This document shows, in pieces, positions 1-64,000 of a stretch of 64,000 nucleotides of DNA. The notes beneath the pieces are model-generated. The model did not search any database. It was not told where the DNA came from and saw only the letters and a program-made list of their open reading frames with translations. The first letter of the stretch is position 1. Each line of letters begins with the position of its first letter. The DNA is from Aquimarina macrocephali JAMB N27 (GTDB lineage Bacteria > Bacteroidota > Bacteroidia > Flavobacteriales > Flavobacteriaceae): NCBI RefSeq assembly GCF_000520995.1, contig NZ_JACA01000024.1, forward strand, positions 1 through 64,000, read 5' to 3'. Both the position numbers and the translations under genes were made by a program.

Positions 1-13
1 CGAATAATAGCAA

Positions 14-319
14 TTATAAACTAGAGCGTAAATAATCAGTAACCTGATATTCATAACTTTCTACGGCATACTCAGAATACGCTGTTGTCAATATAATTTT
101 AGGAGGATTTTCTAGTGTTTTTATAAAAGAAATCCCCGATAATTGAGGCATGTTGATATCCAGAAATATTAAATCTACATCGTACTCTTTTAAAAACACT
201 AATGCTTCAATAGGATTTCTAAAGCTATGAATGCATTCTACAAAAGATAATTTTTTGATATAGCCCTGCAATAACTCTATAGCGTTAGGTTCATCGTCTA
301 TAATTACAGCGGTGATCAT
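14..319 (-). pseudogene. LytTR-type response regulator, truncated after the receiver domain
   Basis: The product is a CheY-like receiver domain: acidic pair DDEP near residue 8, phospho-acceptor Asp54 in FLDINMP, the TTAYSEYA segment, and a start of the VTDYL segment. Family members continue with LLKPF and then a LytTR DNA-binding domain of about 100 residues. Here the sequence leaves the family pattern right after VTDYL (about position 28) and stops five codons later, so no DNA-binding domain is present. No other frame of the remaining bases restores LLKPF. The start overlaps the stop of the upstream kinase gene by four bases (ATGA), which shows the two form one operon. I infer a disruption by insertion, deletion or rearrangement whose far side lies outside the window. 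A functional stand-alone receiver is possible but less likely. Confidence 0.75.
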
Positions 320-1392
320 GTGGTAAGATTAATTTTTAATAGTACATAAAAGATATGCTCATCTTCTTTGATATCCAAATTATATTGATTTGGATAGATC
401 AAATGCAGGCGTTTTTTTACATTTTCTAAACCGATACCAGAGTATTTTTTTTCGAATTCGGTCTTTTTAAGGTGATGTTTTGAGTTTTTAACTTCCAAAT
501 ATAGTAGGTTATCTTTAAGCCCAAGTTTGATATGAATAAAAGAGTCGGACTGGATATCAAGGCCATGTTTAAAAGCATTTTCGACAAATGGAATTAATAG
601 TGTAGGCGCAATTTTTGGATCTTCATCATTTGTTTCTGTACTAAATGAAATTTCAAAAGGATCTTCGGTACTATATTTTAATTTTTGAAGAGCAATATAG
701 TTTTCTATAAATTCAATTTCTTTAGAAAGTAATACTTGTTCTGCTTGAGTATCATAAATCATGAATCGTAGTAGATCAGATAACTTAGTGATTCCCGAAG
801 AAGTCTCAGCATTTTCTGAACGTTCTGATATCGCTAATAAGTTGTTTAATGCATTAAACATAAAGTGTGGATTGATCTGCGATTGCATCAATTGTAATTC
901 GGCGCTTATCTTTTCTTTTTCTAAAGTTTGTTGATGTGTTTCCATTTTTAATTGATGTCTGATCATTCCATAGACAACTGCCACAACAACAAAAAAGAGA
1001 TTATAAAATATAAAAAATCGTATCATCATAGTATGAAACGTCGTATTCTGAAGATATACAACTCCCAACTCAATTAACAGAAGATCGGCTAAACCTAAAA
1101 GGAGTAAACTAGAAAAAACCAGGTACTTTTTAGACGAATAGTATCTTGGAGTTAAGTAAAAAGTGACGATATAAAAGAAAGGAATAATACTTATCATTCC
1201 TATAAAATTGGGGAGAATAAAAATACCCATTTCTATGGTTTCCTGTATAACAACTCCATCTACATCTTCTACTGTATTTTCAACTATTCCTACCTCTGTG
1301 GTTAATAGTAAAATAGCAACAGCGGCAATCCAGAATAGAATATTCAGGAAGACCTCGATCCATCGTTGTAAAGTTATTTGTGGTATGCTCAC
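316..1392 (-). CDS. LytS/YehU-type sensor histidine kinase
   Basis: This 358-residue membrane kinase belongs to the His_kinase (PF06580) family that partners LytTR regulators. Four hydrophobic segments fill about residues 15-140. They are followed by a short coiled coil and the phospho-acceptor motif NPHFMFN with His176. The C-terminal half has the ATPase features PFVENAFKHG (N box) and GIGLENVKKRL (G box). The gene ends in a four-base overlap with the response regulator, so both are translated together. Its start is divergent from a beta-lactamase-fold lipoprotein gene 208 bp away, a likely target. The signal sensed is unknown. Because the partner regulator is truncated, this kinase may be orphaned. 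Confidence 0.9.
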   Translation of the reverse strand: MSIPQITLQRWIEVFLNILFWIAAVAILLLTTEVGIVENTVEDVDGVVIQETIEMGIFILPNFIGMISIIPFFYIVTFYLTPRYYSSKKYLVFSSLLLLGLADLLLIELGVVYLQNTTFHTMMIRFFIFYNLFFVVVAVVYGMIRHQLKMETHQQTLEKEKISAELQLMQSQINPHFMFNALNNLLAISERSENAETSSGITKLSDLLRFMIYDTQAEQVLLSKEIEFIENYIALQKLKYSTEDPFEISFSTETNDEDPKIAPTLLIPFVENAFKHGLDIQSDSFIHIKLGLKDNLLYLEVKNSKHHLKKTEFEKKYSGIGLENVKKRLHLIYPNQYNLDIKEDEHIFYVLLKINLTT

Positions 1393-1508
1393 AATTCAAA
1401 AGTATAGATAATTGTTGAATCGTTTTTGTAAAAGTGCTGTACTCTTGATTTTTGGTACAAAACGAAATGACTATGGTAGGAATACATTTGACACCTTGGA
1501 TTTTGAAG

Positions 1509-1536
1509 TAGGTAACTTAGTTTTTACCTAGGTAAC
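1509..1536. promoter_or_regulatory. Direct repeat TAGGTAAC x2, candidate LytTR-type operator
   Basis: The octamer TAGGTAAC occurs exactly twice, at 1509-1516 and 1529-1536, with a 20-base period (two helical turns). It lies between the divergent kinase gene and the lipoprotein gene starting at 1601. On the minus strand each copy reads GTTACCTA. LytTR proteins of the AgrA type bind paired direct repeats with a GTT core and a spacer of about 12-13 bases, which this resembles in spacing but only partly in consensus. The binding role is inferred. Confidence 0.35.
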
Positions 1537-1600
1537 ATTTTGTTGTAAACTATTGATAACCATTTTAATATTGTTTCTCAAAACCATTAAAAAAGAACAG

Positions 1601-3037
1601 ATGAAACATGTATTTAAAATAATAGTACTGGTAAGCCTTCTACTATCTTGTAAACAAGAACCAACAGTAACACAAGTAGTTAGTAATACTACTGTAACCA
1701 ATAAAGAGAAATTATCAGACTATCTAAATGAACTAGAAAAATCAGGGTTTTCTGGAAGTGTTTTGGTAGCCCAAAAGGGAAAAATCCTGTTGGAAAAGGG
1801 ATATGGATATTCTAATCGCGAAAACAAAATCAAAAGTACTTCTGAAACTGTTTTCGATATAGGTTCGATTACCAAACAATTTACGGGGGCTGCTATTTTA
1901 AGATTAGAAATGCAGGGAAAACTATCTGTAGAAGACAAACTCTCTAAATATATCTCTAATATACCCGTTGATAAAAAAGATATCACATTACACCAGTTAC
2001 TTACACATTCTTCTGGATTTCAATCAGGAATAGGTGATGATTATGAACGTATTTCTACTCAAGAATTTATTGAAGAAGCTTTTAAAAGAAAATTACTATT
2101 TGAACCAGGAACCAAGTTTACATACTCTAATGTGGGATATAGTTTCTTAGGAATTATCATTGAGAAAGTTTCGGGAATGTCTTACGAAGAGTATTTAATG
2201 AAACACTTGTGGAAACCTTCTGGAATGGACCAAACCGGATATAAAAAACCTTCATTTAAAGATATAGCGGTTGGATATCGCAAAAATAAACATTGGGGAA
2301 AACCAACTGATAAAAAATGGGATGTTGATGGCCCATATTGGCACTTAAAAGCAAATGGGGGAGTACTATCTACAACACAAGATATGTATAAATGGCACCG
2401 GGCGTTGCTGGGAGATAAAATTTTGAATGCTACAGCAAAATCTAAATACTACAGTAAACATATAGAAGAAGGAGAAGGAGCTGGATCATATTACGGGTAT
2501 GGATGGGCTATTTTTCCTACACCTCGCAATACCGAATTAATTGCTCATAATGGAGGTAATGGGATTTTCTTTGCCGATATGTGGCGCTATCTCGATGAGG
2601 ATATTACTATTATTATGATGACCAATGCAGTACAACGCAAATTCGAAAATATTGCTTCTCAGGTAGCAGGGATACTTTTAAAACCTGATTTCAACCCTAT
2701 TGTTAGTGAACAATCAAAGGGAACAATAATCGGAGAAATGGCAGATCAATTAGTAGATGAATTTATGAAGACAATGAATCAAAATGACCAAAATGCCTGG
2801 AAATCTTTTATAGATAATAGAATGACACCTACTTTTAAAAATTCTTTTTCTATAGAGAAACATATAGCAATGTTTAAACAATTGCATGAAGACCTTAAAG
2901 GAGGAAAGATCGTACAAATCATGGTAAAAGAAAATGAAGTAATTCTTGGTGTTGAAACCAACAATGAGGTAGAACAGATTCTATTTGATGTTATTCCTAA
3001 TGCTAAAGGAAAATTAAGAATAGAAGGGATACGATAA
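1601..3037 (+). CDS. Serine beta-lactamase/penicillin-binding-fold lipoprotein
   Basis: This is a 478-residue secreted protein of the class C beta-lactamase/esterase/D-Ala-D-Ala carboxypeptidase fold. The ATG at 1601 is preferred over the upstream frame extension because it gives a clean lipoprotein signal, with the leader ending LLLSCKQ. The catalytic triad of motifs is complete: SITK (Ser89, Lys92), YSN (Tyr175) and HNG (residues 316-318, in place of KTG). About 110 residues follow the hydrolase domain and resemble the small alpha+beta tail seen in Bacteroidota members. It probably acts as a periplasmic peptidase or esterase; the substrate cannot be read from sequence. It faces away from the LytS kinase gene and could be under its control. 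Confidence 0.85.
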   Translation: MKHVFKIIVLVSLLLSCKQEPTVTQVVSNTTVTNKEKLSDYLNELEKSGFSGSVLVAQKGKILLEKGYGYSNRENKIKSTSETVFDIGSITKQFTGAAILRLEMQGKLSVEDKLSKYISNIPVDKKDITLHQLLTHSSGFQSGIGDDYERISTQEFIEEAFKRKLLFEPGTKFTYSNVGYSFLGIIIEKVSGMSYEEYLMKHLWKPSGMDQTGYKKPSFKDIAVGYRKNKHWGKPTDKKWDVDGPYWHLKANGGVLSTTQDMYKWHRALLGDKILNATAKSKYYSKHIEEGEGAGSYYGYGWAIFPTPRNTELIAHNGGNGIFFADMWRYLDEDITIIMMTNAVQRKFENIASQVAGILLKPDFNPIVSEQSKGTIIGEMADQLVDEFMKTMNQNDQNAWKSFIDNRMTPTFKNSFSIEKHIAMFKQLHEDLKGGKIVQIMVKENEVILGVETNNEVEQILFDVIPNAKGKLRIEGIR

Positions 3038-3145
3038 AATATAATCTAATAACCAACATCTGGCATTGTTGCTTTGTATTCTGTAGATATAATAAAATTT
3101 CATTTTTCGGGCCTGAACAATTATTAATAATTTACGATAACAAAA

Positions 3146-3174
3146 AAAACAGTCACATTATAAGTGACTGTTTT
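3146..3174. terminator. Bidirectional rho-independent terminator hairpin
   Basis: An 11-bp perfect stem (arms 3146-3156 and 3164-3174) encloses a 7-base loop. The A-run on the left and T-run on the right make it usable from both sides. It sits about 110 bases after the stop of the beta-lactamase-fold gene. Its right arm also forms the left end of the 62-bp direct repeat found again at 5352. Confidence 0.6.
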
Positions 3175-3246
3175 GATATTACTTATATTTCACGGATTAC
3201 AAATCCGAGCTATCAGGATTTAAGGTGCAAATCCACACCATCGGGG
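3159..3246 (+). repeat. REP-like palindromes and left copy of a 62-bp direct repeat
   Basis: Two small hairpins lie in tandem. The first is CGGATT-ACA-AATCCG (3193-3207), followed by GCTATCAGG-like sequence. The second is GGATTT-7 bases-AAATCC (3216-3234), followed by a C/G-rich tail. The segment 3159-3220 is repeated almost exactly at 5352-5414. The palindromes resemble the REP sequences that accompany RAYT (IS200-like) transposases in Bacteroidota, but no transposase gene is in the window. With the terminator at 3146 this accounts for the gap between the genes ending at 3037 and 3282. Confidence 0.65.
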
Positions 3247-3281
3247 GGCATTGTTAGGTTTTCTTCTTATTTAATCAATCT

Positions 3282-3776
3282 CTAAATATGCTGTTGTAGA
3301 TTCATGTATGCTAAATATGAATGGTACGTATGAATTGAAGCAAAAAGTATAGATGCTAAAATATAAATCAAACTTATCCTTGGAATAGGGATAATTGATT
3401 GTATACCAATCATTGCAATTCCAATAAAAATAAAGATGGTTGTATATGCAGGAGCCATAAATCCTATTAAACTTCTACTCCATAAACTATCACTAAAGTA
3501 AATCTGTAAAATCCAAGATAAAAAATAAATTAGAAGAGCACCTAAGTAAACTACTAACCCTATTTTTTGAGTTTTAGTTTGAAAAGAAAGTATCATTAAT
3601 AGTGGGAGAAGGAAGACAATTATTCTTAGAATATTTTCAGTTATATTTAGCCAAAATGGAATATCATCCCAAATATTTTTAGATGTATAGCCTTTGGGTA
3701 AATATTTATAAAGAGCTATATTCCATATAAATAAGGGCAATACAAGTAAAAAGCAATTAAGTAAATACTTTGACAT
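3282..3776 (-). CDS. Hypothetical integral membrane protein
   Basis: This 164-residue protein has about five hydrophobic segments (near residues 5-22, 48-66, 75-92, 105-124 and 133-152). The loops between them are short, and no catalytic motif was recognised. I do not recognise the family. It is the last gene of the minus-strand accessory block, and its 3' side is followed by CCTAACA and then REP palindromes. Upstream lies the decayed acetyltransferase tail at 3799-3886. Confidence 0.6.
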   Translation of the reverse strand: MSKYLLNCFLLVLPLFIWNIALYKYLPKGYTSKNIWDDIPFWLNITENILRIIVFLLPLLMILSFQTKTQKIGLVVYLGALLIYFLSWILQIYFSDSLWSRSLIGFMAPAYTTIFIFIGIAMIGIQSIIPIPRISLIYILASILFASIHTYHSYLAYMNLQQHI

Positions 3777-3798
3777 TTTTTTTAGGTTTAACTTCAGT

Positions 3799-3886
3799 TT
3801 ATTTTGTCAACTTTTGAATCACTTCATCATATTTATTATCCATACACACTTATGTCTGTTGTCATAATCTTTCCTCAAAACACTAA
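3799..3886 (-). pseudogene. Remnant of a YoaP-domain GNAT acetyltransferase C-terminus
   Basis: On the minus strand this stretch encodes KIMTTDISV, and after a small frameshift MDNKYDEVIQKLTK followed by a stop codon. The intact acetyltransferase gene at 58210-58983 ends KFMTTDISVCMDTRYDKVMNKILE, so the two tails are clearly related. An in-frame TGA precedes the preserved piece, and the codons for VC are compressed by about two bases. Only the last 30 or so codons remain. It is a dead fragment squeezed between mogA and a membrane protein gene. Confidence 0.75.
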
Positions 3887-3909
3887 AAAGGCATTGCGTT
3901 TACATAGTG

Positions 3910-4458
3910 TTAGCTGTTGGCTTTTATCTTATTCTTTGGTCTAAATGGCTTTATAATATCTTCATTACATTCTAAAAATGGTCCATCCATTAAATCTATA
4001 CAATATGGAATAGCTGGAAAAACGGCACTCAAACACTCTCTTATCGATTTTGGTTTTCCAGGAAGATTAACTATTAAACTTGATTTTCTTAGGCCGGCAG
4101 TTTGTCTTGAGAGGATAGCAGTAGGTACATATTTTAATGATTCTGATCTCATAAGCTCTCCAAATCCAGGCATCATGCGATCACATACGGCTTCAGTAGC
4201 TTCTGGTGTCACATCTCTTTTAGAAGGACCTGTACCTCCTGTCGTAATTACTAAACAGCAATTTTGATTATCAACCATATCAATGATTGTTTTTTCTATC
4301 AAATCTTGTTCATCTGGAATAATTTCGTGTAAATCTGTCCATTCAGAATTCAAATATTCATTTAGAGTATCTATGATTGCTTTTCCACTCTCATCTTCAT
4401 AAACCCCAGCGCTAGCTCTATCGCTAACTGTTATAATTCCTATTTTGATTTTTGACAT
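3910..4458 (-). CDS. mogA: MogA/MoaB-type molybdopterin adenylyltransferase
   Basis: The 182-residue product carries the MoCF-binding domain found in MogA and MoaB. Visible landmarks are GIITVSDRAS at the start, ITTGGTGPSKRDVTPEA (the molybdopterin/nucleotide-binding glycine-rich loop) near residue 75, and INLPG-like VNLPGKP with the final IPYCIDLMDGP. The family adenylates molybdopterin before metal insertion. Length and motif order fit MogA better than the fused MoeA forms. The gene is isolated from other moa/moe genes here. It stands 57 bases downstream of a broken CobW-type metal-chaperone GTPase, with a hairpin between them. It is followed by a TGTTAGC-type sequence (plus strand 3908-3914) that recurs beside other genes of this block. 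Confidence 0.88.
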   Translation of the reverse strand: MSKIKIGIITVSDRASAGVYEDESGKAIIDTLNEYLNSEWTDLHEIIPDEQDLIEKTIIDMVDNQNCCLVITTGGTGPSKRDVTPEATEAVCDRMMPGFGELMRSESLKYVPTAILSRQTAGLRKSSLIVNLPGKPKSIRECLSAVFPAIPYCIDLMDGPFLECNEDIIKPFRPKNKIKANS

Positions 4459-4497
4459 ATCTTTAATATAAGCTTCTTTGTTTATAATTATTGGCTT

Positions 4498-4533
4498 AAA
4501 GTATAAACCCTGTTTTAATAGGGTTTATACTTT
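4498..4533 (-). terminator. Hairpin after the CobW-like pseudogene
   Basis: A perfect 13-bp stem (4498-4510 with 4521-4533) closes a 10-base loop. The stop codon of the CobW-like reading frame (4515-4517) lies in the loop. Only a short T-run follows the right arm on the minus strand, so termination may be partial and mogA downstream could still be read through. Confidence 0.5.
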
Positions 4534-5181
4534 GTTGTAGCGTGTTTAAATTCATTTTTATTCTGTTGTAATAGGCTCATTTTGATCGCTTTTTCAAGTA
4601 GTTTAGGTTCACTCCCAGGGCCTATAGTTAGAAGTTTTGATCCTGTTACTGGTACTCCATTAAACGGTCTAATAAGTACTTCACCATTTGGAGTTCGTTC
4701 AAAATAAGTATACTCTTCTTCATTTCCAATTTGAGTACAGCCTTTTACACGTAGGATACTCTTTGGAAGTGCATTACAAATATCATAAATGCAATTTGAA
4801 TTCGGTAAACTTGGTAGATCAGTAGAGCAGGAAGACCAATGAGTTTTAAGGTGTTCAAACTTTTGAGGATTGTTTTTAGATGGGGAGAGTTTAGGAATAA
4901 GTGAAACATCAATTTTATCCATTAGTTCGCTTAGGAATTCTATTGACAAAATCTCTAAGTTCATTTATGCCACTACAACAAATACAACTGCCACTAAGTG
5001 CCCTGACTTGTTTAGATTCTATTTGCTCGATAAATTGTTGGGCATCAAGATTTGCATTTTCATAATCATTAAGAATAATAAAAGGTTTCCAACCTTTTTC
5101 AATATAGCCGATCATCAAGTGTTTTAATAATGTGGTTTTTCCTGCTCCCAAAAAACCAACAACTGTAATAATAACTTCCAT
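4515..5181 (-). pseudogene. CobW/G3E-family GTPase with internal deletion and frameshift
   Basis: The N-terminal frame (5181 down to 4915) gives the Walker A motif GFLGAGKTTLLKHL and the metal motif CICC within SGSCICCSG, both hallmarks of G3E metal-chaperone GTPases. It then stops after IPKRTNG. A second frame (from about 4928 to 4515) continues with DKID, which resembles the NKxD guanine-specificity motif, then a CobW_C-like tail with TYFERTPNGEVLIRPFNG. The region that should carry the switch motif between CICC and NKxD is absent, so the two pieces total about 220 codons against roughly 310-320 for intact relatives. An internal deletion joined the pieces out of frame. A sequencing error alone would not explain the missing middle. 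Confidence 0.8.
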
Positions 5182-5236
5182 ATCTTTTCAGTACGTGTTT
5201 TTACTATTTTTCGTATACACCACACAAATATTTCTA

Positions 5237-5271
5237 TCCGATAGTGCGGATTTGCACTTTAAATCCGTGCT
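5237..5271 (-). repeat. REP-like palindrome, inverted copy
   Basis: The stem CGGATTT (5247-5253) pairs with AAATCCG (5261-5267) around a 7-base loop. Read on the minus strand it matches the second hairpin of the cluster at 3216-3246, including the flanking CACTATCGG-like bases. It lies just upstream of the broken CobW gene, so this unit faces the opposite way to its partner at 3216. Confidence 0.6.
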
Positions 5272-5351
5272 TTTAAAATTTCAAAATAAATTTAAAACAA
5301 TCGCATCTATAACTGGTTATTATGAATGTATTTTAACAAAAAACAATTACA

Positions 5352-5414
5352 TATAAGTGACTGTTTTGATATTTTGGCATGTTTCACGGATTACAAATCC
5401 GCGCTATCAGGATT
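5352..5414 (+). repeat. Right copy of the 62-bp direct repeat with REP palindrome
   Basis: This segment repeats 3159-3220: ATAAGTGACTGTTTTGATATT, a variable 7-10 bases, then CACGGATTACAAATCCG and GCTATCAGGATT. Unlike the left copy it lacks the left terminator arm. The two copies bracket about 2.1 kb holding the membrane protein, the GNAT remnant, mogA and the CobW remnant. The rest of the 5182-5471 gap shows no coding signal. Confidence 0.65.
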
Positions 5415-5471
5415 ACTATGTTAAATGCTAGGTTCTAATATCACTCAGCTGCTATGATAGCATACATTTTT

Positions 5472-5873
5472 CTAATCCCATATAGAATTTCCTGTCCGTA
5501 GTTTCCATATTGTATTATTGTCTACGAGTTTTAGAGAAGAGTTGTTTAGGATTTCAAAAACAATATTATTTTGAAACCCCAATGTGTTTGATGATGAGTA
5601 TATCACTACTTTATTATTCTCGATTTTATAATTAGAAGAATATTTTATGTCGGTAAACACTATTTCTACATTTTCAGTATCAATAAAACTTAATTCTTGA
5701 TGACAGTTTATAAAAAAATTAGGATCAGTTTGTGCATCTATACATTCTTGTTCGGTTTCAAAAAAAAGATAGTCAAAAGTTTTTCCGATAAATTCAATCT
5801 TCTGGGAATCATCATCATTTGAACAGCTTAAAAGCAATACTCCAAAAATTGATAGTAAAAAGTATTTTCCCAT
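5472..5873 (-). CDS. Small lipoprotein of unknown function
   Basis: The 133-residue product begins with a lipoprotein leader ending LLLSCSNDDDS, the acidic linker typical of Bacteroidota surface or periplasmic lipoproteins. The mature part is rich in beta-strand residues with two cysteines (near residues 43 and 57) and resembles small lipocalin-like lipoproteins in general layout, without a family motif I can name. It is the third gene from the end of the minus-strand accessory block, starting 73 bases after its upstream neighbour's stop. Confidence 0.65.
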   Translation of the reverse strand: MGKYFLLSIFGVLLLSCSNDDDSQKIEFIGKTFDYLFFETEQECIDAQTDPNFFINCHQELSFIDTENVEIVFTDIKYSSNYKIENNKVVIYSSSNTLGFQNNIVFEILNNSSLKLVDNNTIWKLRTGNSIWD

Positions 5874-5945
5874 TTTCGTTTTTTATATAGATTCCTTTTT
5901 TAAGAAAAGGTTGCGTGTGTTTAAATGTATCATAGCTATTGTTAG

Positions 5946-6380
5946 CTACTGGTTTTTGCGATTCTTTATTAGTCCATAAATTATATTAATCGGAAAAATG
6001 AGTTGCCCTAAAATCATGAGAAGTATTATTACTGTTATGACTAAAGTGAGATTATTATTGAATTTATATTCTATTATTTCTTTCCGATAAAGTTGATTCA
6101 AAATAGGCACTAATATGACTCCACCAAAAGTGAGTACAATGTGAGCCCAATTCAGCCATTTTGAAAGTTTTCTATTAACTTTTTGCATTATCCAATATCC
6201 AAGTCCTATTATTCCAAAAAGAATAGAAATCAGCGTAGCTAAATAAAAATAGTCAATTATATAATAAGTATCGTGAATATTTATATCCAATACTGCGCCT
6301 CTACTCAAAAATCCAATTAACATTATTATCGGAATTGTAAGTAAAAAAATCAGATGTGGTTTTTTAAATAGTTGGTTCAT
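5946..6380 (-). CDS. Small membrane protein resembling part of cytochrome oxidase subunit I
   Basis: The 144-residue protein has four membrane segments. Near residues 30-70 it reads LDINIHDTYYIIDYFYLATL, which parallels the LHDTYFVVAHFHYV stretch before and within a core helix of heme-copper oxidase subunit I. The HFH heme-binding histidines are replaced by YFY-type residues. The following GIIGLGYWI and GGVILVPIL segments fit the next subunit I helices. Length is about a quarter of subunit I, and no copper ligands are present, so it cannot be a working oxidase. The similarity is my reading and the function is unknown. Its stop is next to the recurrent TGTTAGC sequence. Confidence 0.55.
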   Translation of the reverse strand: MNQLFKKPHLIFLLTIPIIMLIGFLSRGAVLDINIHDTYYIIDYFYLATLISILFGIIGLGYWIMQKVNRKLSKWLNWAHIVLTFGGVILVPILNQLYRKEIIEYKFNNNLTLVITVIILLMILGQLIFPINIIYGLIKNRKNQ

Positions 6381-6416
6381 TTCTTAACTTACGGCTTAGG
6401 ATTAACATATAGCAGA

Positions 6417-7142
6417 TTATGTTTTGTTAGTGGTTTTTATTTTTTTCAAGCCAATCCATTCGTGTTCAATATCCTTCATCAAAAGTGCATTATCAAATTT
6501 CACAGAACCTTTTGGGAAAATGTTTTCATTCTCAAAAAAACTCGATCGAACCTCTTTTACATCTAATAGAGATACTTCCCAGTTATACGCTTTGAGTTCT
6601 AATCCGTCAAAGTCATTTTTGTCTGGAGAATATCCAATTGAACCATTCTCGAAAAAATCAGAAACACATTTCAGGTTTTCAAATACACTTTCTTTATTCC
6701 AGTTGTTAGTTTCTCCTGCTACAATTGATAAAGAGGTTTTGTCATCACTAATAAACGCCACATTATAATTTCCGTCGGATTCACTAACAGTAAATTCTGC
6801 AATGTGATGAATTCCAGGAAAGATAGTTCCTCCTGCCAAAGAGTTTAGTTTCGAAGAGGTATCTCTTCTTGGAATATATACACCTTCTTTTAATACTCCG
6901 TTTTCTGTCCATTCAACCGCAATTCTGTGAGCTCCGTTTTCAGAAGAAATTCCGATTTGTTTTGGTAATCCTTTAGGTCTAATTTCTTTTAGTCTTATTA
7001 AACATATTCCAGCAATACCTTTTCCATTAACTAGCTTAGGTTTAAATGGTTTTGGTAAATAGTTTTCCAAAACTTCTTTGTCAACTTGATAGTTGATAAG
7101 AATTCGTCTGTCAATTATTCCTTTTATTTTCGGTATTTTCAT
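6417..7142 (-). CDS. DUF2071 / YqjF-like family protein
   Basis: With the start at 7142 (MKIPKIKG) the product has 241 residues. I prefer it to the further upstream ATG at 7202 because family similarity begins at IDRRILINYQVDKEVLENYLP. The fold is shared with acetoacetate decarboxylase. Recognisable parts are the YLPKPFKP segment, GAHRIAVEW and EGVYIPRRDTSS followed by GGTIFPG. Enzymatic activity is not established for this family. The gene is cytosolic by sequence (no signal) and sits in the same-orientation run of small accessory genes, 36 bases before the next gene. Confidence 0.8.
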   Translation of the reverse strand: MKIPKIKGIIDRRILINYQVDKEVLENYLPKPFKPKLVNGKGIAGICLIRLKEIRPKGLPKQIGISSENGAHRIAVEWTENGVLKEGVYIPRRDTSSKLNSLAGGTIFPGIHHIAEFTVSESDGNYNVAFISDDKTSLSIVAGETNNWNKESVFENLKCVSDFFENGSIGYSPDKNDFDGLELKAYNWEVSLLDVKEVRSSFFENENIFPKGSVKFDNALLMKDIEHEWIGLKKIKTTNKT

Positions 7143-7216
7143 CTTTTGGTAATCATTACTAATGTTTAATATATGTGTCGTAGCAGAGCAAAATGTTATC
7201 AAGTCATTAACTTTTT

Positions 7217-7765
7217 TTACGTTGTTGCTAGTAGTTTTATTTCAGTTAATACTTTTTCCACATTGTACTTCAATTCAACTTCTCCGTTTATTCTCAAAAC
7301 TTTACAGTCTAGCAATTTAATCCAATTATTGTGAATTTTTAATGTTCTTCCGTTAAAACTGGAGTTTTCATATTGGTTTGCCCATTCTAAGAATGCATTT
7401 GAATTTCTCTGAATTTTTTCGTCTGTTAAAAGCTTGTCTCCGTAGCGTTCGGTTTCTCGTTTTTTTAGTCGCTTCATTCTCTCTTTGTTTTCCAATCGGA
7501 TAAAAACCGCTAAATCAAATGCTATCTCCCATTCTTTTCCCCAACTTACCATTGAGCCACTTACGATTACATTCTCAAATTTGTTAAAATCTGCTTTTAG
7601 TTTTTTATTCCGTTCGGTTAAGGGTATTTTTTCTTGAAAAAGTAATTTTGTTTTTTTCCAGTAATAATCGTCAACATCCAAATGCTTAAAATTAGACCTT
7701 CTTTCAACCTCTTTTCCCAAAGTTGTTGTCCCAGAACCTGATGCTCCGAATATTAATAATTTCAT
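7217..7765 (-). CDS. P-loop kinase of the adenylate-kinase-like/topology-modulation type
   Basis: The 182-residue protein starts with a Walker A loop, GASGSGTTTL. It is followed by LDVDDYYW, the acidic substrate-side loop, and a lid-like basic region with RLKKRETERYG. These features match the AAA_18/FlaR-like nucleoside or small-molecule kinases common in bacteria. The substrate is not known. Its start codon overlaps the stop of the upstream membrane-protein gene by four bases, so the two are cotranscribed. Confidence 0.75.
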   Translation of the reverse strand: MKLLIFGASGSGTTTLGKEVERRSNFKHLDVDDYYWKKTKLLFQEKIPLTERNKKLKADFNKFENVIVSGSMVSWGKEWEIAFDLAVFIRLENKERMKRLKKRETERYGDKLLTDEKIQRNSNAFLEWANQYENSSFNGRTLKIHNNWIKLLDCKVLRINGEVELKYNVEKVLTEIKLLATT

Positions 7766-8403
7766 TTGTTAGGTTTGTGTTTTATTAAATGTAGACCGCT
7801 AGATAAAACCCAAGCAGCAATACTAAAAGTGAAAATTCTAAAGCCTGTTAGACTCGTAAATACAAATCCCGTTAATCCTCCAATGATTGCGAAGAGTGTA
7901 ATGAAAATACCCAAAAACCCAATCCATTTCGGGAATTTATCTTCAATTAATACTATAACGGAATATATAAGTATTGCAATACAGCAAGCGATAATGAAGA
8001 TATAATCTAGCGGAATATTAATCGAAAAACTGAAGTTGGTAATTGGCTTCAACATTTCCAAATTGTCATCTAATCTATTTGAATATTGATTTAGGAAATA
8101 GGGTAAAACGAGCCCGTTAAATAAAGCTGCAAGCATTGCAGCAATTAGTCCAAATGAGATGATGATAAATGCCAGAATAGAAAGTCTCCATTTATCTAAA
8201 ATACAAATTGTAAGTCCGTAAAAACCAAATAAAATAATAGGTAAACTAAATATAGCTAATGAATGAGCAATCATAATTGTTTTAGAAATTTTAATAATAT
8301 GCTCAATACCACCACCACTTGGATGTAACACCATTGTTATAATAATTAATAGTGTTCCAGAAATAAGTGAGATGCCAGTACTCTTGTAAAAATGATTTTT
8401 CAT
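7762..8403 (-). CDS. Seven-helix integral membrane protein, unknown function
   Basis: Starting at 8403 (MKNHFYKSTG) the protein has 213 residues and about six or seven membrane helices. A GGG motif follows the first helix (MVLHPSGGG). I prefer this start over the upstream in-frame ATG at 8430, which would add nine residues lacking family character. No catalytic residues were recognised; the layout resembles DUF4386-like membrane proteins but without a decisive motif. It overlaps the P-loop kinase gene by four bases and begins the accessory operon-like run. A Crp-like regulator gene lies directly upstream on the same strand. Confidence 0.6.
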   Translation of the reverse strand: MKNHFYKSTGISLISGTLLIIITMVLHPSGGGIEHIIKISKTIMIAHSLAIFSLPIILFGFYGLTICILDKWRLSILAFIIISFGLIAAMLAALFNGLVLPYFLNQYSNRLDDNLEMLKPITNFSFSINIPLDYIFIIACCIAILIYSVIVLIEDKFPKWIGFLGIFITLFAIIGGLTGFVFTSLTGFRIFTFSIAAWVLSSGLHLIKHKPNK

Positions 8404-8480
8404 TGAATTGATATTTAGTATGAAAAACAAATATCAAAGGTTCAAAGAAAATTATCACTTGATTGAAATCAAGAAATAAA

Positions 8481-9041
8481 TCACTTAATTCTTTTTCTTA
8501 CTCTACTTAACGTTTCTGGTGTAATTTTTAAGTAAGATGCTATTATTTTTTGTGGGAACTTATGAATAAGCTTAGGTTTACTTTTAAGCAGATGATTATA
8601 TTTTTCATCAGGCGTATTGTTGTTATCAAAAAAATCGATTCGTGATGTGGACTCTTCTAATATTTTACCCATTTGAAGAAAGCTTTGTGATAATCCAATT
8701 AATTTGTGCATTGATTCTATTGAAAGTTCATAGACAGAACTGTCTTCGAATGCTTGAATCGAATACTTGGATGGTGTTCTGGAAGTAAAACTTTTATGGC
8801 TTATTACCCAATCATTAGAAATGTAAAGGTCAATAAAATTTTTATCGAGGTTTGAGTCAGTATTATATTGATAAAGACTACCAGAAATCACAAAGTAAAC
8901 TGATGAACAAGTATCGCCTTTTTTTAATAAAAAACTATCTTTTTCAAGTTTCCTATATTGAAGCTCTTGCCTGAGAAGTGAAGATTCTTTTTCTGAAAAT
9001 TCTCCAGCTTTTTTAAGAAGTTCCAAAATTGATTCATCCAT
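8481..9041 (-). CDS. Crp/Fnr-family transcriptional regulator
   Basis: This 186-residue protein has an N-terminal cyclic-nucleotide-binding-type beta-roll (about residues 20-110: FLLKKGDTCSSVYFVISG). A dimer helix follows, then a C-terminal winged-helix remnant with IASYLKITPETLSRVRKRI as the recognition region. This shape is the common Bacteroidota Crp-like group. Key cAMP contacts are not conserved, so the effector is unknown. It lies upstream of the membrane protein and P-loop kinase genes in the same direction and may control them. A 59-bp element with an inverted repeat (9095-9153) sits in its promoter region. Confidence 0.85.
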   Translation of the reverse strand: MDESILELLKKAGEFSEKESSLLRQELQYRKLEKDSFLLKKGDTCSSVYFVISGSLYQYNTDSNLDKNFIDLYISNDWVISHKSFTSRTPSKYSIQAFEDSSVYELSIESMHKLIGLSQSFLQMGKILEESTSRIDFFDNNNTPDEKYNHLLKSKPKLIHKFPQKIIASYLKITPETLSRVRKRIK

Positions 9042-9094
9042 TAGTTCAATTATTTCTCGAAGTTGATTTTTTATATTACAGGTAATAACTAAAA

Positions 9095-9153
9095 ATAGTT
9101 ACCATAGTAATTACATTTCCTTTATAAGAGTAGCTAAATTAATAAATCTTTTA
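9095..9153. promoter_or_regulatory. Shared 59-bp element with GTTACCATAGTAA inverted repeat
   Basis: The core TAGTTACCATAGTAATTA is followed by a TATAAG-AGTAGCTAAATTAATAAATCTTTTA stretch. A near-identical arrangement is found at 63643-63707, in front of another minus-strand regulator gene. Here it lies about 55 bases upstream of the Crp-like gene start. An operator or a small mobile repeat are both possible; the conserved position before regulator genes favours regulation. Confidence 0.5.
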
Positions 9154-9236
9154 TGGCTTAAACCTTTTCTGTATCTGCTGATCAGATTACTAGTGGCATG
9201 CTTATTTTCAAGATCAAGTTTAGATACAATTTTGAT

Positions 9237-9815
9237 CTAAGTATGAGATACTTGATCTAAAAGTTTTTGTGTCGATAAAATTGTAGCAAATTCATCTTTT
9301 AGACTTGCTATTGCAGTATCATGGATTAATTGCGCATCGTAGTTTTGACCATTAGCACCTACTTTATTAAAAGTGGCAACAGCATCTTCTATCAAATAGG
9401 TCTTAAATCCAAAATTACCAGCCATTCTGGTCGTAGTAGATACACAATGATCTGTGGTTAATCCTATAATAACCAGAGTGTCTATGTTTTTTTGTTCTAA
9501 TTGTTCTTTAAGATTGGTCCCTATAAAAGCACTATTCACATCTTTTTCGATAACGGGTTCATGTGCTAGCGGAGTATTAAAATCCATAAATTCATTACCT
9601 ATATTACCTTTAGCCAGGGGAGAAGCTGGGGAAGTAGAACAGTGTTTGATATGAAATACAGGAAGATGATGTGCCCTCCAAAATACCAGGAGCTTCTCCA
9701 TATTGGTTTCTGCATCAGGATTGTTACGTTCTCCACCCCAATGTGCTATGTTTTCAAAACCTTTTTGAATATCTATTAATAATAATGCCGGGTTACCACT
9801 TTTTGATAGTTTCAT
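9237..9815 (-). CDS. Isochorismatase-family cysteine hydrolase
   Basis: The 192-residue protein shows the full catalytic set of the isochorismatase/nicotinamidase fold: Asp15 (LLIDIQKGF), Lys91 (VIEKDVNSAF) and Cys124 (TTDHCVSTT), with a cis-peptide region GLTTDH before the cysteine. Members hydrolyse small amides or act on isochorismate-like compounds. No metal-binding DxHxxH nicotinamidase motif was seen, so a nicotinamidase role is unlikely. It is cytosolic. It is monocistronic, between the LytTR pair and the Crp-like gene, both on the same strand. Confidence 0.88.
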   Translation of the reverse strand: MKLSKSGNPALLLIDIQKGFENIAHWGGERNNPDAETNMEKLLVFWRAHHLPVFHIKHCSTSPASPLAKGNIGNEFMDFNTPLAHEPVIEKDVNSAFIGTNLKEQLEQKNIDTLVIIGLTTDHCVSTTTRMAGNFGFKTYLIEDAVATFNKVGANGQNYDAQLIHDTAIASLKDEFATILSTQKLLDQVSHT

Positions 9816-9948
9816 AGTTAATTTATTACGTGTGCTTTCTAAAAAAGATATCTCAGTTTTACCCTAAATAGTATAGGTATGCCTTGTTTTTTTAGAGTTA
9901 TACTACGGTATTTACAAAGATAAATTTTATGGGTTAAGAATGATTAGA

Positions 9949-10662
9949 TTATAATTTTCTTTTACTAATCATTTCAAAAAAAGGTTTACGATACGTATCA
10001 CTTATGGGTAATGTCTTATTGTGAATATGAACATGTAAAGAATCTGTCTTGATAATGTGATTGATTGAAACAATATATGATTTATGAACCTTAATAAAGG
10101 TAGTAGAAGGGAGAGTGCTTTCTATATGTTTTAAGGTACTATATGTAATAATTTGATTATTCGATAAATGAATAGCTACATAATTTTTTAGGCCTTCTAT
10201 ATATAAGATATCATTTAGATATACTTTTTCATAATTGTTTTTACCATCGGTTTTTATAAATACGTATTCTTTTGTAGATACATTATTAGGAGAGAACTCT
10301 TCTTTTTGCTTTACCTTAAGAACAGCTTGGTAAAAACGATCGAATTCAAAAGGTTTTAATAAATAATCTACGGCATTTAGATCATATCCTTCTATAGCAA
10401 ATTGTGGATACGCTGTAGTAAAAATAATCTGTACTTTATCTTTGATGATTTTTGATAATTGAATACCGGATAAATCCGGCATCTGAATATCCAAAAAAAC
10501 TAAATCAATAGCATCGTTTTCGATATACTTTAGAGCTTCCAGAGCTTTTGTAGTACTGGCGATATGTTCTAAAAACGATACTTTTCCTACATAATTTTCT
10601 AACAAACGTATTGCTGGCGGTTCATCATCTACAATAAGACAACGTAATGATGATGTATTCAT
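9949..10662 (-). CDS. LytTR-family response regulator
   Basis: The 237-residue protein has an N-terminal receiver domain (DDEPP near residue 13, phospho-acceptor Asp58 in FLDIQMPD, the K in LLKPFEF) and a C-terminal LytTR DNA-binding domain (about 135-237: YIEGLKNYVAIH and FIKVHKSYIVSI). It is the intact counterpart of the truncated regulator at 14-319. Its start overlaps the kinase stop by four bases. Targets are unknown; the divergent genes at 11905 and 13379 are the natural candidates. Confidence 0.92.
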   Translation of the reverse strand: MNTSSLRCLIVDDEPPAIRLLENYVGKVSFLEHIASTTKALEALKYIENDAIDLVFLDIQMPDLSGIQLSKIIKDKVQIIFTTAYPQFAIEGYDLNAVDYLLKPFEFDRFYQAVLKVKQKEEFSPNNVSTKEYVFIKTDGKNNYEKVYLNDILYIEGLKNYVAIHLSNNQIITYSTLKHIESTLPSTTFIKVHKSYIVSINHIIKTDSLHVHIHNKTLPISDTYRKPFFEMISKRKL

Positions 10663-11702
10663 AGTGGTATTTTTAAATAAGCCTCAAAATAAGGTTTTTC
10701 TTCTTTACGGTATAGTATGAAATCATTTTTAAAAAGAGCGGTTAACCTTTTTTGGATACTTGAATATCCTACTCCTTGCTCTACATACTTTTCTGAAGTA
10801 GAAATTTTGTTTTTAGTGCTGATTTCAATAGCATTTGGAAGGATGGTTATTGTAATATTTGCCTTAGCAGATTTGTCATTAACGATCCCATGTTTAAACA
10901 CATTTTCTATAAAATGAATCAATAGCATGGCGGGCACCTCCTGATTTGTAACACTTCCATTTACCTGGTAGTCTACTGCCAGATTATCCTCATAACGTTT
11001 TTGAAAAAAGTAAATATAATCGGCAATAAACTTAAGATCCTTTTTTAGTAGTATTTTATCCTGTTGGGTTTCATAAGTCACAAATCGTAACAAATCCGAA
11101 AGCCTATGAATGTCTGCCGCGATTTTAGGCTGACTCTCTATAAGTAATTCTGAGTAAAAACTGTTAAGTGTATTAAAAAGGAAATGAGGTCCTAATTGTG
11201 ATTTAAGCAAGCTTAACTCTGCTTTTTTATTTTCAATTTTTAATTGATGAATCGCTTCTTTATGATCTACAAATCGAAAGAAAAGATATATGGCGGTACT
11301 AAACAACAAGCATTTTGAAGCATAGTATGAGTTATCAAATACATAGTACCCAAAATGGCGAAAGTTATCTCCATAATTATGCAACCCAGTAATAGAATAT
11401 AGTAGTACTTCTTCAAGAAGATAACGGATACCTGCAAATAAAAACACCAATATGATTACACCAATGATATATTGCATAATACGCTTTCGCGAAAGCATCA
11501 GTGGGCATAATACCTTATAATTAATCACATAAATACTAAAGAAAGTGATATACATTGTTATTCCAAACAAGTATATAGGGTAATCAAAATATTCTGCCCA
11601 ACTACTTTTTTGCTTGTAGATATAATCTCCATATAAATCCATTATAATAATTAATATGCCAAGCAGTATGTGATATCTCCAACGGTATTTAAATACGATC
11701 AT
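10659..11702 (-). CDS. LytS/YehU-type sensor histidine kinase
   Basis: This 347-residue protein has four N-terminal membrane helices (about 10-155), then a short coiled coil and the motif QLGPHFLFN with phospho-acceptor His173. Most relatives have N where this protein has G before PHFLFN. ATP-binding parts include LIHFIENVFKHG and GVGYSSIQKRL. It is the partner of the LytTR regulator encoded downstream with a four-base overlap. It is divergent from the gene for an EreA-like lipoprotein, sharing a 202-bp intergenic region in which I saw no clear operator. Confidence 0.9.
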   Translation of the reverse strand: MIVFKYRWRYHILLGILIIIMDLYGDYIYKQKSSWAEYFDYPIYLFGITMYITFFSIYVINYKVLCPLMLSRKRIMQYIIGVIILVFLFAGIRYLLEEVLLYSITGLHNYGDNFRHFGYYVFDNSYYASKCLLFSTAIYLFFRFVDHKEAIHQLKIENKKAELSLLKSQLGPHFLFNTLNSFYSELLIESQPKIAADIHRLSDLLRFVTYETQQDKILLKKDLKFIADYIYFFQKRYEDNLAVDYQVNGSVTNQEVPAMLLIHFIENVFKHGIVNDKSAKANITITILPNAIEISTKNKISTSEKYVEQGVGYSSIQKRLTALFKNDFILYRKEEKPYFEAYLKIPL

Positions 11703-11904
11703 AATTCAAAAATAGTATTTTGAATATTCAATTTATACGTTTCTGGTTACAATGCTCTTTTTCTTTATACAAACTCGGTAAACTGTACAACCAAATATCA
11801 AATAGTTCTTTTATCTGCCTTTTGTCCGGTAAATATCGGGATAGGTGTAAATCTGCTATTTGTTATACCGGTATCGTTTTAATTTGTTTTAAAATCGAAT
11901 AATA

Positions 11905-13194
11905 ATGAAATCATTTATCACACTTAGTATCATAGTCCTATTCTTTTCTTGTAAAGAGAAACCCATGGATAGTGTTGCGGTCAAAGTTGAGAAAACGAAT
12001 CCGGCACCTATTATAGATGCATCGTATATCGCCACAAAAACTAGATATTTTACAATTACAGATACGGCTATTGTTGGAGAAGGCCGTGCAATGCTGGAAC
12101 GTATTATTTCTAAATCACAGTTTGTGATGTTTGGTGAACGCCATGGCTCAAAAGCCACTTCGCAATTGATTACAAGACTCATCCCCATGTTACATAAAGC
12201 AGGATTTAATCACACTGCTTTTGAAGTAGGCCCTTACTCGGCAAAAAAACTGGTAGCACTTAGTACGCCACCATCAACGACAGTAGAGAATCTCAAACAG
12301 TTTACTACACAATATGCTCTCGAAGAAGATCATGAGATTCCGATTCCTTTCTTTGATGGTCTTGAGGATGCCTATTTCCTTCAGGCTATCCGAGAACGTG
12401 ATATGAATATCTGGGGACTTGATCAAGAATACTACTCGTCTACATTATTTTTTATGGATGAACTACTCACTTTTGTTACCGATAGTCCAGACTATGAAAC
12501 CATCAAATCAGAAAAAGAACAAGCATCAAAAATAATTGCCTCCTGGTATGTAAAAGATAATATACCAGATTCTAAAATTAGGCTTTTTGACGAAATCCAA
12601 AAAGAGCCTGTTGTACAGCAGTATTTAAGCCACTTTCGTGGAAACGAAAATACCAAAAAGATAGTTGAAGATTTAGAAATTAGCTGGGATATTTATACGC
12701 GTTGGCGAGAAGATTCACATGCAGATCGAATAAGCTATATGCGTAATAACTTTTTAACGAATTATAAAGAAGCATTACAAACAGAATTAAATCCTAAAGT
12801 GTTTCTAAAATTTGGAAATCTACATGCCTCAAAAATTTTAACTAATGGTTGTTATGACCTGGGAGATTTAGTTACTCAACTTGCTAAAGAGCAAGGCAGC
12901 AAAGCTACTATCATAAATACATGGCACCGTTATTATAGTAACGAAAAAGGAGAAGAACAAGATTACTTAGAAAAATACGCTTCTTACTATAAACGTCTTC
13001 GAGATTTTATGACCCTGGCAAAACGGGATCAATGGACCATCATTGATCTAGAAGCAATACGTAGTGATATCCAGGAAAGACGAATAGCTTTACCCGTAAA
13101 TGGTGATTATCATAAGATTAAGAGCCTGATTGATGGATATGATTATCAACTCATCCTACCCTTGGATAAAAGGGTTACACCAAATAAAAATTAA
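11905..13194 (+). CDS. Secreted lipoprotein with erythromycin-esterase/ChaN-like domain
   Basis: The 429-residue protein begins with a lipoprotein leader ending FFSCKEK. The core carries FGERHGSKATSQLI, in which the GExHG signature is shared by the EreA/ChaN/TraB-like superfamily, then AFEVGPYS, RERDMNIWGLDQEYYS, and a late KFGNLHASKIL, matching the spaced Glu/His metal or catalytic residues of EreA-like proteins. The fold assignment is fairly sure, but macrolide hydrolysis is not implied. It is followed after a MITE-like repeat by a second protein with a related layout (13379) and preceded by a divergent LytS/LytTR operon. Confidence 0.7.
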   Translation: MKSFITLSIIVLFFSCKEKPMDSVAVKVEKTNPAPIIDASYIATKTRYFTITDTAIVGEGRAMLERIISKSQFVMFGERHGSKATSQLITRLIPMLHKAGFNHTAFEVGPYSAKKLVALSTPPSTTVENLKQFTTQYALEEDHEIPIPFFDGLEDAYFLQAIRERDMNIWGLDQEYYSSTLFFMDELLTFVTDSPDYETIKSEKEQASKIIASWYVKDNIPDSKIRLFDEIQKEPVVQQYLSHFRGNENTKKIVEDLEISWDIYTRWREDSHADRISYMRNNFLTNYKEALQTELNPKVFLKFGNLHASKILTNGCYDLGDLVTQLAKEQGSKATIINTWHRYYSNEKGEEQDYLEKYASYYKRLRDFMTLAKRDQWTIIDLEAIRSDIQERRIALPVNGDYHKIKSLIDGYDYQLILPLDKRVTPNKN

Positions 13195-13198
13195 TACA

Positions 13199-13340
13199 AA
13201 CCAAAGTTCGACGTAAGGAAATGACGTCAATTCGAGTGATCTGATACTTCGATATAGCTCAGTACAGGCTAGAAGATTGTACTTCGGCAAGCTGAGCAGG
13301 ACTATAGAGAATAGTTATTTTATTATGTCGAACTCTGGTT
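13199..13340. repeat. 142-bp MITE-like element with terminal inverted repeats
   Basis: Ends 13199-13216 and 13323-13340 are inverted repeats of 18 bases with two mismatches (AACCAAAGTTCGAC against AACCAGAGTTCGAC at the core). Inside are two related direct units, ACTTCGATATAGCTCAG (from about 13247) and ACTTCGGCAAGCTGAGC (from about 13281). No open frame of note exists. It fills the gap between two genes of the same orientation. Confidence 0.6.
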
Positions 13341-13378
13341 ACAACACATCTATTCAATAATTTTAAAATAATACAATT

Positions 13379-14215
13379 ATGCGTAACCTCATTTTAATTT
13401 TAAGTACTGTATTCACTATATGTTTATCCTGTAAAGCTCAGGATCAAAAACCAGTTATTAGTATTTTGGGTATGATACATTTACATAACCCGGGAGCAGA
13501 TGAAGTAAATATGGATGTAGGGAATATACATTCTGATAAAAGACAAGCAGAATTAAAACAACTCATTGATTTAGTGGTCAGGTTTAAACCAACCAAAATT
13601 GCTATCGAAGCAACATTGGGTGATACTTTGTGGAGTCAGACATATTATACTAATTATCTAAATGATGTACTAGAAAAAGAAATGAACGAAGAAGATAAAT
13701 GGAGGATGTCTGGCGAAACTGTTCAGGTATCTTACCCTTTGGCAAAACAAATGGGACATGATAAACTATACCCCATAGATGCACATACAGAATTTGATAC
13801 AGCCCCTGTTTATGCTTACGCAGAACAAAATAATCAGGATGTACAATTAGCAGAGTTTAAAGAGTTGATTAGTAGTATGCAAAATGATATGAAATCCATA
13901 TCCGAAGGCTCTGTTTTAGATATTATAAAGTTTGCCAATTCTGATGAATTTGATAAAAATTACAATCAAACGTTTTATCTGAAGCATCTGGTCTCTTTTG
14001 GCAAGGAGGGTAATTATATAGGTACCGATGTGGTTTCAAAATGGTATTATAGAAATTTAAAGATCTTCACTAACCTTAACAGAATTGTTGAACCAACAGA
14101 TAGAGTTTTGGTCATTTATGGTGCTGGGCATAAAGATATCCTGGTTGACCTTATTAAAGATAGAGCAGATTGGGAGTATTATGATGTCAATAAATTACTA
14201 CATCACAAAAAATAA
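13379..14215 (+). CDS. DUF5694-family secreted protein (TraB/TIKI-like fold)
   Basis: The 278-residue product has a signal or lipoprotein leader ending CLSCKAQ. It then starts with the family pattern ISILGMIHLHNPGAD, followed by KPTKIAIEA and near the C-terminus VLVIYGAGHKDIL. The G-x-x-H, E and GAGH motifs parallel the TraB/PrgY/TIKI-like hydrolase group. No enzymatic role is established for this family. It may be cotranscribed with the EreA-like lipoprotein gene, although the repeat element separates them. Confidence 0.8.
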   Translation: MRNLILILSTVFTICLSCKAQDQKPVISILGMIHLHNPGADEVNMDVGNIHSDKRQAELKQLIDLVVRFKPTKIAIEATLGDTLWSQTYYTNYLNDVLEKEMNEEDKWRMSGETVQVSYPLAKQMGHDKLYPIDAHTEFDTAPVYAYAEQNNQDVQLAEFKELISSMQNDMKSISEGSVLDIIKFANSDEFDKNYNQTFYLKHLVSFGKEGNYIGTDVVSKWYYRNLKIFTNLNRIVEPTDRVLVIYGAGHKDILVDLIKDRADWEYYDVNKLLHHKK

Positions 14216-14313
14216 CAAGCTTCGCAAAGGGTTTACCATACACAAAGAAGGTATAAATTATAATAATTAGTACAATTTGCAAATAATGCTTAGTAACCTT
14301 TTTGGGTACGTGT

Positions 14314-14321
14314 TAAGTTTG
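14314..14321 (+). promoter_or_regulatory. Candidate -7 box of the metalloprotease gene
   Basis: TAAGTTTG matches the Bacteroidota sigma-A -7 consensus TAnnTTTG and lies about 95 bases before the protease ATG. No -33 TTG at normal distance was found, so the assignment is tentative. Confidence 0.3.
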
Positions 14322-14415
14322 TAACTTTATGATACACAAACTGTTTTGAGTTTTTATAATAGTGGTTCGGGGTCAGCCATTATCAATTAAAGATTCAAAT
14401 CTTAAAACCAAAAAA

Positions 14416-16512
14416 ATGAAACGTATATTAACAATCGCCATTGCCTTTTTTACGGTAATGAGCTTTGCGCAAACTCAACCACAAATACCCAGTGAACTAG
14501 TAGCCCAGCAAAAGTCCTCGGGCTCAAATTTTGAAAACACCGAACTTTTTACCGCAATTACTAAAAAAAGTAATTTACAAATTCCGAAAGAACTTAAGGA
14601 TTATGTGTTACTTTCTTTAGATCAAAGTAAAATGAAGTCTTTACAAGGCAATTTCCCGAGTACGATGAACTTAAGTATTCCGGGGCAGAAATCAGCAATG
14701 TCACTAGACCTTGTTAAAGTGAGCATTAGAACAGACGATTTCTCGGCTATAGATATGCCTTCGGGGAAGGTGCTTTCTCGTGATAACATAGCACACTACA
14801 GAGGTGTAGTAAAAGGCCAGATTAACTCTCTGGTGGCTATTAGTTTTTATGAAGATAAAGTATCTGGTTTTATTAGTATCGATGGTCAGGACGGTAATAT
14901 GGTAGTAGGACCTGTAAATAATAGTAAGAGTCATATCCTCTATAAGGATAAGGAAATTAGTTATTTATATGATTATTCCTGCCAGGTAGAGGACGATATA
15001 GAAAAAGGAGGATACACTATTGAAGAATTGGCTGATAACCCACAAAGTAAAGCAGCTGCAAAGTGTGTGAAAATATTCTTTGATATATGTACAGATATTG
15101 TAAGTGATAAGGGAGGAGCTCAGGCAGCTTCTAATTATATCGAAGCTGTATTTAATCAAGTAGCTGCGCTATATGCCAATGATCAGATATCTATTAAATT
15201 ATCGGGTACCAAAGCTTGGACTTCTAATCAACCATTTACCAACAATAGTCTTGATAGCTATATCAGCTATAAAAATCAAAACGGTATTAATGGAGATTTA
15301 GCACATATGGTGAATTATAGTTTTGGAGGCGGACTAGCAGGAGGAATCGGAACACTGTGTAACTCATCAAGAAAAGCTGCAGTTTCTGGTATCAAAGGTA
15401 GCTATCAAAATATACCTACCTATTCTTTTGATGTATTCTTAATATCTCATGAGACAGGACATAATGTAGGATCACGACATACACATGCATGTGTATGGAA
15501 TGGTAATAATACCGCAATAGATGGTTGTGCAGGTTTTACAGAAGGAAGTTGCTCGATACCAGGAAACCCTTCGGGAGGAGGAACCATTATGAGCTATTGC
15601 CCTAATACTAGTGTTGGAGTAAATTTCAACAAAGGATTTGGTTCGCAACCCGCTAATGTGATCCGTAATTATATTGCAGGATCAAGTTGTTTACAGACTT
15701 GTGACGGTGGCGGATGTAATACAGGAGATGCAGCAGCTGTTACATTTACTAATAATACAGATTGTACTTTAGAGTATTTCCAGAACAATTCTTTACAGGG
15801 ATCTGCCAATGCAGGAGGCTCGTATAATGCAAATACTACTATAGGAAGCGCATGGCAAGCCAAAAAAGCTTCGGGAGATGTAGTAGATAACTTTACTATT
15901 GCTTGTGGTCAAACGACCTATAATTCTTCAGGAAATTGTAGTAGTGGTGGCGGTAACTGTGATGGTGTAGCACCTTGGTCTTCTGGTACAGTTTATAATG
16001 TAGGAGATAGAGTAACCTATAATGGATCTTTGTATGAAAGAACAGCTACAGGATGGACTAATTTAGGACCATGTACTACAACAACCGATCCATGTGCAGG
16101 AGTAGCACCATATTCTTCTGGTACTGTATATAATGTGGGTGACCGTGTAACGTATAACGGATCTTTGTATGAAAGAACTGCTACAGGATGGACTAATTTA
16201 GGCACCTGTGGAGGAGCATTTGGTACTGCTTTCAAAGGAGATGGACCAGCAGGAGGGTTGCAATTTAAGGCATTCCCTAATCCAGCAAAAGATCTTTTAA
16301 ACCTAGAAATTAGTAATGCGAAATCTTCTTCTTCTCAAATCAGTATCAAAGATATGAACGGAAGAACATTAGAGGTCATAAATCTTAAAACACCTCCGGG
16401 AGGAAATGTAGTGAGAAAAACAGTAGATATTAGTAAGTTATCTACCGGTATCTATTTTGTACAAGTTACTACTAGTAGTAGAACGCTTACTCAAAAGATT
16501 TTTGTAAAATAA
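14416..16512 (+). CDS. Secreted M12B (reprolysin-like) metalloprotease with CBM repeats and T9SS sorting domain
   Basis: From the ATG at 14416 the product has 698 residues with a signal peptide ending SFAQT. The upstream start at 14362 adds a leader that would hide this signal. An N-terminal propeptide-like region precedes the metzincin zinc site HETGHNVGSRH (His345, Glu346, His349, His355), and a Met-turn-like GGTIMSYC follows about 45 residues later. Next come a small beta domain, two nearly identical chitin/carbohydrate-binding modules (from residues 515 and 560) and a C-terminal Por-type sorting domain with AFPNPAKDLLNLEI and GIYFVQV. It is exported by the type IX system and probably degrades proteins or glycoproteins outside the cell. 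A strong terminator follows. Confidence 0.9.
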   Translation: MKRILTIAIAFFTVMSFAQTQPQIPSELVAQQKSSGSNFENTELFTAITKKSNLQIPKELKDYVLLSLDQSKMKSLQGNFPSTMNLSIPGQKSAMSLDLVKVSIRTDDFSAIDMPSGKVLSRDNIAHYRGVVKGQINSLVAISFYEDKVSGFISIDGQDGNMVVGPVNNSKSHILYKDKEISYLYDYSCQVEDDIEKGGYTIEELADNPQSKAAAKCVKIFFDICTDIVSDKGGAQAASNYIEAVFNQVAALYANDQISIKLSGTKAWTSNQPFTNNSLDSYISYKNQNGINGDLAHMVNYSFGGGLAGGIGTLCNSSRKAAVSGIKGSYQNIPTYSFDVFLISHETGHNVGSRHTHACVWNGNNTAIDGCAGFTEGSCSIPGNPSGGGTIMSYCPNTSVGVNFNKGFGSQPANVIRNYIAGSSCLQTCDGGGCNTGDAAAVTFTNNTDCTLEYFQNNSLQGSANAGGSYNANTTIGSAWQAKKASGDVVDNFTIACGQTTYNSSGNCSSGGGNCDGVAPWSSGTVYNVGDRVTYNGSLYERTATGWTNLGPCTTTTDPCAGVAPYSSGTVYNVGDRVTYNGSLYERTATGWTNLGTCGGAFGTAFKGDGPAGGLQFKAFPNPAKDLLNLEISNAKSSSSQISIKDMNGRTLEVINLKTPPGGNVVRKTVDISKLSTGIYFVQVTTSSRTLTQKIFVK
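15958..16209 (+). repeat. Tandem carbohydrate-binding module repeat inside the protease gene
   Basis: Two units of about 39 codons with a 135-base period each encode C-x-GVAP(W/Y)SSGTVYNVGDRVTY ... ATGWTNLG-x-C. They match the ChtBD3/CBM5-12 type, with the conserved aromatic residues. The second unit differs at few positions, suggesting recent duplication or gene conversion. Confidence 0.75.
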
Positions 16513-16544
16513 TTTATAAATAATAATAAAAATTGACCCTAATT

Positions 16545-16570
16545 AAAGGCTGCCTATACGGGCAGCCTTT
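16545..16570. terminator. Bidirectional rho-independent terminator
   Basis: Ten paired bases (AAAGGCTGCC with GGCAGCCTTT) close a 6-base loop, and a run of T follows. It serves the protease gene on the plus strand and, by symmetry, the convergent S9 peptidase gene ending at 16604. Confidence 0.9.
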
Positions 16571-16603
16571 TTTATTTTTCTATGGAAAATTTAAAATCTT
16601 TTT

Positions 16604-18553
16604 TTAGGACTCCGAATCAATCTTAGTAGATTCAGTTTTACCGTCATTAATCATTTCGGTACCTGCACTTTTTAAATATTTATCTAAGAATTTCAAAATT
16701 CTACCATAGGCTTCGATTTGATTTTCTTTTTTTACAAATCCATGTCCTTCATCTTCAAATAATACATATTCTACAGGAACACCACTTTTCTTAACTCCTT
16801 CTACAATTTCATCGGATTCTACTTTTAAAACTCTGGGATCTTTGGCTCCTTGAAGTACAATCAATGGTTTTGTGACTTTTTCGGTATGAAAAAGAGGAGA
16901 AATTTGTCGTAAGCGAACAGAATCAGCAGTATTTGGATCTCCCATTTCTGTATACAACGCTTCTTTAAAAGATTCCCACCATGGCGGAATACTTTTTAGT
17001 GTTCTTAACCAATTTGTAACTCCAAAAATGTTTACTCCAACCTTAAACTCTTCTGGAGTATAGGTGAGTGCTGCCATAGTCATATATCCTCCATAAGAGC
17101 CACCAATGATTCCTATTTTATCAGCGTCTACGATATCTTGTTTTGCCAGCCAGTCTTTTCCAGCAACACAATCCTTTAGATCTTTATCTCCATGATTTTG
17201 ATCATCCATTTTGTAAAAAGTTTTTCCATATCCACTACTTCCTCTGTTGTTTACAGCCAGTACAGCATATCCATGATTTACCAGGTATTGAATTACAGAA
17301 CTAAACCCTTGTCTGGATTGTCCTCCGGGACCACCATGAACCCATACCAGTGCAGGAACTTTATGATCTACAGTAGCTTGTTTGGGTTTATAATATATAG
17401 CAGGAATATCTAACCCATCAAAAGATTTATAACGAACTACTTCTGAAGTAACAAGATGATCTGCATTGATATCTTTATTTAAAACATCTGTTAGCTTATG
17501 GTATTTTTTGGTTGCAAGATCATAAGAGTATGAATTGGTAGGCGTATTTGACCCTCCAACGCTAAGTAAAGCCATAGATTCATCTCTCGAAAAACGTGCC
17601 CTATTAATTTGTTGATTTTCAATAGAAGGGAAATCAACAATAGTACCTGTGGCTACTTCTTTTACCTCCATAACCGTCTTAGCATCTTCATTGGTAAACA
17701 TTACCTGGTATTTTCCGTTTCGGGTAAAATAAAAACCAGAAATATCCCAGTTTTTTTCTAAAACCTTTTCTTTACTACCATCTTCAAGATTATACTTCAT
17801 TAGGTAACTAAATTCTGCATTATCATCGGTAGTATAATAGAATGATTTACCATCTGGAGAAAAATCCTCTGGTGAGTTTCCACTTAAGTTATCATTAATC
17901 TTAACTTTTTCTTTGGTTTCGGTATTCAATAGATAAAGATCATTATCATTAGTATTGATAGACTTAGATAGTGCTATATACTTTCTATCTTCAGACATTC
18001 CGCCAAAATCCATCCCATCGGTATTTTGATAAATCAACTTAGATGTAAAATCAGCAATATCCATCTCATAGTGATCCATATATTTTGGATCTCGTTCGTT
18101 AGTACCATAAAAGAAACTTTTACCATCTTTGGCCCATCCTCTAAATGAGGCTCTTACATTCTTTTCGGGAGTCAGGCGTTTGATACCAGAGCTGTCTTTG
18201 ATAAAGATTTTATGAATTTCATCACCATTACCATCCATTCTGAATAAGATTCTATCATCCTCGGGAAAATAAGATATCCCAAAAACCGAAGCACTATCAG
18301 ATTTGGTTACAGGCATAAGTTCGCCACCATCGGTAGCAACAGTATACATATTATAAATCCCTGAACGGTTGCTAGTCATAAGCACCTTGGATTTATCTGC
18401 AGAAAATCCATTTGAAATTGCATTTTCGTTATCCATAAATTGTTCTATGGAATACTGGTCGATTTTAATAGGCTGAGCTATTTCTTCTTTTTTTTCTTGC
18501 TTACAAGAATAGAAGAGGAGCAAACCCATACTAAGTGTGAGTAGTTTTTTCAT
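16604..18553 (-). CDS. S9-family prolyl oligopeptidase/acylaminoacyl-peptidase-like lipoprotein
   Basis: The 649-residue protein has a lipoprotein leader (YSCKQEK) followed by a seven-bladed beta-propeller with TolB/WD40-like repeats over about residues 30-370. A C-terminal alpha/beta hydrolase follows. The nucleophile elbow is GGSYGGYM (Ser486), the acid is Asp572 in GAKDPRVL and the base is His604 in EDEGHGF. The oxyanion region is HGGPGGQ. It removes dipeptides or short peptides from the outside of the inner membrane or in the periplasm. It is 20 bases downstream of the sortilin-like gene in the same orientation, so the pair may form an operon. Confidence 0.9.
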   Translation of the reverse strand: MKKLLTLSMGLLLFYSCKQEKKEEIAQPIKIDQYSIEQFMDNENAISNGFSADKSKVLMTSNRSGIYNMYTVATDGGELMPVTKSDSASVFGISYFPEDDRILFRMDGNGDEIHKIFIKDSSGIKRLTPEKNVRASFRGWAKDGKSFFYGTNERDPKYMDHYEMDIADFTSKLIYQNTDGMDFGGMSEDRKYIALSKSINTNDNDLYLLNTETKEKVKINDNLSGNSPEDFSPDGKSFYYTTDDNAEFSYLMKYNLEDGSKEKVLEKNWDISGFYFTRNGKYQVMFTNEDAKTVMEVKEVATGTIVDFPSIENQQINRARFSRDESMALLSVGGSNTPTNSYSYDLATKKYHKLTDVLNKDINADHLVTSEVVRYKSFDGLDIPAIYYKPKQATVDHKVPALVWVHGGPGGQSRQGFSSVIQYLVNHGYAVLAVNNRGSSGYGKTFYKMDDQNHGDKDLKDCVAGKDWLAKQDIVDADKIGIIGGSYGGYMTMAALTYTPEEFKVGVNIFGVTNWLRTLKSIPPWWESFKEALYTEMGDPNTADSVRLRQISPLFHTEKVTKPLIVLQGAKDPRVLKVESDEIVEGVKKSGVPVEYVLFEDEGHGFVKKENQIEAYGRILKFLDKYLKSAGTEMINDGKTESTKIDSES

Positions 18554-18573
18554 GAGTATTTGATTTGTTGTTA

Positions 18574-21500
18574 TTATTCTAAACTAAAATTCTTAATTTC
18601 TTTAAAAGGAGAGGCATCTAACTTCTCAATAGTTTCGCGATATGGTTTCCAATCGTTTATAAAGAATTCATTAGTCTTTACCAGTGCATCTTGTAATGCA
18701 TCTTTGGCTTGTTTTATTAAGGTATTCTCTGTCGAAGTTAATCCGTTTTGACGACTACCTGTATACCATCCTGCTGTACCCATACGTTGCATCACAGTTA
18801 CTTCTGGATTACGAGTGATTCCTTGACGTTTATCTTCCTTACCAAGATAGATAGCAATTACACTATCGATTTTTTTAGAAATGTCTTTAGATAATTTAAT
18901 CTGATCCTTATATTTCTTTTTATCTAATTTGTTAAGCTCTTTCTGGTATTTTGAAGCTATATCTTTACTCTCTACCAATTGTTTTACAGCATCTGCTGCT
19001 GATTGCCTCATTTTTTCCATGTTTTTTGAAGCGGCATAAATTTCATTGATATTTTTCTGAGATATTTGCAATCTGGGATCAGATTTGACCTCGATCATAG
19101 TTTCAGATTTTTGATCTCCATATTCTAATACCAGTTTATATTTCCCTGGTTTTACACCAACACCACCAGGTTCTCTATCTTGCTTTTGGATTTTTCGTGA
19201 AGGTCGATCTACACCTTTTTCATTCATAAACCATTTTGTTTTATGAAACCCTGTAGAATCCGGAGTTTTTTCTTTTAAGGTTCTAATCAAACGATCTCCG
19301 TCATAAATTTTGAGATGAATAGAATCCCATTTCACTTTAGCTTCTTCTTTCTCACTATCAGCCTCATCTTCATCACTTTCTTTTTTATCCTCTTCTTTGT
19401 TTAGTTCTTCTTTTTTCTTTTCTTCTACTTTAATGTAATATGAAATAAGAGCTCCATAGTCGCGATTCTCACCATTATATAGGGCATCTCCTCCAAAACG
19501 ACTACCAGTAGGTTGTTGGTAAGCAGCTTGGTATGCTATCGGAGGTTCGAAAATCTGTAGTTTTTGACTTAAAATGGCACTGTTTTTTGCTAATGCTCTT
19601 AATGGTCGTATATCATCTAATACCCAGGCAGCTCTACCAAAAGTACCAATAACCAGATCATGTTCTCTAGGCTGTATAACCAAATCCTTTACAGATACCG
19701 TAGGAAAACCTTTGGTCCATTTTGTCCAACTGTTTCCTGCATTAAGAGAGATGTATAACCCATCATCTGTACCTAGAAATAATAGGTTTTTTTCTATAGG
19801 ATCTTCAACGATACTAAGGGCATAGCTTTTTACGTCGCCTTGATCAACAATGCGTTTCCATGTTTTACCGTAATCCGTAGTTCTAAATACATACGGAGTA
19901 TAGTTAAACCTTCTATAGTCATTAGCTACCAAAAGTGCTTCTCCTTTCTTTTTGTTTGAGGCTTTGATTTGCACAATCCAACTTCCTTTTGGCAATTCTT
20001 TTATATTATTAGATACATCGGTCCAATTTGTTCCTCCGTTTTGAGTGATATGTACTCGACCGTCATCGGTACTTGCCCAAAGCATATTTTGCTCTAGTGG
20101 CGATGGTTCAACAACCAAAACTGTACAATGATTTTCTGCACCTGTAGCGTCCATCGTTAATCCACCGCTTTCTGCTTGTTTTAACTTCTCGGGATTGTTT
20201 GTCGAAAGATCTGGAGATATCACTTTCCAGGTAAGTCCTTTATCTGTACTCTTATGTACAAACTGACTTCCGAAATAGATTGTATTATTATCAAATGGAT
20301 CAATATTGATTGCAGCATTCCAGTTAAAACGTAATTTTACTTTTGGATCCGGGTGAGTAGGGCGTACAGTATAGTTGTTACCCGTCATCCAATCATATCG
20401 GCTTACATATCCTTGCTGACTCATGGTCCATCCATATCGTGAGTCATCTTTATCCGGTACAACATCGAATCCATCACCAAATGATATTTCCTGCCAGTAT
20501 GAGTTTCTGATTCCTTGGGCTTTCCATACATAAGCAGGGCCTCTCCAGCTACCATTATCCTGCATACCTCCATATACATTATAGGGAAATTCATTATCCA
20601 CATTAATATGATAAAATTGTGCGACAGGAAGATTTCCTATAAAACGCCATGATTTACCTCCATCTCGCGTGATGTTTAGTCCGCCATCATTACCATCAAT
20701 CATATAACTACCATCATTAGGATGAATCCACCATGCATGATGATCTGGGTGTACACCATTATCAACACCATAAGCAGGCATTAATTGAGTAAAGTTTTTA
20801 CCACCATCTTCAGAAACATTTACATAGGTAAATACAGAATATACTCTATTCTCATTTTGCGGGTCTACAAATATATCAGAGTAATAAAAAGGGCGATTAC
20901 CGATATCTTTTTTATCATTAATTTTTTTCCATTTAAATCCTCCATCTGTAGATTTGTATAGCGCATTCTTTTTGGCCTCAACCAATGCATAAACAATATT
21001 AGGCTTATTAGCAGCTATTGCTAATCCTATTCTACCTAAATTACCTTTTGGAAGCCCGTCTTTATCAGTACGTTCTTCCCAATTTTTTCCTCCATCATGA
21101 GTAATATAAAGACCAGAACCTTCTCCTCCCGAATTAAAAAACCATGGATCACGTTTATGTTCCCACATGGCAACTATCAATTTGTTCGGATTTGTAGGAT
21201 CCATGACTAGATCTGCAGCTCCGGTTTTATTATTATTGAATAGGATTTTGGTCCAGGTAGCGCCTCCATCGGTAGTTTTAAAAACTCCTCTTTCAGGATG
21301 TTCACCCCAGGGAGATCCGATTGCTGCAACATAAACAATATCTGGATTAGTAGGATCTATGATCACCTTATGTATGTGACGGGTTTTCTCTAGCCCCATA
21401 AGTTTCCAGTTTTTACCGCCATCCAGAGATCTATAGATACCATATCCGCCATTAAGACTATTTCTAGGATTTCCTTCTCCTGTGCCTACCCAGATTACTG

Positions 21501-21795
21501 ATGGATTTGATTGTTGGATTGCAACGGCCCCAATAGAAGCAGTTGCTTCTTTATTAAAAATGGGAGCCCATTTGATTCCTCCAGAAGTAGATTTCCAGAG
21601 TCCACCAGAAGCGGTACCCGCATATATAATATCAGGATTAGTAGTTACCACATCTATAGCAGTAACACGACCACTCATTCCTCCAGGACCTATATTACGC
21701 GGAGTATTATCTTTAATAAGATCCATGGTGAATTTCTGAGCGGATAACGTAGAAATCACACCTAGTAGTAAAAGTAAAAATATTTGTTTTTTCAT
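18574..21795 (-). CDS. Sortilin/VPS10-like secreted beta-propeller protein with BNR repeats
   Basis: The 1073-residue protein has a Sec signal ending TLSAQK and at least ten Asp-box (SxDxGxxW-type) repeats, for example SLDGGKNW, TDGGATW, HDGGKNW, STDGGFKW, TRDGGKSW and TTDYGKTW, over residues 70-720. They form two beta-propeller domains as in the WD40/YVTN/BNR-like glycosyl-hydrolase or sortilin group. A highly acidic Lys/Glu linker (about 790-840) leads into an alpha-helical C-terminal part. No catalytic site was recognised, so binding is more likely than hydrolysis. It is upstream of the S9 peptidase gene and downstream of the MBL-fold gene. Confidence 0.85.
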   Translation of the reverse strand: MKKQIFLLLLLGVISTLSAQKFTMDLIKDNTPRNIGPGGMSGRVTAIDVVTTNPDIIYAGTASGGLWKSTSGGIKWAPIFNKEATASIGAVAIQQSNPSVIWVGTGEGNPRNSLNGGYGIYRSLDGGKNWKLMGLEKTRHIHKVIIDPTNPDIVYVAAIGSPWGEHPERGVFKTTDGGATWTKILFNNNKTGAADLVMDPTNPNKLIVAMWEHKRDPWFFNSGGEGSGLYITHDGGKNWEERTDKDGLPKGNLGRIGLAIAANKPNIVYALVEAKKNALYKSTDGGFKWKKINDKKDIGNRPFYYSDIFVDPQNENRVYSVFTYVNVSEDGGKNFTQLMPAYGVDNGVHPDHHAWWIHPNDGSYMIDGNDGGLNITRDGGKSWRFIGNLPVAQFYHINVDNEFPYNVYGGMQDNGSWRGPAYVWKAQGIRNSYWQEISFGDGFDVVPDKDDSRYGWTMSQQGYVSRYDWMTGNNYTVRPTHPDPKVKLRFNWNAAINIDPFDNNTIYFGSQFVHKSTDKGLTWKVISPDLSTNNPEKLKQAESGGLTMDATGAENHCTVLVVEPSPLEQNMLWASTDDGRVHITQNGGTNWTDVSNNIKELPKGSWIVQIKASNKKKGEALLVANDYRRFNYTPYVFRTTDYGKTWKRIVDQGDVKSYALSIVEDPIEKNLLFLGTDDGLYISLNAGNSWTKWTKGFPTVSVKDLVIQPREHDLVIGTFGRAAWVLDDIRPLRALAKNSAILSQKLQIFEPPIAYQAAYQQPTGSRFGGDALYNGENRDYGALISYYIKVEEKKKEELNKEEDKKESDEDEADSEKEEAKVKWDSIHLKIYDGDRLIRTLKEKTPDSTGFHKTKWFMNEKGVDRPSRKIQKQDREPGGVGVKPGKYKLVLEYGDQKSETMIEVKSDPRLQISQKNINEIYAASKNMEKMRQSAADAVKQLVESKDIASKYQKELNKLDKKKYKDQIKLSKDISKKIDSVIAIYLGKEDKRQGITRNPEVTVMQRMGTAGWYTGSRQNGLTSTENTLIKQAKDALQDALVKTNEFFINDWKPYRETIEKLDASPFKEIKNFSLE

Positions 21796-21814
21796 TTTTT
21801 TGGCTGTGAATTAA

Positions 21815-22588
21815 TTATAGTTGTATTTGTTGTTCTAATGTTGTGAGAAAATGTATCTCGGGATATCTGTTTTTTAAATCTAAAAGATCTTTCTTTTTTA
21901 TTTTTGGTGAAATATGGGTAGCAATTACCTTTTTCGGGTTGATATATTTTTTGATCAATATTAAAGCATCATCCTGCATAAGCATCCAATATGGAAGGAT
22001 AGCAATGTCGATATTTTCATCACGTAGTTGTAATTCATTAAATAAATCAATTTCTTCGAGCCAGCTGGTATCTCCTACATGAAGAAACTTCTTGTTGTTG
22101 ATATGGATTATGTAACCTACATTTTCTACAGCTAGATGCCTCTTGCCAGCATGATTTATTTTAACTCCAGTAATCTTAACCTTACCAATATCTATAGTTT
22201 GTTTAGTATAGTCTTTTGTTGCAATTGTAAATACTCGATTTTTAAACTTAGAGAAATTCTTAGTGATTTGATTGGCTCCTAAAAGGACAGCTTTTTTGTT
22301 TAAGTCTAAATATTCTCGGGATAATGAAGCACTAAAATGATCCCCATGATAATGGGTGAATAAAATTGCATTAGGTTTAAACTTGGTATTGATTTTATGT
22401 ACTACCTCCTCCGAAGGAAATAGATAATCGTCTCCATATTTTGTATGCAAACCATCAATTAGTACAGAAGATTGATCATCAGATATAAGAACACCCATAT
22501 TACCTGTATAGGTAAGTGTTATATTTTCTTGCGAAATACCAGAAATACTGTAAAGAAGACTGATGATAAGGAAGAGTATTTTTAACAC
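21815..22588 (-). CDS. Secreted MBL-fold metallo-hydrolase
   Basis: The 257-residue product has a signal peptide (SGISQEN) and the metallo-beta-lactamase-fold zinc motif THYHGDHFSAS (HxHxDH). The spaced residues VGDTSW and ATHISPK complete the site. The group with ULA-G-like topology hydrolyses lactones or esters. A beta-lactamase role is not supported because the class B substrate-loop pattern is missing. It lies 19 bases before the sortilin-like gene, so the three secreted proteins from here to 16604 are probably transcribed together. Confidence 0.85.
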   Translation of the reverse strand: MLKILFLIISLLYSISGISQENITLTYTGNMGVLISDDQSSVLIDGLHTKYGDDYLFPSEEVVHKINTKFKPNAILFTHYHGDHFSASLSREYLDLNKKAVLLGANQITKNFSKFKNRVFTIATKDYTKQTIDIGKVKITGVKINHAGKRHLAVENVGYIIHINNKKFLHVGDTSWLEEIDLFNELQLRDENIDIAILPYWMLMQDDALILIKKYINPKKVIATHISPKIKKKDLLDLKNRYPEIHFLTTLEQQIQL

Positions 22589-22672
22589 GCTCTAATAGAT
22601 TGACTTTGAAAAGCCTAAAGTAAATAAAATGAATACGCTAAAGTCTTAAAGGCGTGTTAAGGTAAAATGAGG

Positions 22673-22680
22673 TAAATTTG
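22673..22680 (+). promoter_or_regulatory. Candidate -7 box of the small gene at 22704
   Basis: TAAATTTG fits TAnnTTTG and ends 23 bases before the ATG. A poorly matched -33 element could be GTGTTA near 22656. The short leader would be 10-15 bases. Confidence 0.4.
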
Positions 22681-22703
22681 AAAGATTAAAAATCATATTT
22701 ATA

Positions 22704-22940
22704 ATGAAATTTATAGAGCTTACACTTAAGAATCATACAATCCTTCACGGCTTTGATGTTCGAAATCGAGAAGTTACAGAAGAAGTAGAAGTAGAAGAGG
22801 CTTCAAAAAAAATAGTAGCGGTTAGTCGAATTCTATCGATTAGCGAAAAGTTTATTTTAATAAAATATGCGTACGATAGAATTATATACTGGGAATACAT
22901 GGAGGATTATGAGACTATAAAAAAGATGCTTATAAAATAG
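22704..22940 (+). CDS. Small hypothetical protein
   Basis: This 78-residue product has no signal peptide and no motif I recognise. The middle (EEVEVEEASKKI) is acidic and helical; the end is mixed. It has its own Bacteroidota-type promoter and converges with the DASS transporter gene, with stops seven bases apart. The start at 22704 is supported by the promoter distance. Confidence 0.55.
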   Translation: MKFIELTLKNHTILHGFDVRNREVTEEVEVEEASKKIVAVSRILSISEKFILIKYAYDRIIYWEYMEDYETIKKMLIK

Positions 22941-22947
22941 ATTGCAA

Positions 22948-24423
22948 TTATACTTTTTTAAATTCCTGTGGAAAAGATGAAGGATCAAAATCCCAGAAGT
23001 AGGGGAGCAGATAGTAAGTGATTACTATAATTAGGATAATGGATATGATATTTAGCCAAAATCCTTTTTTCATCATATCAGGAATGGTTAAATAACCCGA
23101 GCCAAATACTACTGCGTTAGGCGGAGTAGCTACCGGAAGCATAAATGCACATGATGCCGCGATTGTTGCACCTACCATGAGAATAAAAGGATGTACATCA
23201 AGTGATAGCGCCAATGACGCTAAAACAGGCAATAACATTGACGTAGTGGCAACATTTGATGTGATTTCGGTTAAGAAATTTACAGCAGTAACGATAAAGG
23301 CTAAAAGAGTAATCAAATAAACTCCTTGTAGTAATGTCATTTGCGTACCTATCCACAGTGCTAATCCCGATTCTTTAAAACCCGAAGCCAAAGCAAGACC
23401 ACCGCCAAAAAGTAAAAGTACACCCCATGGTAATTTTATCGCAGATGTCCAGTTCATTAATGGTTTTCCTTTTTCCCGACTGGGTAGAAGAAAAAGAAGT
23501 AATGCTGCAATAATAGCAATTATAGTATCATCTATAGCCGAAAAAATAGGTTGTAATAAAAAGGACCTTGTAATCCAGGCAAAAGCGGTGAATATAAATA
23601 CTGCAAGTACCAGTTTTTCTTCAAAAGATATTTTACCTAATTCTTTTAATTGTCTTTTTACCTCATTTTTCCCTCCCGGAAATTCTTTTTGTTTAAAAGA
23701 AAAAGCTATTTGAACCAAATAACGCCAACAGATAAACAACATCACTACAGAAATGGGCAAACCTATGACAATCCAATTAGTAAACGTTATTTCGAAACCA
23801 TAGATTTCTTTAACAATTCCTGCTAGAATAAGATTAGTAGGAGTTCCAATAAGTGAGGCAACACCTCCTATAGATGCGCTATATGCTATGGCAAGCATTA
23901 ATGCTTTTCCGAAGATTTTATTTTCATCTTCGATAGTATTTGGATTATCGGTAAGTTGAGTGATTATAGCAATGCCAATAGGTAACATCATTACAGATGT
24001 TGCGGTGTTAGAAATCCACATAGATAAAAATGCCGTAGCAATCATGAAACCAAGAATCATCGTTTTAACATTAGTGCCAATAACATTTATAATGCTTAAC
24101 GCTATACGTTTATGTAAATTCCATCTTTCAATTCCAATGGCTAATATAAACCCACCAGCATATAGGAAAATATTATGATTACCGAATGCTGCAGTTGTCG
24201 TTTTGATATCCAAACCACCAGATAACGGAAATAAAATAATGGGCAATAGCGAAGTGGCTGCAATAGGAATAGCTTCTGTAATCCACCATATAGCAACCCA
24301 TAATGTACTAGCCAATATAGCATTGGCTTCTTTACTTAAACCATCGGGATGAAAAAAAAATAATACAAGAAAAAAAATTGCAGGGCCGGATATGGCTCCT
24401 ATTTTTTTAATACTTACATTCAT
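22948..24423 (-). CDS. DASS/SLC13-family sodium-coupled di- or tricarboxylate (or sulfate) transporter
   Basis: The 491-residue protein has about twelve membrane helices. It holds both SNT-type family signatures: SNTATSVMMLPI near residue 150 and ITSNVATTSMLLP near residue 400, and the late ATPPNAVVFGSGYL stretch. These are the two Na+- and substrate-binding clamshell loops. Substrate class (dicarboxylate versus phosphate or sulfate) is not decided by sequence. It works in the inner membrane. Located among secreted peptidases, it may import carboxylate products of their catabolism. Confidence 0.88.
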   Translation of the reverse strand: MNVSIKKIGAISGPAIFFLVLFFFHPDGLSKEANAILASTLWVAIWWITEAIPIAATSLLPIILFPLSGGLDIKTTTAAFGNHNIFLYAGGFILAIGIERWNLHKRIALSIINVIGTNVKTMILGFMIATAFLSMWISNTATSVMMLPIGIAIITQLTDNPNTIEDENKIFGKALMLAIAYSASIGGVASLIGTPTNLILAGIVKEIYGFEITFTNWIVIGLPISVVMLFICWRYLVQIAFSFKQKEFPGGKNEVKRQLKELGKISFEEKLVLAVFIFTAFAWITRSFLLQPIFSAIDDTIIAIIAALLLFLLPSREKGKPLMNWTSAIKLPWGVLLLFGGGLALASGFKESGLALWIGTQMTLLQGVYLITLLAFIVTAVNFLTEITSNVATTSMLLPVLASLALSLDVHPFILMVGATIAASCAFMLPVATPPNAVVFGSGYLTIPDMMKKGFWLNIISIILIIVITYYLLPYFWDFDPSSFPQEFKKV

Positions 24424-24613
24424 ACGATGGCGTTATTAAGAAATCATAAGTTTAGTAAATGATTGATAAAAGTATAGATAAAAGAATTAAATAGTTACCC
24501 CAAAGCGCAGAAATATTGCTTCAAGAGTATTAGGTAATACTTGAAGTAGTTTCAATGTGTCCAATAAAAGAAATGGTAGAAAGAAAAAATATTTATTTGT
24601 TATCTGTTTTTTG

Positions 24614-24976
24614 TTAAGGTATCATAACCTTTGATTTGTCTCTATTTCGTGCAGAAATAAGATGAAAGTTTTTATCAACTTTTACAATGATTACTTTACC
24701 GGTATGTAAATTAACCATTTTCCATCTAAAACCATAAGATGTTTCAAAAATCGCAGATCTTGCTGTTTTGCGTAAATCAATTTCATCAATATTTTCGACA
24801 ATTTGATTCGCCAAAAGATCAAGACCTCTTTCTTTTACTTCTTCCGTAGAAAGTTTACGATCACGAGGGGTTTGACTTTGATCAATAGTAATTTCGTATG
24901 AATATGCTTCAATACTATTATTAGGAAATATTAAAAATGAGAAAAACAGGAATAGAAGGGGTATGTAATTTTTCAT
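24614..24976 (-). CDS. Small secreted protein of unknown function
   Basis: This 120-residue product has a Sec leader ending SIEAYS and a mature domain with RDRKLSTEEVKERGLD, which I do not recognise. A late YGFRWKMVNLHTGKVIIVKVDK stretch gives alternate beta strands. It is flanked by non-coding spacers on both sides. Whether it is transcribed alone is not clear. Confidence 0.5.
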   Translation of the reverse strand: MKNYIPLLFLFFSFLIFPNNSIEAYSYEITIDQSQTPRDRKLSTEEVKERGLDLLANQIVENIDEIDLRKTARSAIFETSYGFRWKMVNLHTGKVIIVKVDKNFHLISARNRDKSKVMIP

Positions 24977-25085
24977 AATCTAACGATTTTGTGAACTACA
25001 TACTACATCACTGAATAATATGCAATTACATTGGGTTTACGTTTATTGTCATATGTATTTGTTATAGTGCTTTAACAATTATCTT

Positions 25086-25125
25086 AAAAGGGGGTATTGT
25101 AAAATTAGTACTTAAATCCCCTTTT
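25086..25125 (-). terminator. Weak terminator-like hairpin after the M28 peptidase gene
   Basis: AAAAGGGG (25086-25093) can pair with CCCCTTTT (25118-25125) with a 24-base loop. On the minus strand it follows the peptidase stop by about 120 bases and ends in CCCCTTTTAAG. The long loop makes this a moderate candidate. The remaining bases of the 24977-25242 gap hold nothing else I can identify. Confidence 0.35.
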
Positions 25126-25242
25126 TATGATATTATTATGTTAAAAAAATGGTAAATTCTCTTAAAATTCTAAGTTTTCACCTCATTTTATTATCAAATA
25201 ACTAAATATACCATAGTGTTTTATATGGTAATTACTTTATTC

Positions 25243-26712
25243 TTATTTCTTATATAGTTTTTTACCAGCTTCATAGTATTTATCTCCTTCTACCCAAAAA
25301 GGAGTTGTAGCATTATTAGCTATGTTTCTACACGCTAAAACATAAGACTGAAAAAACTTCAATAAATAATCATAATCTAAGGTGTCAGGATTATCGGTAA
25401 CCTGGTGGTAATATTTTGTGATTTCTTCGTCAAAAGCAGTGAATCCCATACTAAAAGTAGGTGCAGGAATTCCTTTTGCGGCAAAGTTTACATTATCGGA
25501 TCGGTCAAATAACCCTTGCTCGGGAGCGGGATCATCAATGGCTTTTAGTCCAAATTTGGTAGCAGCATCTTCAATATCTTTTTGTGCGGTTGTTCTGCTT
25601 AAACCAATAATAGTTGCCAGTGTTGTATCATTATAGCCTCCATTATCACTATTAAAGCAATATACCATTTGATGTAAAGGAATTACCGGGTGATTTACAT
25701 ACCAACTACTTCCTAAAAGACCTTTTTCTTCTCCAGTGAATAGAATAAAGAGCGCTGATCTTTTGGTTGGATATTTTGCAATGTTTTCTGCAGCAGAAAG
25801 TACAGTAACAGTACCTACAGCATTATCTCTGGCTCCATTGTAAATCGAATCATTTTCAACTGCCTTACCAATACCCACGTGATCGTAGTGAGCAGAATAA
25901 ATGATATATTCATTTTTAAGTTTGGGATCAGTACCTTCTACATAACCAACTACGTTTTGTGAGGCAACAGCACTTTTTTTAATTCCTTCAACAGTGAATT
26001 CAATATCAATCTCCTTATTCTTTACAAAGAGTTTACTGATATCTTCATTTTGGTCATTTATCCATGTATGCGAAAAGCTGTCAGAATCTTTATTTTGATC
26101 AGCAACAATCATTTTTTCACCATTGAGATAATGATCTAATCTCATCCATGTAGGGTCATCAAAATTAGCAACCTCTATAATACCAATAGCACCTTTTTGT
26201 TTAGCGAGCTCATTTTTTTCTTTAGATTTAGAAAAGGCAGGTCTGATATTTTTATTGTCTTTAGTTCCTATACTAACAATTACATATTTCCCTTTTACAT
26301 CAATAGTATTATAATCTTCTTCAAGACCGTGATTTAAGAAAATAGCTTTTCCTTTATAATTGGCATTTCCAGATGTTATTGTAGCTATTTTATTAAGCAC
26401 TAAAGCTCCTGTTTTAAATTCTGTCTTTGTAGCTCCAGATGTTTTCTCCAGTTCTACATTTTGAAAATAACTAGTTGTCTCAGGAATTGGTTTTACCCCA
26501 TACCCTCGTAACATATTTGCCAGATATTGCGCAGCAATTTTGTTTTCGGGACTTCCGGTTTGTCTACCTTTTAGTTCATCTGAAGCCAGAAAATAAATAT
26601 GCCCTTCGATTTCACTTTTAGAAACAGTAGATTTTACTTTTTCAGCATCATCCTGTGCCGAAATTGAGATTGTAAAAAGAAAAAGTAACGTGAGTACAAT
26701 AGATTTTTTCAT
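25243..26712 (-). CDS. M28-family zinc metallopeptidase
   Basis: The 489-residue protein has a signal peptide (SISAQDD), a protease-associated-like insertion (about 130-260) and an aminopeptidase domain. The metal ligands are H in YSAHYDHVG, D in GARDNAVG, E-E in FTGEEKGLLG (base and ligand), D in CFNSDNGGYND and H in YYHQVTD. Members are secreted aminopeptidases or related hydrolases. It is likely exported to the periplasm and takes part in peptide breakdown with the S9 and S10 peptidases of this window. Confidence 0.9.
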   Translation of the reverse strand: MKKSIVLTLLFLFTISISAQDDAEKVKSTVSKSEIEGHIYFLASDELKGRQTGSPENKIAAQYLANMLRGYGVKPIPETTSYFQNVELEKTSGATKTEFKTGALVLNKIATITSGNANYKGKAIFLNHGLEEDYNTIDVKGKYVIVSIGTKDNKNIRPAFSKSKEKNELAKQKGAIGIIEVANFDDPTWMRLDHYLNGEKMIVADQNKDSDSFSHTWINDQNEDISKLFVKNKEIDIEFTVEGIKKSAVASQNVVGYVEGTDPKLKNEYIIYSAHYDHVGIGKAVENDSIYNGARDNAVGTVTVLSAAENIAKYPTKRSALFILFTGEEKGLLGSSWYVNHPVIPLHQMVYCFNSDNGGYNDTTLATIIGLSRTTAQKDIEDAATKFGLKAIDDPAPEQGLFDRSDNVNFAAKGIPAPTFSMGFTAFDEEITKYYHQVTDNPDTLDYDYLLKFFQSYVLACRNIANNATTPFWVEGDKYYEAGKKLYKK

Positions 26713-26923
26713 GAGTGAGAATGATATAATTGTGTGATCAAATTAATGGTATAGCATGTAACTAAAAAACAGCTACCTTCTTTTCAAAGATAACAATTGT
26801 TTGTACTTCGTTACAATGCAATAAGTTGTTTTCTAATAAAAGTTCTCAAAAACAAATGTTAATTCTCATTTCTTCGATAGGTAATAAGTTCTTATCTTTT
26901 ATAAATTATACTAACTTTATCTA

Positions 26924-28054
26924 ATGAAAAAAGAAAAAAAAGTATTTAGGAAAGGCTTTGCATTCAAAATATTTGAGGCACCAGAACAATCTCCGTTTGA
27001 TAAGCTTTTTGATATTTTTCAGGAAGTTATCACCCATACTTCGGGAGATCTTGATGAAGCTTTAGACTGGATGAAAGAATTAGATAAAGAATATCAACTT
27101 ACCGATGAGAATTACACACTAGATGATTTTGTAGAGGATTTAAAGAAGAAAGGGTACATTCGAGAAGAGATAAAACCAGATGGAAAAGGAGGAATGTCTA
27201 TTACCGCCAAAACCGAGCAGGCAATTCGAAAAAGAGCATTGGATCAAATTTTCGGAAAGCTAAAACGAAGTGGAGCAGGTAATCACAGAACAAATTATAT
27301 TGGCAAAGGAGATGAACATTCTGGAGAGTTTCGTAATTATCAGTATGGAGATTCGTTAGAACAAATATCAATAACAGAAAGCCTTAAAAATGCGCAAATC
27401 AATCATGGTATTGGTGATTTAAATCTAACAGAAGATGATCTTGTAGTCGAAGAAACCCAGTTTAAGGCACAAATGAGTACGGTATTGATGATTGATATTA
27501 GTCACAGTATGATTTTGTATGGAGAGGATCGTATTACTCCTGCCAAGAAAGTTGCAATGGCACTAGCAGAACTTATCATTACCAAATATCCTAAAGATAC
27601 ATTGGATATATTAGTTTTTGGTAATGATGCATGGCCAATCGCGATCAAAGATTTACCATATTTACAGGTAGGACCATATCATACGAATACCGTAGCAGGT
27701 TTACAGTTGGCTATGGATATGTTACGAAGAAAACGTAATACAAATAAGCAGGTTTTTATGATTACCGATGGTAAACCAAGTTGTTTAAGAATGCCAGATG
27801 GGCAATACTATAAGAATAGTAATGGATTAGACCGGTATATTGTAAGCAAATGCTATATGATGGCTCAACAGGCCAGAAAATTGCATATACCCATAACTAC
27901 TTTCATGATTGCACAAGATCCTTACTTAATGCAGTTTGTAAGAGAGTTTACCCATGCGAATCAAGGGAAAGCATTTTATACAGGCCTTAATGGACTAGGT
28001 GAAATGATTTTTGAAGACTATGAAACGAATAGAAAAAAAAGAATACGAGGATAA
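26924..28054 (+). CDS. VWA-domain protein paired with a MoxR-type ATPase
   Basis: The 376-residue product has an N-terminal helical region with HxxG-like basic residues (KRSGAGNHR around 120-130) and a C-terminal von Willebrand A domain with the metal-binding MIDAS DISHS (Asp191, Ser193, Ser195) and a downstream T in MITDGKPS. No membrane segment is seen. It belongs to the Mg-chelatase-like VWA/MoxR pairs, which work as chaperone-like modules on partner proteins. The ATPase gene starts 45 bases downstream, so the pair is probably one operon. The substrate is unknown. Confidence 0.8.
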   Translation: MKKEKKVFRKGFAFKIFEAPEQSPFDKLFDIFQEVITHTSGDLDEALDWMKELDKEYQLTDENYTLDDFVEDLKKKGYIREEIKPDGKGGMSITAKTEQAIRKRALDQIFGKLKRSGAGNHRTNYIGKGDEHSGEFRNYQYGDSLEQISITESLKNAQINHGIGDLNLTEDDLVVEETQFKAQMSTVLMIDISHSMILYGEDRITPAKKVAMALAELIITKYPKDTLDILVFGNDAWPIAIKDLPYLQVGPYHTNTVAGLQLAMDMLRRKRNTNKQVFMITDGKPSCLRMPDGQYYKNSNGLDRYIVSKCYMMAQQARKLHIPITTFMIAQDPYLMQFVREFTHANQGKAFYTGLNGLGEMIFEDYETNRKKRIRG

Positions 28055-28099
28055 ATTTGTTTTGAATTTAGAAGTACTTGTTAGAACGAAAAAGAAAAG

Positions 28100-29563
28100 A
28101 TGAAAATTTTAGAAATAAAGACATTAGGCCAATTAAAAAAATCTGGATATAAAAGTATATCGATAAAAGATGAATTAAGAAATAATCTAAGAACTAAGAT
28201 TAGTAATAATGAAGAAACCTTTACAGGAATTCATGGGTATGAAAATACGGTGATTCCCGAATTAGAAAGAGCAATTCTTTCCAGGCATAATATTAACTTA
28301 TTAGGATTACGTGGCCAGGCAAAAACTCGTTTAGCACGACAAATGATTAATCTTCTGGATGAGTGGGTTCCTGCAGTAGAAGGTTCAGAAATTAGTGATG
28401 ATCCGTTTCACCCTATTTCGAGATATGCTACTAATTTAATAGAAGAGAAAGGTGATGATACTCCCATTAGTTGGTTGCATCGATCAGAACGTTTTGCAGA
28501 AAAATTAGCAACTCCAGATGTTACTGTGGCTGATATAATAGGAGATGTAGATCCAATTAAAGCTGCTAATCTAAAATTAAGTTACGCAGATGATCGTGTG
28601 ATTCATTTTGGGATGATTCCAAGAGCAAACCGAAGTATTTTTGTAATTAATGAATTACCAGATTTACAGGCTCGTATCCAGGTGGCACTATTTAATATTT
28701 TACAGGAAGGCGATATCCAGATTAGAGGGTTTAAACTTCGACTACCATTAGATATACAATTTGTGTTTACAGCAAATCCAGAGGATTATACTAATCGCGG
28801 AAGCATTGTAACCCCTTTAAAAGATAGAATAGGTTCACAGATTCTTACCCACTATCCCAAGACTATAGAAATAGCAAAAACCATTACCCAACAAGAAGCT
28901 AAATTAGATTCAAGGCAGGCTGATTTGGTTTATGTACCAGATATTGCAAAGGACTTATTAGAACAAATTAGTTTTCAGGCTAGAGAAAGTGAGTTCATTG
29001 ATCATAAAAGTGGTATTAGTGCCAGAATGAGTATTACTGCCTATGAAAATTTGTTAAGTATGGCAGAATACCGAGCATTGCGATCTGATGATGATCAAAC
29101 ACTATTACGATTAAGTGATTTTATAGGTATTATTCCTGCTATTACGGGTAAAGTAGAATTGGTATATGAAGGAGAACAGGAGGGAGCTGCCTCTGTAGCC
29201 CATTCCTTAATTTCTGATGCTATTAAGACTTTGTTTTCCGAATACTTTCCGAAAATCGAAAAACTAGAAAAAGAAGGCTATGAAAGCCCATATCAGAATC
29301 TGATAAATTGGTTTTTTGAACAGAGTGGATTCGAATTGTTAGATGATATATCAGACAAAGAGTATAAAGAAAAACTAGATGCTATTACTCCTCTCAAGAG
29401 TCTCATTAATGAATATCAATCTGAAACTAGTATAGAAGACAGCTATTTTATGATGGAATTCTTATTGTGGGGATTAGTAGAATATAAAAAACTAAGTAAA
29501 TATAGATTATCTGAAGGATTTCGTTTTAACGATCTTTATGGAAGTTATATAAGCGGATTATAG
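28100..29563 (+). CDS. MoxR/Mg-chelatase-type AAA+ ATPase
   Basis: The 487-residue protein carries a Walker A variant LLGLRGQAKTR near residue 65, a sensor/Walker B region FVINELPDLQ and arginine-finger-like ANPEDYTNRG with TPLKDRIG. Between residues 350 and 470 a helical C-terminal part continues without a known motif. It is larger than ordinary MoxR (about 330). With the VWA protein before it, it makes a two-component chaperone or chelatase-like machine. Function in Bacteroidota for this subgroup is not settled. Confidence 0.82.
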   Translation: MKILEIKTLGQLKKSGYKSISIKDELRNNLRTKISNNEETFTGIHGYENTVIPELERAILSRHNINLLGLRGQAKTRLARQMINLLDEWVPAVEGSEISDDPFHPISRYATNLIEEKGDDTPISWLHRSERFAEKLATPDVTVADIIGDVDPIKAANLKLSYADDRVIHFGMIPRANRSIFVINELPDLQARIQVALFNILQEGDIQIRGFKLRLPLDIQFVFTANPEDYTNRGSIVTPLKDRIGSQILTHYPKTIEIAKTITQQEAKLDSRQADLVYVPDIAKDLLEQISFQARESEFIDHKSGISARMSITAYENLLSMAEYRALRSDDDQTLLRLSDFIGIIPAITGKVELVYEGEQEGAASVAHSLISDAIKTLFSEYFPKIEKLEKEGYESPYQNLINWFFEQSGFELLDDISDKEYKEKLDAITPLKSLINEYQSETSIEDSYFMMEFLLWGLVEYKKLSKYRLSEGFRFNDLYGSYISGL

Positions 29564-29695
29564 TAGTAAATATAATGATTAATGCAAAGGTTTTAGAATG
29601 ATAGTATAGAAACAAATACGCATTTGAGATAGTTAGGTAACATATTAGTTGATTATGACATATACTTAACAGTATTAGCAAATATCACTAAAATT

Positions 29696-30091
29696 ATGGA
29701 AAAGAAATATGCATTTTTACCAGACAGAATAAAAGCTGTTGTGGTAGATGGAATAGTTTTAATTGCACTAATGTTTGTTATAACAGAAATCTTCGCTTTG
29801 TTTAACGAGGTTCCTGTTTTTTTTAGAATTATAGCTTTTATTTTCATTTTTGTCCTTTATGATCCAATATTGACGGCTAGGTATGGAGGCACTGTAGGGC
29901 ATTCTTTTAGTAATATTGTAGTGAAAAGAGAGGAAGATCATAATAAAAATATTACCTTCCTTAAAGCGCTTATACGATTCTTAATAAAATTCTCGCTAGG
30001 ATGGATTTCTTTGGTAACAGTAACTGGGAATGAAAAAAGAAAAGCAATTCATGATTTTGCCGCTGGCTCTATTGTTATAGAAACAAAATAA
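29696..30091 (+). CDS. RDD-family membrane protein
   Basis: The 131-residue product has the RDD topology: an N-terminal arginine (PDRIKAVVVDGIVL), three membrane segments (about 16-34, 42-60, 90-110) and the final HDFAAGSIVI with the conserved Asp. Function of RDD proteins is mostly unknown; some act as Na+/H+ antiporters. It is 132 bases after the ATPase gene, with the same orientation. Confidence 0.85.
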   Translation: MEKKYAFLPDRIKAVVVDGIVLIALMFVITEIFALFNEVPVFFRIIAFIFIFVLYDPILTARYGGTVGHSFSNIVVKREEDHNKNITFLKALIRFLIKFSLGWISLVTVTGNEKRKAIHDFAAGSIVIETK

Positions 30092-30256
30092 TTAATATCA
30101 ATTCAAGTTAGAAATGATATACTAATTATGCTTTATTGTTATAAGTAGTTCCTTCCATTTCTAAAAAACATTATTCAGAATTACAAAAAATATAAAAGCT
30201 AAGTAACATTTTTAATCATTAAGACATATATAGATACACACAAAAACTTAATTCAA

Positions 30257-31564
30257 ATGATTAAAATATTCACATCACTATTAATGTTGTCATCATTTAT
30301 TTCATTGGGGCAGCAAACAACAGAATTTATTATTTCTGGAGGAATACAGGATAATGACCCAAATATTAATAATGTTTTATCAGATGCAGTTACAAGTCTT
30401 AATGGAAATGGTACTATTACAATAAAAGGAGATATAGAAGTTCGTGTTGATTTCAATATTCCAAAAGGTATCGAGCTGAAATTTTTTAAAGGGAATAAAT
30501 TTATAATAAAGGGTAATACTACACTAACCATAAATGGTAGTATTAATGCAGGTCAATATCAAATTTTCGATTTAGATGATAATGGAACTGTCGAAGATTG
30601 TTTTTGGGATAGGTGGGATTTTACCTTAGATGATGGCAAAGTTAGAGGCAATTTAAAAAACAATTATGTAATACCACAGTGGTGGGATATTGATGATACT
30701 GGTGTTATTCCGTGTGGTCAAAATTTTCAAAAAGCAATTGAATCATTTCCAAGTGTTCAAAAATTTGTAGCAAATGGAAAATTTCTACTTGAAAAGACTT
30801 TACATTTAAATCAAAACAACCACTATTATGATTTTAGTGGCGCTACTTTTATCGGAGTCAATGAAGATAGGGACGTATGTCAAGCTTTTAAGGATAGTTA
30901 CCTATTATGGTATAATACACCTGCACCTCATGGGTTGCCACAAACATTTCCAGCAACTGATACTGGAGGTTTAATTAACATAGGGAAACTTAGAGACTTA
31001 ACCGAAACGTCTCCTTATTCGGTTGTAAATGTAACTTTATATGGAGGTATTTATATACCTAAAAGTAAATACGACAATGCACTAGGAATATTGAATGCCA
31101 AGAATATAAAAATTTTAAATGTAACCATAAACTGCTATAATGGACAAAGGGGAATTGCTCTCCAACCCCACACGAATTGGAATGTTCCTACAAGAACAGA
31201 TCATATAATTGTTAGGGACGTTATTCAACAAGGAGGGACTAACCTTTTCAATATAGATATTAACTCAAATAGTAACACATCTAATGTTATTGTTTCTAAT
31301 GTTGTTGGACATGATATTCGAGGTCATAAAGCTGACCCAAATAATAGTGCTAGAGAAGCGGCTTTTAGGATTTCTTCTGGAGGTTCTATTCAAAAAATTC
31401 ATAATATTACAATTTCTGAAGTAATACTTTCAGGCGTTTATAAGGCTTTTAATGTTAGTGGAGCTAGTGGTATCATTTCAAACATTCAAGTTATTAATTC
31501 AGAAACAAATTGGTTAGAGGGTACTAATCCAGATTTAAAAGTTGAAAATATTAGAATACATTGA
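30257..31564 (+). CDS. Secreted right-handed beta-helix protein (pectate-lyase-like fold), unknown activity
   Basis: The 435-residue protein has a signal peptide ending ISLGQQ. The body is made of short repeated strands with N-rich turns (INGSINAG, IIVRDVI, VIVSNVVG, IQVINSE), which is the pattern of a parallel beta-helix. No lyase catalytic motif or T9SS sorting domain is visible. It could be a polysaccharide-binding or degrading protein or a phage-tailspike-like domain. Length and layout resemble glycosyl hydrolase family 28-type helices only at the fold level. Confidence 0.6.
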   Translation: MIKIFTSLLMLSSFISLGQQTTEFIISGGIQDNDPNINNVLSDAVTSLNGNGTITIKGDIEVRVDFNIPKGIELKFFKGNKFIIKGNTTLTINGSINAGQYQIFDLDDNGTVEDCFWDRWDFTLDDGKVRGNLKNNYVIPQWWDIDDTGVIPCGQNFQKAIESFPSVQKFVANGKFLLEKTLHLNQNNHYYDFSGATFIGVNEDRDVCQAFKDSYLLWYNTPAPHGLPQTFPATDTGGLINIGKLRDLTETSPYSVVNVTLYGGIYIPKSKYDNALGILNAKNIKILNVTINCYNGQRGIALQPHTNWNVPTRTDHIIVRDVIQQGGTNLFNIDINSNSNTSNVIVSNVVGHDIRGHKADPNNSAREAAFRISSGGSIQKIHNITISEVILSGVYKAFNVSGASGIISNIQVINSETNWLEGTNPDLKVENIRIH

Positions 31565-31596
31565 TTTACCATTTAATCTAATTCAAATACAATAAA

Positions 31597-32421
31597 TCAC
31601 CACCAAACTATAAAAAAACGTTCATAAGAATCTTCATTACTTCTCATCCAGAGTAATGGAGATTTTTTTTGTGACAATGATACCTGTACCTGTTCTTTTA
31701 TATCATCAAAAGAAAACCAGGTGTCACCATGTTTTGGATCGGTAACCCAATCTTTTTTCTTCGGAATATCAAAATAACAATTACCATATTGTTCTAAGGT
31801 AAAAGCTCCTGATCTTAGCCAAAAACCAACAATACATTGATTGTTTACAATAGGGAGCAGCTCATTCTTCATAGAAAAAGGAACAAAAAGATTCGCCATA
31901 TAACATACCTGTTGATGAATGCTTTTTGGATCTATTTGTAAATCTTCCAGAATAGGCAGAGTTTCGTCTCTATAGAGTAAAGGCAATTGTTTTGTTTTTA
32001 ATTTTTCTATTTTTTGAAGTAAGGTATCTTTACGGTTTGGACCAATCCATTGTTGCAGCTCACCGTCAATTAATGAATCATACAGATAAAATTTGTATAC
32101 AATTTCAATATGTAAAGTCTTATTATCTCTATGATCTTTTATTAGAAAATCTAATTCTCCGATTGTAATTTTATCGTGATATACTTGAATATTCTTTGCT
32201 ATAACCTCATAACGATCAGAATTGGTAATACAATATTCAAAAAAGTATTCTATACGCTTGCCTAATACTTCGTTATCCCGAATATTAATTTCTGTTGCAT
32301 CGGGTAAAACGTTGTTTTCTAGTACCTCTTCGATACCAAAAGGCGATAGGTCCAAAAAAGCTTTATCATTCCATAAGGGCTTACTATTTAGAAACCCTAA
32401 ATATTCATTCTTGATTGACAT
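31597..32421 (-). CDS. DUF1853-family protein, possible PD-(D/E)XK fold
   Basis: The 274-residue product is soluble and matches DUF1853 by NEYLGFLNSKPLW-like start and the core IGELDFLI ... LHIEIVYKFYL. The spaced D, E and K residues form a PD-(D/E)XK-like nuclease site. The further segment WIGPNRKDTLLQKIEKLK is also characteristic. It starts 7 bases after the stop of a hybrid sensor kinase gene, so it is probably the last gene of that operon. Nuclease activity is inferred from motif only. Confidence 0.7.
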   Translation of the reverse strand: MSIKNEYLGFLNSKPLWNDKAFLDLSPFGIEEVLENNVLPDATEINIRDNEVLGKRIEYFFEYCITNSDRYEVIAKNIQVYHDKITIGELDFLIKDHRDNKTLHIEIVYKFYLYDSLIDGELQQWIGPNRKDTLLQKIEKLKTKQLPLLYRDETLPILEDLQIDPKSIHQQVCYMANLFVPFSMKNELLPIVNNQCIVGFWLRSGAFTLEQYGNCYFDIPKKKDWVTDPKHGDTWFSFDDIKEQVQVSLSQKKSPLLWMRSNEDSYERFFIVWW

Positions 32422-32428
32422 TTAAATT

Positions 32429-34507
32429 TTAAGTAAATTTTGATTTTGAAAATACTGAAAAGTATTTATTGATAATAGGTTTCAGTATTTTTCTATCTAC
32501 AGGTTTAGAAACAAAATCATCACAACCTGCATCTAATGCTTTTTGGATATCTTCTTCTGTAGAGTATGCTGTTTGTGCTACTATGGGTAATCCGGGTCTC
32601 ATCTTTTTTATCTTTCTTGTAGCTGTGTAACCATCCATTACGGGCATTCTTATATCCATGAGAATTAAATCGATATGGTCATTTTTTTTGCAAATCTCTA
32701 CTGCTTTCTTTCCATTTTCTGCACGATGAATTACAAATTTATATCCTTTCATTTTTAATAATATCGTTTTAAGGAATAAAAAATTCACATCACCGTCTTC
32801 TACAATTAAAATAACCTGTTTTATGGGAATGTCTGGAGCCTTTTCTTTATTCGAGGGAATATCAGGTGTAAGAGGATTAACAATAGGATGGTATGGTACT
32901 GTTAATGTAAATATAGAACCTTTATTAACCATTGAAACAAAAGTAACATTACCTCCAATTAATTTGGCATTTTTCTGAGCAATTGATAAGCCCAACCCAA
33001 GGCCATCATAGCTTTTTGTAACTTCTTTCTCAGACTGTGAGAAGTTTCTAAATATTAACTCCTGATCTTCGGGTTTGATACCTATTCCTGTATCTATTAT
33101 CGTAATTACCAGAGAACTATTTTCAATTTCACTAGAAATTTCGATCATACCTTTGGCTGTAAATTTGATTGCATTATCAATAAGATTTTGTAGAATCTTA
33201 TGGATTTTTAACTTATCCATAAGTATGATGCCCTGATCATCGGTCAATTTATTATTGAGGTATATTGCAATATTTTTGCTAATCGCTTTACTCTGAAAAT
33301 CGGAAAATAGTGTTTTTAATGTTTCGTTAATATTTATTTCTTCAAAACGAACTTCGACCTGATTCGTCTCTAATTTTGAGATTTCGATGATATCATCGAT
33401 AATATTGATTAATTGATTGCTACTATTTATAATAATTTTTGAATATTCTTTTTGTTGATCCGGTGTGATTTGTGGATCATTAAGTAATTCAGAAAAGCCA
33501 ATAATACCATTCATAGGAGTACGTACTTCATGAGAAATATTGTGAATAAATGCAGTTTTTAATTTATTACTCTCTTCAGCCCGTTCTTTAGCAATTTTTA
33601 ATTCTTTTGTTTTTTGTTTGATTAAGTATTTAAGATATCTGTTAAGAAGAAGAATGACAACTAGCGACAGTAGAATAATCCCGGTAAGAGTAATCCAGAA
33701 GCTTGCCTTTTTATAAAAAGGAATAACGGTATGATATAACCAATTATCAAAAATGATTTCCTTTTCGCGATCAGTAATATTACCAGTAGTCTTAGAAATA
33801 ATTTCGCTAAGCATAGTATTACTTTTTTGCACCGCGAGACTAGGAGAATATGTATATTGAGTTTCTGAAACAATTTTGAGATTATCTAGTTTTTCTGTTT
33901 TTATGAGGTAATTAGCTACTGCTTTTGGTCCTATATAAGCATGGTATTTTCCAGAACTAACTTTTTTCAAACAACTTAAATCGTCTATTTCTGTAGAAAT
34001 GTTGAGGTCTTTCTCATATTCTTTCAAAATTTCATATATAGCATAATCTTTTGGAACCGTAATTATTTTATCATTATAGTCTTTTAGATCTGTTCCGTAA
34101 TCGATGTTTTTTTGAGTTACAATAGTATGACTAGATTCAAAGAGTTGTGAGTAGAAATTAAGATAAGCATCCCTTTTATTAGTTTGTTGAATTTCTAAAA
34201 TGATTTCAATTTTGTTATTTTTTGCATCATTTAGAAGTTGTTCCCAATTGGTATATAGTTTTCGTTGAAATTTATGACCTATTTTCTTTTCGATAAGAGA
34301 GAGGTAATCAATTAAGATACCATCTATTTCTTCATTTTCATTAATGAATTGATATGGAGCATAATATGGAAAAAGCCCGACAGATATACTATCATTGTTT
34401 TGTAACCAATCTTTCTCTTTGTCACTTAGAATTGTAGATTTTGAACAAGAAAAAGATCCTATCCATATACTAAAAGAACAGAAAATATATAGTAATTTTT
34501 TTGCCAT
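32429..34507 (-). CDS. Hybrid sensor histidine kinase with SBP_bac_3 periplasmic domain
   Basis: This 692-residue lipoprotein-leader protein (SCSKS) has a periplasmic bacterial solute-binding domain type 3 (about 30-255), one membrane helix (about 268-290), a HisKA domain with His326 in NISHEVRTPM, a HATPase_c domain with NAIKFT and GLGLGLSIA, and a C-terminal receiver with Asp618 in LMDIRMPVMDG and SKPVDR. It has no DNA-binding output. It senses a small ligand, perhaps an amino acid, through the SBP domain. It is a close paralog of the gene directly upstream (34669). Confidence 0.9.
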   Translation of the reverse strand: MAKKLLYIFCSFSIWIGSFSCSKSTILSDKEKDWLQNNDSISVGLFPYYAPYQFINENEEIDGILIDYLSLIEKKIGHKFQRKLYTNWEQLLNDAKNNKIEIILEIQQTNKRDAYLNFYSQLFESSHTIVTQKNIDYGTDLKDYNDKIITVPKDYAIYEILKEYEKDLNISTEIDDLSCLKKVSSGKYHAYIGPKAVANYLIKTEKLDNLKIVSETQYTYSPSLAVQKSNTMLSEIISKTTGNITDREKEIIFDNWLYHTVIPFYKKASFWITLTGIILLSLVVILLLNRYLKYLIKQKTKELKIAKERAEESNKLKTAFIHNISHEVRTPMNGIIGFSELLNDPQITPDQQKEYSKIIINSSNQLINIIDDIIEISKLETNQVEVRFEEININETLKTLFSDFQSKAISKNIAIYLNNKLTDDQGIILMDKLKIHKILQNLIDNAIKFTAKGMIEISSEIENSSLVITIIDTGIGIKPEDQELIFRNFSQSEKEVTKSYDGLGLGLSIAQKNAKLIGGNVTFVSMVNKGSIFTLTVPYHPIVNPLTPDIPSNKEKAPDIPIKQVILIVEDGDVNFLFLKTILLKMKGYKFVIHRAENGKKAVEICKKNDHIDLILMDIRMPVMDGYTATRKIKKMRPGLPIVAQTAYSTEEDIQKALDAGCDDFVSKPVDRKILKPIINKYFSVFSKSKFT

Positions 34508-34668
34508 AGCTTTTTACTAGTTATCCCTTACTTTTCTTGCTCCTTATTAATAAAGATACTATTTAATAGTAACACTTTCAAGAAACACCTGTCTTATTTA
34601 TAGAACAAAGTGAATTAATATAAATTCATAATTCATAAATTTTTATATCCCAAAGAATTGTATTTATT

Positions 34669-36741
34669 TTAAAAAGAGTATACGGATAAATACTTGTGAA
34701 TTACTTTTTTCAAAATTTCTGGATCAACTGGTTTTGCAATAAAATCATCGCATCCAGCGGCAAAAACATTTAGTATATCTTCTTTGTTAGCATACGCTGT
34801 TTGTGCAATCACAGGTAGTTCTGGATGTAATTTCTTTATAAGTACTGTAGCATCATATCCATCCATTTCGGGCATCTTCATATCCATAAATACCAGACTA
34901 ATAGAATTGTTTTCTTTAATAAATGTTACTGCTTCTTTTCCATCTTTAGCGCGGTGAATGGTAAAGTGATAGTTTTCTATTTTTAGTAAAATTGTTTTAA
35001 GAACCAAAAAATTAACGTCACCATCTTCTGCAATCAGGATAGAATGCTGGTTGGTTTTTGCTTCTTTAGATAATGTAGTCGATATTGCATTAAGAGGATT
35101 GGTTACCAGAATAGGATGATAAGGTAATACGATTCTAAATGTAGATCCTTTGTCAGGAATAGAGGAAAAAGATAACTCACCTTTCATTAAGTTTGTATAC
35201 TCTTTGGCTATGGTAAGTCCTAACCCTAATCCTCCATATTTTCTTGAAATTTGATTTTCTGATTGAGAAAACCTTTTAAATATAAGCTGTTGATTCTTGG
35301 GGTTAATTCCAATTCCCGAGTCTCGTACATTAATAATCAAATGATCTGTTTGTACCATAACCGAAATAAGTACAGCTCCTCTTTTGGTATATTTTACCGC
35401 ATTTTTAACGAGACTATTTATAATTTTGATAAGTTTAGATCTATCAATAAGCACATAGCGTTGATCATCTAACAGGTTATTATTAAGTATAAGTGAGATT
35501 CCTTTTTTCTTTGCTTTTATTTCGAAAGTCGAAAAAACAATGTCAAAAACTTCGTAAAGATCGGTTTCTTCCTGGATAAGAATAACTTGCCCAGTTTGTA
35601 GTTTCGAAATTTCAAGTATGTTATCCATACTATCAATTAATTGTTTACTGCTTTTAACTATAATTTTGGTGTATTTTGCTTTTTGATTATCTGTTGTATT
35701 CGATTCTTTAAGAAGTCTAGAAAAACCAATGATACCATTCATTGGTGTTCGGATTTCATGTGATATATTATGGATAAATGCTGTTTTTAATTGATTATCC
35801 TTTTCGGCATTATCCTTTGCTATTCTTAGTGCTTTTGTCTTGTGTTTTACGATGTATCCTAAATAAAAGTTGATTCCTAAAACAATGAGCAGGCCCAATA
35901 ATATAAAAAGGACTAAAGGAATCAAAAAATTGGGATTTTTATAAAATGGTATTGTTTTAATGTAAAGCCAGTTTTCTACAATATTTTGTTTTTCGCTATC
36001 AGAAATATTGCTAATAGTTTTTTGAATGATTTTATTTAAAACAGTATTGTCTTTATCAACAGCAATACTAGGAATGTAAGAATATTTAGTTTCGGCTATG
36101 ATTTTAAGATTGTCGAAGTTTTTGGATTTTATTAAAAAATTTGCCACGGTTTTTGGGCCAAAATATGCATTGTGCTCTCCTATCTGCACCTTTTGTAGAG
36201 CGATACTTTCGTTGAGGTAGGTTTTAAGTTTAATTTCGGGATGTTTTTTTCTTAAGTATTCTTCTGAGGAGTACCCAAGGGGAACAGTTATGGTTTTGGT
36301 ACTAAAATCTTTTAAAGTAAGTCCATCGGGAGTATCTTTTGAAGCTACAAGAACAAAAGGAGTGTCAAAGAATTCGGTATAAAAGTTTAGATATTGACTA
36401 CGATCCCAGGTTTGTTGAGCTTCCAGAATCATATCAATCTTTTTACTTTTGGCATCCTTAACCAGTTCGGACCAATCAGAATAATACCTTCTTTTAAATT
36501 TATGATCTATTTTATCCTCAATCAGGTTAAAATATTCAATAAAAATACCTTCAATAGTAGTATGGTCATTTATGAATTGATATGGTGGGTAATACGGAAA
36601 TAAAGCTATTGTAATAGAATCATTTTGTTTTAACCAATCCGCTTCAGCGTTCGTTAATATTTTTTCTTTTGAGCAAGAAAAAAATAGAATTGAACACAGA
36701 AAAAACGGGAGGAGTAAAAGAAACGTTTTTCGATTACGCAT
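34669..36741 (-). CDS. Hybrid sensor histidine kinase with SBP_bac_3 domain, paralog
   Basis: This 690-residue protein repeats the architecture of its downstream neighbour: lipoprotein leader (FFSCSKEK), SBP domain (about 30-260), membrane helix (about 272-292), HisKA with His328, HATPase with NAVKYT and GLGLGLTIA, and a receiver with LVFMDMKMPEMDG and AKPVDPEIL. The proteins are similar along their whole length, which shows a tandem duplication. Divergence in the ligand-binding domain suggests different signals. The 161-base spacer between them may hold a promoter. Confidence 0.9.
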   Translation of the reverse strand: MRNRKTFLLLLPFFLCSILFFSCSKEKILTNAEADWLKQNDSITIALFPYYPPYQFINDHTTIEGIFIEYFNLIEDKIDHKFKRRYYSDWSELVKDAKSKKIDMILEAQQTWDRSQYLNFYTEFFDTPFVLVASKDTPDGLTLKDFSTKTITVPLGYSSEEYLRKKHPEIKLKTYLNESIALQKVQIGEHNAYFGPKTVANFLIKSKNFDNLKIIAETKYSYIPSIAVDKDNTVLNKIIQKTISNISDSEKQNIVENWLYIKTIPFYKNPNFLIPLVLFILLGLLIVLGINFYLGYIVKHKTKALRIAKDNAEKDNQLKTAFIHNISHEIRTPMNGIIGFSRLLKESNTTDNQKAKYTKIIVKSSKQLIDSMDNILEISKLQTGQVILIQEETDLYEVFDIVFSTFEIKAKKKGISLILNNNLLDDQRYVLIDRSKLIKIINSLVKNAVKYTKRGAVLISVMVQTDHLIINVRDSGIGINPKNQQLIFKRFSQSENQISRKYGGLGLGLTIAKEYTNLMKGELSFSSIPDKGSTFRIVLPYHPILVTNPLNAISTTLSKEAKTNQHSILIAEDGDVNFLVLKTILLKIENYHFTIHRAKDGKEAVTFIKENNSISLVFMDMKMPEMDGYDATVLIKKLHPELPVIAQTAYANKEDILNVFAAGCDDFIAKPVDPEILKKVIHKYLSVYSF

Positions 36742-36837
36742 TTAAATCAAATCTTCTAAGGTGATGATAATGATATTGTTAATACATGTTAGAATTAAAG
36801 ATAAGCATTATTTATTCAACTATTAAGATCGGATATA

Positions 36838-37848
36838 TTACTTTTTTATTTCTGTACCATCAGGATATAAAGCAAACCTACCTTTAGAAGGAGAATGAAC
36901 ATGATCATAACTGTCCCAGGGCCAGCCTCCAAATTCTGTTTGTTGATACTCTTGTATAGCCTCTCTAATTTCTATCTGGCTATTCATAACAAATGGTCCA
37001 TGTTTCACTACAGGTTCATTCATTGGTTTACCTTGCAATAATAATACATGGGCTTCTGTATTACCATTTTTTAAGATGAATTCCTGATCTGCATTTAGAA
37101 TGATTTCATGATGTACAGGAATAGTATATCCTTCACTCGTAACTTCGGTTCCCTTAAAGAAATATAACGATCTGTTTATCCCTTTAGAAGCCGTAGGGAA
37201 GATAAACGTTGCATTAGGATCTATTTTGATAGTCCATATAGCGATTTCATTATTTGGATCTGCTGCCCAGGAATCAGGGGCTGGAGAGGGAGCTGTTATA
37301 TCATCTAATTTTCCTGCAATTAAAGTAACCTCAGTTGCATACCCATGCTCATCTTGTTTCTTTATTTTAGGAACCTCTTCACTCCAGAGCATTTTAAAAT
37401 GTGGCTCTACCATTTTTTTGTCTCTCGGAAGGTTAAGCCAAATCTGAAATAACAAAAACGGATTTTCTTTTTGGGTATGTAGCAAAGGAAACATTTCAGA
37501 ATGTTGTACGCCTTTACCAGCGGTCATCCATTGTACATCACCATTACCAAAACGTCCTGCAGCTCCAAGTGAATCAGAATGATCCACCAATCCTTTTTGG
37601 GCAATTGTAACCGTTTCAAAACCACGATGAGGATGTGCAGGGAAACCAGGTATTTTGGTTCCATGATACATTCGCCACCCATCTTTAAGAGTAAAATCCT
37701 GACCGATATTACGGCCTTCTAGTGATGCATCGGGGCCTAATTTTCCGTTTCCTTTTGGATATTGATCCTCATGATAAGCACAGAATAAAAATGGATCGCT
37801 GGTTTCCCATGGAAAACCTAAAGGTTTGATTTTAATAATAGCAGCCAT
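36838..37848 (-). CDS. Pirin-family cupin protein
   Basis: The 336-residue product shows the pirin N-terminal cupin: [10 protein letters not shown] and [16 protein letters not shown], with metal-site histidines and a glutamate. A C-terminal cupin with longer linkers follows. Pirins are Fe-dependent and some have quercetinase activity. The length is slightly above the usual 230-300 residues. Its stop is 3 bases from the S10 peptidase start region on the same strand: the next gene upstream is divergent in timing but transcription runs from 39348 toward it, so it is probably cotranscribed. Confidence 0.85.
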
Positions 37849-37851
37849 AAT

Positions 37852-39348
37852 TTAATATTTTGATCCTTTATTTATATTGACTGATGATTTGGTAATAAAT
37901 GTTCTGATATCATCATTGGCCTTAATAAGATCTTCATTACGAAGGTACATCATATGACCACTTCGATATCCTTTAAAACTTAGACGATCTTTAAGTTTTC
38001 CATTCGCGTTGAGTTGCCACATTACATATTTAGCATTAAAATAAGTAGTAGCACCATCATAATAACCCGATTGAATCATAGTGTGCAAGTTGGCGTTCAT
38101 TGCCATGGCTTTTCTTAAGTTTTCACCGGTATTATTACCTTTGGTTCTATCCCAAGGTCTTACCGGGCCAAACATATTGTATTTTAAGTCGGTTTTAAAT
38201 TTTAATTCCTGGCTATAGTAATAGTTGATAGCTGGTGTAAATGAATGAAGCCATGAAGTTAGCTCACTATTATAATCAGGATTATCTCCAGCATCCTTTA
38301 TATCCATTCCTTTGTATCGAGAATCCAATCGGCCAATCGTATATCCTTCTTTATCTCGTAAAAGATCTTTCCAGAAATATGATTTTGGTACTTCAAGATT
38401 ATGCTGTCGTATTGTTTTCTTAGAAAGTCCAGAGTAATAAGCCATCTTATTGATAACTTCTTCTTTTTTGGTAGTATCCAGATATCCGCTTTTTACAATT
38501 GCCGGAAGCAGTTCATTGATCGTATAGTTTTCTACTTCAAGAAGTACTTCGAGTAAATCTTTGTTCTGAAGCTCTGGAGGTAACATTTTATGATACCATG
38601 CTGCTGCTGCAAAATAGGGTAATCGGTTTGCTACTTCTACAGGGCCATCAAATTTAAAACCTATTTCTGTAGGAGAGACTAATATCACTCCATTAAGATA
38701 CATCCACTGGCGATTTTGTAACTCAAGAGCCAGCCCAGAAACTCGTGTTGTTCCATAGCTTTCTCCGATAAGGTATTTTGGAGATCGCCAACGATTATTT
38801 CGGGTTACAAACGTATTGATCCAATCGGCTAAGTATTTTACATCTGCTTTTACCCCAAAGAATAACTTTTTATCAGGCATTTTTTCATCTTTTCCTGGGA
38901 TCATTCTAGAATACCCTGTGTTTACAGGATTTACAAAAACAATATCTGCTACATCCAATACCGAATTAGGATTGGCTTTGATTCCATAAGGTTGTACAGG
39001 AAACCCTTCATTATCGATCTTAAGAATACGGGGACCTGTATAGGCAATATGCATCCAAACTGAAGCCGATCCGGGACCACCATTAAATGAAATGAGTAAA
39101 GGTCGGTTTTCATCATTTTTGATGTCAGATCTTTTGTAATAGGTATAACATAAAGAAGCTATAGGCGCTCCTGTTTCATCCCAAATCGGTTGAAATCCCA
39201 CTGTTGCTTTGTATGCAACAGCCTTTCCTTTTATTGTAGTTGTATGATTTGTTACTATAGTGGTATCGATAGGAACTTTAACGTTTTGTGCTTCCGCGTA
39301 AAGCGAAATAACAAACATTGTAATGAATAAAGAAAATATATTTTTCAT
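37852..39348 (-). CDS. S10-family serine carboxypeptidase
   Basis: From the ATG at 39348 the protein has 498 residues with a signal peptide (ISLYAEAQN). The upstream ATG at 39399 would put 17 residues before the signal and is less likely. The oxyanion/substrate motif FNGGPGSASVW, the nucleophile Ser197 in LIGESYGT, the Asp in SGYYDGAT and the His in GYRSGHMMY give a complete catalytic set of the serine carboxypeptidase family. It removes C-terminal residues from peptides outside the cytoplasm. It lies 25 bases downstream of an amidohydrolase gene and three bases before pirin, suggesting one operon. Confidence 0.88.
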   Translation of the reverse strand: MKNIFSLFITMFVISLYAEAQNVKVPIDTTIVTNHTTTIKGKAVAYKATVGFQPIWDETGAPIASLCYTYYKRSDIKNDENRPLLISFNGGPGSASVWMHIAYTGPRILKIDNEGFPVQPYGIKANPNSVLDVADIVFVNPVNTGYSRMIPGKDEKMPDKKLFFGVKADVKYLADWINTFVTRNNRWRSPKYLIGESYGTTRVSGLALELQNRQWMYLNGVILVSPTEIGFKFDGPVEVANRLPYFAAAAWYHKMLPPELQNKDLLEVLLEVENYTINELLPAIVKSGYLDTTKKEEVINKMAYYSGLSKKTIRQHNLEVPKSYFWKDLLRDKEGYTIGRLDSRYKGMDIKDAGDNPDYNSELTSWLHSFTPAINYYYSQELKFKTDLKYNMFGPVRPWDRTKGNNTGENLRKAMAMNANLHTMIQSGYYDGATTYFNAKYVMWQLNANGKLKDRLSFKGYRSGHMMYLRNEDLIKANDDIRTFITKSSVNINKGSKY

Positions 39349-39373
39349 TTTTAAGGTATAGTAATTAGTATTT

Positions 39374-40753
39374 TTAATTTTTACTAGCATTCTGAGCAAT
39401 TTCCTGCAATTTTTGATCTATGGTTTCTTTGGGCAACCATTGCCCTCTAATCAGTACACCAGAAACTTGTTTTAAGGCTTTACTATTTTCTAGTGGATTT
39501 GTATCCAGTATAACAATATCGGCATCTAATCCTTCTTTTATTTGTCCAAATGTATCTTCCTTACCAAAAAAGAGAGCAGGATTAATTGTCCCCGATTGCA
39601 GCACATCTAGCGGTGTTAACCCTGCTGTTATCATTCCGTCGATTTCGTGATGAATTGAGAATCCGGGAACATTAAATAATTGCGGAGCATCCGAACCTAA
39701 TAATATTTGATGTCCATTATCGTGTAGTTTTTTAAGTAGCGTTCTTCTTATAGTATTAAATTGTTGCCATTGTTCTTTATTAAAACTAGGATTCTCTTCG
39801 GTATATTGACTTTTTCTTTGTTTCCAGTTTTGCAATGTAGAAGCGGGCATATATTTCATTTCATGACCTTTCAATAATTCATCAGCAGTTACAGGAGCAA
39901 ACCATCTTTCAAATAAGCTTTGAGTAGGAACGATCCAGATATTATTGTCTTTTGCAAGCTGTACTAATTCATCAATTTTGGATTTATCTGCCAGCGGAGT
40001 GAAATTGTATCCAAAGAAGCCGTTATCTCCCGGGTTTACGTTTTCGGATTCGGGAACCAGTCCTTCTAAAAATCCATCGATATGATCAATAGAGGCGTAT
40101 TTACTTTCTATAGCATGTCGTATACCAACATCAACAGGAACATGCCCAGAAAAAGGAATACCTACTTCGTTGGCAGTTTTTACCAATTGATCAAATACTT
40201 CTATTGTAATACCGGGATGGATTTTTAAGAAATCATAGCCTTCTTTTTGGTAAGCTGTTACTTTGGCAATGACTTCTTCTTTTGTTTTTACCGAATTTCC
40301 ATTAAGAGATGGGCTAGAGGTAAAAATTCTAGGGCTTAAGATGTCACCTGTCTCCGCACGTTGTCTTAATTTTAAGTGAGAAGGATTACCAAGCATACCA
40401 CGTATTGTTGTTATCCCATTAGAAAGATATAAAAACAAAACCTCCTCGATACGTTCTTTTGATGTCGAAGGTTGTGGTATATGAGCATGCATTTCTGCTA
40501 ATCCAGGAATGATGTATTTTCCTTCTGCATTGATCTTTGTAGTATATCCTTCTGGGTTTTCTATAGTATTAGTAAGCCTTTTTATTTTTCCAGAATCGAT
40601 TACAATTTGTTGTTTTTCGATAATAGTACCGTTACTTACATCTACAATATTAGCATCTGTAATCAAGATAGCAGTTTTACTAACTTGTTTTTGGGGTTGA
40701 GCACAAGATGTTACCAGTGCTGTAAGTAGTATGAAAAGATATGTTCTCATCAC
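39374..40753 (-). CDS. Secreted amidohydrolase-family lipoprotein
   Basis: The 459-residue protein has a lipoprotein leader (VTSCAQPQ). The amidohydrolase fold is marked by IPGLAEMHAHIP (HxH metal site), FSGHVPV, and LLGSDAPQLF (catalytic Asp), followed by the beta-sandwich segment KEGLDADIVILDTNPLEN. This resembles imidazolonepropionase-like and prolidase-like members. The substrate cannot be read. It is placed between a larger amidohydrolase gene (upstream) and the S10 peptidase gene (downstream), all in the same direction. Confidence 0.87.
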   Translation of the reverse strand: MMRTYLFILLTALVTSCAQPQKQVSKTAILITDANIVDVSNGTIIEKQQIVIDSGKIKRLTNTIENPEGYTTKINAEGKYIIPGLAEMHAHIPQPSTSKERIEEVLFLYLSNGITTIRGMLGNPSHLKLRQRAETGDILSPRIFTSSPSLNGNSVKTKEEVIAKVTAYQKEGYDFLKIHPGITIEVFDQLVKTANEVGIPFSGHVPVDVGIRHAIESKYASIDHIDGFLEGLVPESENVNPGDNGFFGYNFTPLADKSKIDELVQLAKDNNIWIVPTQSLFERWFAPVTADELLKGHEMKYMPASTLQNWKQRKSQYTEENPSFNKEQWQQFNTIRRTLLKKLHDNGHQILLGSDAPQLFNVPGFSIHHEIDGMITAGLTPLDVLQSGTINPALFFGKEDTFGQIKEGLDADIVILDTNPLENSKALKQVSGVLIRGQWLPKETIDQKLQEIAQNASKN

Positions 40754-40807
40754 ATGAGTTTTAAAATTTAGTTGTTGATCTTTTTAGTCCTTGCAAGAAC
40801 CATAGAT

Positions 40808-43800
40808 CTAATTATGTCCTAAATGACATCCACATCCTGGTTTCATAAAACTTTGTGCTTCTTTATGCCATGGGAAAGCTTGGCTATAATTAGCATTCTC
40901 CCACCAGAATTTAGTTCGTGTTTTGGTTGTATTACCAATCTCATTCATGGTATCGGTATCATATAATCGTCCGTTTACCATAGTATATTTTACAGTTTCT
41001 GTGTTTCTGATATTTTCTAAAGGATTTTTATCGAGAATGATAAGATCGGCTAGTTTTCCTTCTTTTAATGAACCAATATCATTTCCTGCACCAATATATT
41101 CTGCACCATTTAGTGTTGCTGCTCTTAATGCTTCCATATTGGTCATTCCTCCTTGTTGAAGCAACCATAACTCCCAATGTGCTCCCAGACCTTGTAATTG
41201 TCCATGCGCTCCCAGGTTTACTTTAACTCCTGCATCGGTTAGTGCTTTACATGTTTTTGAAACCAGAATATGTCCATTTTCATATTCTTCTTCAGGAACC
41301 ATAGTTCTATGTCTTGCGCGAGCATCGATTATAGCTCTCGGGGTATATTTAAGCAATTTTTCATTTTCCCAGACCTTATCTTTTTGGTAGAAATAGTATT
41401 CTCCATTCATCCCACCGTAATTTACAATTAGTGTAGGAGTATATCCTGAATTACTGGTTTTCCAAAGTTCATTTACATCTTTATACACAGGAGCAACGGG
41501 AATATTATGTTCAACTCCTGTATGACCATCCATGATCATACTCATATTATGATAAAAAGTTGATCCTCCTTCGGGAACTACGTTGATTTGAAGTTCTCTT
41601 GCTGCCTGTATCACTTGCTGACGCTGATCTCTACGAGGTTGATTATAACTCTTAACGGATTTAGCACCAAATGCTTTGGTTCTTCTGATAGAAGATCGAG
41701 CATCTTCCAGCTTATTGACTACTGCTTTAAAGTCTCCATCTGCTCCGTATAGGATAATTCCCGTAGAGTAGAGGCGAGGCCCTACCATCTCACCACTTTT
41801 AATCATTTCAGACATGGTAAAAATAGATTCAGTATTAGCAGAAGGGTCGTGAGATGTGGTCACTCCAAAAGCTAGATTGGCATATAATTGCCAATGTTTT
41901 TGAGTCGTTAGACCGTATCTAAATCCTCCCACATGTGCGTGTGCATCTACAATACCAGGCATAATTGTCTTACCTTTTATATCATATACTTTAGCATCGC
42001 CAGGTACAGGTACTTCAGAAGTAGTTCCAATTTTTTCAATACGGTTATCTTTAATAATGATAGTTCCTTCTTCGATAACCTGATCGCCTTCCATCGTAAT
42101 TATTCTGGCATTGGTAAATGCAATTCTACCTTGCGGCACATCTGTTTTTACTTCTAAACCAATTTTGATTCCTGTTGCCGTTACTTCTCCTACTTTTTCT
42201 GGAGAGTTAGGCAAAAATGTAAAGCGATCTTTAACCTCATTAGAGAAGTACTCATCCCCAAGAGTCCATATTACTTTTTTACTATCTCTGGACCAATGAA
42301 GATTGATCCCCGCGTCTTTAGAAATCTGAGATACCGGTACAGCTTTAGAGTTGTTATCCAAGTCTATTTCTTTACCATTAAGTAACAGCGGAGCAATAAA
42401 TGCTTTGTGCAGATTGGTAAAAGCAATCCATTTATTATCGGGACTAGGTACTAATCGGTTGGCATATTTAGATTTTATATGTGTTTTTTTATCTTTTCCA
42501 TTAAGGTCTACAGATTTTAACTCTTTAGTCAGATTTCCAAAATATGTACCTCCGGTTTGATAAAAGATACGCTTTCCGTCTTTAGAAAATATAGGGTACT
42601 CTCCTTCTTCTGTTAGTAGTTTAGTATTGCTACCAGAAGATGACATGGTATAAATACCAGTATTTTTGGTGAAACTTAGACCTTGATCACTGTTTCCATC
42701 TTCTTTTCTGAAAGTAATCAGATTATTTGCAGTATTAAATACCGGAGTTCTATAAATTCCTTTTTTTGTGGTTAGCTTGGTAGAAGTACCGCCTGAAGCA
42801 GGAATTTTATGTATTGCTCCCAGGTTTTCATCATTCCAGGTGACATATACGATATGTTGGCCATCTCTAGAGAAACTAGGCTCAAACTCAAAATCGACAG
42901 ATTGAGTAGTAAGGCGTTGTGGTTTCCCTTTGGGTAGACTTTTACTCCATAAATGTCCAAGAGCACTAAATACTACTGTTTTACCATCTGGAGAAGTAAC
43001 TACATTGCGAATTACTTTGGATGTAAACTTTTCGGGAGAAACAGGAGTATTAAAATGCAAGGTTTCTGCAATTTTGATGGTAGCATCTACTGTAAACGGA
43101 ATATTGGTTACTTGTTGATTCTCTACATTAATTTTATTGATTTTTCCACCAGCCCAGAATATAACTTCGTTGTTATTAGGCATCCAGCTAAAATTGGGAT
43201 ATATCCCAAAAATAGCCCAGGCTTCTTGCTGATCTTTATTTAATTTATCATGGATTGGCCATTCTTCACCAGTTTCCAGATTATGAATATACAATACCGT
43301 TTTGGTACGAACCCTTTTTACAAAAGCAAGTTTTTTACCATCTCTGGATACTTGTGGTCGTGCTGCTCCTCCTGGTCCACCAGTAACAGTAACTGTTTTT
43401 CCGGTTTCGAATTCATATCTTTTAATGGCATAGATCTGTTTGTTTGGATCTTTATTATACTGAAAAAAACCACCGGGATACATATCTTCGGCATAGTACA
43501 TATATTTACCATCTGGAGAAATATTAGGTTCATTAACATCCTGTTGGTCATTTTTTCTTTTGGTTAACTGTAACCCAGAGCCTCCTGTGATATGATACTG
43601 CCACATTTCACCAGCACCCAGAGAACGCTGAGAGGTAAAGTGTTTTCTTGCAACCAGATAATTGCCATCAGGCATCCAGGAAGCATTGTTTAATAATCTA
43701 AACTTTTCTTTAGTAATTTGTTTAGGATGACTACCATCACTATTCATTACCCAAATATTATCACCTCCACCGGCATCACTGGTGAAAGAGATTTTTTTAC

Positions 43801-44116
43801 CATCAGGACTAAAACGAGGTTGTACCTCAAATGGAATTCCTGTCCGTAATACTTTAGCTTTTCCGCCAGAAACAGGGATACTATAGATATCTCCCAATAG
43901 GTCAAAAACAATAGTATTGCCATCAGGGCTAACATCCAGATTCATCCAGGTTCCCTGATCCGTTGTAAACGTATGATCTTTATAATTAAATTCCCCTTTG
44001 GGATTAGAAACATCCCATTTTTCTTCTTCCTTTTTATCTTTCTTGTTTTTTTGAGCTTGAGTATTGAAGATTAAGAATACCCCGATAATCAGAGTGGTAA
44101 TAATGTGCTTGTGCAT
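40808..44116 (-). CDS. TolB-like beta-propeller fused to amidohydrolase
   Basis: This 1102-residue protein has a Sec signal (FNTQAQKN), then PD40/TolB-type beta-propeller repeats such as RFSPDGKKISFTSD and NISPDGKYMYYAED over residues 50-650. The C-terminal amidohydrolase follows, with IMPGIVDAHAHVGG (HxH), an LGAHGQLQGLGAHWEL segment and a KEGKLADLIILDKNPLENIRN end. The last dozen residues, KPGCGCHLGHN, hold two Cys and two His, a possible extra metal site. The fold combination is known in Bacteroidota periplasmic hydrolases. It is the first gene of the run toward pirin. Confidence 0.87.
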   Translation of the reverse strand: MHKHIITTLIIGVFLIFNTQAQKNKKDKKEEEKWDVSNPKGEFNYKDHTFTTDQGTWMNLDVSPDGNTIVFDLLGDIYSIPVSGGKAKVLRTGIPFEVQPRFSPDGKKISFTSDAGGGDNIWVMNSDGSHPKQITKEKFRLLNNASWMPDGNYLVARKHFTSQRSLGAGEMWQYHITGGSGLQLTKRKNDQQDVNEPNISPDGKYMYYAEDMYPGGFFQYNKDPNKQIYAIKRYEFETGKTVTVTGGPGGAARPQVSRDGKKLAFVKRVRTKTVLYIHNLETGEEWPIHDKLNKDQQEAWAIFGIYPNFSWMPNNNEVIFWAGGKINKINVENQQVTNIPFTVDATIKIAETLHFNTPVSPEKFTSKVIRNVVTSPDGKTVVFSALGHLWSKSLPKGKPQRLTTQSVDFEFEPSFSRDGQHIVYVTWNDENLGAIHKIPASGGTSTKLTTKKGIYRTPVFNTANNLITFRKEDGNSDQGLSFTKNTGIYTMSSSGSNTKLLTEEGEYPIFSKDGKRIFYQTGGTYFGNLTKELKSVDLNGKDKKTHIKSKYANRLVPSPDNKWIAFTNLHKAFIAPLLLNGKEIDLDNNSKAVPVSQISKDAGINLHWSRDSKKVIWTLGDEYFSNEVKDRFTFLPNSPEKVGEVTATGIKIGLEVKTDVPQGRIAFTNARIITMEGDQVIEEGTIIIKDNRIEKIGTTSEVPVPGDAKVYDIKGKTIMPGIVDAHAHVGGFRYGLTTQKHWQLYANLAFGVTTSHDPSANTESIFTMSEMIKSGEMVGPRLYSTGIILYGADGDFKAVVNKLEDARSSIRRTKAFGAKSVKSYNQPRRDQRQQVIQAARELQINVVPEGGSTFYHNMSMIMDGHTGVEHNIPVAPVYKDVNELWKTSNSGYTPTLIVNYGGMNGEYYFYQKDKVWENEKLLKYTPRAIIDARARHRTMVPEEEYENGHILVSKTCKALTDAGVKVNLGAHGQLQGLGAHWELWLLQQGGMTNMEALRAATLNGAEYIGAGNDIGSLKEGKLADLIILDKNPLENIRNTETVKYTMVNGRLYDTDTMNEIGNTTKTRTKFWWENANYSQAFPWHKEAQSFMKPGCGCHLGHN

Positions 44117-44292
44117 GATGAGTGATTTATATGATCCGAAAATAAGGATTTATCACACAAAATATCTTAAAGTGGTGTTAAGGGAGAAAGATGTTAATTT
44201 TGGAATATATTGATGTTAAATAAATTATCACTTATGAATAGTTTTTTTCTTTTTATTTAATGAAGTGCTTTTACACTATTTATAAAATTTTC

Positions 44293-44868
44293 TCACCAAT
44301 TATCCCGGGACTTGATATTCGCTTCACAGAATTTAATGATTTCTACAATACGTTTATCACGGGTTTCCTGTCGTTTGGCTTGATAAATCCAGTAGAGGTA
44401 GCTCTTACGGTAACCTTGTGCAAAGTTTTGGTAGTTTTCAAAAGCTAGAGGGTTTTGATTAAATGCATGCTGTAAATCTTTGGGAATGATCCCATTTTCT
44501 ACATCATCAAGAGCAATCCATGAACCATTCTTTTTAGCTACTTCGATACTCATCAAACCACTATGATGCATAAGATCATTTTTAATAAGATCTGTGATAT
44601 GAGTTTTATTGACTTTACTCCAAACACTTTTGGACCTACGAGGGCAGAAATATTGCCTACGACGCTGATCATCTAGCCTTTTTACGGTAGAATCTATCCA
44701 ACCGTAACATAATGCTACTTTTACAGCTTCTTCCCATCGCATACTAGGTTGTTTGCTTTCTACTTTGTAAAGTATAAGGTATACTCCTTGAGATTGGTTG
44801 TGATTCTCATGAAGCCAGGAACGCCATTCCTGATCATTTTTAAAGTATAATTCGGGTTTGTCAGACAT
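44293..44868 (-). CDS. YdeI/OmpD-associated family protein
   Basis: With the ATG at 44868 the protein has 191 residues: the family pattern begins at ELYFKNDQEWRSWLHEN. The upstream start (44934) would add a leader without match. Conserved parts are EAVKVALCYGWIDST, RRSKSVWSKVNK and the YRKSYLYWIYQAKRQETR end, a DUF1905/YdeI-type core. Some relatives are linked to antimicrobial-peptide tolerance, but the mechanism is not established. A paralog lies at 59239-59805. Confidence 0.82.
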   Translation of the reverse strand: MSDKPELYFKNDQEWRSWLHENHNQSQGVYLILYKVESKQPSMRWEEAVKVALCYGWIDSTVKRLDDQRRRQYFCPRRSKSVWSKVNKTHITDLIKNDLMHHSGLMSIEVAKKNGSWIALDDVENGIIPKDLQHAFNQNPLAFENYQNFAQGYRKSYLYWIYQAKRQETRDKRIVEIIKFCEANIKSRDNW

Positions 44869-44953
44869 AAAAAAACACCTTGATAAAATTATGTTTTCAA
44901 GGTAGTAATTTTTTGGAATACAATATATATTCAAAATATAATCAGATTCCTTT

Positions 44954-44980
44954 TTGATGACCTGCTTTTTTTTAGTTTTG
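44954..44980 (+). promoter_or_regulatory. Bacteroidota-type promoter of the ABC-F gene
   Basis: TTG at 44954-44956 and TAGTTTTG at 44973-44980 match the -33 and -7 (TAnnTTTG) elements with a 16-base spacer. The ATG follows 20 bases after the -7 box, so the leader would be about 13 bases. Confidence 0.5.
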
Positions 44981-45000
44981 CATTCTTAAATTAGAAAGAT

Positions 45001-46638
45001 ATGATTTCTGTAGATGGAATTGCTGTAGAGTTTAGTGGCGAAACATTATTTAGTAATGTTTCTTTTGTTATTAATGAAAATGATAAAATTGCCTTAATGG
45101 GTAAGAATGGTGCAGGTAAATCCACTATGATGAAGATTATTGCTGGGGCACAGAAAGCAAACAGAGGGCATGTTAGGTGTCCCAAAGAAGCAGTGATTGC
45201 ATATTTACCACAACATCTATTAACAGATGATGACTGTACTGTATTTGAAGAAGCATTAAAAGCTTTTGGCGATATTTTGGGGATGCAGGAAGAGATGGAT
45301 CGATTAAATAAAGAACTCGAAACTCGTACTGATTATGAATCCAGCGAGTATATGGCAATTATCGAAAAAGTAACCGATCTGGGAGAGAAGTTTTATGCTG
45401 TAGAAGAGGTAAATTATGATGCCGAAGTAGAGAAAGCGCTAAAAGGACTCGGGTTTAAGAGAGAAGATTTTACACGACCAACCAGTGAGTTTAGCGGTGG
45501 GTGGAGAATGCGTATAGAGCTTGCCAAAATCTTATTACAGAAACCAGACCTAATCCTTTTGGATGAGCCAACCAATCATGTAGATATAGAATCTGTAATT
45601 TGGCTAGAGGACTTTTTGATTAATAAAGCCAAGGCAGTTATCGTTATCTCTCATGATAAAACGTTTATCGATACAATCACCAATAGGACTATAGAGGTGA
45701 CAATGGGAAGAATCTATGACTATAAGGCAAATTATTCACATTATCTGCAACTACGGGAAGAAAGAAGGGCGAATCAAATAAAAGCATACCAGGAGCAACA
45801 AAAATTTATTGCAGATACCAAAACATTTATCGAACGATTTAAAGGTACGTACTCAAAAACCAATCAGGTAAATTCGCGGGAACGCATGTTAGAGAAGTTA
45901 CAGATTATCGAAATTGATGAGATCGATACTTCATCTTTAAAACTCAGATTCCCCGCATCAGTTCGATCGGGAGATTATCCCGTAATAGCAAAAGATTTAT
46001 CAAAAAACTATGATGAGCATGTAGTGTTTGAAAATGCAAATTTATCGATTTCCAGAGGAGAAAAAGTGTCATTTGTAGGACGTAATGGCGAAGGTAAATC
46101 TACTATGATCAAAGCGATTATAGGAGAGATTGAGTATGAGGGAACTTGTGACCTGGGGCATAATGTTAAGGTAGGATATTTTGCACAAAACCAAGCGGCA
46201 TTATTGGATCAGAATCTTACCGTATTTCAGACAGTTGATGAGGTAGCAGAAGGAGAAGTACGAACACAGATCAAAAATATTTTAGGACAGTTTATGTTTG
46301 GTGGCGATGATATCGATAAAAAAGTAAGTGTCCTTTCAGGTGGAGAACGAACACGACTGGCAATGGTTAAATTGCTTTTAGAACCTGTTAATCTTTTAAT
46401 TCTCGATGAGCCTACCAATCATTTGGACTTAAAATCAAAAGATGTACTAAAAGAAGCTTTACTAAATTTTGATGGTACCTTGATTTTGGTTTCTCATGAT
46501 CGTGATTTTTTACAAGGTTTGTCGCAAAAAGTATTTGAGTTTAAAGACAAAAGAGTAATTGAGCATTTTGAAACCATAGATGATTTTCTTTCGAGAAACA
46601 AGATTGAAAACCTAAAAGAAATTGATCTTAAATCATAA
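45001..46638 (+). CDS. ABC-F family ATPase
   Basis: The 545-residue soluble protein has two ABC domains: Walker A GKNGAGKST and signature FSGGWRMRIELAK in the first, GRNGEGKST and LSGGERTRLAM in the second, each with DEPTNHxD Walker B motifs. No membrane domain is present. The linker between the domains (about 240-310) is the P-site tRNA-interaction motif region, and the C-terminus is short. ABC-F proteins act on ribosomes; subgroup (EttA, Uup, YbiT or a resistance factor) is not decided from the sequence alone. The gene has its own promoter. Confidence 0.93.
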   Translation: MISVDGIAVEFSGETLFSNVSFVINENDKIALMGKNGAGKSTMMKIIAGAQKANRGHVRCPKEAVIAYLPQHLLTDDDCTVFEEALKAFGDILGMQEEMDRLNKELETRTDYESSEYMAIIEKVTDLGEKFYAVEEVNYDAEVEKALKGLGFKREDFTRPTSEFSGGWRMRIELAKILLQKPDLILLDEPTNHVDIESVIWLEDFLINKAKAVIVISHDKTFIDTITNRTIEVTMGRIYDYKANYSHYLQLREERRANQIKAYQEQQKFIADTKTFIERFKGTYSKTNQVNSRERMLEKLQIIEIDEIDTSSLKLRFPASVRSGDYPVIAKDLSKNYDEHVVFENANLSISRGEKVSFVGRNGEGKSTMIKAIIGEIEYEGTCDLGHNVKVGYFAQNQAALLDQNLTVFQTVDEVAEGEVRTQIKNILGQFMFGGDDIDKKVSVLSGGERTRLAMVKLLLEPVNLLILDEPTNHLDLKSKDVLKEALLNFDGTLILVSHDRDFLQGLSQKVFEFKDKRVIEHFETIDDFLSRNKIENLKEIDLKS

Positions 46639-46812
46639 CGGAAGGCATAACCCCATTATATAGAATACTAATACATCACTCACCAGGGAGCAATAAATAA
46701 TATACGATCTATCAAAAAATCTGTTAGATTTGTATACCAATAATCTGAATGTAATCAGAGAAGGTTAGCTTTTTTGAATGATAAAAGTATCTATGTCTAA
46801 AATATATAGTGA

Positions 46813-47670
46813 ATGGAGGTATTAGAAATCATATTGTTGATTTTGGCATATTCCCTAATTATCATCGCATTATTTTTGGAAGTAATTTGCTATACAAAAA
46901 ATATTGAAACGCTTGAAACTATATACTTTACGATTTCATTGCTTTTACTAATTGTAGCGTTAACGATTACCTATTTTTTTAAACCTTTTAATTCAGACAG
47001 TACTAATATTTTTATTTTATTAGCGATGATATTGGTTGCACTTACTACCCCTTTGCATATTCTAGAAGAGAGGCGTCATACTATAAAACCTATTTTCAAA
47101 AAGTTGCTAATAGCTTTTTCGGTGATGTTAACCTTACTCATTATTTCAGGACACTTTATTAAAATATTGAATTTTTTACAATATGTAGTAGCACTGTTTT
47201 TAGGAATTTCGGTCGTTATGTCTATGATTCTGATAAGAATAACCAAACCTAAAGTAAACATTGTACATCGTGAAAAAATGGAGCGATATATTGCTATTGC
47301 CGTTCTTATTCTGATTCCACTTTCTTTACTAACCAATTATGTTGTAGACCTAAATGGTATAAACACAAAAATTGGGTTTACACTTCCATTGATTTTTATT
47401 GTACTCGCAGGAAGCAAATTATGGAGTGATATAGAACGACTGTCTCTTTTTAAACCTAAAAATACGGTGAAAGAGCAAAACCTAATTAATTATTCCTTGA
47501 CCAATAGAGAAAAGGAAATCGCCTTACTTCTTATTAAGGGAAATACATATAAAAAAATATCAGAGCAGCTATTTATATCAATTCCTACTGTAAAAACACA
47601 CGTTTCCAATATTTACAGAAAATGCAAGATAAATAACAGGATAGAACTTATTTCGTTGCTGTCTAGCTAG
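46813..47670 (+). CDS. Membrane-anchored LuxR-type transcriptional regulator
   Basis: The 285-residue protein has seven hydrophobic segments (about 5-25, 32-52, 60-78, 90-110, 117-135, 155-175, 180-200), then a C-terminal GerE/LuxR helix-turn-helix (LTNREKEIALLLIKG, IPTVKTHVSNIYRK). Such 7TM-LuxR fusions occur in Bacteroidota. No phospho-receiver is present, so signal transfer would be direct. The palindrome at 47700 lies just after its stop and before an outer membrane protein gene. Confidence 0.8.
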   Translation: MEVLEIILLILAYSLIIIALFLEVICYTKNIETLETIYFTISLLLLIVALTITYFFKPFNSDSTNIFILLAMILVALTTPLHILEERRHTIKPIFKKLLIAFSVMLTLLIISGHFIKILNFLQYVVALFLGISVVMSMILIRITKPKVNIVHREKMERYIAIAVLILIPLSLLTNYVVDLNGINTKIGFTLPLIFIVLAGSKLWSDIERLSLFKPKNTVKEQNLINYSLTNREKEIALLLIKGNTYKKISEQLFISIPTVKTHVSNIYRKCKINNRIELISLLSS

Positions 47671-47699
47671 ATAACCTTATTTTTTATATCTAAAACAAG

Positions 47700-47719
47700 T
47701 ATCATACTTTTGTATGATA
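47700..47719. promoter_or_regulatory. Palindrome TATCATAC-TTTT-GTATGATA overlapping a -7-like box
   Basis: Eight-base arms (47700-47707 and 47712-47719) flank TTTT. The centre contains TACTTTTG, a match to TAnnTTTG. It lies about 100 bases before the outer membrane protein gene and 30 after the LuxR stop. It may be an operator for the membrane LuxR regulator or a poor terminator; the missing long T-run favours the operator reading. Confidence 0.35.
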
Positions 47720-47817
47720 TTTAGAATAACTCGCTTTTTAATACAAATTCCCTATTGCCACCGTCTCGTTTGTTATCCATTTTTGCGGTATTATTTTCAT
47801 AAACATAATACTAAAAC

Positions 47818-49122
47818 ATGAGACAAATTTTTCTAGTGGCTTTCGTCCTGTTCTATTCACTTAATGTATCGGCGCAAAGAGATACACTACCTGCTACAGA
47901 TAAAAAAAGATTAGATTTTGCCAAAACCTATTTTGAATTGGGAGGGAATTTACTCCCATCATTTACAGGGAAACGACTTTCGGGAAATGAACTTATTAGC
48001 TTTAAACATCCAGAAACTTTAAATACAACCTTGTATTGGGGTGGTTTTCATTTCTGGGGGCATGCAGAACTCTATGTATCCTTTCCTTTAAAACAATTTA
48101 GTCTTAAATCGAATGACGAAACAGATGTAGAATTTACACATTATACAGTTACGGGAGCACGTTTTTTGCCTTGGGCATATCAAGAAAAGAAACTCAGACC
48201 TTATGTTGGTATTGGTTGGTCTGCGTTAGATTTTAAACAGGTTGTGAAACCAGATGAAGATCAGCCTAAACTTGAGAAAAACTTTACATGGACTGCTGAT
48301 GCTGGAATATTGTATGGGTATAAAAATTTTGCAGCTAGACTTGGTGTTAATTATTATCCGGATAATACATGGAATTATCCCATCTCCAAAACCAAATTCC
48401 AAAAAATTAAAACTCCAAATTTTAGTGTACAACTAGGGTTACTCTATGCTATGGATCTTACTAAAAGTAATGGAGACCCTACTATAAATGAAAGATGGAA
48501 TAGCTATCCAGAAGTTTCGAGCCTGGGCTTAAATGCTTCAAGTTTTGGTGATTTTTTTGCTGCTATCGGGCCCTCTGTTTCTTTTTCTCTTGCAGAATCT
48601 GAATACAACAATAGCGAATATCCTTATCTAAATAAAAAGCAGGCATCTGGCGGTTATTTTGATATTGCCTTGGGATATCAATTCAATACAGCTAATATGT
48701 TTACCGCAATATCATTCAGAAATCCAAAATTTGAACAACAAGCGTATGGAACCAGGCAAACTATTAAAAAAACTTCTGTAGCATTAGAAACAGCCAAATT
48801 TTTAACCGACTATACTGGTTTTGCCCCCTTTATCGGTTTAAATGTAGCCTATGATCATATCGAATATTCAGAAATTACAGATGAAGGAAACAAAAAACTA
48901 ACATTTAATAAAATTGAACCCGGTATCACTATCGGATGGGATATCGTTCCGGGAAAATCTGAGGAGTTTTTAATTTTAAGAACAAATTTACGTTGGTATC
49001 CCTTCTCTTCCTTCAAGGTAGATGGGAAAAAATTTAATTTCAACCAATTAGAATACAATTTAATACAACTTGTTTTTTATCCTGAACGACTTTTAAGATC
49101 TAAAAAAAATATTTTTAAGTAA
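47818..49122 (+). CDS. Outer membrane beta-barrel protein of unknown function
   Basis: The 434-residue product has a Sec signal ending NVSAQR. The remainder consists of alternating hydrophobic strands with aromatic girdles such as LYWGGFHFWGHAELYVSF and FDIALGYQF. The C-terminal strand ends FKV-like LVFYPERLLR, without the classical terminal F. About 14-16 strands could be fitted. No family name is justified. It follows the membrane LuxR regulator gene by 147 bases and may be its target. Confidence 0.65.
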   Translation: MRQIFLVAFVLFYSLNVSAQRDTLPATDKKRLDFAKTYFELGGNLLPSFTGKRLSGNELISFKHPETLNTTLYWGGFHFWGHAELYVSFPLKQFSLKSNDETDVEFTHYTVTGARFLPWAYQEKKLRPYVGIGWSALDFKQVVKPDEDQPKLEKNFTWTADAGILYGYKNFAARLGVNYYPDNTWNYPISKTKFQKIKTPNFSVQLGLLYAMDLTKSNGDPTINERWNSYPEVSSLGLNASSFGDFFAAIGPSVSFSLAESEYNNSEYPYLNKKQASGGYFDIALGYQFNTANMFTAISFRNPKFEQQAYGTRQTIKKTSVALETAKFLTDYTGFAPFIGLNVAYDHIEYSEITDEGNKKLTFNKIEPGITIGWDIVPGKSEEFLILRTNLRWYPFSSFKVDGKKFNFNQLEYNLIQLVFYPERLLRSKKNIFK

Positions 49123-49153
49123 CGTAATAAAATTTTCAAATCAGAATGTATGC

Positions 49154-49169
49154 TGACATAGGGTTGTCA
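49154..49169 (+). promoter_or_regulatory. Operator-like inverted repeat TGACATAGGGTTGTCA
   Basis: TGACA and TGTCA half-sites flank a six-base centre. The same 16 bases occur at 52217-52232. A -7-like TATTTTTA lies 12 bases downstream, and the VOC gene starts at 49212. I infer a repressor or activator site controlling both the VOC/quinone-reductase genes and the GyrI-like gene. Confidence 0.55.
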
Positions 49170-49211
49170 TTCCTTCACTTTATTTTTACTTCAAAATAAA
49201 TAGAAGTAGAA

Positions 49212-49553
49212 ATGAAAAATAATAAAATCAACTTTATAGAATTACAGGCATTAGATTTAAATGAAGTCAAAAAATTCTACGGCAACACTTTTGGTTGGAC
49301 TTTTACAGATTATGGAGATCAGTATTGTGACTTCCACCAAGCGGGAATTGATGGAGGATTTGCCAAAGTAGAAAAAATTAGTACAGGAGGTACTCTAGTC
49401 GTTTTATATCATGATGACTTATCACATGCTTTAGAAAATGTACAAAAAAATGGTGGAAAAATATCTAAGGAAGTATTTTCCTTTCCTGGGGGAAGTCGAT
49501 TTGAATTTATTGACCCTAGCGGAAATAAACTAGCAGTTTGGACTGATAAGTAA
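49212..49553 (+). CDS. VOC-family (glyoxalase-like) protein
   Basis: The 113-residue product has one vicinal-oxygen-chelate module pair: NFIELQALDLNEVKKFYGNTFGW at the start, and GGSRFEFIDPSGNKLAVW at the end with the late Glu. Metal ligands are His or Glu in these positions, but the N-terminal His is absent, so catalysis is uncertain. It is followed 22 bases later by a flavodoxin-like quinone reductase, and it has the shared operator upstream. Confidence 0.85.
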   Translation: MKNNKINFIELQALDLNEVKKFYGNTFGWTFTDYGDQYCDFHQAGIDGGFAKVEKISTGGTLVVLYHDDLSHALENVQKNGGKISKEVFSFPGGSRFEFIDPSGNKLAVWTDK

Positions 49554-49574
49554 ACACGATATAAAAAACATACA

Positions 49575-50180
49575 ATGAAAAAAACATTAGTAGTAAGCTA
49601 CGCACCAAGAAAGGGTTCTTATACAAAGCAATTGGTGGATGAATTTATTAAACTAGCCGATGGTAAAACAGAAATTACATTTTTAGATTTAGTGGCTTCT
49701 CCACCAGATTTATTACTTGGCGATAATCTAAATTTGATATTATATGGAGGGCAACCAGAATACACAGACGAAGAAAAGAAAAGACTTTCTAATCATTTTC
49801 AATTAATACAACACGTATTAGATGCGGATCATATTGTATTGGCTTCTCCTATGTATAATTTCTCTTTGCCAGCTACAGTAAAAGCCTGGGTAGATACTAT
49901 AGTAGTTACTGATAAAACATTTGAAATTACCGAAGATGGTAGTTTTAAAGGGCTTTGTGAAGAAAAAAAAGCATTAATATTAGCAGTGGCTGGGGGTGAT
50001 TACTCAGAAGAAACGACTCATGAATACTTTTCTCCAACTATTAAAAGAAATTTTGAATTTATAGGGATTCCTTCTGAGCAAATTTCTGCTTTTGGAGTAG
50101 CTCAATACCCAGAAAAAGTAGATACCATTATTTCAAATGCAAAAGCTGAAATTTCGAAAGTAGTAGGGCAGTGGTATTAA
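49575..50180 (+). CDS. NAD(P)H-dependent quinone reductase/azoreductase-like flavoprotein
   Basis: The 201-residue protein is a flavodoxin-fold oxidoreductase: YAPRKGSYTKQL is the FMN phosphate loop, and ASPMYNFSLPATVKAWVDTI is the family's isoalloxazine-binding signature of the AzoR/NQO group. It is soluble. Coupling to the VOC gene suggests a role in aldehyde or quinone detoxification. Substrate not known. Confidence 0.87.
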   Translation: MKKTLVVSYAPRKGSYTKQLVDEFIKLADGKTEITFLDLVASPPDLLLGDNLNLILYGGQPEYTDEEKKRLSNHFQLIQHVLDADHIVLASPMYNFSLPATVKAWVDTIVVTDKTFEITEDGSFKGLCEEKKALILAVAGGDYSEETTHEYFSPTIKRNFEFIGIPSEQISAFGVAQYPEKVDTIISNAKAEISKVVGQWY

Positions 50181-50200
50181 ACCATTATCTGACTGGTGTA

Positions 50201-50246
50201 ACATAATTGAAAGTTTTTAATCTATATATAAAACTTTCAATTATGT
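50201..50246. promoter_or_regulatory. 17-bp perfect inverted repeat covering the start codon of the M16 gene
   Basis: ACATAATTGAAAGTTTT (50201-50217) is fully complementary to 50230-50246, with a 12-base loop. The right arm contains the ATG at 50243. In RNA the hairpin would hide the start codon and its upstream region. A terminator of the reductase operon is less likely because no T-run follows on the plus strand. A translation-control element or a binding site is possible. Confidence 0.5.
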
Positions 50247-51583
50247 CAAAAAAACGATCTAAAGTAGTATTTTTTTGTTCATTACTCTTTCATGTTGTCA
50301 TTGTCTTAAGTTCATATGGTCAAACGGATACACTGTTATTAAACTATGAACAGTATACCTTAAAAAACGGGCTTGATGTTATATTACAACCCGATTCTAA
50401 TGTCGAAGATGTTTCTGTAGAATTTTGGCTTCGTAAGGGAATTAGCATGGATAAACCTAGTCAGTATGGTTTTGCCCATTTTTTTGAACATATGATGCCG
50501 TTTGGTATAATGGATAGTCTTAAACGTGCTCAATTGAAAACCTATAGAACAGGGAGTAATGCACAGGTTAAAAAAGATTATACCCGGTTTTATGTAAAAG
50601 TAAAGCCAAAAGGAGTAGGCCCTGCTTTAGAAATGGCAGCCGGACGATTAATGGCTGGCACTGATCGTATTACAGAAAAGCGAATAGAATTTCAGAGAAA
50701 AAGAGTACTATCTGAAATAGACAGAAATGCCAAAAATCCACAATGGAGCGCACCAGGAGGGATGGCGATTTATAAAGGCACTTTTGGAAAAAACCATCCT
50801 TACGGTAGTAGTGGATATGGGTTAATCGAAAATAACAAGAACTTTAAACTAAAAGAGTTTAAAGAACGGTATAACAAAATTGTATATGCAGATAATACAG
50901 TTCTCTTTCTAGTCGGTAATTTTGATGTTGAAGAAGCTAAAAAACAAATAGAGACATATTTCAGAAACCTTCCGTCAAAAGAAAAAGATCACAAGATTAT
51001 TAAACCCACAAAGCATGTAGAAGCAAATATAACAATGAAAGCTCCTCACCCTAAGAATACTATACAAACAATGGTATTCTCCTGGGCAGTACCCAAATGG
51101 GGATCCATAGATGATAGTACTTTAAAACTTATAGCAAGCATACTCGATATTCGTCTTAAAGACAAAAGTCGTTTTCCAGAATCCTTTATAAAAACTTCGG
51201 TTTCTACAGATATGTATGAGTATGCAGGGCAGTTCGCAATACGCACTACTTTTGCTGCTGTAAAAGATAGTACACAAATAGAAAACCTTGTTTTGGATAA
51301 AGTAAACGAATTTATAGAAACTGGAGTTACAGAAGCAGAACTAAAAGATGCCAAACAAAATGAAGTTAATGACATAAAAGAAATGCAACAACGATTAGGT
51401 TTTCAATGGAGTAGGACAGAACTGTTAGGAGAAAGCTTTTTGTTTACAGGAAACCCGGGGTTTTATGTTAAGAGGCTTGAAAAACAATTGCAACTAACCA
51501 GAGAAGATGTAAAAAAAGGAGCAAAAAAATGGCTAAAGCGAAAACCGTTTAGAGTATTATTTGTTTCAGACAAAAAGGAATAA
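50243..51583 (+). CDS. M16-family zinc metallopeptidase (single-domain type)
   Basis: From the ATG at 50243 the protein has 446 residues with a signal peptide (SSYGQTD). The inverted zinc motif HFFEH (within FAHFFEHMMPFG) and the later Glu in VLSEIDR form the pitrilysin active site. The C-terminal part is the usual R/Y-type half without a second motif. Size equals the M16B-type half-molecule subunit; a partner gene is not adjacent, so it may homodimerise. The upstream in-frame TTG at 50207 lies within the left arm of the inverted repeat and is not favoured as start. Confidence 0.85.
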   Translation: MSKKRSKVVFFCSLLFHVVIVLSSYGQTDTLLLNYEQYTLKNGLDVILQPDSNVEDVSVEFWLRKGISMDKPSQYGFAHFFEHMMPFGIMDSLKRAQLKTYRTGSNAQVKKDYTRFYVKVKPKGVGPALEMAAGRLMAGTDRITEKRIEFQRKRVLSEIDRNAKNPQWSAPGGMAIYKGTFGKNHPYGSSGYGLIENNKNFKLKEFKERYNKIVYADNTVLFLVGNFDVEEAKKQIETYFRNLPSKEKDHKIIKPTKHVEANITMKAPHPKNTIQTMVFSWAVPKWGSIDDSTLKLIASILDIRLKDKSRFPESFIKTSVSTDMYEYAGQFAIRTTFAAVKDSTQIENLVLDKVNEFIETGVTEAELKDAKQNEVNDIKEMQQRLGFQWSRTELLGESFLFTGNPGFYVKRLEKQLQLTREDVKKGAKKWLKRKPFRVLFVSDKKE

Positions 51584-51635
51584 GTATTTTTCATGAATTC
51601 GATAGTATTTTGTTCTGGTATTTTAGCAGTGCATT

Positions 51636-52190
51636 ATGAACAATAAAAAAGAAATGCTGATACAAAACTATCAACCAGGTTGGACACAAGATTTTAATAG
51701 TATCAAAGAAGTGATAAAAGAGACGCTTTGGGATACAGAAATAACAATCGAACATGTCGGAAGTACAGCAGTTAAGGACTTAGCTGCAAAACCTATTATT
51801 GATATCGATATTGTCTACGGTAAAAACGTGGCTTTTGAAACAATAAAAGAGGGATTAGAAAAACTGGGGTATTATCACAATGGAGACCAGGGGATAAAAG
51901 AAAGAGAAGCTTTTAAGCGTGAAAATTCGAATAAGAAACATCAAATATTAGATTTCATCACACATCACCTTTATGTTTGTCCGATTCATAGTAAAGAATT
52001 GCAAAGACATATACTGTTTAGAGATTATTTGATAAAGAATACAAACGAAAGAGAAGCGTATCAAAAAATTAAACTCGAAATCGCCAAAAAAGCAAACCAA
52101 GATCAAAAAGTATATGCAAAACTGAAAGAGACTATGGCAAAGGAGTTTATTGAATCAATCCTTGAAAAAGCCATAGAAAAGAAAGCATGA
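51636..52190 (+). CDS. GrpB-family protein
   Basis: The 184-residue product matches GrpB/UPF0157 from residue 10: WTQDFNSIKEVI, then IEHVGSTAVKDLAAKPIIDIDIVY, a nucleotidyltransferase-like core with the spaced Asp residues. It continues with KHQILDFITHHLYVC and RDYLIKNTNEREAY. Members are putative nucleotidyltransferases or dephospho-CoA-kinase tail homologs; activity is not established. It is monocistronic, 52 bases after the M16 gene. Confidence 0.88.
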   Translation: MNNKKEMLIQNYQPGWTQDFNSIKEVIKETLWDTEITIEHVGSTAVKDLAAKPIIDIDIVYGKNVAFETIKEGLEKLGYYHNGDQGIKEREAFKRENSNKKHQILDFITHHLYVCPIHSKELQRHILFRDYLIKNTNEREAYQKIKLEIAKKANQDQKVYAKLKETMAKEFIESILEKAIEKKA

Positions 52191-52216
52191 AATACAATCA
52201 TGTATATAAATACTGT

Positions 52217-52251
52217 TGACATAGGGTTGTCATCATTACACTTTACTTTTG
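52217..52251 (+). promoter_or_regulatory. Second TGACATAGGGTTGTCA operator and -7 box
   Basis: The 16-base inverted repeat at 52217-52232 equals the one at 49154. A -7 box TACTTTTG follows at 52244-52251. The next gene starts at 52324 and encodes a GyrI-like binding protein. Identity of both the repeat and the spacing to a promoter supports a shared regulator. Confidence 0.6.
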
Positions 52252-52323
52252 TTTTATAAGAATAGGATATTACCAATTACGGTTAATTCGAAGTGTAAAT
52301 GATATACTAAAAGAGGATACGTT

Positions 52324-52953
52324 ATGAAGCATGAATGGAGAAAAAAAGAAAAAGGAGTGTATCTACCCAAAAACACACCCGAAATCATTGAAATTCCCGA
52401 ATACAAGTTTCTTACTATCGAAGGAGAGGGTAATCCTAATAGTGAATTCTTTTCAGAGCATATTGGTGTACTGTATGCGGTTTCATATGGGATAAAAATG
52501 GGATTAAAAAAAGGAACTGTACCCAAAGGATATTTTGATTATACCGTTTACCCGCTAGAAGGTGTTTGGGATATTACTGAAGAAGCAAAGAAAGCATATA
52601 AAGGTACTATTAATAAAGATGACCTGGTTTTTAAATTAATGATCAGGCAGCCTGACTTTATCGATGATGAATTAGCGAGACACATGATTGACCAGACAAA
52701 GAAAAAGAAGCCTCATGTGTTATTAGAAAAAGTAAAATTTGAGAAAATAACAGAAGGTAAGTGTATTCAAATGATGCATCTGGGAAGTTATGACAACGAA
52801 CCCGAAAGTTTTAAGATAATGGAAGAATTTGCCGATAAAGAAAATCTCTATAGGCCATCTAAAGTACATAGAGAAATTTACCTGTCTGATTTTAGAAAAG
52901 TACCTATCGTAAAACTAAAAACAGTTTTACGATTTAAAGTAGTTTCAAAATAA
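52324..52953 (+). CDS. GyrI-like small-molecule-binding protein
   Basis: The 209-residue protein resembles stand-alone GyrI-like/AraC effector-binding domains. It begins KHEWRKKEKGVYLPKNTPEIIEIPEYKF and contains a two-fold pattern of LTIEGEGNPN and KCIQMMHLGSYD, ending in LSDFRKVP. No DNA-binding part exists. Such proteins bind or hydrolyse small cyclic or hydrophobic compounds. It is controlled by the operator shared with the VOC gene. Confidence 0.85.
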   Translation: MKHEWRKKEKGVYLPKNTPEIIEIPEYKFLTIEGEGNPNSEFFSEHIGVLYAVSYGIKMGLKKGTVPKGYFDYTVYPLEGVWDITEEAKKAYKGTINKDDLVFKLMIRQPDFIDDELARHMIDQTKKKKPHVLLEKVKFEKITEGKCIQMMHLGSYDNEPESFKIMEEFADKENLYRPSKVHREIYLSDFRKVPIVKLKTVLRFKVVSK

Positions 52954-53005
52954 TTTATATAGAACACAAAGTATCACATTCAAAATTAAAAAGCCTAGGG
53001 ATACA

Positions 53006-53773
53006 TTATGGAGTTATAATATAGTTTACTTTATCAACCCCTGTATTTCCGGTTGTCGGGTGATAAGCATATACGACAAGCTCATAACTTCCTGTAGTAT
53101 CTATATTGATTGTACCTTCAAACAGGTTGGGTGAATTGACCATAAGATTTATTTCATCAATTTTGGCACCGTCTTTTTTTAGGATTCCTTTTACTTCTAT
53201 TAGATTGGCATCCCAAAGGCCACCATCACTAATAGTACAACCACACATCATTACAATATTAGATTGCACGGCAATACTTTTTTTGTCAAGAGTTTTTAAT
53301 GAGATAAACTGATGTGTTCTTGGAGTCAAAATGTCAACTACAAAACCTGGAATCTCGATTACAATTCCGTCTCCCAAAATATCTTTTCCAGGAATTATCC
53401 ATAATGCTGTTGATGCGTTTACTGTAGCTTGCTTTTTATTTACAGGAGCAAATACCTCTATGGTTACAAAAACAGGTTCTGATATATCTAATTCTGCTAG
53501 AAATCCAGAGGTCTTATCGTCTGTGATCCTTACATTTCTTTTTCGCGGTGTTTTCATGATCAGGACTGTATTTCCTGTACCACCACTGGTTTTACCTTGA
53601 GAAAGAATCTCACCTGTAAGCTGATTACGTATAATTATATAAGCACCTCCGATAGAGTTACCGATAAATTTGGCATCTTTTGCTCTTACCATGACTTTGG
53701 TAGGAGTAGCAAATGCAGTATAACTAAAAAGGGTTACTAAAACGGCTAATATTGTTTTTTGGATCATGATCAT
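53006..53773 (-). CDS. Secreted protein of unknown function
   Basis: The 255-residue product has a Sec signal (YTAFATPT) and a mature part with repeated beta-strand stretches (IIIRNQLTGEIL, VLIMKTPRKRNV, YELVVYAYHP), probably two or three immunoglobulin-like or beta-sandwich units. Two Cys in MMCGCT are close together. I do not recognise a family. An alternative start two codons later (53767) gives the same signal. It converges with the GyrI-like gene. Confidence 0.6.
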   Translation of the reverse strand: MIMIQKTILAVLVTLFSYTAFATPTKVMVRAKDAKFIGNSIGGAYIIIRNQLTGEILSQGKTSGGTGNTVLIMKTPRKRNVRITDDKTSGFLAELDISEPVFVTIEVFAPVNKKQATVNASTALWIIPGKDILGDGIVIEIPGFVVDILTPRTHQFISLKTLDKKSIAVQSNIVMMCGCTISDGGLWDANLIEVKGILKKDGAKIDEINLMVNSPNLFEGTINIDTTGSYELVVYAYHPTTGNTGVDKVNYIITP

Positions 53774-53950
53774 TTGTGTTTTGTAGTTAATGTTGGTATG
53801 GTTTCTTATAGCTAATCAAAAATAATAAAGATTATAGCAAAGCGATATGTATAACAACTATAAAAATATCTTAAACTTATATCTCATTTGTCATAAGTGT
53901 AATCATTATATCAAGTACTTTTTTTGAAGTGTAGCATATAAAAAAAGTAC

Positions 53951-53979
53951 TTCGATAAGTCTGCTCTGAGCCTATCGAA
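53951..53979. repeat. REP-like inverted repeat in a 293-base gap
   Basis: TTCGATA (53951-53957) and TATCGAA (53973-53979) flank a 15-base centre AGTCTGCTCTGAGCC. The same style of sequence (CTTCGATATAGCTCAG) occurs inside the MITE-like element at 13199. It is common in Bacteroidota intergenic DNA. The rest of the gap from 53774 to 54066 shows no gene. Confidence 0.45.
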
Positions 53980-54066
53980 ACACTATATCACAGTATATTG
54001 CGAGATGCTATTGTAACAAAATCTGTAATGGATCGTCGACAATTATACATCAAAAAACGAATCGAA

Positions 54067-54771
54067 ATGAATTCAAATCAAAAAATAGGAAGAATTGCAG
54101 GGGTAGTATTTCTTATCATCATTGGAGCTGGCGTGTTTGCAGAGTTTTTTGTTCGCCAGAAGATTTTTGTGACCGATGACCCCGTTGCAACTGCAGCCAA
54201 TATCGCTAATAATGGTTGGCTATACCGTTTAGGAATTGTTAGTGATTTGGTGATGATCCTTGCTTTTTTCTTCTACCCATTAGTCTTGGAAAGAGTGTTT
54301 AAACACGTTAATAAAAACCTATCTAAACTTATGGTGTTGTCGGTTATGATCTCTGTTGCGATATTATGTGTTACAATGCTTGCAATGATAGCACCATTGT
54401 TGTTAACTAGTGGAGCTGATTATATGGTTGGATTTACTATTGATCAGATAAATGGTTTGGTTACATTCTTTCTAAAACTGCACACTAATGGTTATTTTAT
54501 TTCACAGGTATTTTATGGATTGTATCTGTTACCACTTGGGTATATGATTTTTAAATCGAGTCTTGCTCCAAAGATTATTGGAGTGTTGTTGATGCTTGGA
54601 TGTATTGGTGATCAGATCGATGTGATTAGATATTTCCTTTTCCCGGATACCCAATCAGTACTATTACAGAACATTACTACACCTGCCGATCTGGGAGAGA
54701 TGTCACTATGTCTATGGTTATTGATTATGGGATTACGAAATAAGAAGGTAGAAACAGAAGCTGTTGTATGA
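54067..54771 (+). CDS. DUF4386-family membrane protein
   Basis: From the ATG at 54067 the product has 234 residues and six to seven helices. The family pattern is ARIAG-like KIGRIAGVVFLIIIGAGVFAEFFVR, then SDLVMILAFFFYP and LHTNGYFISQVFYGLYLLPLGYMIFKS. The upstream in-frame ATG at 53998 would add a 23-residue polar leader. The function is unknown. It converges with the next gene on the minus strand. Confidence 0.87.
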   Translation: MNSNQKIGRIAGVVFLIIIGAGVFAEFFVRQKIFVTDDPVATAANIANNGWLYRLGIVSDLVMILAFFFYPLVLERVFKHVNKNLSKLMVLSVMISVAILCVTMLAMIAPLLLTSGADYMVGFTIDQINGLVTFFLKLHTNGYFISQVFYGLYLLPLGYMIFKSSLAPKIIGVLLMLGCIGDQIDVIRYFLFPDTQSVLLQNITTPADLGEMSLCLWLLIMGLRNKKVETEAVV

Positions 54772-54824
54772 TCAACATATAGATACTAAAAGAGTTTTCG
54801 ATTCTTACAATCAAATTGAGAATA

Positions 54825-55235
54825 CTACTTGGAAGCTAGTTTAGATGCTGTTTTTAATTCAATACGTATCAATATAATTATAATAGTGATTTCTAATATA
54901 ATATATGTCCAACCAAAAGCAGTTATTTTTTGATGATGTTGAAACGCTACTCCTATTGAGATAAAGCAATATATAAGATTCATCAAAGCAATAGCAGTTA
55001 AGAAATACTTCTGGTTTTTCTTAACTCTTAGATAGCAATAAAAGTCATAAAGCGCAAAAATACAAGGAAAAAATGCAAGGATGTAAAGTGCTTTTGCAGG
55101 GATTCCAAAAATGCTTTCGAGCCTCACTAAAACAACTCCTAATAAAAAAGCAGAAAGTAGTGCTCCTAAACCATCGATTAAAAAAAGTCGTTTAGGCTGT
55201 ACTACCATTTTATTGATAATCTGTTGAAAAACCAT
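54825..55235 (-). CDS. Hypothetical four-helix membrane protein
   Basis: The 136-residue protein has an N-terminal amphipathic stretch followed by four helices (about 18-38, 45-65, 75-95, 105-125). A basic motif RVKKNQKY between helices two and three is the only polar feature. No family is recognised. It is downstream of the alpha/beta hydrolase gene with 56 bases between them, in the same orientation. Confidence 0.55.
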   Translation of the reverse strand: MVFQQIINKMVVQPKRLFLIDGLGALLSAFLLGVVLVRLESIFGIPAKALYILAFFPCIFALYDFYCYLRVKKNQKYFLTAIALMNLIYCFISIGVAFQHHQKITAFGWTYIILEITIIIILIRIELKTASKLASK

Positions 55236-55291
55236 AGTTTTATGTAGTATCTAAATTTGGTAACATTAATAATTCGAGTTAAATAATAGCT

Positions 55292-56083
55292 TTACTTTTT
55301 GGATAAAAAGATTTTTGATTTTGTTATAAACTCACCCTTGGTCTCACCTTCATGAGCACCATGTGCGACGTTTGGCAATATCCAAAGATCAGATTTAGGT
55401 AGGTTTTTCTTAACACGTGCTACTTCTTCTAAATCCATACCTTCATCATCATCGCCAATCATAATTAATACCTCAGGTTTTATGGTTTGTAATTCTTCAT
55501 TAGTTATCTTGACCGTGTAGTTCTTAAATTGATTCATTAAGGCTTTTATCTTATCATCTGTACCATGACTGGTTAATAACCATGGGAAATTGGCTCTGTT
55601 TTCGAATGTAAAAGCTTTCTGATACTCGGGAAAATCATTGACCGTCCAGGTTCCTACTGCTCCGATTGTTATCATTGACTCTATTAATGGTGGGTTTGTT
55701 AAAGCAAGCTGATAAAGAATATCACCTCCAAAACTAAATCCAATTGCCTTAATTTTACTCAGTTTCAAATACTGCACTAAGGAATTAAGATCTTCGGCAA
55801 CCGATTTTATGGATAAATCTTCTTTAAAAGCATCCGATTTTCCATGCCCGGTTAAATCAATTAGGTATACTTCATATTCTTTCTCAAAATCTTTAACATA
55901 GGGTAGCCATGATTTTGAAGAAAGGGTATAGCCGTGTAAAAGAAACAAAGGTTTGCCTTTACCATAAACTTCGTAATATATATATTTTCCGTTTACGGCT
56001 ACAGATTCTGATTTCTTTGGTACTTGTGAAAAAATAGATGTTGATATTAAAATAAAGAGTATAAAAATGATGTGTTTTTTCAT
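55292..56083 (-). CDS. Secreted alpha/beta hydrolase
   Basis: The 263-residue protein has a Sec signal (SIFSQVPK) and the AB_hydrolase_1 fold. Key parts are LFLLHGYTLSSKSW (oxyanion), GFSFGGDILYQLA (nucleophile Ser in GFSFG), DDDEGMD (acid region) and NVAHGAHEG (His). It is a small esterase or lipase-like enzyme with unknown substrate. Stop and start distances suggest it is transcribed alone or with the membrane protein downstream. Confidence 0.87.
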   Translation of the reverse strand: MKKHIIFILFILISTSIFSQVPKKSESVAVNGKYIYYEVYGKGKPLFLLHGYTLSSKSWLPYVKDFEKEYEVYLIDLTGHGKSDAFKEDLSIKSVAEDLNSLVQYLKLSKIKAIGFSFGGDILYQLALTNPPLIESMITIGAVGTWTVNDFPEYQKAFTFENRANFPWLLTSHGTDDKIKALMNQFKNYTVKITNEELQTIKPEVLIMIGDDDEGMDLEEVARVKKNLPKSDLWILPNVAHGAHEGETKGEFITKSKIFLSKK

Positions 56084-56247
56084 TGCGATTGGGGTATTCT
56101 AATGCCATAAATATATGGCTTTGTAATTTGATAGTGTGAATTTGTAAAACATATTTATAAATTTATGATTTAAACCTATATAATTTCTTTGCGTATCTAT
56201 ATGTTATGGTTTCTGCTGTGCTTTGAGGATGTAAGAATTGGTTAGAT

Positions 56248-56463
56248 CTAATTGCGCGTTTGTTTTCGATTAAAATATCTTCTCAAGACATAATTCCTTA
56301 AAATACTTAAAACAGTTAAGTAAATGGTTAGGATTATATTTTTACCTGAATTGTTTTCTATTCCCAATATTGGAAATATGATATGCAATGAAATCATAGT
56401 GATAAAAAAACCAACAGTTACATTCGCTAAACTTTCGATAAATGATTGTTTTTTAGTCTGCAT
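56248..56463 (-). CDS. DUF7220-type small membrane protein
   Basis: The 71-residue protein has two membrane helices with the family pattern SFIESLANVTVGFFI, FPILGIE and SILRNYVLRRYFNR. Relatives are common in phages and mobile elements as well as in chromosomes. It overlaps the phosphoesterase gene end by 11 bases in the same direction, so translation is probably coupled. Confidence 0.7.
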   Translation of the reverse strand: MQTKKQSFIESLANVTVGFFITMISLHIIFPILGIENNSGKNIILTIYLTVLSILRNYVLRRYFNRKQTRN

Positions 56464-57175
56464 CCCTTAATAGCTGAGTTTTTGAAGATATATTGTTTTG
56501 ATCTATTTCAATAATTCTGTACCCAAAGACAGAAGTGTTTATTTCTATGGTATTTAGGTTTTTCTCAATTTGATAAGAAACTGCGGGAGTAATATGTTGA
56601 GTAATGTTTTTGTGATTTAAAGTACTCTCTATATGATAATGGCCACAAAAAATAGTAATCTCATTGAGGCTATCTTCTAAAAGGGGGATTATATCCTCTC
56701 GGTTTTTTAGTTTTCCAATTTCATCAACTTTCAGGTTTAGACCAATAATGGGATGATGCACGAAAATGATAATTGGTTTAGCTGAAATAAGTTCTTTTTG
56801 AAGCCAAAGCAGTTGTTTCTTATCCATTACTCCTTCTGAAGAATCTAAGTATATGAATTTATAATACTCTTTTATAGTGCTGCTGTATAATTTTTCTGAA
56901 TCATAATCTGCACCTTTACTATAATGTTTCGAAATTTCAGAAAACATATCATGGTTACCTAGGGTAATTGACAAGGCTTTAGTTTTAAGTTGTTCAAAGA
57001 AATATGAGATCCCTTTGTTTTCTCCAATATCTCCAGTACAGACAACCCGAGTGATCTTCTTATCTTCTATATCTTTTATAATATTGTCGAATCGTTTTCT
57101 TGCTAGTACACCATTTTTTAATGGGTATTCTTCATCCAGATGTAAATCTGTTATATGAGCTATTTTTTCATACAT
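56453..57175 (-). CDS. Calcineurin-like metallophosphoesterase
   Basis: The 240-residue product starts at 57175 (MYEKIAHITDLHLDEEY). All five metal-site blocks are seen: DLH, GDIGEN, GNHD, VHHP and GHYH. Relatives include cyclic-nucleotide phosphodiesterases of the Icc type. The upstream ATG at 57199 would add eight residues without match. The stop region overlaps the DUF7220 start, and the AraC gene is upstream in the same direction. Confidence 0.88.
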   Translation of the reverse strand: MYEKIAHITDLHLDEEYPLKNGVLARKRFDNIIKDIEDKKITRVVCTGDIGENKGISYFFEQLKTKALSITLGNHDMFSEISKHYSKGADYDSEKLYSSTIKEYYKFIYLDSSEGVMDKKQLLWLQKELISAKPIIIFVHHPIIGLNLKVDEIGKLKNREDIIPLLEDSLNEITIFCGHYHIESTLNHKNITQHITPAVSYQIEKNLNTIEINTSVFGYRIIEIDQNNISSKTQLLRDAD

Positions 57176-57244
57176 AAGCTTGTGTTTTAATAAGAACAAA
57201 AATAGATATGCGCGGTATGATGAGTTTATAAAATCTTGCTGATT

Positions 57245-58096
57245 TTATAAATGTTTTCTATACTGTGAAGGAGAGAAACCTGTGTGTTTCTTAAATACAT
57301 TAGAAAAGTAAGATGTATTATCAAAACCACATTCGATGGCAATTTGTAAAACAGAATCTTTAGAATACCGTAATCTGTTCTTTGCTTTTACTAAACGAAT
57401 AGAAGTTAAATATGCTAGTGGTGTATTTCCGTTAATTTCGGTAAATAACCGATGTAAATAATATTTACTGATACCAATATCTCTACTAATAATATCAAGT
57501 GAGATATCTTCACTACTATTATCATTTAAATATTCTTTAGTCATCGAAATTAATTTAAACAGTTCTTTTTTTGTATTGTGTTTAACTATTTTTAATGCCG
57601 AAAACTTAGTGTCAATATTAGTCTGCTCTTGAACAATTGCTTCAGAGATACGAATGAATAAATTATCCATTTGTCGATTAAAATCGTGTTGATTATACTC
57701 ATAAAGATGGGTGATTTTATCTAGTAAAAATCCCACCTCATTCCTTGATTTTTTTTGAGTTACTTCAAGAAATTCAAGTTGTGATGTGTCACTAGTATGA
57801 TATTTATATATTTCATCGATTAGTTTGGGTGATAAGAAGAAAGATAATCCTTTTGTTCCTTTTTTTGCTTTGGTAGTAATACAACTATTATTATTTATAA
57901 TTAGATATTGATTTTTAGTAATCTTAATATCTTGATTGTTAAAATTATAGTGTTTAGTTCCTTCTATAACATACTTTAACGAATAAGTAGATGTATAGGA
58001 TATAGAAATATCATCATGATGCTTAGCGTATAATATCTTATTTTCTAATTGATTCGAAAATGTTGGAGTAGTTGTTATTTCTTCAAGTTTTACCAT
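57245..58096 (-). CDS. AraC-family transcriptional regulator
   Basis: The 283-residue protein has an N-terminal cupin-like ligand domain (about 15-130) and a C-terminal double helix-turn-helix with ISRDIGISKYYLHRLF and AIECGFDNTSYFSNVFKKHTGFSPSQYR. It is a local activator by its context and precedes the phosphoesterase gene by 69 bases. Ligand unknown. Confidence 0.9.
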   Translation of the reverse strand: MVKLEEITTTPTFSNQLENKILYAKHHDDISISYTSTYSLKYVIEGTKHYNFNNQDIKITKNQYLIINNNSCITTKAKKGTKGLSFFLSPKLIDEIYKYHTSDTSQLEFLEVTQKKSRNEVGFLLDKITHLYEYNQHDFNRQMDNLFIRISEAIVQEQTNIDTKFSALKIVKHNTKKELFKLISMTKEYLNDNSSEDISLDIISRDIGISKYYLHRLFTEINGNTPLAYLTSIRLVKAKNRLRYSKDSVLQIAIECGFDNTSYFSNVFKKHTGFSPSQYRKHL

Positions 58097-58209
58097 AAAA
58101 TAAAATCAATTATAAATCAAAAGGTTTGACGGATTTGGTTTAAAGCTTTAAATTTAAGGGTAATCGCCAAAATCCTTAAGAACTACACCCTTTATTAGGC
58201 TTTCGTTTT

Positions 58210-58983
58210 TTACTCTAATATTTTGTTCATTACTTTATCATACCTCGTGTCCATACACACACTAATGTCTGTTGTCATAAATTTTCCATTATAAAAAAGA
58301 CTAAAAATAGTTGCTGGACTTGGAGCAGATTGAGCCTGTTCCATGGTTTCTAATTTAATTATTTTTAATGGAAGTTTTCTGTTTTTAGCAGTTTCAACTA
58401 GAGAGTTTTTTGCGTGAAATTCTGCAAAAGGGCAACGGTTAGAATAATAAACTACGATTCCATTTTTTTCAGAACATTCTCCGCTTTTCACAGATTCATT
58501 AAATTTTGGTAATTCTGCTTTTGGATTTATTTTTTTTACTAAAAGACTAAATCCACTTGAAATTCTTTCAACCTCCTCAAATCCTTGTTTTAGAAACCAT
58601 TTTGTATCACTCATAAAATGAAACTTCTTAGTTCCTACAACCGTTACTAAACCATTTTTTTCTTGACTCTTAGCATCTTCAATTGCTGTTTTTAGAAGCT
58701 CTTTTCCATATCCATTCTTCTTGTATTTTCCAGATACCCAAAAACAATTAATATTCAGGTAATTAGGTGCTTTAATTGGAATCCATGCATTTTCGGCAGG
58801 GCCATATTCTATAAATACTTTTGCTCTTTCATTAATTCGTCTAAATACATATCCGTTATTGAATTCTTTAGTCAACCAATCTTTTTTCGCATGATAGCTA
58901 TCAGAACATTTCTTATCAGATATTGCACAGCATATATGTTCTGCTGATATGTTTTCTGTATTTAAATCGATTAACTGTTCCAT
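58210..58983 (-). CDS. GNAT acetyltransferase with YoaP-like C-terminal domain
   Basis: The 257-residue protein has a GNAT domain (about 20-150) with WVSGKYKKNGYGKELL as the acetyl-CoA loop. A YoaP-like domain follows with a CXXF-type motif (NRCPFAEFH) and the end MTTDISVCMDTRYDKVM. A remnant of a related gene tail lies at 3799-3886. It is the first gene of the second accessory block in minus orientation (block end 61277). No signal peptide; the acceptor substrate is unknown. Confidence 0.87.
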   Translation of the reverse strand: MEQLIDLNTENISAEHICCAISDKKCSDSYHAKKDWLTKEFNNGYVFRRINERAKVFIEYGPAENAWIPIKAPNYLNINCFWVSGKYKKNGYGKELLKTAIEDAKSQEKNGLVTVVGTKKFHFMSDTKWFLKQGFEEVERISSGFSLLVKKINPKAELPKFNESVKSGECSEKNGIVVYYSNRCPFAEFHAKNSLVETAKNRKLPLKIIKLETMEQAQSAPSPATIFSLFYNGKFMTTDISVCMDTRYDKVMNKILE

Positions 58984-59238
58984 TTTGTTTTTTTCTTAAT
59001 AAAGCCTAGTGTTAAATATATATATGATTGACAGTAATATATCTAAACCAATTGACCATTCTAAGTCTATTTTTATTTCTTATTAAACTTATAAAATTTT
59101 GCGCTATAGTAAAAGAAAATAACCTTTAAATCCAATACTGGATTACTAATTACTAAGAGTTTATAAGTAGCACTGAGCTTTTATGAATCACCGAATATTC
59201 TATTTGTGATATGCAGTGTTAGCAATTGTTTTTTTATT

Positions 59239-59805
59239 TTAATAATATTTATTAATTCCGCCAAACCCTTTTATTAGCTTATTATCTCTTGTTTTATTAA
59301 TAAAGTTCGAAATTCGCTTTTCAAATTCCTCTGGTCTTTTTCTTGAACTGTCAATGTATGCAATTCTAATTCGTTTATATGATTCTGAAAACCTTTGATA
59401 ATTACTCCAAACCTCTTTATCTACTTGAATTCGTTTAATTATATCTTCTGAAAAAATAAACTCTTGTTGAATTATTTTATAGACATCATTCTTAATTGAC
59501 TTATGAATCATGTTGTTTTCAAAAAGCCATTTCAAGCGTTCTTTATTTGGTTGAGAAAACGTAGAATTTTTCCTCCTTTTGCTAAACCTTTGAATAGTGG
59601 TTTCTTCATTTAATGATTTGACAGTACTATCTATCCAACCAAAACAAAGAGCCTCTTCAACAGCATCATTATATAGGATTCTTTTTTTTCCTGTCTTTTT
59701 AAGAGGATATTCTAACCAAATATCATCTTTGGCCTCAAAATTAGTTTCTAGCCATTTTCTCCATTCTTTCCTGTCAATGAAATATTTAGTTGATATAGTA
59801 TTCAT
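59239..59805 (-). CDS. YdeI/OmpD-associated family protein, second copy
   Basis: With start at 59805 (MNTISTKYFIDR) the product has 188 residues and matches the same core as the gene at 44293: EWRKWLETNF, EEALCFGWIDSTVKSL, RKNSTFSQPNKERL and a C-terminal SRKRPEEFEKRI segment. The upstream start (59856) is less likely because it overlaps the 3' motif of the previous unit. TGTTAGC on the plus strand follows its 3' side at 59217-59223. Confidence 0.8.
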   Translation of the reverse strand: MNTISTKYFIDRKEWRKWLETNFEAKDDIWLEYPLKKTGKKRILYNDAVEEALCFGWIDSTVKSLNEETTIQRFSKRRKNSTFSQPNKERLKWLFENNMIHKSIKNDVYKIIQQEFIFSEDIIKRIQVDKEVWSNYQRFSESYKRIRIAYIDSSRKRPEEFEKRISNFINKTRDNKLIKGFGGINKYY

Positions 59806-59858
59806 TTTCTTAATGTTTACATCGTAAATAACTGGATATCCAGTTGTTTTATACAATA

Positions 59859-60335
59859 CTAGCAGTTATTGCTTTTCATTATTTCTGATTTAAAAACCCT
59901 TTTGCATTCTGTTTCATTGGCCGAATTTTCTACAATATCGGTTGTAGTTATGTTTCCTCTTTCAAGAATTTTTGGAGGATTTAAATATTCATCTTGCTTA
60001 TGAACTTTGTATGTATTCAAATAATCACTCAACTTAGGTGATAAATCATAAGTCCATTTAACGTTGTAGTTAAAAACCAAATGCAATCTCGAAAGATGAA
60101 AATGATTATTCCATCTGCCATGAATTTCTGGATGTTGTAATGTGTGTGCGTCAACAATTAGAAATCTGTAGGAATGATTTTCAATGTTTGAAAAATCAAT
60201 ATTTTGAAATCCAAGATTAAAAATTTCTAAACATTCATGAATTCCTCTTTTTGTATTAGCTCCACAAAACTGACATTTTCCATTGTTTAAGAGTATAACT
60301 CCATTCTTTTCTGCTAAATCAATATAATCTTGCAT
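59859..60335 (-). CDS. DUF5946-family protein
   Basis: The 158-residue soluble protein has the zinc-finger-like start KCQFCGANTKRGIHECLE (two Cys, then His and Cys). A HTLQHPEIHGRWNNHFHLSRLHL core rich in histidine follows. Both patterns are typical of DUF5946. No enzymatic role is established; a metal-bound site is likely. Its 3' side overlaps the boundary of the next unit (TACTAGCAGTTATTGC on the plus strand). Confidence 0.75.
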   Translation of the reverse strand: MQDYIDLAEKNGVILLNNGKCQFCGANTKRGIHECLEIFNLGFQNIDFSNIENHSYRFLIVDAHTLQHPEIHGRWNNHFHLSRLHLVFNYNVKWTYDLSPKLSDYLNTYKVHKQDEYLNPPKILERGNITTTDIVENSANETECKRVFKSEIMKSNNC

Positions 60336-60356
60336 TGTCTTTTTTGCTTGTTGCTA

Positions 60357-60531
60357 ATGTTTGGTTTAGATCGAGTTTCAATAATTCTATTAAAGCCTTC
60401 TTCACTAGTCAGATATAACATTCCGGCATCTATAGCAAAAGCATAAAATATTCTCCCTGATGATTCTTAGAAAACTCTTTAATTTGTTTTATGGCATTCG
60501 TAAATACCTTTTTAATATCATATTCTGCCAT
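60357..60531 (-). pseudogene. Frameshifted fragment of a small conserved protein
   Basis: From an ATG at 60531 the frame gives MAEYDIKKVFTNAI and then a stop after GEYFMLLL. If one T is added in the TTTT run at about 60444, translation continues as GEYFYAFAIDAGMLYLTSEEGF, the typical layout of small Bacteroidota proteins with FAIDxxxLxxxSxExF. It then runs into the boundary before the next gene after about 60 codons. The family name is not certain. It is a truncated and frameshifted remnant. Confidence 0.6.
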
Positions 60532-60548
60532 CCTAAGTTTGTAGTTTT

Positions 60549-61277
60549 TTATTTTTTTGGCAGATACAATTTCATATTTTCAATTTCTAATTCGTCTAAA
60601 TGGCCCATTTTACTCTCATCTTTGGTAATTAAGTGCATATGTAAATATGAATCGTGATGTGTAAAAATGCCCTTATGTTTGGTCGAGAAAAATCCAACAA
60701 TTTCGGTCTCTTCGTTTTTTAGTTCATAATTTGTCTGCCCTTGGTGAGCTTCATCTGGTGAAGAAACTTTTGTACCTTCTGGCAGATTTTGAACGTGAAT
60801 GATTGCCTTATAAACATTTCCAATCAGCTTAAAAGCAAATGGTCGTTTGTTATCAATTGTTCTCTCGTTAATGAATTTCTCCAGGTCTTGTGTTGTCGTA
60901 ATATTTGAAGGTAGTTCAATTTCTTTCCATTCGTTTATATTTGCATAAACAAAGAAAGGTGCTGAAACATTAAACCTTTTTTCAACTACCATAGTAGAAT
61001 CGGAAGCTACTTTAGAAACATAACTTTTTCCGTTATTAATCAGGAGTTCACCTGTGAGATAACTTTCAGGTCCAAGTCCATAAAGTCCTTTTTTATCCGA
61101 AATGGTGTCAAGGTCAATACTGCTACTCAATTCTCCTTTCCGCATCACATTTTTCATTGCTCCAACAATTATCATGTCAGAATAGGTGTCATCGGAAGTC
61201 GTTTCTTTTGTAGCCAAATTGCAACTTAACAACATTCCAGATGCAAATAGCATGATTACTATATTTCTTATTATCAT
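60549..61277 (-). CDS. Secreted alpha-acetolactate decarboxylase-like lipoprotein
   Basis: The 242-residue product has a lipoprotein leader (LLSCNLAT) and the acetolactate decarboxylase fold. It shows YGLGPESYLTGELL near residue 70, then HVQNLPEGTKV, EIVGFFSTKHKGIF and the zinc-ligand stretch HHDSYLHMHLI. The metal histidines fit the BudA/AldB pattern. The enzyme converts acetolactate to acetoin. Export is less common but known for AldB of Bacillus and relatives. The gene is the last upstream unit of accessory block B. Confidence 0.8.
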   Translation of the reverse strand: MIIRNIVIMLFASGMLLSCNLATKETTSDDTYSDMIIVGAMKNVMRKGELSSSIDLDTISDKKGLYGLGPESYLTGELLINNGKSYVSKVASDSTMVVEKRFNVSAPFFVYANINEWKEIELPSNITTTQDLEKFINERTIDNKRPFAFKLIGNVYKAIIHVQNLPEGTKVSSPDEAHQGQTNYELKNEETEIVGFFSTKHKGIFTHHDSYLHMHLITKDESKMGHLDELEIENMKLYLPKK

Positions 61278-61488
61278 TTATTTCTTGTTTGTCCTTATTT
61301 CAAATTACCGTCAATGTTTAGTATAAGAAACGTAGGGCAGGTGATATTAACTTCATTTCCGGATTGGCACTAAGTCAAATATAAATATTTTACTTTTATC
61401 TTTTTTCTGATAACCCTCAAATTTTATATTTGGCGACTCAGTAAAAGAAACATGACTTCCAGTTAAGTCTTAAATCGTCCTATGTTTT

Positions 61489-62328
61489 TTATACCTTGTT
61501 GTAAGTCGTTTTTTTCCACCATAAACACCCGAAAATTAGTATAATTACTACATAAAAAACATTGAAAATCATAGCATGAATAAGCTCATCGTTCGCCTTT
61601 GTAATAGCTAGGAGTGTACCACCAAAGTGGTTATTACTAGCGTGTAACAATGCGCCTATAAAAATAGAGTATCGATTAAAACCGAGATAGGCAATAATTA
61701 AAGAAAGTGCTATTCCAACCAAAGGATAGGTGATAAAAGCTTCAATATATGGATGTTCAGGAAAATTATACCCTTGCAGAGCAATAGGCATGTGCCAAAT
61801 ACCCCAAACCAATCCAAGAAGAAATATTCCTTTAAAAGCTCCAAAACTATACATTATTTTTTCTTGTAGATATCCTCTCCAGCCAATTTCTTCTCCCAGA
61901 ATAAGAAGTACTAAGATAGGATAACCTAATAGCAATAGAAGGGCTCCCATTAGTGGAGATCCTAATTTAGACAAATCTGGGACTGTTCTTACATCTAAAA
62001 GTATTTGCGTACTAATAATGATTCCAAAATAGAGAATAGGAACCAGAAAAGCCCAAAAAGCATTTTTGTAGCTAGGTTTAAAAAATTTCAAATCTTTCCA
62101 ATTGCCTCCTTCTTTTTTGTTTAGAATAAAAGCTAAGATCGCAGGAATAAAAGAATATACCACCATTATAATTGAATTCGCAATTGGGTCTGAGAAATCA
62201 AAAAGTGATATGGTCGTGAATCCAAATCCCCAAGAAATACCCAGAACTAAAAGAATATACTTTTTTGCCTTCTGAGCTGGATGAATCGGATTTGATACAT
62301 GAGTTTGTTTACTATTAGTTGTGTTCAT
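61489..62328 (-). CDS. CPBP-family intramembrane protease (CAAX-type)
   Basis: The 279-residue protein has about eight membrane helices and the three Abi/CPBP motifs: EEIGWRGYL (glutamate pair and Arg), GLVWGIWHMP (His) and LLHASNNH (His/Asn). Bacterial members process peptides or affect membrane-stress and bacteriocin immunity. The gene is directly downstream of the membrane AraC regulator gene in the same orientation (62 bases). Confidence 0.87.
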   Translation of the reverse strand: MNTTNSKQTHVSNPIHPAQKAKKYILLVLGISWGFGFTTISLFDFSDPIANSIIMVVYSFIPAILAFILNKKEGGNWKDLKFFKPSYKNAFWAFLVPILYFGIIISTQILLDVRTVPDLSKLGSPLMGALLLLLGYPILVLLILGEEIGWRGYLQEKIMYSFGAFKGIFLLGLVWGIWHMPIALQGYNFPEHPYIEAFITYPLVGIALSLIIAYLGFNRYSIFIGALLHASNNHFGGTLLAITKANDELIHAMIFNVFYVVIILIFGCLWWKKTTYNKV

Positions 62329-62390
62329 GACATATTATTTATATGATTAAATGCTAGGCAAATAACCAGATAAACAATGTTTCAATCGAC

Positions 62391-63539
62391 TCATTGGAAA
62401 CTTTGAGACTCTTTATCAGATTGTTTTTTGAATTTTATAGGTGTTATGCCAACTTGTTGTTTGAAAACACGATTAAAAGTAGCTTTGGAATTGAATCCCG
62501 AATCAAAAGCAACGGCAAGTAAGGTTAATTTATCAGCAGTTCCTTCTTCTATTTTTTTTCTAAAATAGTTCACACGATAGGTGTTGACGTATTCGTAAAA
62601 ATTAGAGGCTAAACAAATGTTAAGCAAGTGAGACAATTTCTTATCTGAAATATCTAGGATGGCTGCAGTTTCTCTTAAAGAAAGATCTTGTTTTTTAAAA
62701 AGTTCTTGTTCTGTAAATATTATTTCTAACTGAGTTTTAAGTGCTATAAACTCTGCTGATTCACAATTGAAAAAAGGTATGGGTTTGATTATTTTTTCTT
62801 GAGAGGTTTCCTTTTTAACAGATGCTATAGGATCTTCTTGAATCAAGAAGACTTGTACTTGATTCACCCCATAATAACCAATATACCAAATAAGCAATAC
62901 TAGATAGAAGAGATTTATATATACTAGCCCAGAAATAGGGTAGGCAAGAAGTAAAAGCCCGCTAGTCATATCTATAATTAGGAATAGGATAAGGCCTCGA
63001 ATCCATATAGAGAGCCATTTTAAATCCAATGTATTTATATTAGAATAGTTGTTTTTTACCAGCTTTCTAAAACGTTTCAATAGTTTGTAACTTAGAAAAA
63101 GATAGTAAGCCAAGTGCAATATACCTAGAAAGGGGATTAAGAGAGAAACAATTTGAAAGATGGTTGTTTTGTTGTCGAAAGTGGGGCCCAAGATGTATTG
63201 AGGAATACTATAAATAACAAAAGCAATCCCAAAAGGAAGTAGGCTCCTTATAAAAATTTTGAAATGAATCTTAGAGGTATAGATAATTTTGATATACTGG
63301 AAAATGAATGGTCCTAATACAAAGGATGTAATAATTCCTAGTGGTGATACTATAGTAGCCAGAAAATCCCAGTTCAAATACGAAGAAGCATAGGTAAGAA
63401 ACAAGAGTAAATAACCCAAAAGAATACCAGCTAGAATTTTATTAGCTTTTCGTTTTTTCCAAGTCTTACTTAGGAGTAGAATTAGAAATAGGATGGTGCT
63501 AATACCAGAGTAGGTCAAAAATGTAGTGAGGTCTTTCAA
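62391..63539 (-). CDS. Membrane-anchored AraC-type regulator
   Basis: The 382-residue protein has seven membrane helices (about residues 8-235) followed by a C-terminal AraC double helix-turn-helix (LSLRETAAILDISDKKLSHLL, LLAVAFDSGFNSKATFNRVFKQQVG). It belongs to the 7TM-HTH regulators of Bacteroidota. A 59-bp shared element lies about 110 bases upstream of its start. The CPBP protease gene downstream is a likely target or partner. Confidence 0.88.
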   Translation of the reverse strand: MKDLTTFLTYSGISTILFLILLLSKTWKKRKANKILAGILLGYLLLFLTYASSYLNWDFLATIVSPLGIITSFVLGPFIFQYIKIIYTSKIHFKIFIRSLLPFGIAFVIYSIPQYILGPTFDNKTTIFQIVSLLIPFLGILHLAYYLFLSYKLLKRFRKLVKNNYSNINTLDLKWLSIWIRGLILFLIIDMTSGLLLLAYPISGLVYINLFYLVLLIWYIGYYGVNQVQVFLIQEDPIASVKKETSQEKIIKPIPFFNCESAEFIALKTQLEIIFTEQELFKKQDLSLRETAAILDISDKKLSHLLNICLASNFYEYVNTYRVNYFRKKIEEGTADKLTLLAVAFDSGFNSKATFNRVFKQQVGITPIKFKKQSDKESQSFQ

Positions 63540-63642
63540 AAATATTTTTTTATTGCATCATAAAGCTATTTTAGTTTTTTTTATCAAAAAACTTCTCTTT
63601 TTCTTAAGATAGAGTATTTTTTCTTAATGTTTTACAACAATT

Positions 63643-63707
63643 ATATATAGTTACCATAGTAACTATATATCTTGTATATAAGTAGCTAAAATAATAAATC
63701 TTTTACC
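63643..63707. promoter_or_regulatory. Shared element with perfect 12-bp inverted repeat
   Basis: ATATATAGTTAC (63643-63654) and GTAACTATATAT (63659-63670) are perfectly inverted with CATA between them. The following GTATATAAGTAGCTAAAATAATAAATCTTTTA matches the element at 9095-9153. It lies 104 bases upstream of the AraC membrane regulator gene start and after the permease stop. Confidence 0.55.
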
Positions 63708-63731
63708 CTTTTTATTGTGATATTTTTTGAT

Positions 63732-64000
63732 TTATAATAGGATGTTAAATAAATACCCTGAAATGATGATACAAAGTATTACAACACCAAAAAAGATGGC
63801 AATGAGTTTCAAAGTCATTACTTTTTTTAAAAGCATTGCTTCTGGTAAAGAAAGACCTACTACACCCATCATAAAGGCGATTGCAGTACCTAACGGGATC
63901 CCTTTTGCCACCAATACTTGAACTACAGGAAGTATACCTGATGCATTCGAGTACATGGGCACAGCCAAAATCGTAGCAATAGGAACAGCAAAAAGATTGT
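63732..64000 (-). CDS. YraQ/DUF318-type permease, C-terminal part (cut by window edge)
   Basis: The frame is open to the window edge. The visible 89 residues end the protein with PIATILAVPMYSNASGI, QVLVAKGIPLGTAIAFMMGVVGLSLPEA and a final membrane helix. This is the pattern of PF03773-type permeases (YraQ, ArsP_1 relatives), which export small anions or metalloid compounds. A TTG near 63968 is an internal codon rather than a true start. Substrate unknown. Confidence 0.8.
   Translation of the reverse strand, partial: NLFAVPIATILAVPMYSNASGILPVVQVLVAKGIPLGTAIAFMMGVVGLSLPEAMLLKKVMTLKLIAIFFGVVILCIIISGYLFNILL

What the first reader, a model, noticed from the sequence alone, without database searches (positions are those of the whole stretch)
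49154..52251. Identical TGACATAGGGTTGTCA operators in front of a VOC/reductase operon and a GyrI-like gene
Two separate promoters 3 kb apart contain the same 16-base inverted repeat, followed in one by a clear -7 box. The genes between (M16, GrpB) do not have it. This indicates a small detoxification regulon controlled by a regulator that is not in the window.
Basis: partly seen in the sequence, partly recalled or inferred. Interest (0 to 1): 0.55.

Follow-up and report, generated by a model that had tools for sequence, protein, structure and literature searches.

The report
WYL-type detox regulon in Aquimarina
Two identical 16-base switches in front of small detoxification genes belong to a five-promoter set that is very probably run by the cell's only WYL protein, a relative of bacterial DNA-damage sensors, and similar promoters occur in many families of this bacterial class.

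Summary
TGACATAGGGTTGTCA occurs exactly at 49154 and 52217, and a third exact copy elsewhere in the genome overlaps the stop codon of its only WYL-domain regulator gene. TGACATAnnnTTGTCA occurs five times in 6.06 Mb; all five are intergenic, with a Bacteroidota -7 box (TAnnTTTG or one mismatch) exactly 11 bp downstream. They precede VOC + azoreductase-like, GyrI-like, Cass2/GyrI-like and DNA-alkylation-repair-like genes, and a small protein beside the WYL gene. The composite promoter gave 106 hits in 66 Aquimarina genomes (reversed control 0). Among 395 genomes of the class, 28 of 29 carriers have a WYL homologue (E<=1e-20), against 76 of 395 overall. Operators in front of orthologues are conserved while spacers drift. 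Half-sites lie at about -37 and -26; TTGTC-N12-TA is the spacing of the mycobacterial PafBC promoter motif, and the regulator keeps most of PafB's key arginines. Most likely it is a homodimeric WYL activator of an electrophile/genotoxic-stress regulon. The link to the WYL protein is strong; activation, and ssDNA as signal, are inferred. Novelty: new variant of a known kind (PafBC, DriD, SiwR).

The parts
49154..49169 (+). operator 1, TGACATAGGGTTGTCA
   Evidence: exact match; kept letter for letter in 9 of the 10 fetched VOC homologues of 81-100% identity (own copy included; the tenth is a second copy in one genome) and in none of the 5 of 50-55%, while the spacer drifts
49181..49188 (+). -7 box TATTTTTA (TAnnTTTG with one mismatch), 11 bp after operator 1
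   Evidence: TAnnTTTA in all 9 promoters that keep the operator
49212..49553 (+). VOC/glyoxalase-fold protein, 113 aa, first gene of the presumed operon
   Evidence: PF00903, E 4.5e-10
49575..50180 (+). flavodoxin-fold, FMN-dependent azoreductase-like protein, 201 aa, 21 bp after the VOC gene
   Evidence: PF02525 E 7.3e-33; best NCBIfam relatives are FMN-dependent NADH-azoreductases, below their cut-offs
52217..52232 (+). operator 2, TGACATAGGGTTGTCA
   Evidence: exact match; composite match
52244..52251 (+). -7 box TACTTTTG, 11 bp after operator 2
52324..52953 (+). GyrI-like small-molecule-binding protein, 209 aa
   Evidence: PF06445 E 3.5e-14; the same gene family follows the composite promoter at 12 of 121 sites, own included

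Best explanation
The two sites are operators of a five-promoter regulon controlled by the genome's single WYL-domain transcription factor (238 aa, winged HTH + WYL, contig C14:196505-197218). Shown by comparison: the identity of the operator, its fixed 11-bp distance and single orientation relative to the -7 box, its conservation in front of orthologous genes, and its association with this WYL family. Inferred: the protein binds as a homodimer with its two HTHs on the TGACA and TGTCA half-sites at about -37 and -26, straddling the -33 region, and acts as an activator that places the primary sigma holoenzyme on promoters lacking a proper -33 box, as PafBC and DriD do. Inferred with less certainty: it is switched on when its WYL domain binds a nucleic-acid damage signal (ssDNA), and it raises small enzymes that dispose of electrophiles and alkylated DNA (VOC, azoreductase-like, GyrI/Cass2-like and DNA_alkylation proteins here; DinB, RidA and alpha/beta-hydrolase proteins in relatives).
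For: Regulator link: the only WYL protein of the genome has the third exact operator copy overlapping its stop codon. The composite TGACA-N6-TGTCA-N11-TAnnTTTG is in 45 of 66 Aquimarina genomes, 106 sites, reversed control 0; it is in 44 of 52 genomes with a WYL homologue and 1 of 14 without (Fisher 1.2e-7); counting only genomes at least 90% complete, 44 of 52 and 0 of 6 (Fisher 7e-5). In the class, 28 of 29 carriers have the homologue against 76 of 395 overall (without the own genome Fisher 1e-20). 19 of 29 class-level loci have the WYL gene within about 1.5 kb, and 9 of the other 10 come from genomes that have it elsewhere. 36 of 38 WYL loci fetched by protein hold a TGACA-N6-TGTCA site with a -7 match of at least 5/6 at spacing 11, 34 of them just after the WYL gene.

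Fixed geometry, without selection on the -7 box: of 96 non-redundant operator-like sites, 80 have a -7 match of at least 5/6 at spacing 11 and no other spacing has more than 4; of the 16 exceptions 14 come from genomes without the homologue. Orientation: in sites from orientation-neutral searches 90 forward, 0 reverse, 24 neither, of 114.

Footprint: 18 of 19 DNA_alkylation orthologues and 29 of 30 fetched Cass2 orthologues (45 places matched) keep the site.

Mechanism: the closest solved sequence is PafBC (E 1.5e-9). Recognition-helix R34 and R38 and WYL R165, R192, F194 are invariant and R188, R195 are in 45 of 46 homologues; by the alignment they match PafB R46/R50 and R181/R208/F210/R204/R211 (residues discussed). 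The PafBC promoter motif tTGTCRgtg-8nt-TAnnnT gives TTGTC-N12-TA, identical here. DriD binds GAC-N7-GTC over the -35 at a constant distance from the -10 and activates.
Against: No binding or expression data. The predicted fold does not tell activators from repressors: BrxR (Z 13.0), PafBC (12.9) and DriD (12.8) are tied, and BrxR is a repressor. The protein lacks the WCX domain of PafBC and SiwR. A missing -33 box is weak evidence, since -33 is hardly visible in F. johnsoniae promoters generally. 8 of 52 WYL-bearing Aquimarina genomes and 48 of 76 WYL-bearing genomes of the class show no exact composite site. One carrier of the class (G386) and one of the genus (G284, 89% complete) have no homologue at E 1e-20. 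Of two WYL loci without an exact site, L098 has a two-letter variant and L117 nothing similar within 300 bp. PafB Y196 of the WYL triplet, needed for ssDNA binding there, is I180 here and Tyr in only 4 of 46; PafB R214 is matched by R198, kept in 37 of 46. PafBC does not bind its promoter without RNA polymerase and is a heterodimer, so the match in spacing may not mean the same contacts.
Confidence: 0.75

Rival explanations
1. The WYL protein is a repressor: as a dimer it sits over -39 to -24 and blocks sigma; a ligand releases it and the detox genes are derepressed, as with BrxR in phage-defence islands.
For: BrxR has the same overall fold (Z 13.0) and represses by binding inverted repeats. 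The operator overlaps the -33 region. The -33 box is weak in this group anyway.
Against: A repressor can sit at many positions; BrxR's main sites lie just downstream of its predicted promoter. Here spacing (80 of 96 at 11 bp) and orientation (90 to 0) are fixed, as is the distance in DriD promoters. The half-site spacing equals that of the PafBC activator motif. WYL factors tied to genotoxic stress so far are activators (PMC10693628 discussion).
Confidence: 0.22
2. Another regulator, not the WYL protein, binds these sites (for example an unlinked MerR, GntR or MarR protein), and WYL genes are merely neighbours.
For: No binding data exist; the site lies between the WYL gene and its neighbour, so proximity alone could be coincidence. 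Other regulators of the genome were not surveyed.
Against: Association holds where sites are not beside the WYL gene: 9 of 10 such class-level loci come from genomes that have the homologue elsewhere. The WYL gene lies on either side of the site and in either orientation. Sites are nearly absent without it (1 of 14). GAC...GTC half-sites resemble those of DriD and PafB.
Confidence: 0.05
3. The repeat is a chance duplication or a mobile promoter element copied between nearby genes.
For: Three exact copies of a 16-mer in one genome; one genome (G284) has two copies of one promoter 155 bp apart.
Against: Spacers differ between copies and between orthologues while the operator is kept; the same arrangement recurs in 20 family labels of the class in front of unrelated genes; reversed controls 0 and 1.
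Confidence: 0.01

Closest known systems
SiwR of Mycobacterium smegmatis (WYL activator of the dinS operon; PMC10693628; passages, section 6 and discussion read)
   Same: WYL factor whose target lies directly beside its gene; palindrome just upstream of the -10; targets are DinB-superfamily and, in relatives, glyoxalase-like genes are neighbours, gene families also found behind the site here (VOC in the window; DinB in relatives); activated by genotoxic agents.
   Different: SiwR has a WCX domain and a 19-bp imperfect palindrome (its letters were not seen); actinobacterial; one operon known. Here five promoters, no WCX, sigma-ABfr-type -7 box.
PafBC of mycobacteria (PMC11804915, PMC6789036, PMC5656591; passages read)
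   Same: Closest solved sequence; conserved recognition-helix arginines and most ssDNA-groove arginines; TTGTC-N12-TA spacing; -26 element.
   Different: Heterodimer with WCX domains, asymmetric motif with one half-site, controls recA and DNA-repair genes.
DriD of Caulobacter crescentus (PMC12340889, preprint; passages read)
   Same: WYL activator; GAC-N7-GTC palindrome overlapping -35 at constant distance from -10; poor -35 boxes; HTHs flank the -35.
   Different: 7 instead of 8 bp between GAC and GTC; outer bases differ; targets named there are didA, bapE, recJ, dnaG, not detox enzymes.
BrxR/CapW (WYL regulators of phage-defence islands; PMC9122601, passages read)
   Same: Same fold (Z 11-13); BrxR binds inverted repeats.
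   Different: BrxR is a repressor beside defence genes; 11-bp repeats with a 5-bp spacer, the main pair placed after the promoter.

Membership tests
WYL-domain transcription factor | winged HTH plus WYL domain above curated cut-offs | tested here: met
   PF08279 55.1 bits (cut-off 25), PF13280 57.6 bits (cut-off 21.8); predicted fold matches BrxR, PafBC, DriD
WYL-domain transcription factor | positively charged ligand groove, arginines in and near the beta4/beta5 loop | tested here: met
   R165, R192 46 of 46; R188, R195 45 of 46; R198 37 of 46
PafBC/SiwR class A (HTH-WYL-WCX) | C-terminal WCX ferredoxin-like domain | tested here: not met
   238 aa; the model ends with one helix 216-229 after the WYL domain and a low-confidence tail. 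Some WYL proteins beside the same kind of operator in the class are 313-320 aa (L236, L239, L240, L241, L257), so both lengths go with this operator
PafBC | heterodimer of two paralogues | tested here: not met
   only one WYL protein found in the genome
PafBC-type promoter | TTGTC 12 bp upstream of the -10 TA | tested here: met
   TTGTC-A-N11-TA in all five own sites against tTGTCRgtg-8nt-TAnnnT; the gtg part is not present
Genotoxic-stress WYL activator | activates in response to ssDNA or DNA damage | not testable with these tools
   needs expression and binding experiments
BrxR/CapW defence regulators | located with phage-defence genes | tested here: inconclusive
   C14 neighbours: membrane protein upstream (antiporter-like by eye), small protein and PF08713 protein downstream; no defence library was run and only about 3 kb was read

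The most novel reading that the evidence does not exclude
Recruitment of the housekeeping polymerase by a WYL dimer at a -26 half-site is one conserved mechanism shared by Actinobacteria, Alphaproteobacteria and Bacteroidota. In Bacteroidota it works on the divergent sigma-ABfr and its TAnnTTTG box with a minimal, WCX-less homodimer, and the regulon defends against electrophiles and alkylated DNA rather than running classical SOS repair. The invariant Cys185 beside the ssDNA loop (46 of 46; a Cys is also seen there in the A. aurescens PafBC alignment) could add direct redox or electrophile sensing.
Probability: 0.35. Interest if true: 0.75.

Novelty: new variant of a known kind. Interest (0 to 1): 0.55.

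Why it matters
It gives, from sequence alone, a regulator, an operator, a fixed promoter geometry and a list of targets for a WYL stress regulon in Bacteroidota. I saw no described one in the listings, which search open-licence papers only (searches returned none). The exact agreement of half-site to -10 spacing with the mycobacterial PafBC motif makes the question whether WYL activators share one way of capturing sigma directly testable in a third phylum with an unusual sigma factor. It also proposes a regulator for a set of poorly understood small detox-type families (GyrI/Cass2-like, VOC, DinB, DUF4345).

Tried and rejected
Loose patterns as genome-wide markers: TGACA-N6-TGTCA is not enriched (8 against 6 reversed), nor is TGACATAnnnTTGTCA with up to 2 mismatches (129 against 201 reversed); dropped for the exact extended and composite patterns. 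Near-matches with 1-2 mismatches as further regulon members: none of the 25 that were given loci has the -7 box. The plain pattern TGACATAnnnTTGTCA across 249 Flavobacteriaceae genomes is only moderately associated with the WYL gene (19 of 31 carriers against 76 of 249, Fisher 2.3e-4). In genomes without the homologue it looks like background: 0 of 13 such fetched sites have a -7 match of 5/6 or better at 11 bp, against 15 of 17 in genomes with it.

The orientation count (95 forward, 1 reverse of 121) included sites fetched with the asymmetric pattern; one search repeats it without those (90, 0 and 24 neither, of 114), and that count is used. The count '0 of 121 promoters have TTG 17-23 bp before TA' is nearly forced by the operator itself, which fills that stretch, and is not used. 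Fold comparison to decide activator or repressor: tied. NCBIfam gave no name above its cut-off for any of the 8 proteins scanned. A YobV/YobU literature search returned nothing relevant; the B. subtilis parallel is recall only and not used. In one search the longest-ORF rule picked an ORF more than 350 bp downstream at six sites (window 49154, L039, L115, L122, L131, L204), so its cluster counts are approximate, and its 121 sites include close relatives. Two class-level sites (L245, L252) have no convincing target and may be chance.
Full report
What is there. The window lies on contig C24 of a 6.06-Mb genome in 164 contigs. Its WYL protein is 100% identical to that of Aquimarina sp. Aq78, and 66 genomes of its genus were searched. 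TGACATAGGGTTGTCA occurs exactly at 49154-49169 and 52217-52232. The first precedes a VOC protein gene (49212-49553) and an azoreductase-like flavodoxin-fold gene (49575-50180). The second precedes a GyrI-like gene (52324-52953). The M16 peptidase and GrpB genes between have no site.

The rest of the regulon. TGACATAnnnTTGTCA occurs five times in the genome. The three outside the window lie as follows. At C14:197219 an exact copy has its TGA as the stop codon of the WYL regulator gene and is followed by a small protein and, 117 bp after that, a PF08713 DNA-alkylation-repair-like gene. At C12:94508 the site is before a 368-aa PF08713 protein. At C23:28863 it is before a 152-aa Cass2/GyrI-like protein. 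No ORF of 100 aa or more spans any of the five (the copy on C14 shares only the WYL stop codon). Each has a -7 box TAnnTTTG, or one mismatch in the window's first site, exactly 11 bp downstream. Of the three other TGACA-N6-TGTCA sites, two lie inside ORFs of at least 100 aa and none has the box at 11 bp.

Is it more than chance. Loose forms of the pattern are not enriched in the genome (8 against 6 reversed; 129 against 201 reversed with two mismatches). The composite TGACA-N6-TGTCA-N11-TAnnTTTG is: 106 sites in 45 of 66 Aquimarina genomes with none for the reversed pattern, and 38 sites (4 own) in 29 of 395 genomes of the class, under 20 family labels, with one reversed hit. Because that search demands the box, I tested spacing on sites from protein-based and plain-motif searches. 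Of 96 non-redundant operator-like sites, 80 have a box match of at least 5/6 at 11 bp; no other spacing has more than 4. Of the 16 exceptions, 14 come from genomes without the WYL homologue. In sites from orientation-neutral searches, the asymmetric core faces the -7 box one way 90 times and the other way never, with 24 of 114 fitting neither form.

Conservation in front of orthologues. Site positions (19 fixed letters of operator and box) were scored upstream of homologues in the genus. DNA_alkylation orthologues: 14 of 19 perfect, 4 with one change, 1 without. Cass2 orthologues: 29 of the 30 fetched keep at least 17 of 19, and 1 has none; 45 places matched, and the 15 without loci were not scored. 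VOC: 9 of 15 keep 18 of 19; the misses are five homologues of about 50-55% identity and a second copy of 81% in one genome. Spacers between operator and box differ among these, so selection appears to act on the operator and its distance.

The regulator. PF13280 finds one protein in the genome. It has HTH_11 and WYL domains, and PafBC is its nearest solved relative by sequence (E 1.5e-9). The predicted structure (mean pLDDT 83.8) matches BrxR, PafBC and DriD with tied scores. Presence of a homologue (E<=1e-20) and of the composite promoter go together: 44 of 52 against 1 of 14 in the genus, or 44 of 52 against 0 of 6 among genomes at least 90% complete, and 28 of 29 carriers against 76 of 395 overall in the class. 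In 19 of 29 class-level loci the homologue lies within about 1.5 kb, on either side of the site; 9 of the other 10 come from genomes that have it elsewhere. Of 38 loci fetched by WYL homology, 36 hold the site with its box, 34 just after the WYL gene. In 24 of the 38, all from Aquimarina, homologues of the small protein and of the PF08713 protein follow; in L094 the PF08713 gene lies about 2 kb further on, and in L121 site and both genes lie 5-7 kb away.

Targets in relatives. Behind 121 sites the commonest genes are the small protein next to WYL (36), Cass2-like (32), DNA_alkylation (18, of which four are probably second genes), and the window's GyrI-like family (12). Pfam gave DUF4345, DinB, Lumazine_bd_2, RidA-type, alpha/beta hydrolase, a VOC-type and OmdA for seven further representatives; three, among them the small protein, had no match. 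In the class, DinB and VOC-like proteins recur by eye, and one site lies 114 bp before a gene that reads as uvrB (L256).

How it most likely works. In F. johnsoniae the -7 element runs from -12 to -5 (passages of PMC6847099). On that scale the operator spans -39 to -24, with half-sites centred near -37 and -26 and the -33 region between them. This resembles the arrangement reported for DriD, whose HTHs flank the -35 element with sigma region 4 on the other face, at constant distance from the -10 (passages of PMC12340889). The right half-site also reproduces the core of the mycobacterial motif tTGTCRgtg-8nt-TAnnnT (passage of PMC5656591); PafB contacts the -26 motif (passages of PMC11804915). 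In both, TTGTC is followed by 12 bp and TA. The recognition-helix arginines R34 and R38 and the groove residues R165, R192 and F194 are invariant in 46 homologues. By the alignment they match PafB residues R46, R50, R181, R208 and F210, whose mutants, alone or combined, lost function or ssDNA binding (the F210 mutant was poorly expressed). I therefore prefer an activator sensing nucleic-acid damage. Fixed spacing and orientation are the main argument against a plain repressor. Against: no experiment, an undecided fold comparison, a generally weak -33 in this group, no WCX domain, no Tyr at the place of PafB Y196, and WYL-bearing genomes without an exact composite site (8 of 52 in the genus, 48 of 76 in the class).

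Known or new. WYL activators of stress genes are known; SiwR is the nearest in biology (adjacent target, palindrome before the -10, DinB targets and glyoxalase-like neighbours). The present protein is not filed as a PafBC or SiwR orthologue, since it lacks the WCX domain and has no partner paralogue. I saw no described WYL regulon of Bacteroidota in the listings (titles and starts of abstracts only for most). New variant of a known kind.

Noticed in passing
L002:1501-1503 (C14): The first three bases of the third operator copy (TGA) are the stop codon of the WYL gene; in several close relatives the site begins at the same place.
   Followed up: partly
L002:785-787: The WYL start codon overlaps the stop of an upstream membrane-protein gene that looks like a cation:proton antiporter (by eye), and no exact operator lies upstream of the WYL gene in the stretch read.
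   Followed up: no
L318, L320, L321, L322, L323 (upstream of Cass2 homologues): A variant operator TGACATAnnnTTGACA, right half-site changed, with the usual -7 box; in four of these five genomes a WYL gene of about 44-49% identity lies beside the Cass2 gene, which may mark a shift in specificity.
   Followed up: partly
A1, position 185 of L002:787-1500: A cysteine beside the ssDNA-groove loop is invariant in 46 of 46 homologues; a Cys is also seen at this place in the A. aurescens PafBC alignment.
   Followed up: partly
L160:1346 and 1501 (reverse strand): Two copies of the same operator-promoter 155 bp apart in front of one Cass2 gene in a fragmented genome (G284).
   Followed up: no
L256: A composite site 114 bp before a gene that reads as UvrB, the only classical DNA-repair gene I saw behind such a site.
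   Followed up: no
window 46813-47670: A protein with a weak 7TMR-DISM membrane match (below cut-off) and a LuxR-type HTH, next to a 434-aa protein without Pfam match.
   Followed up: no
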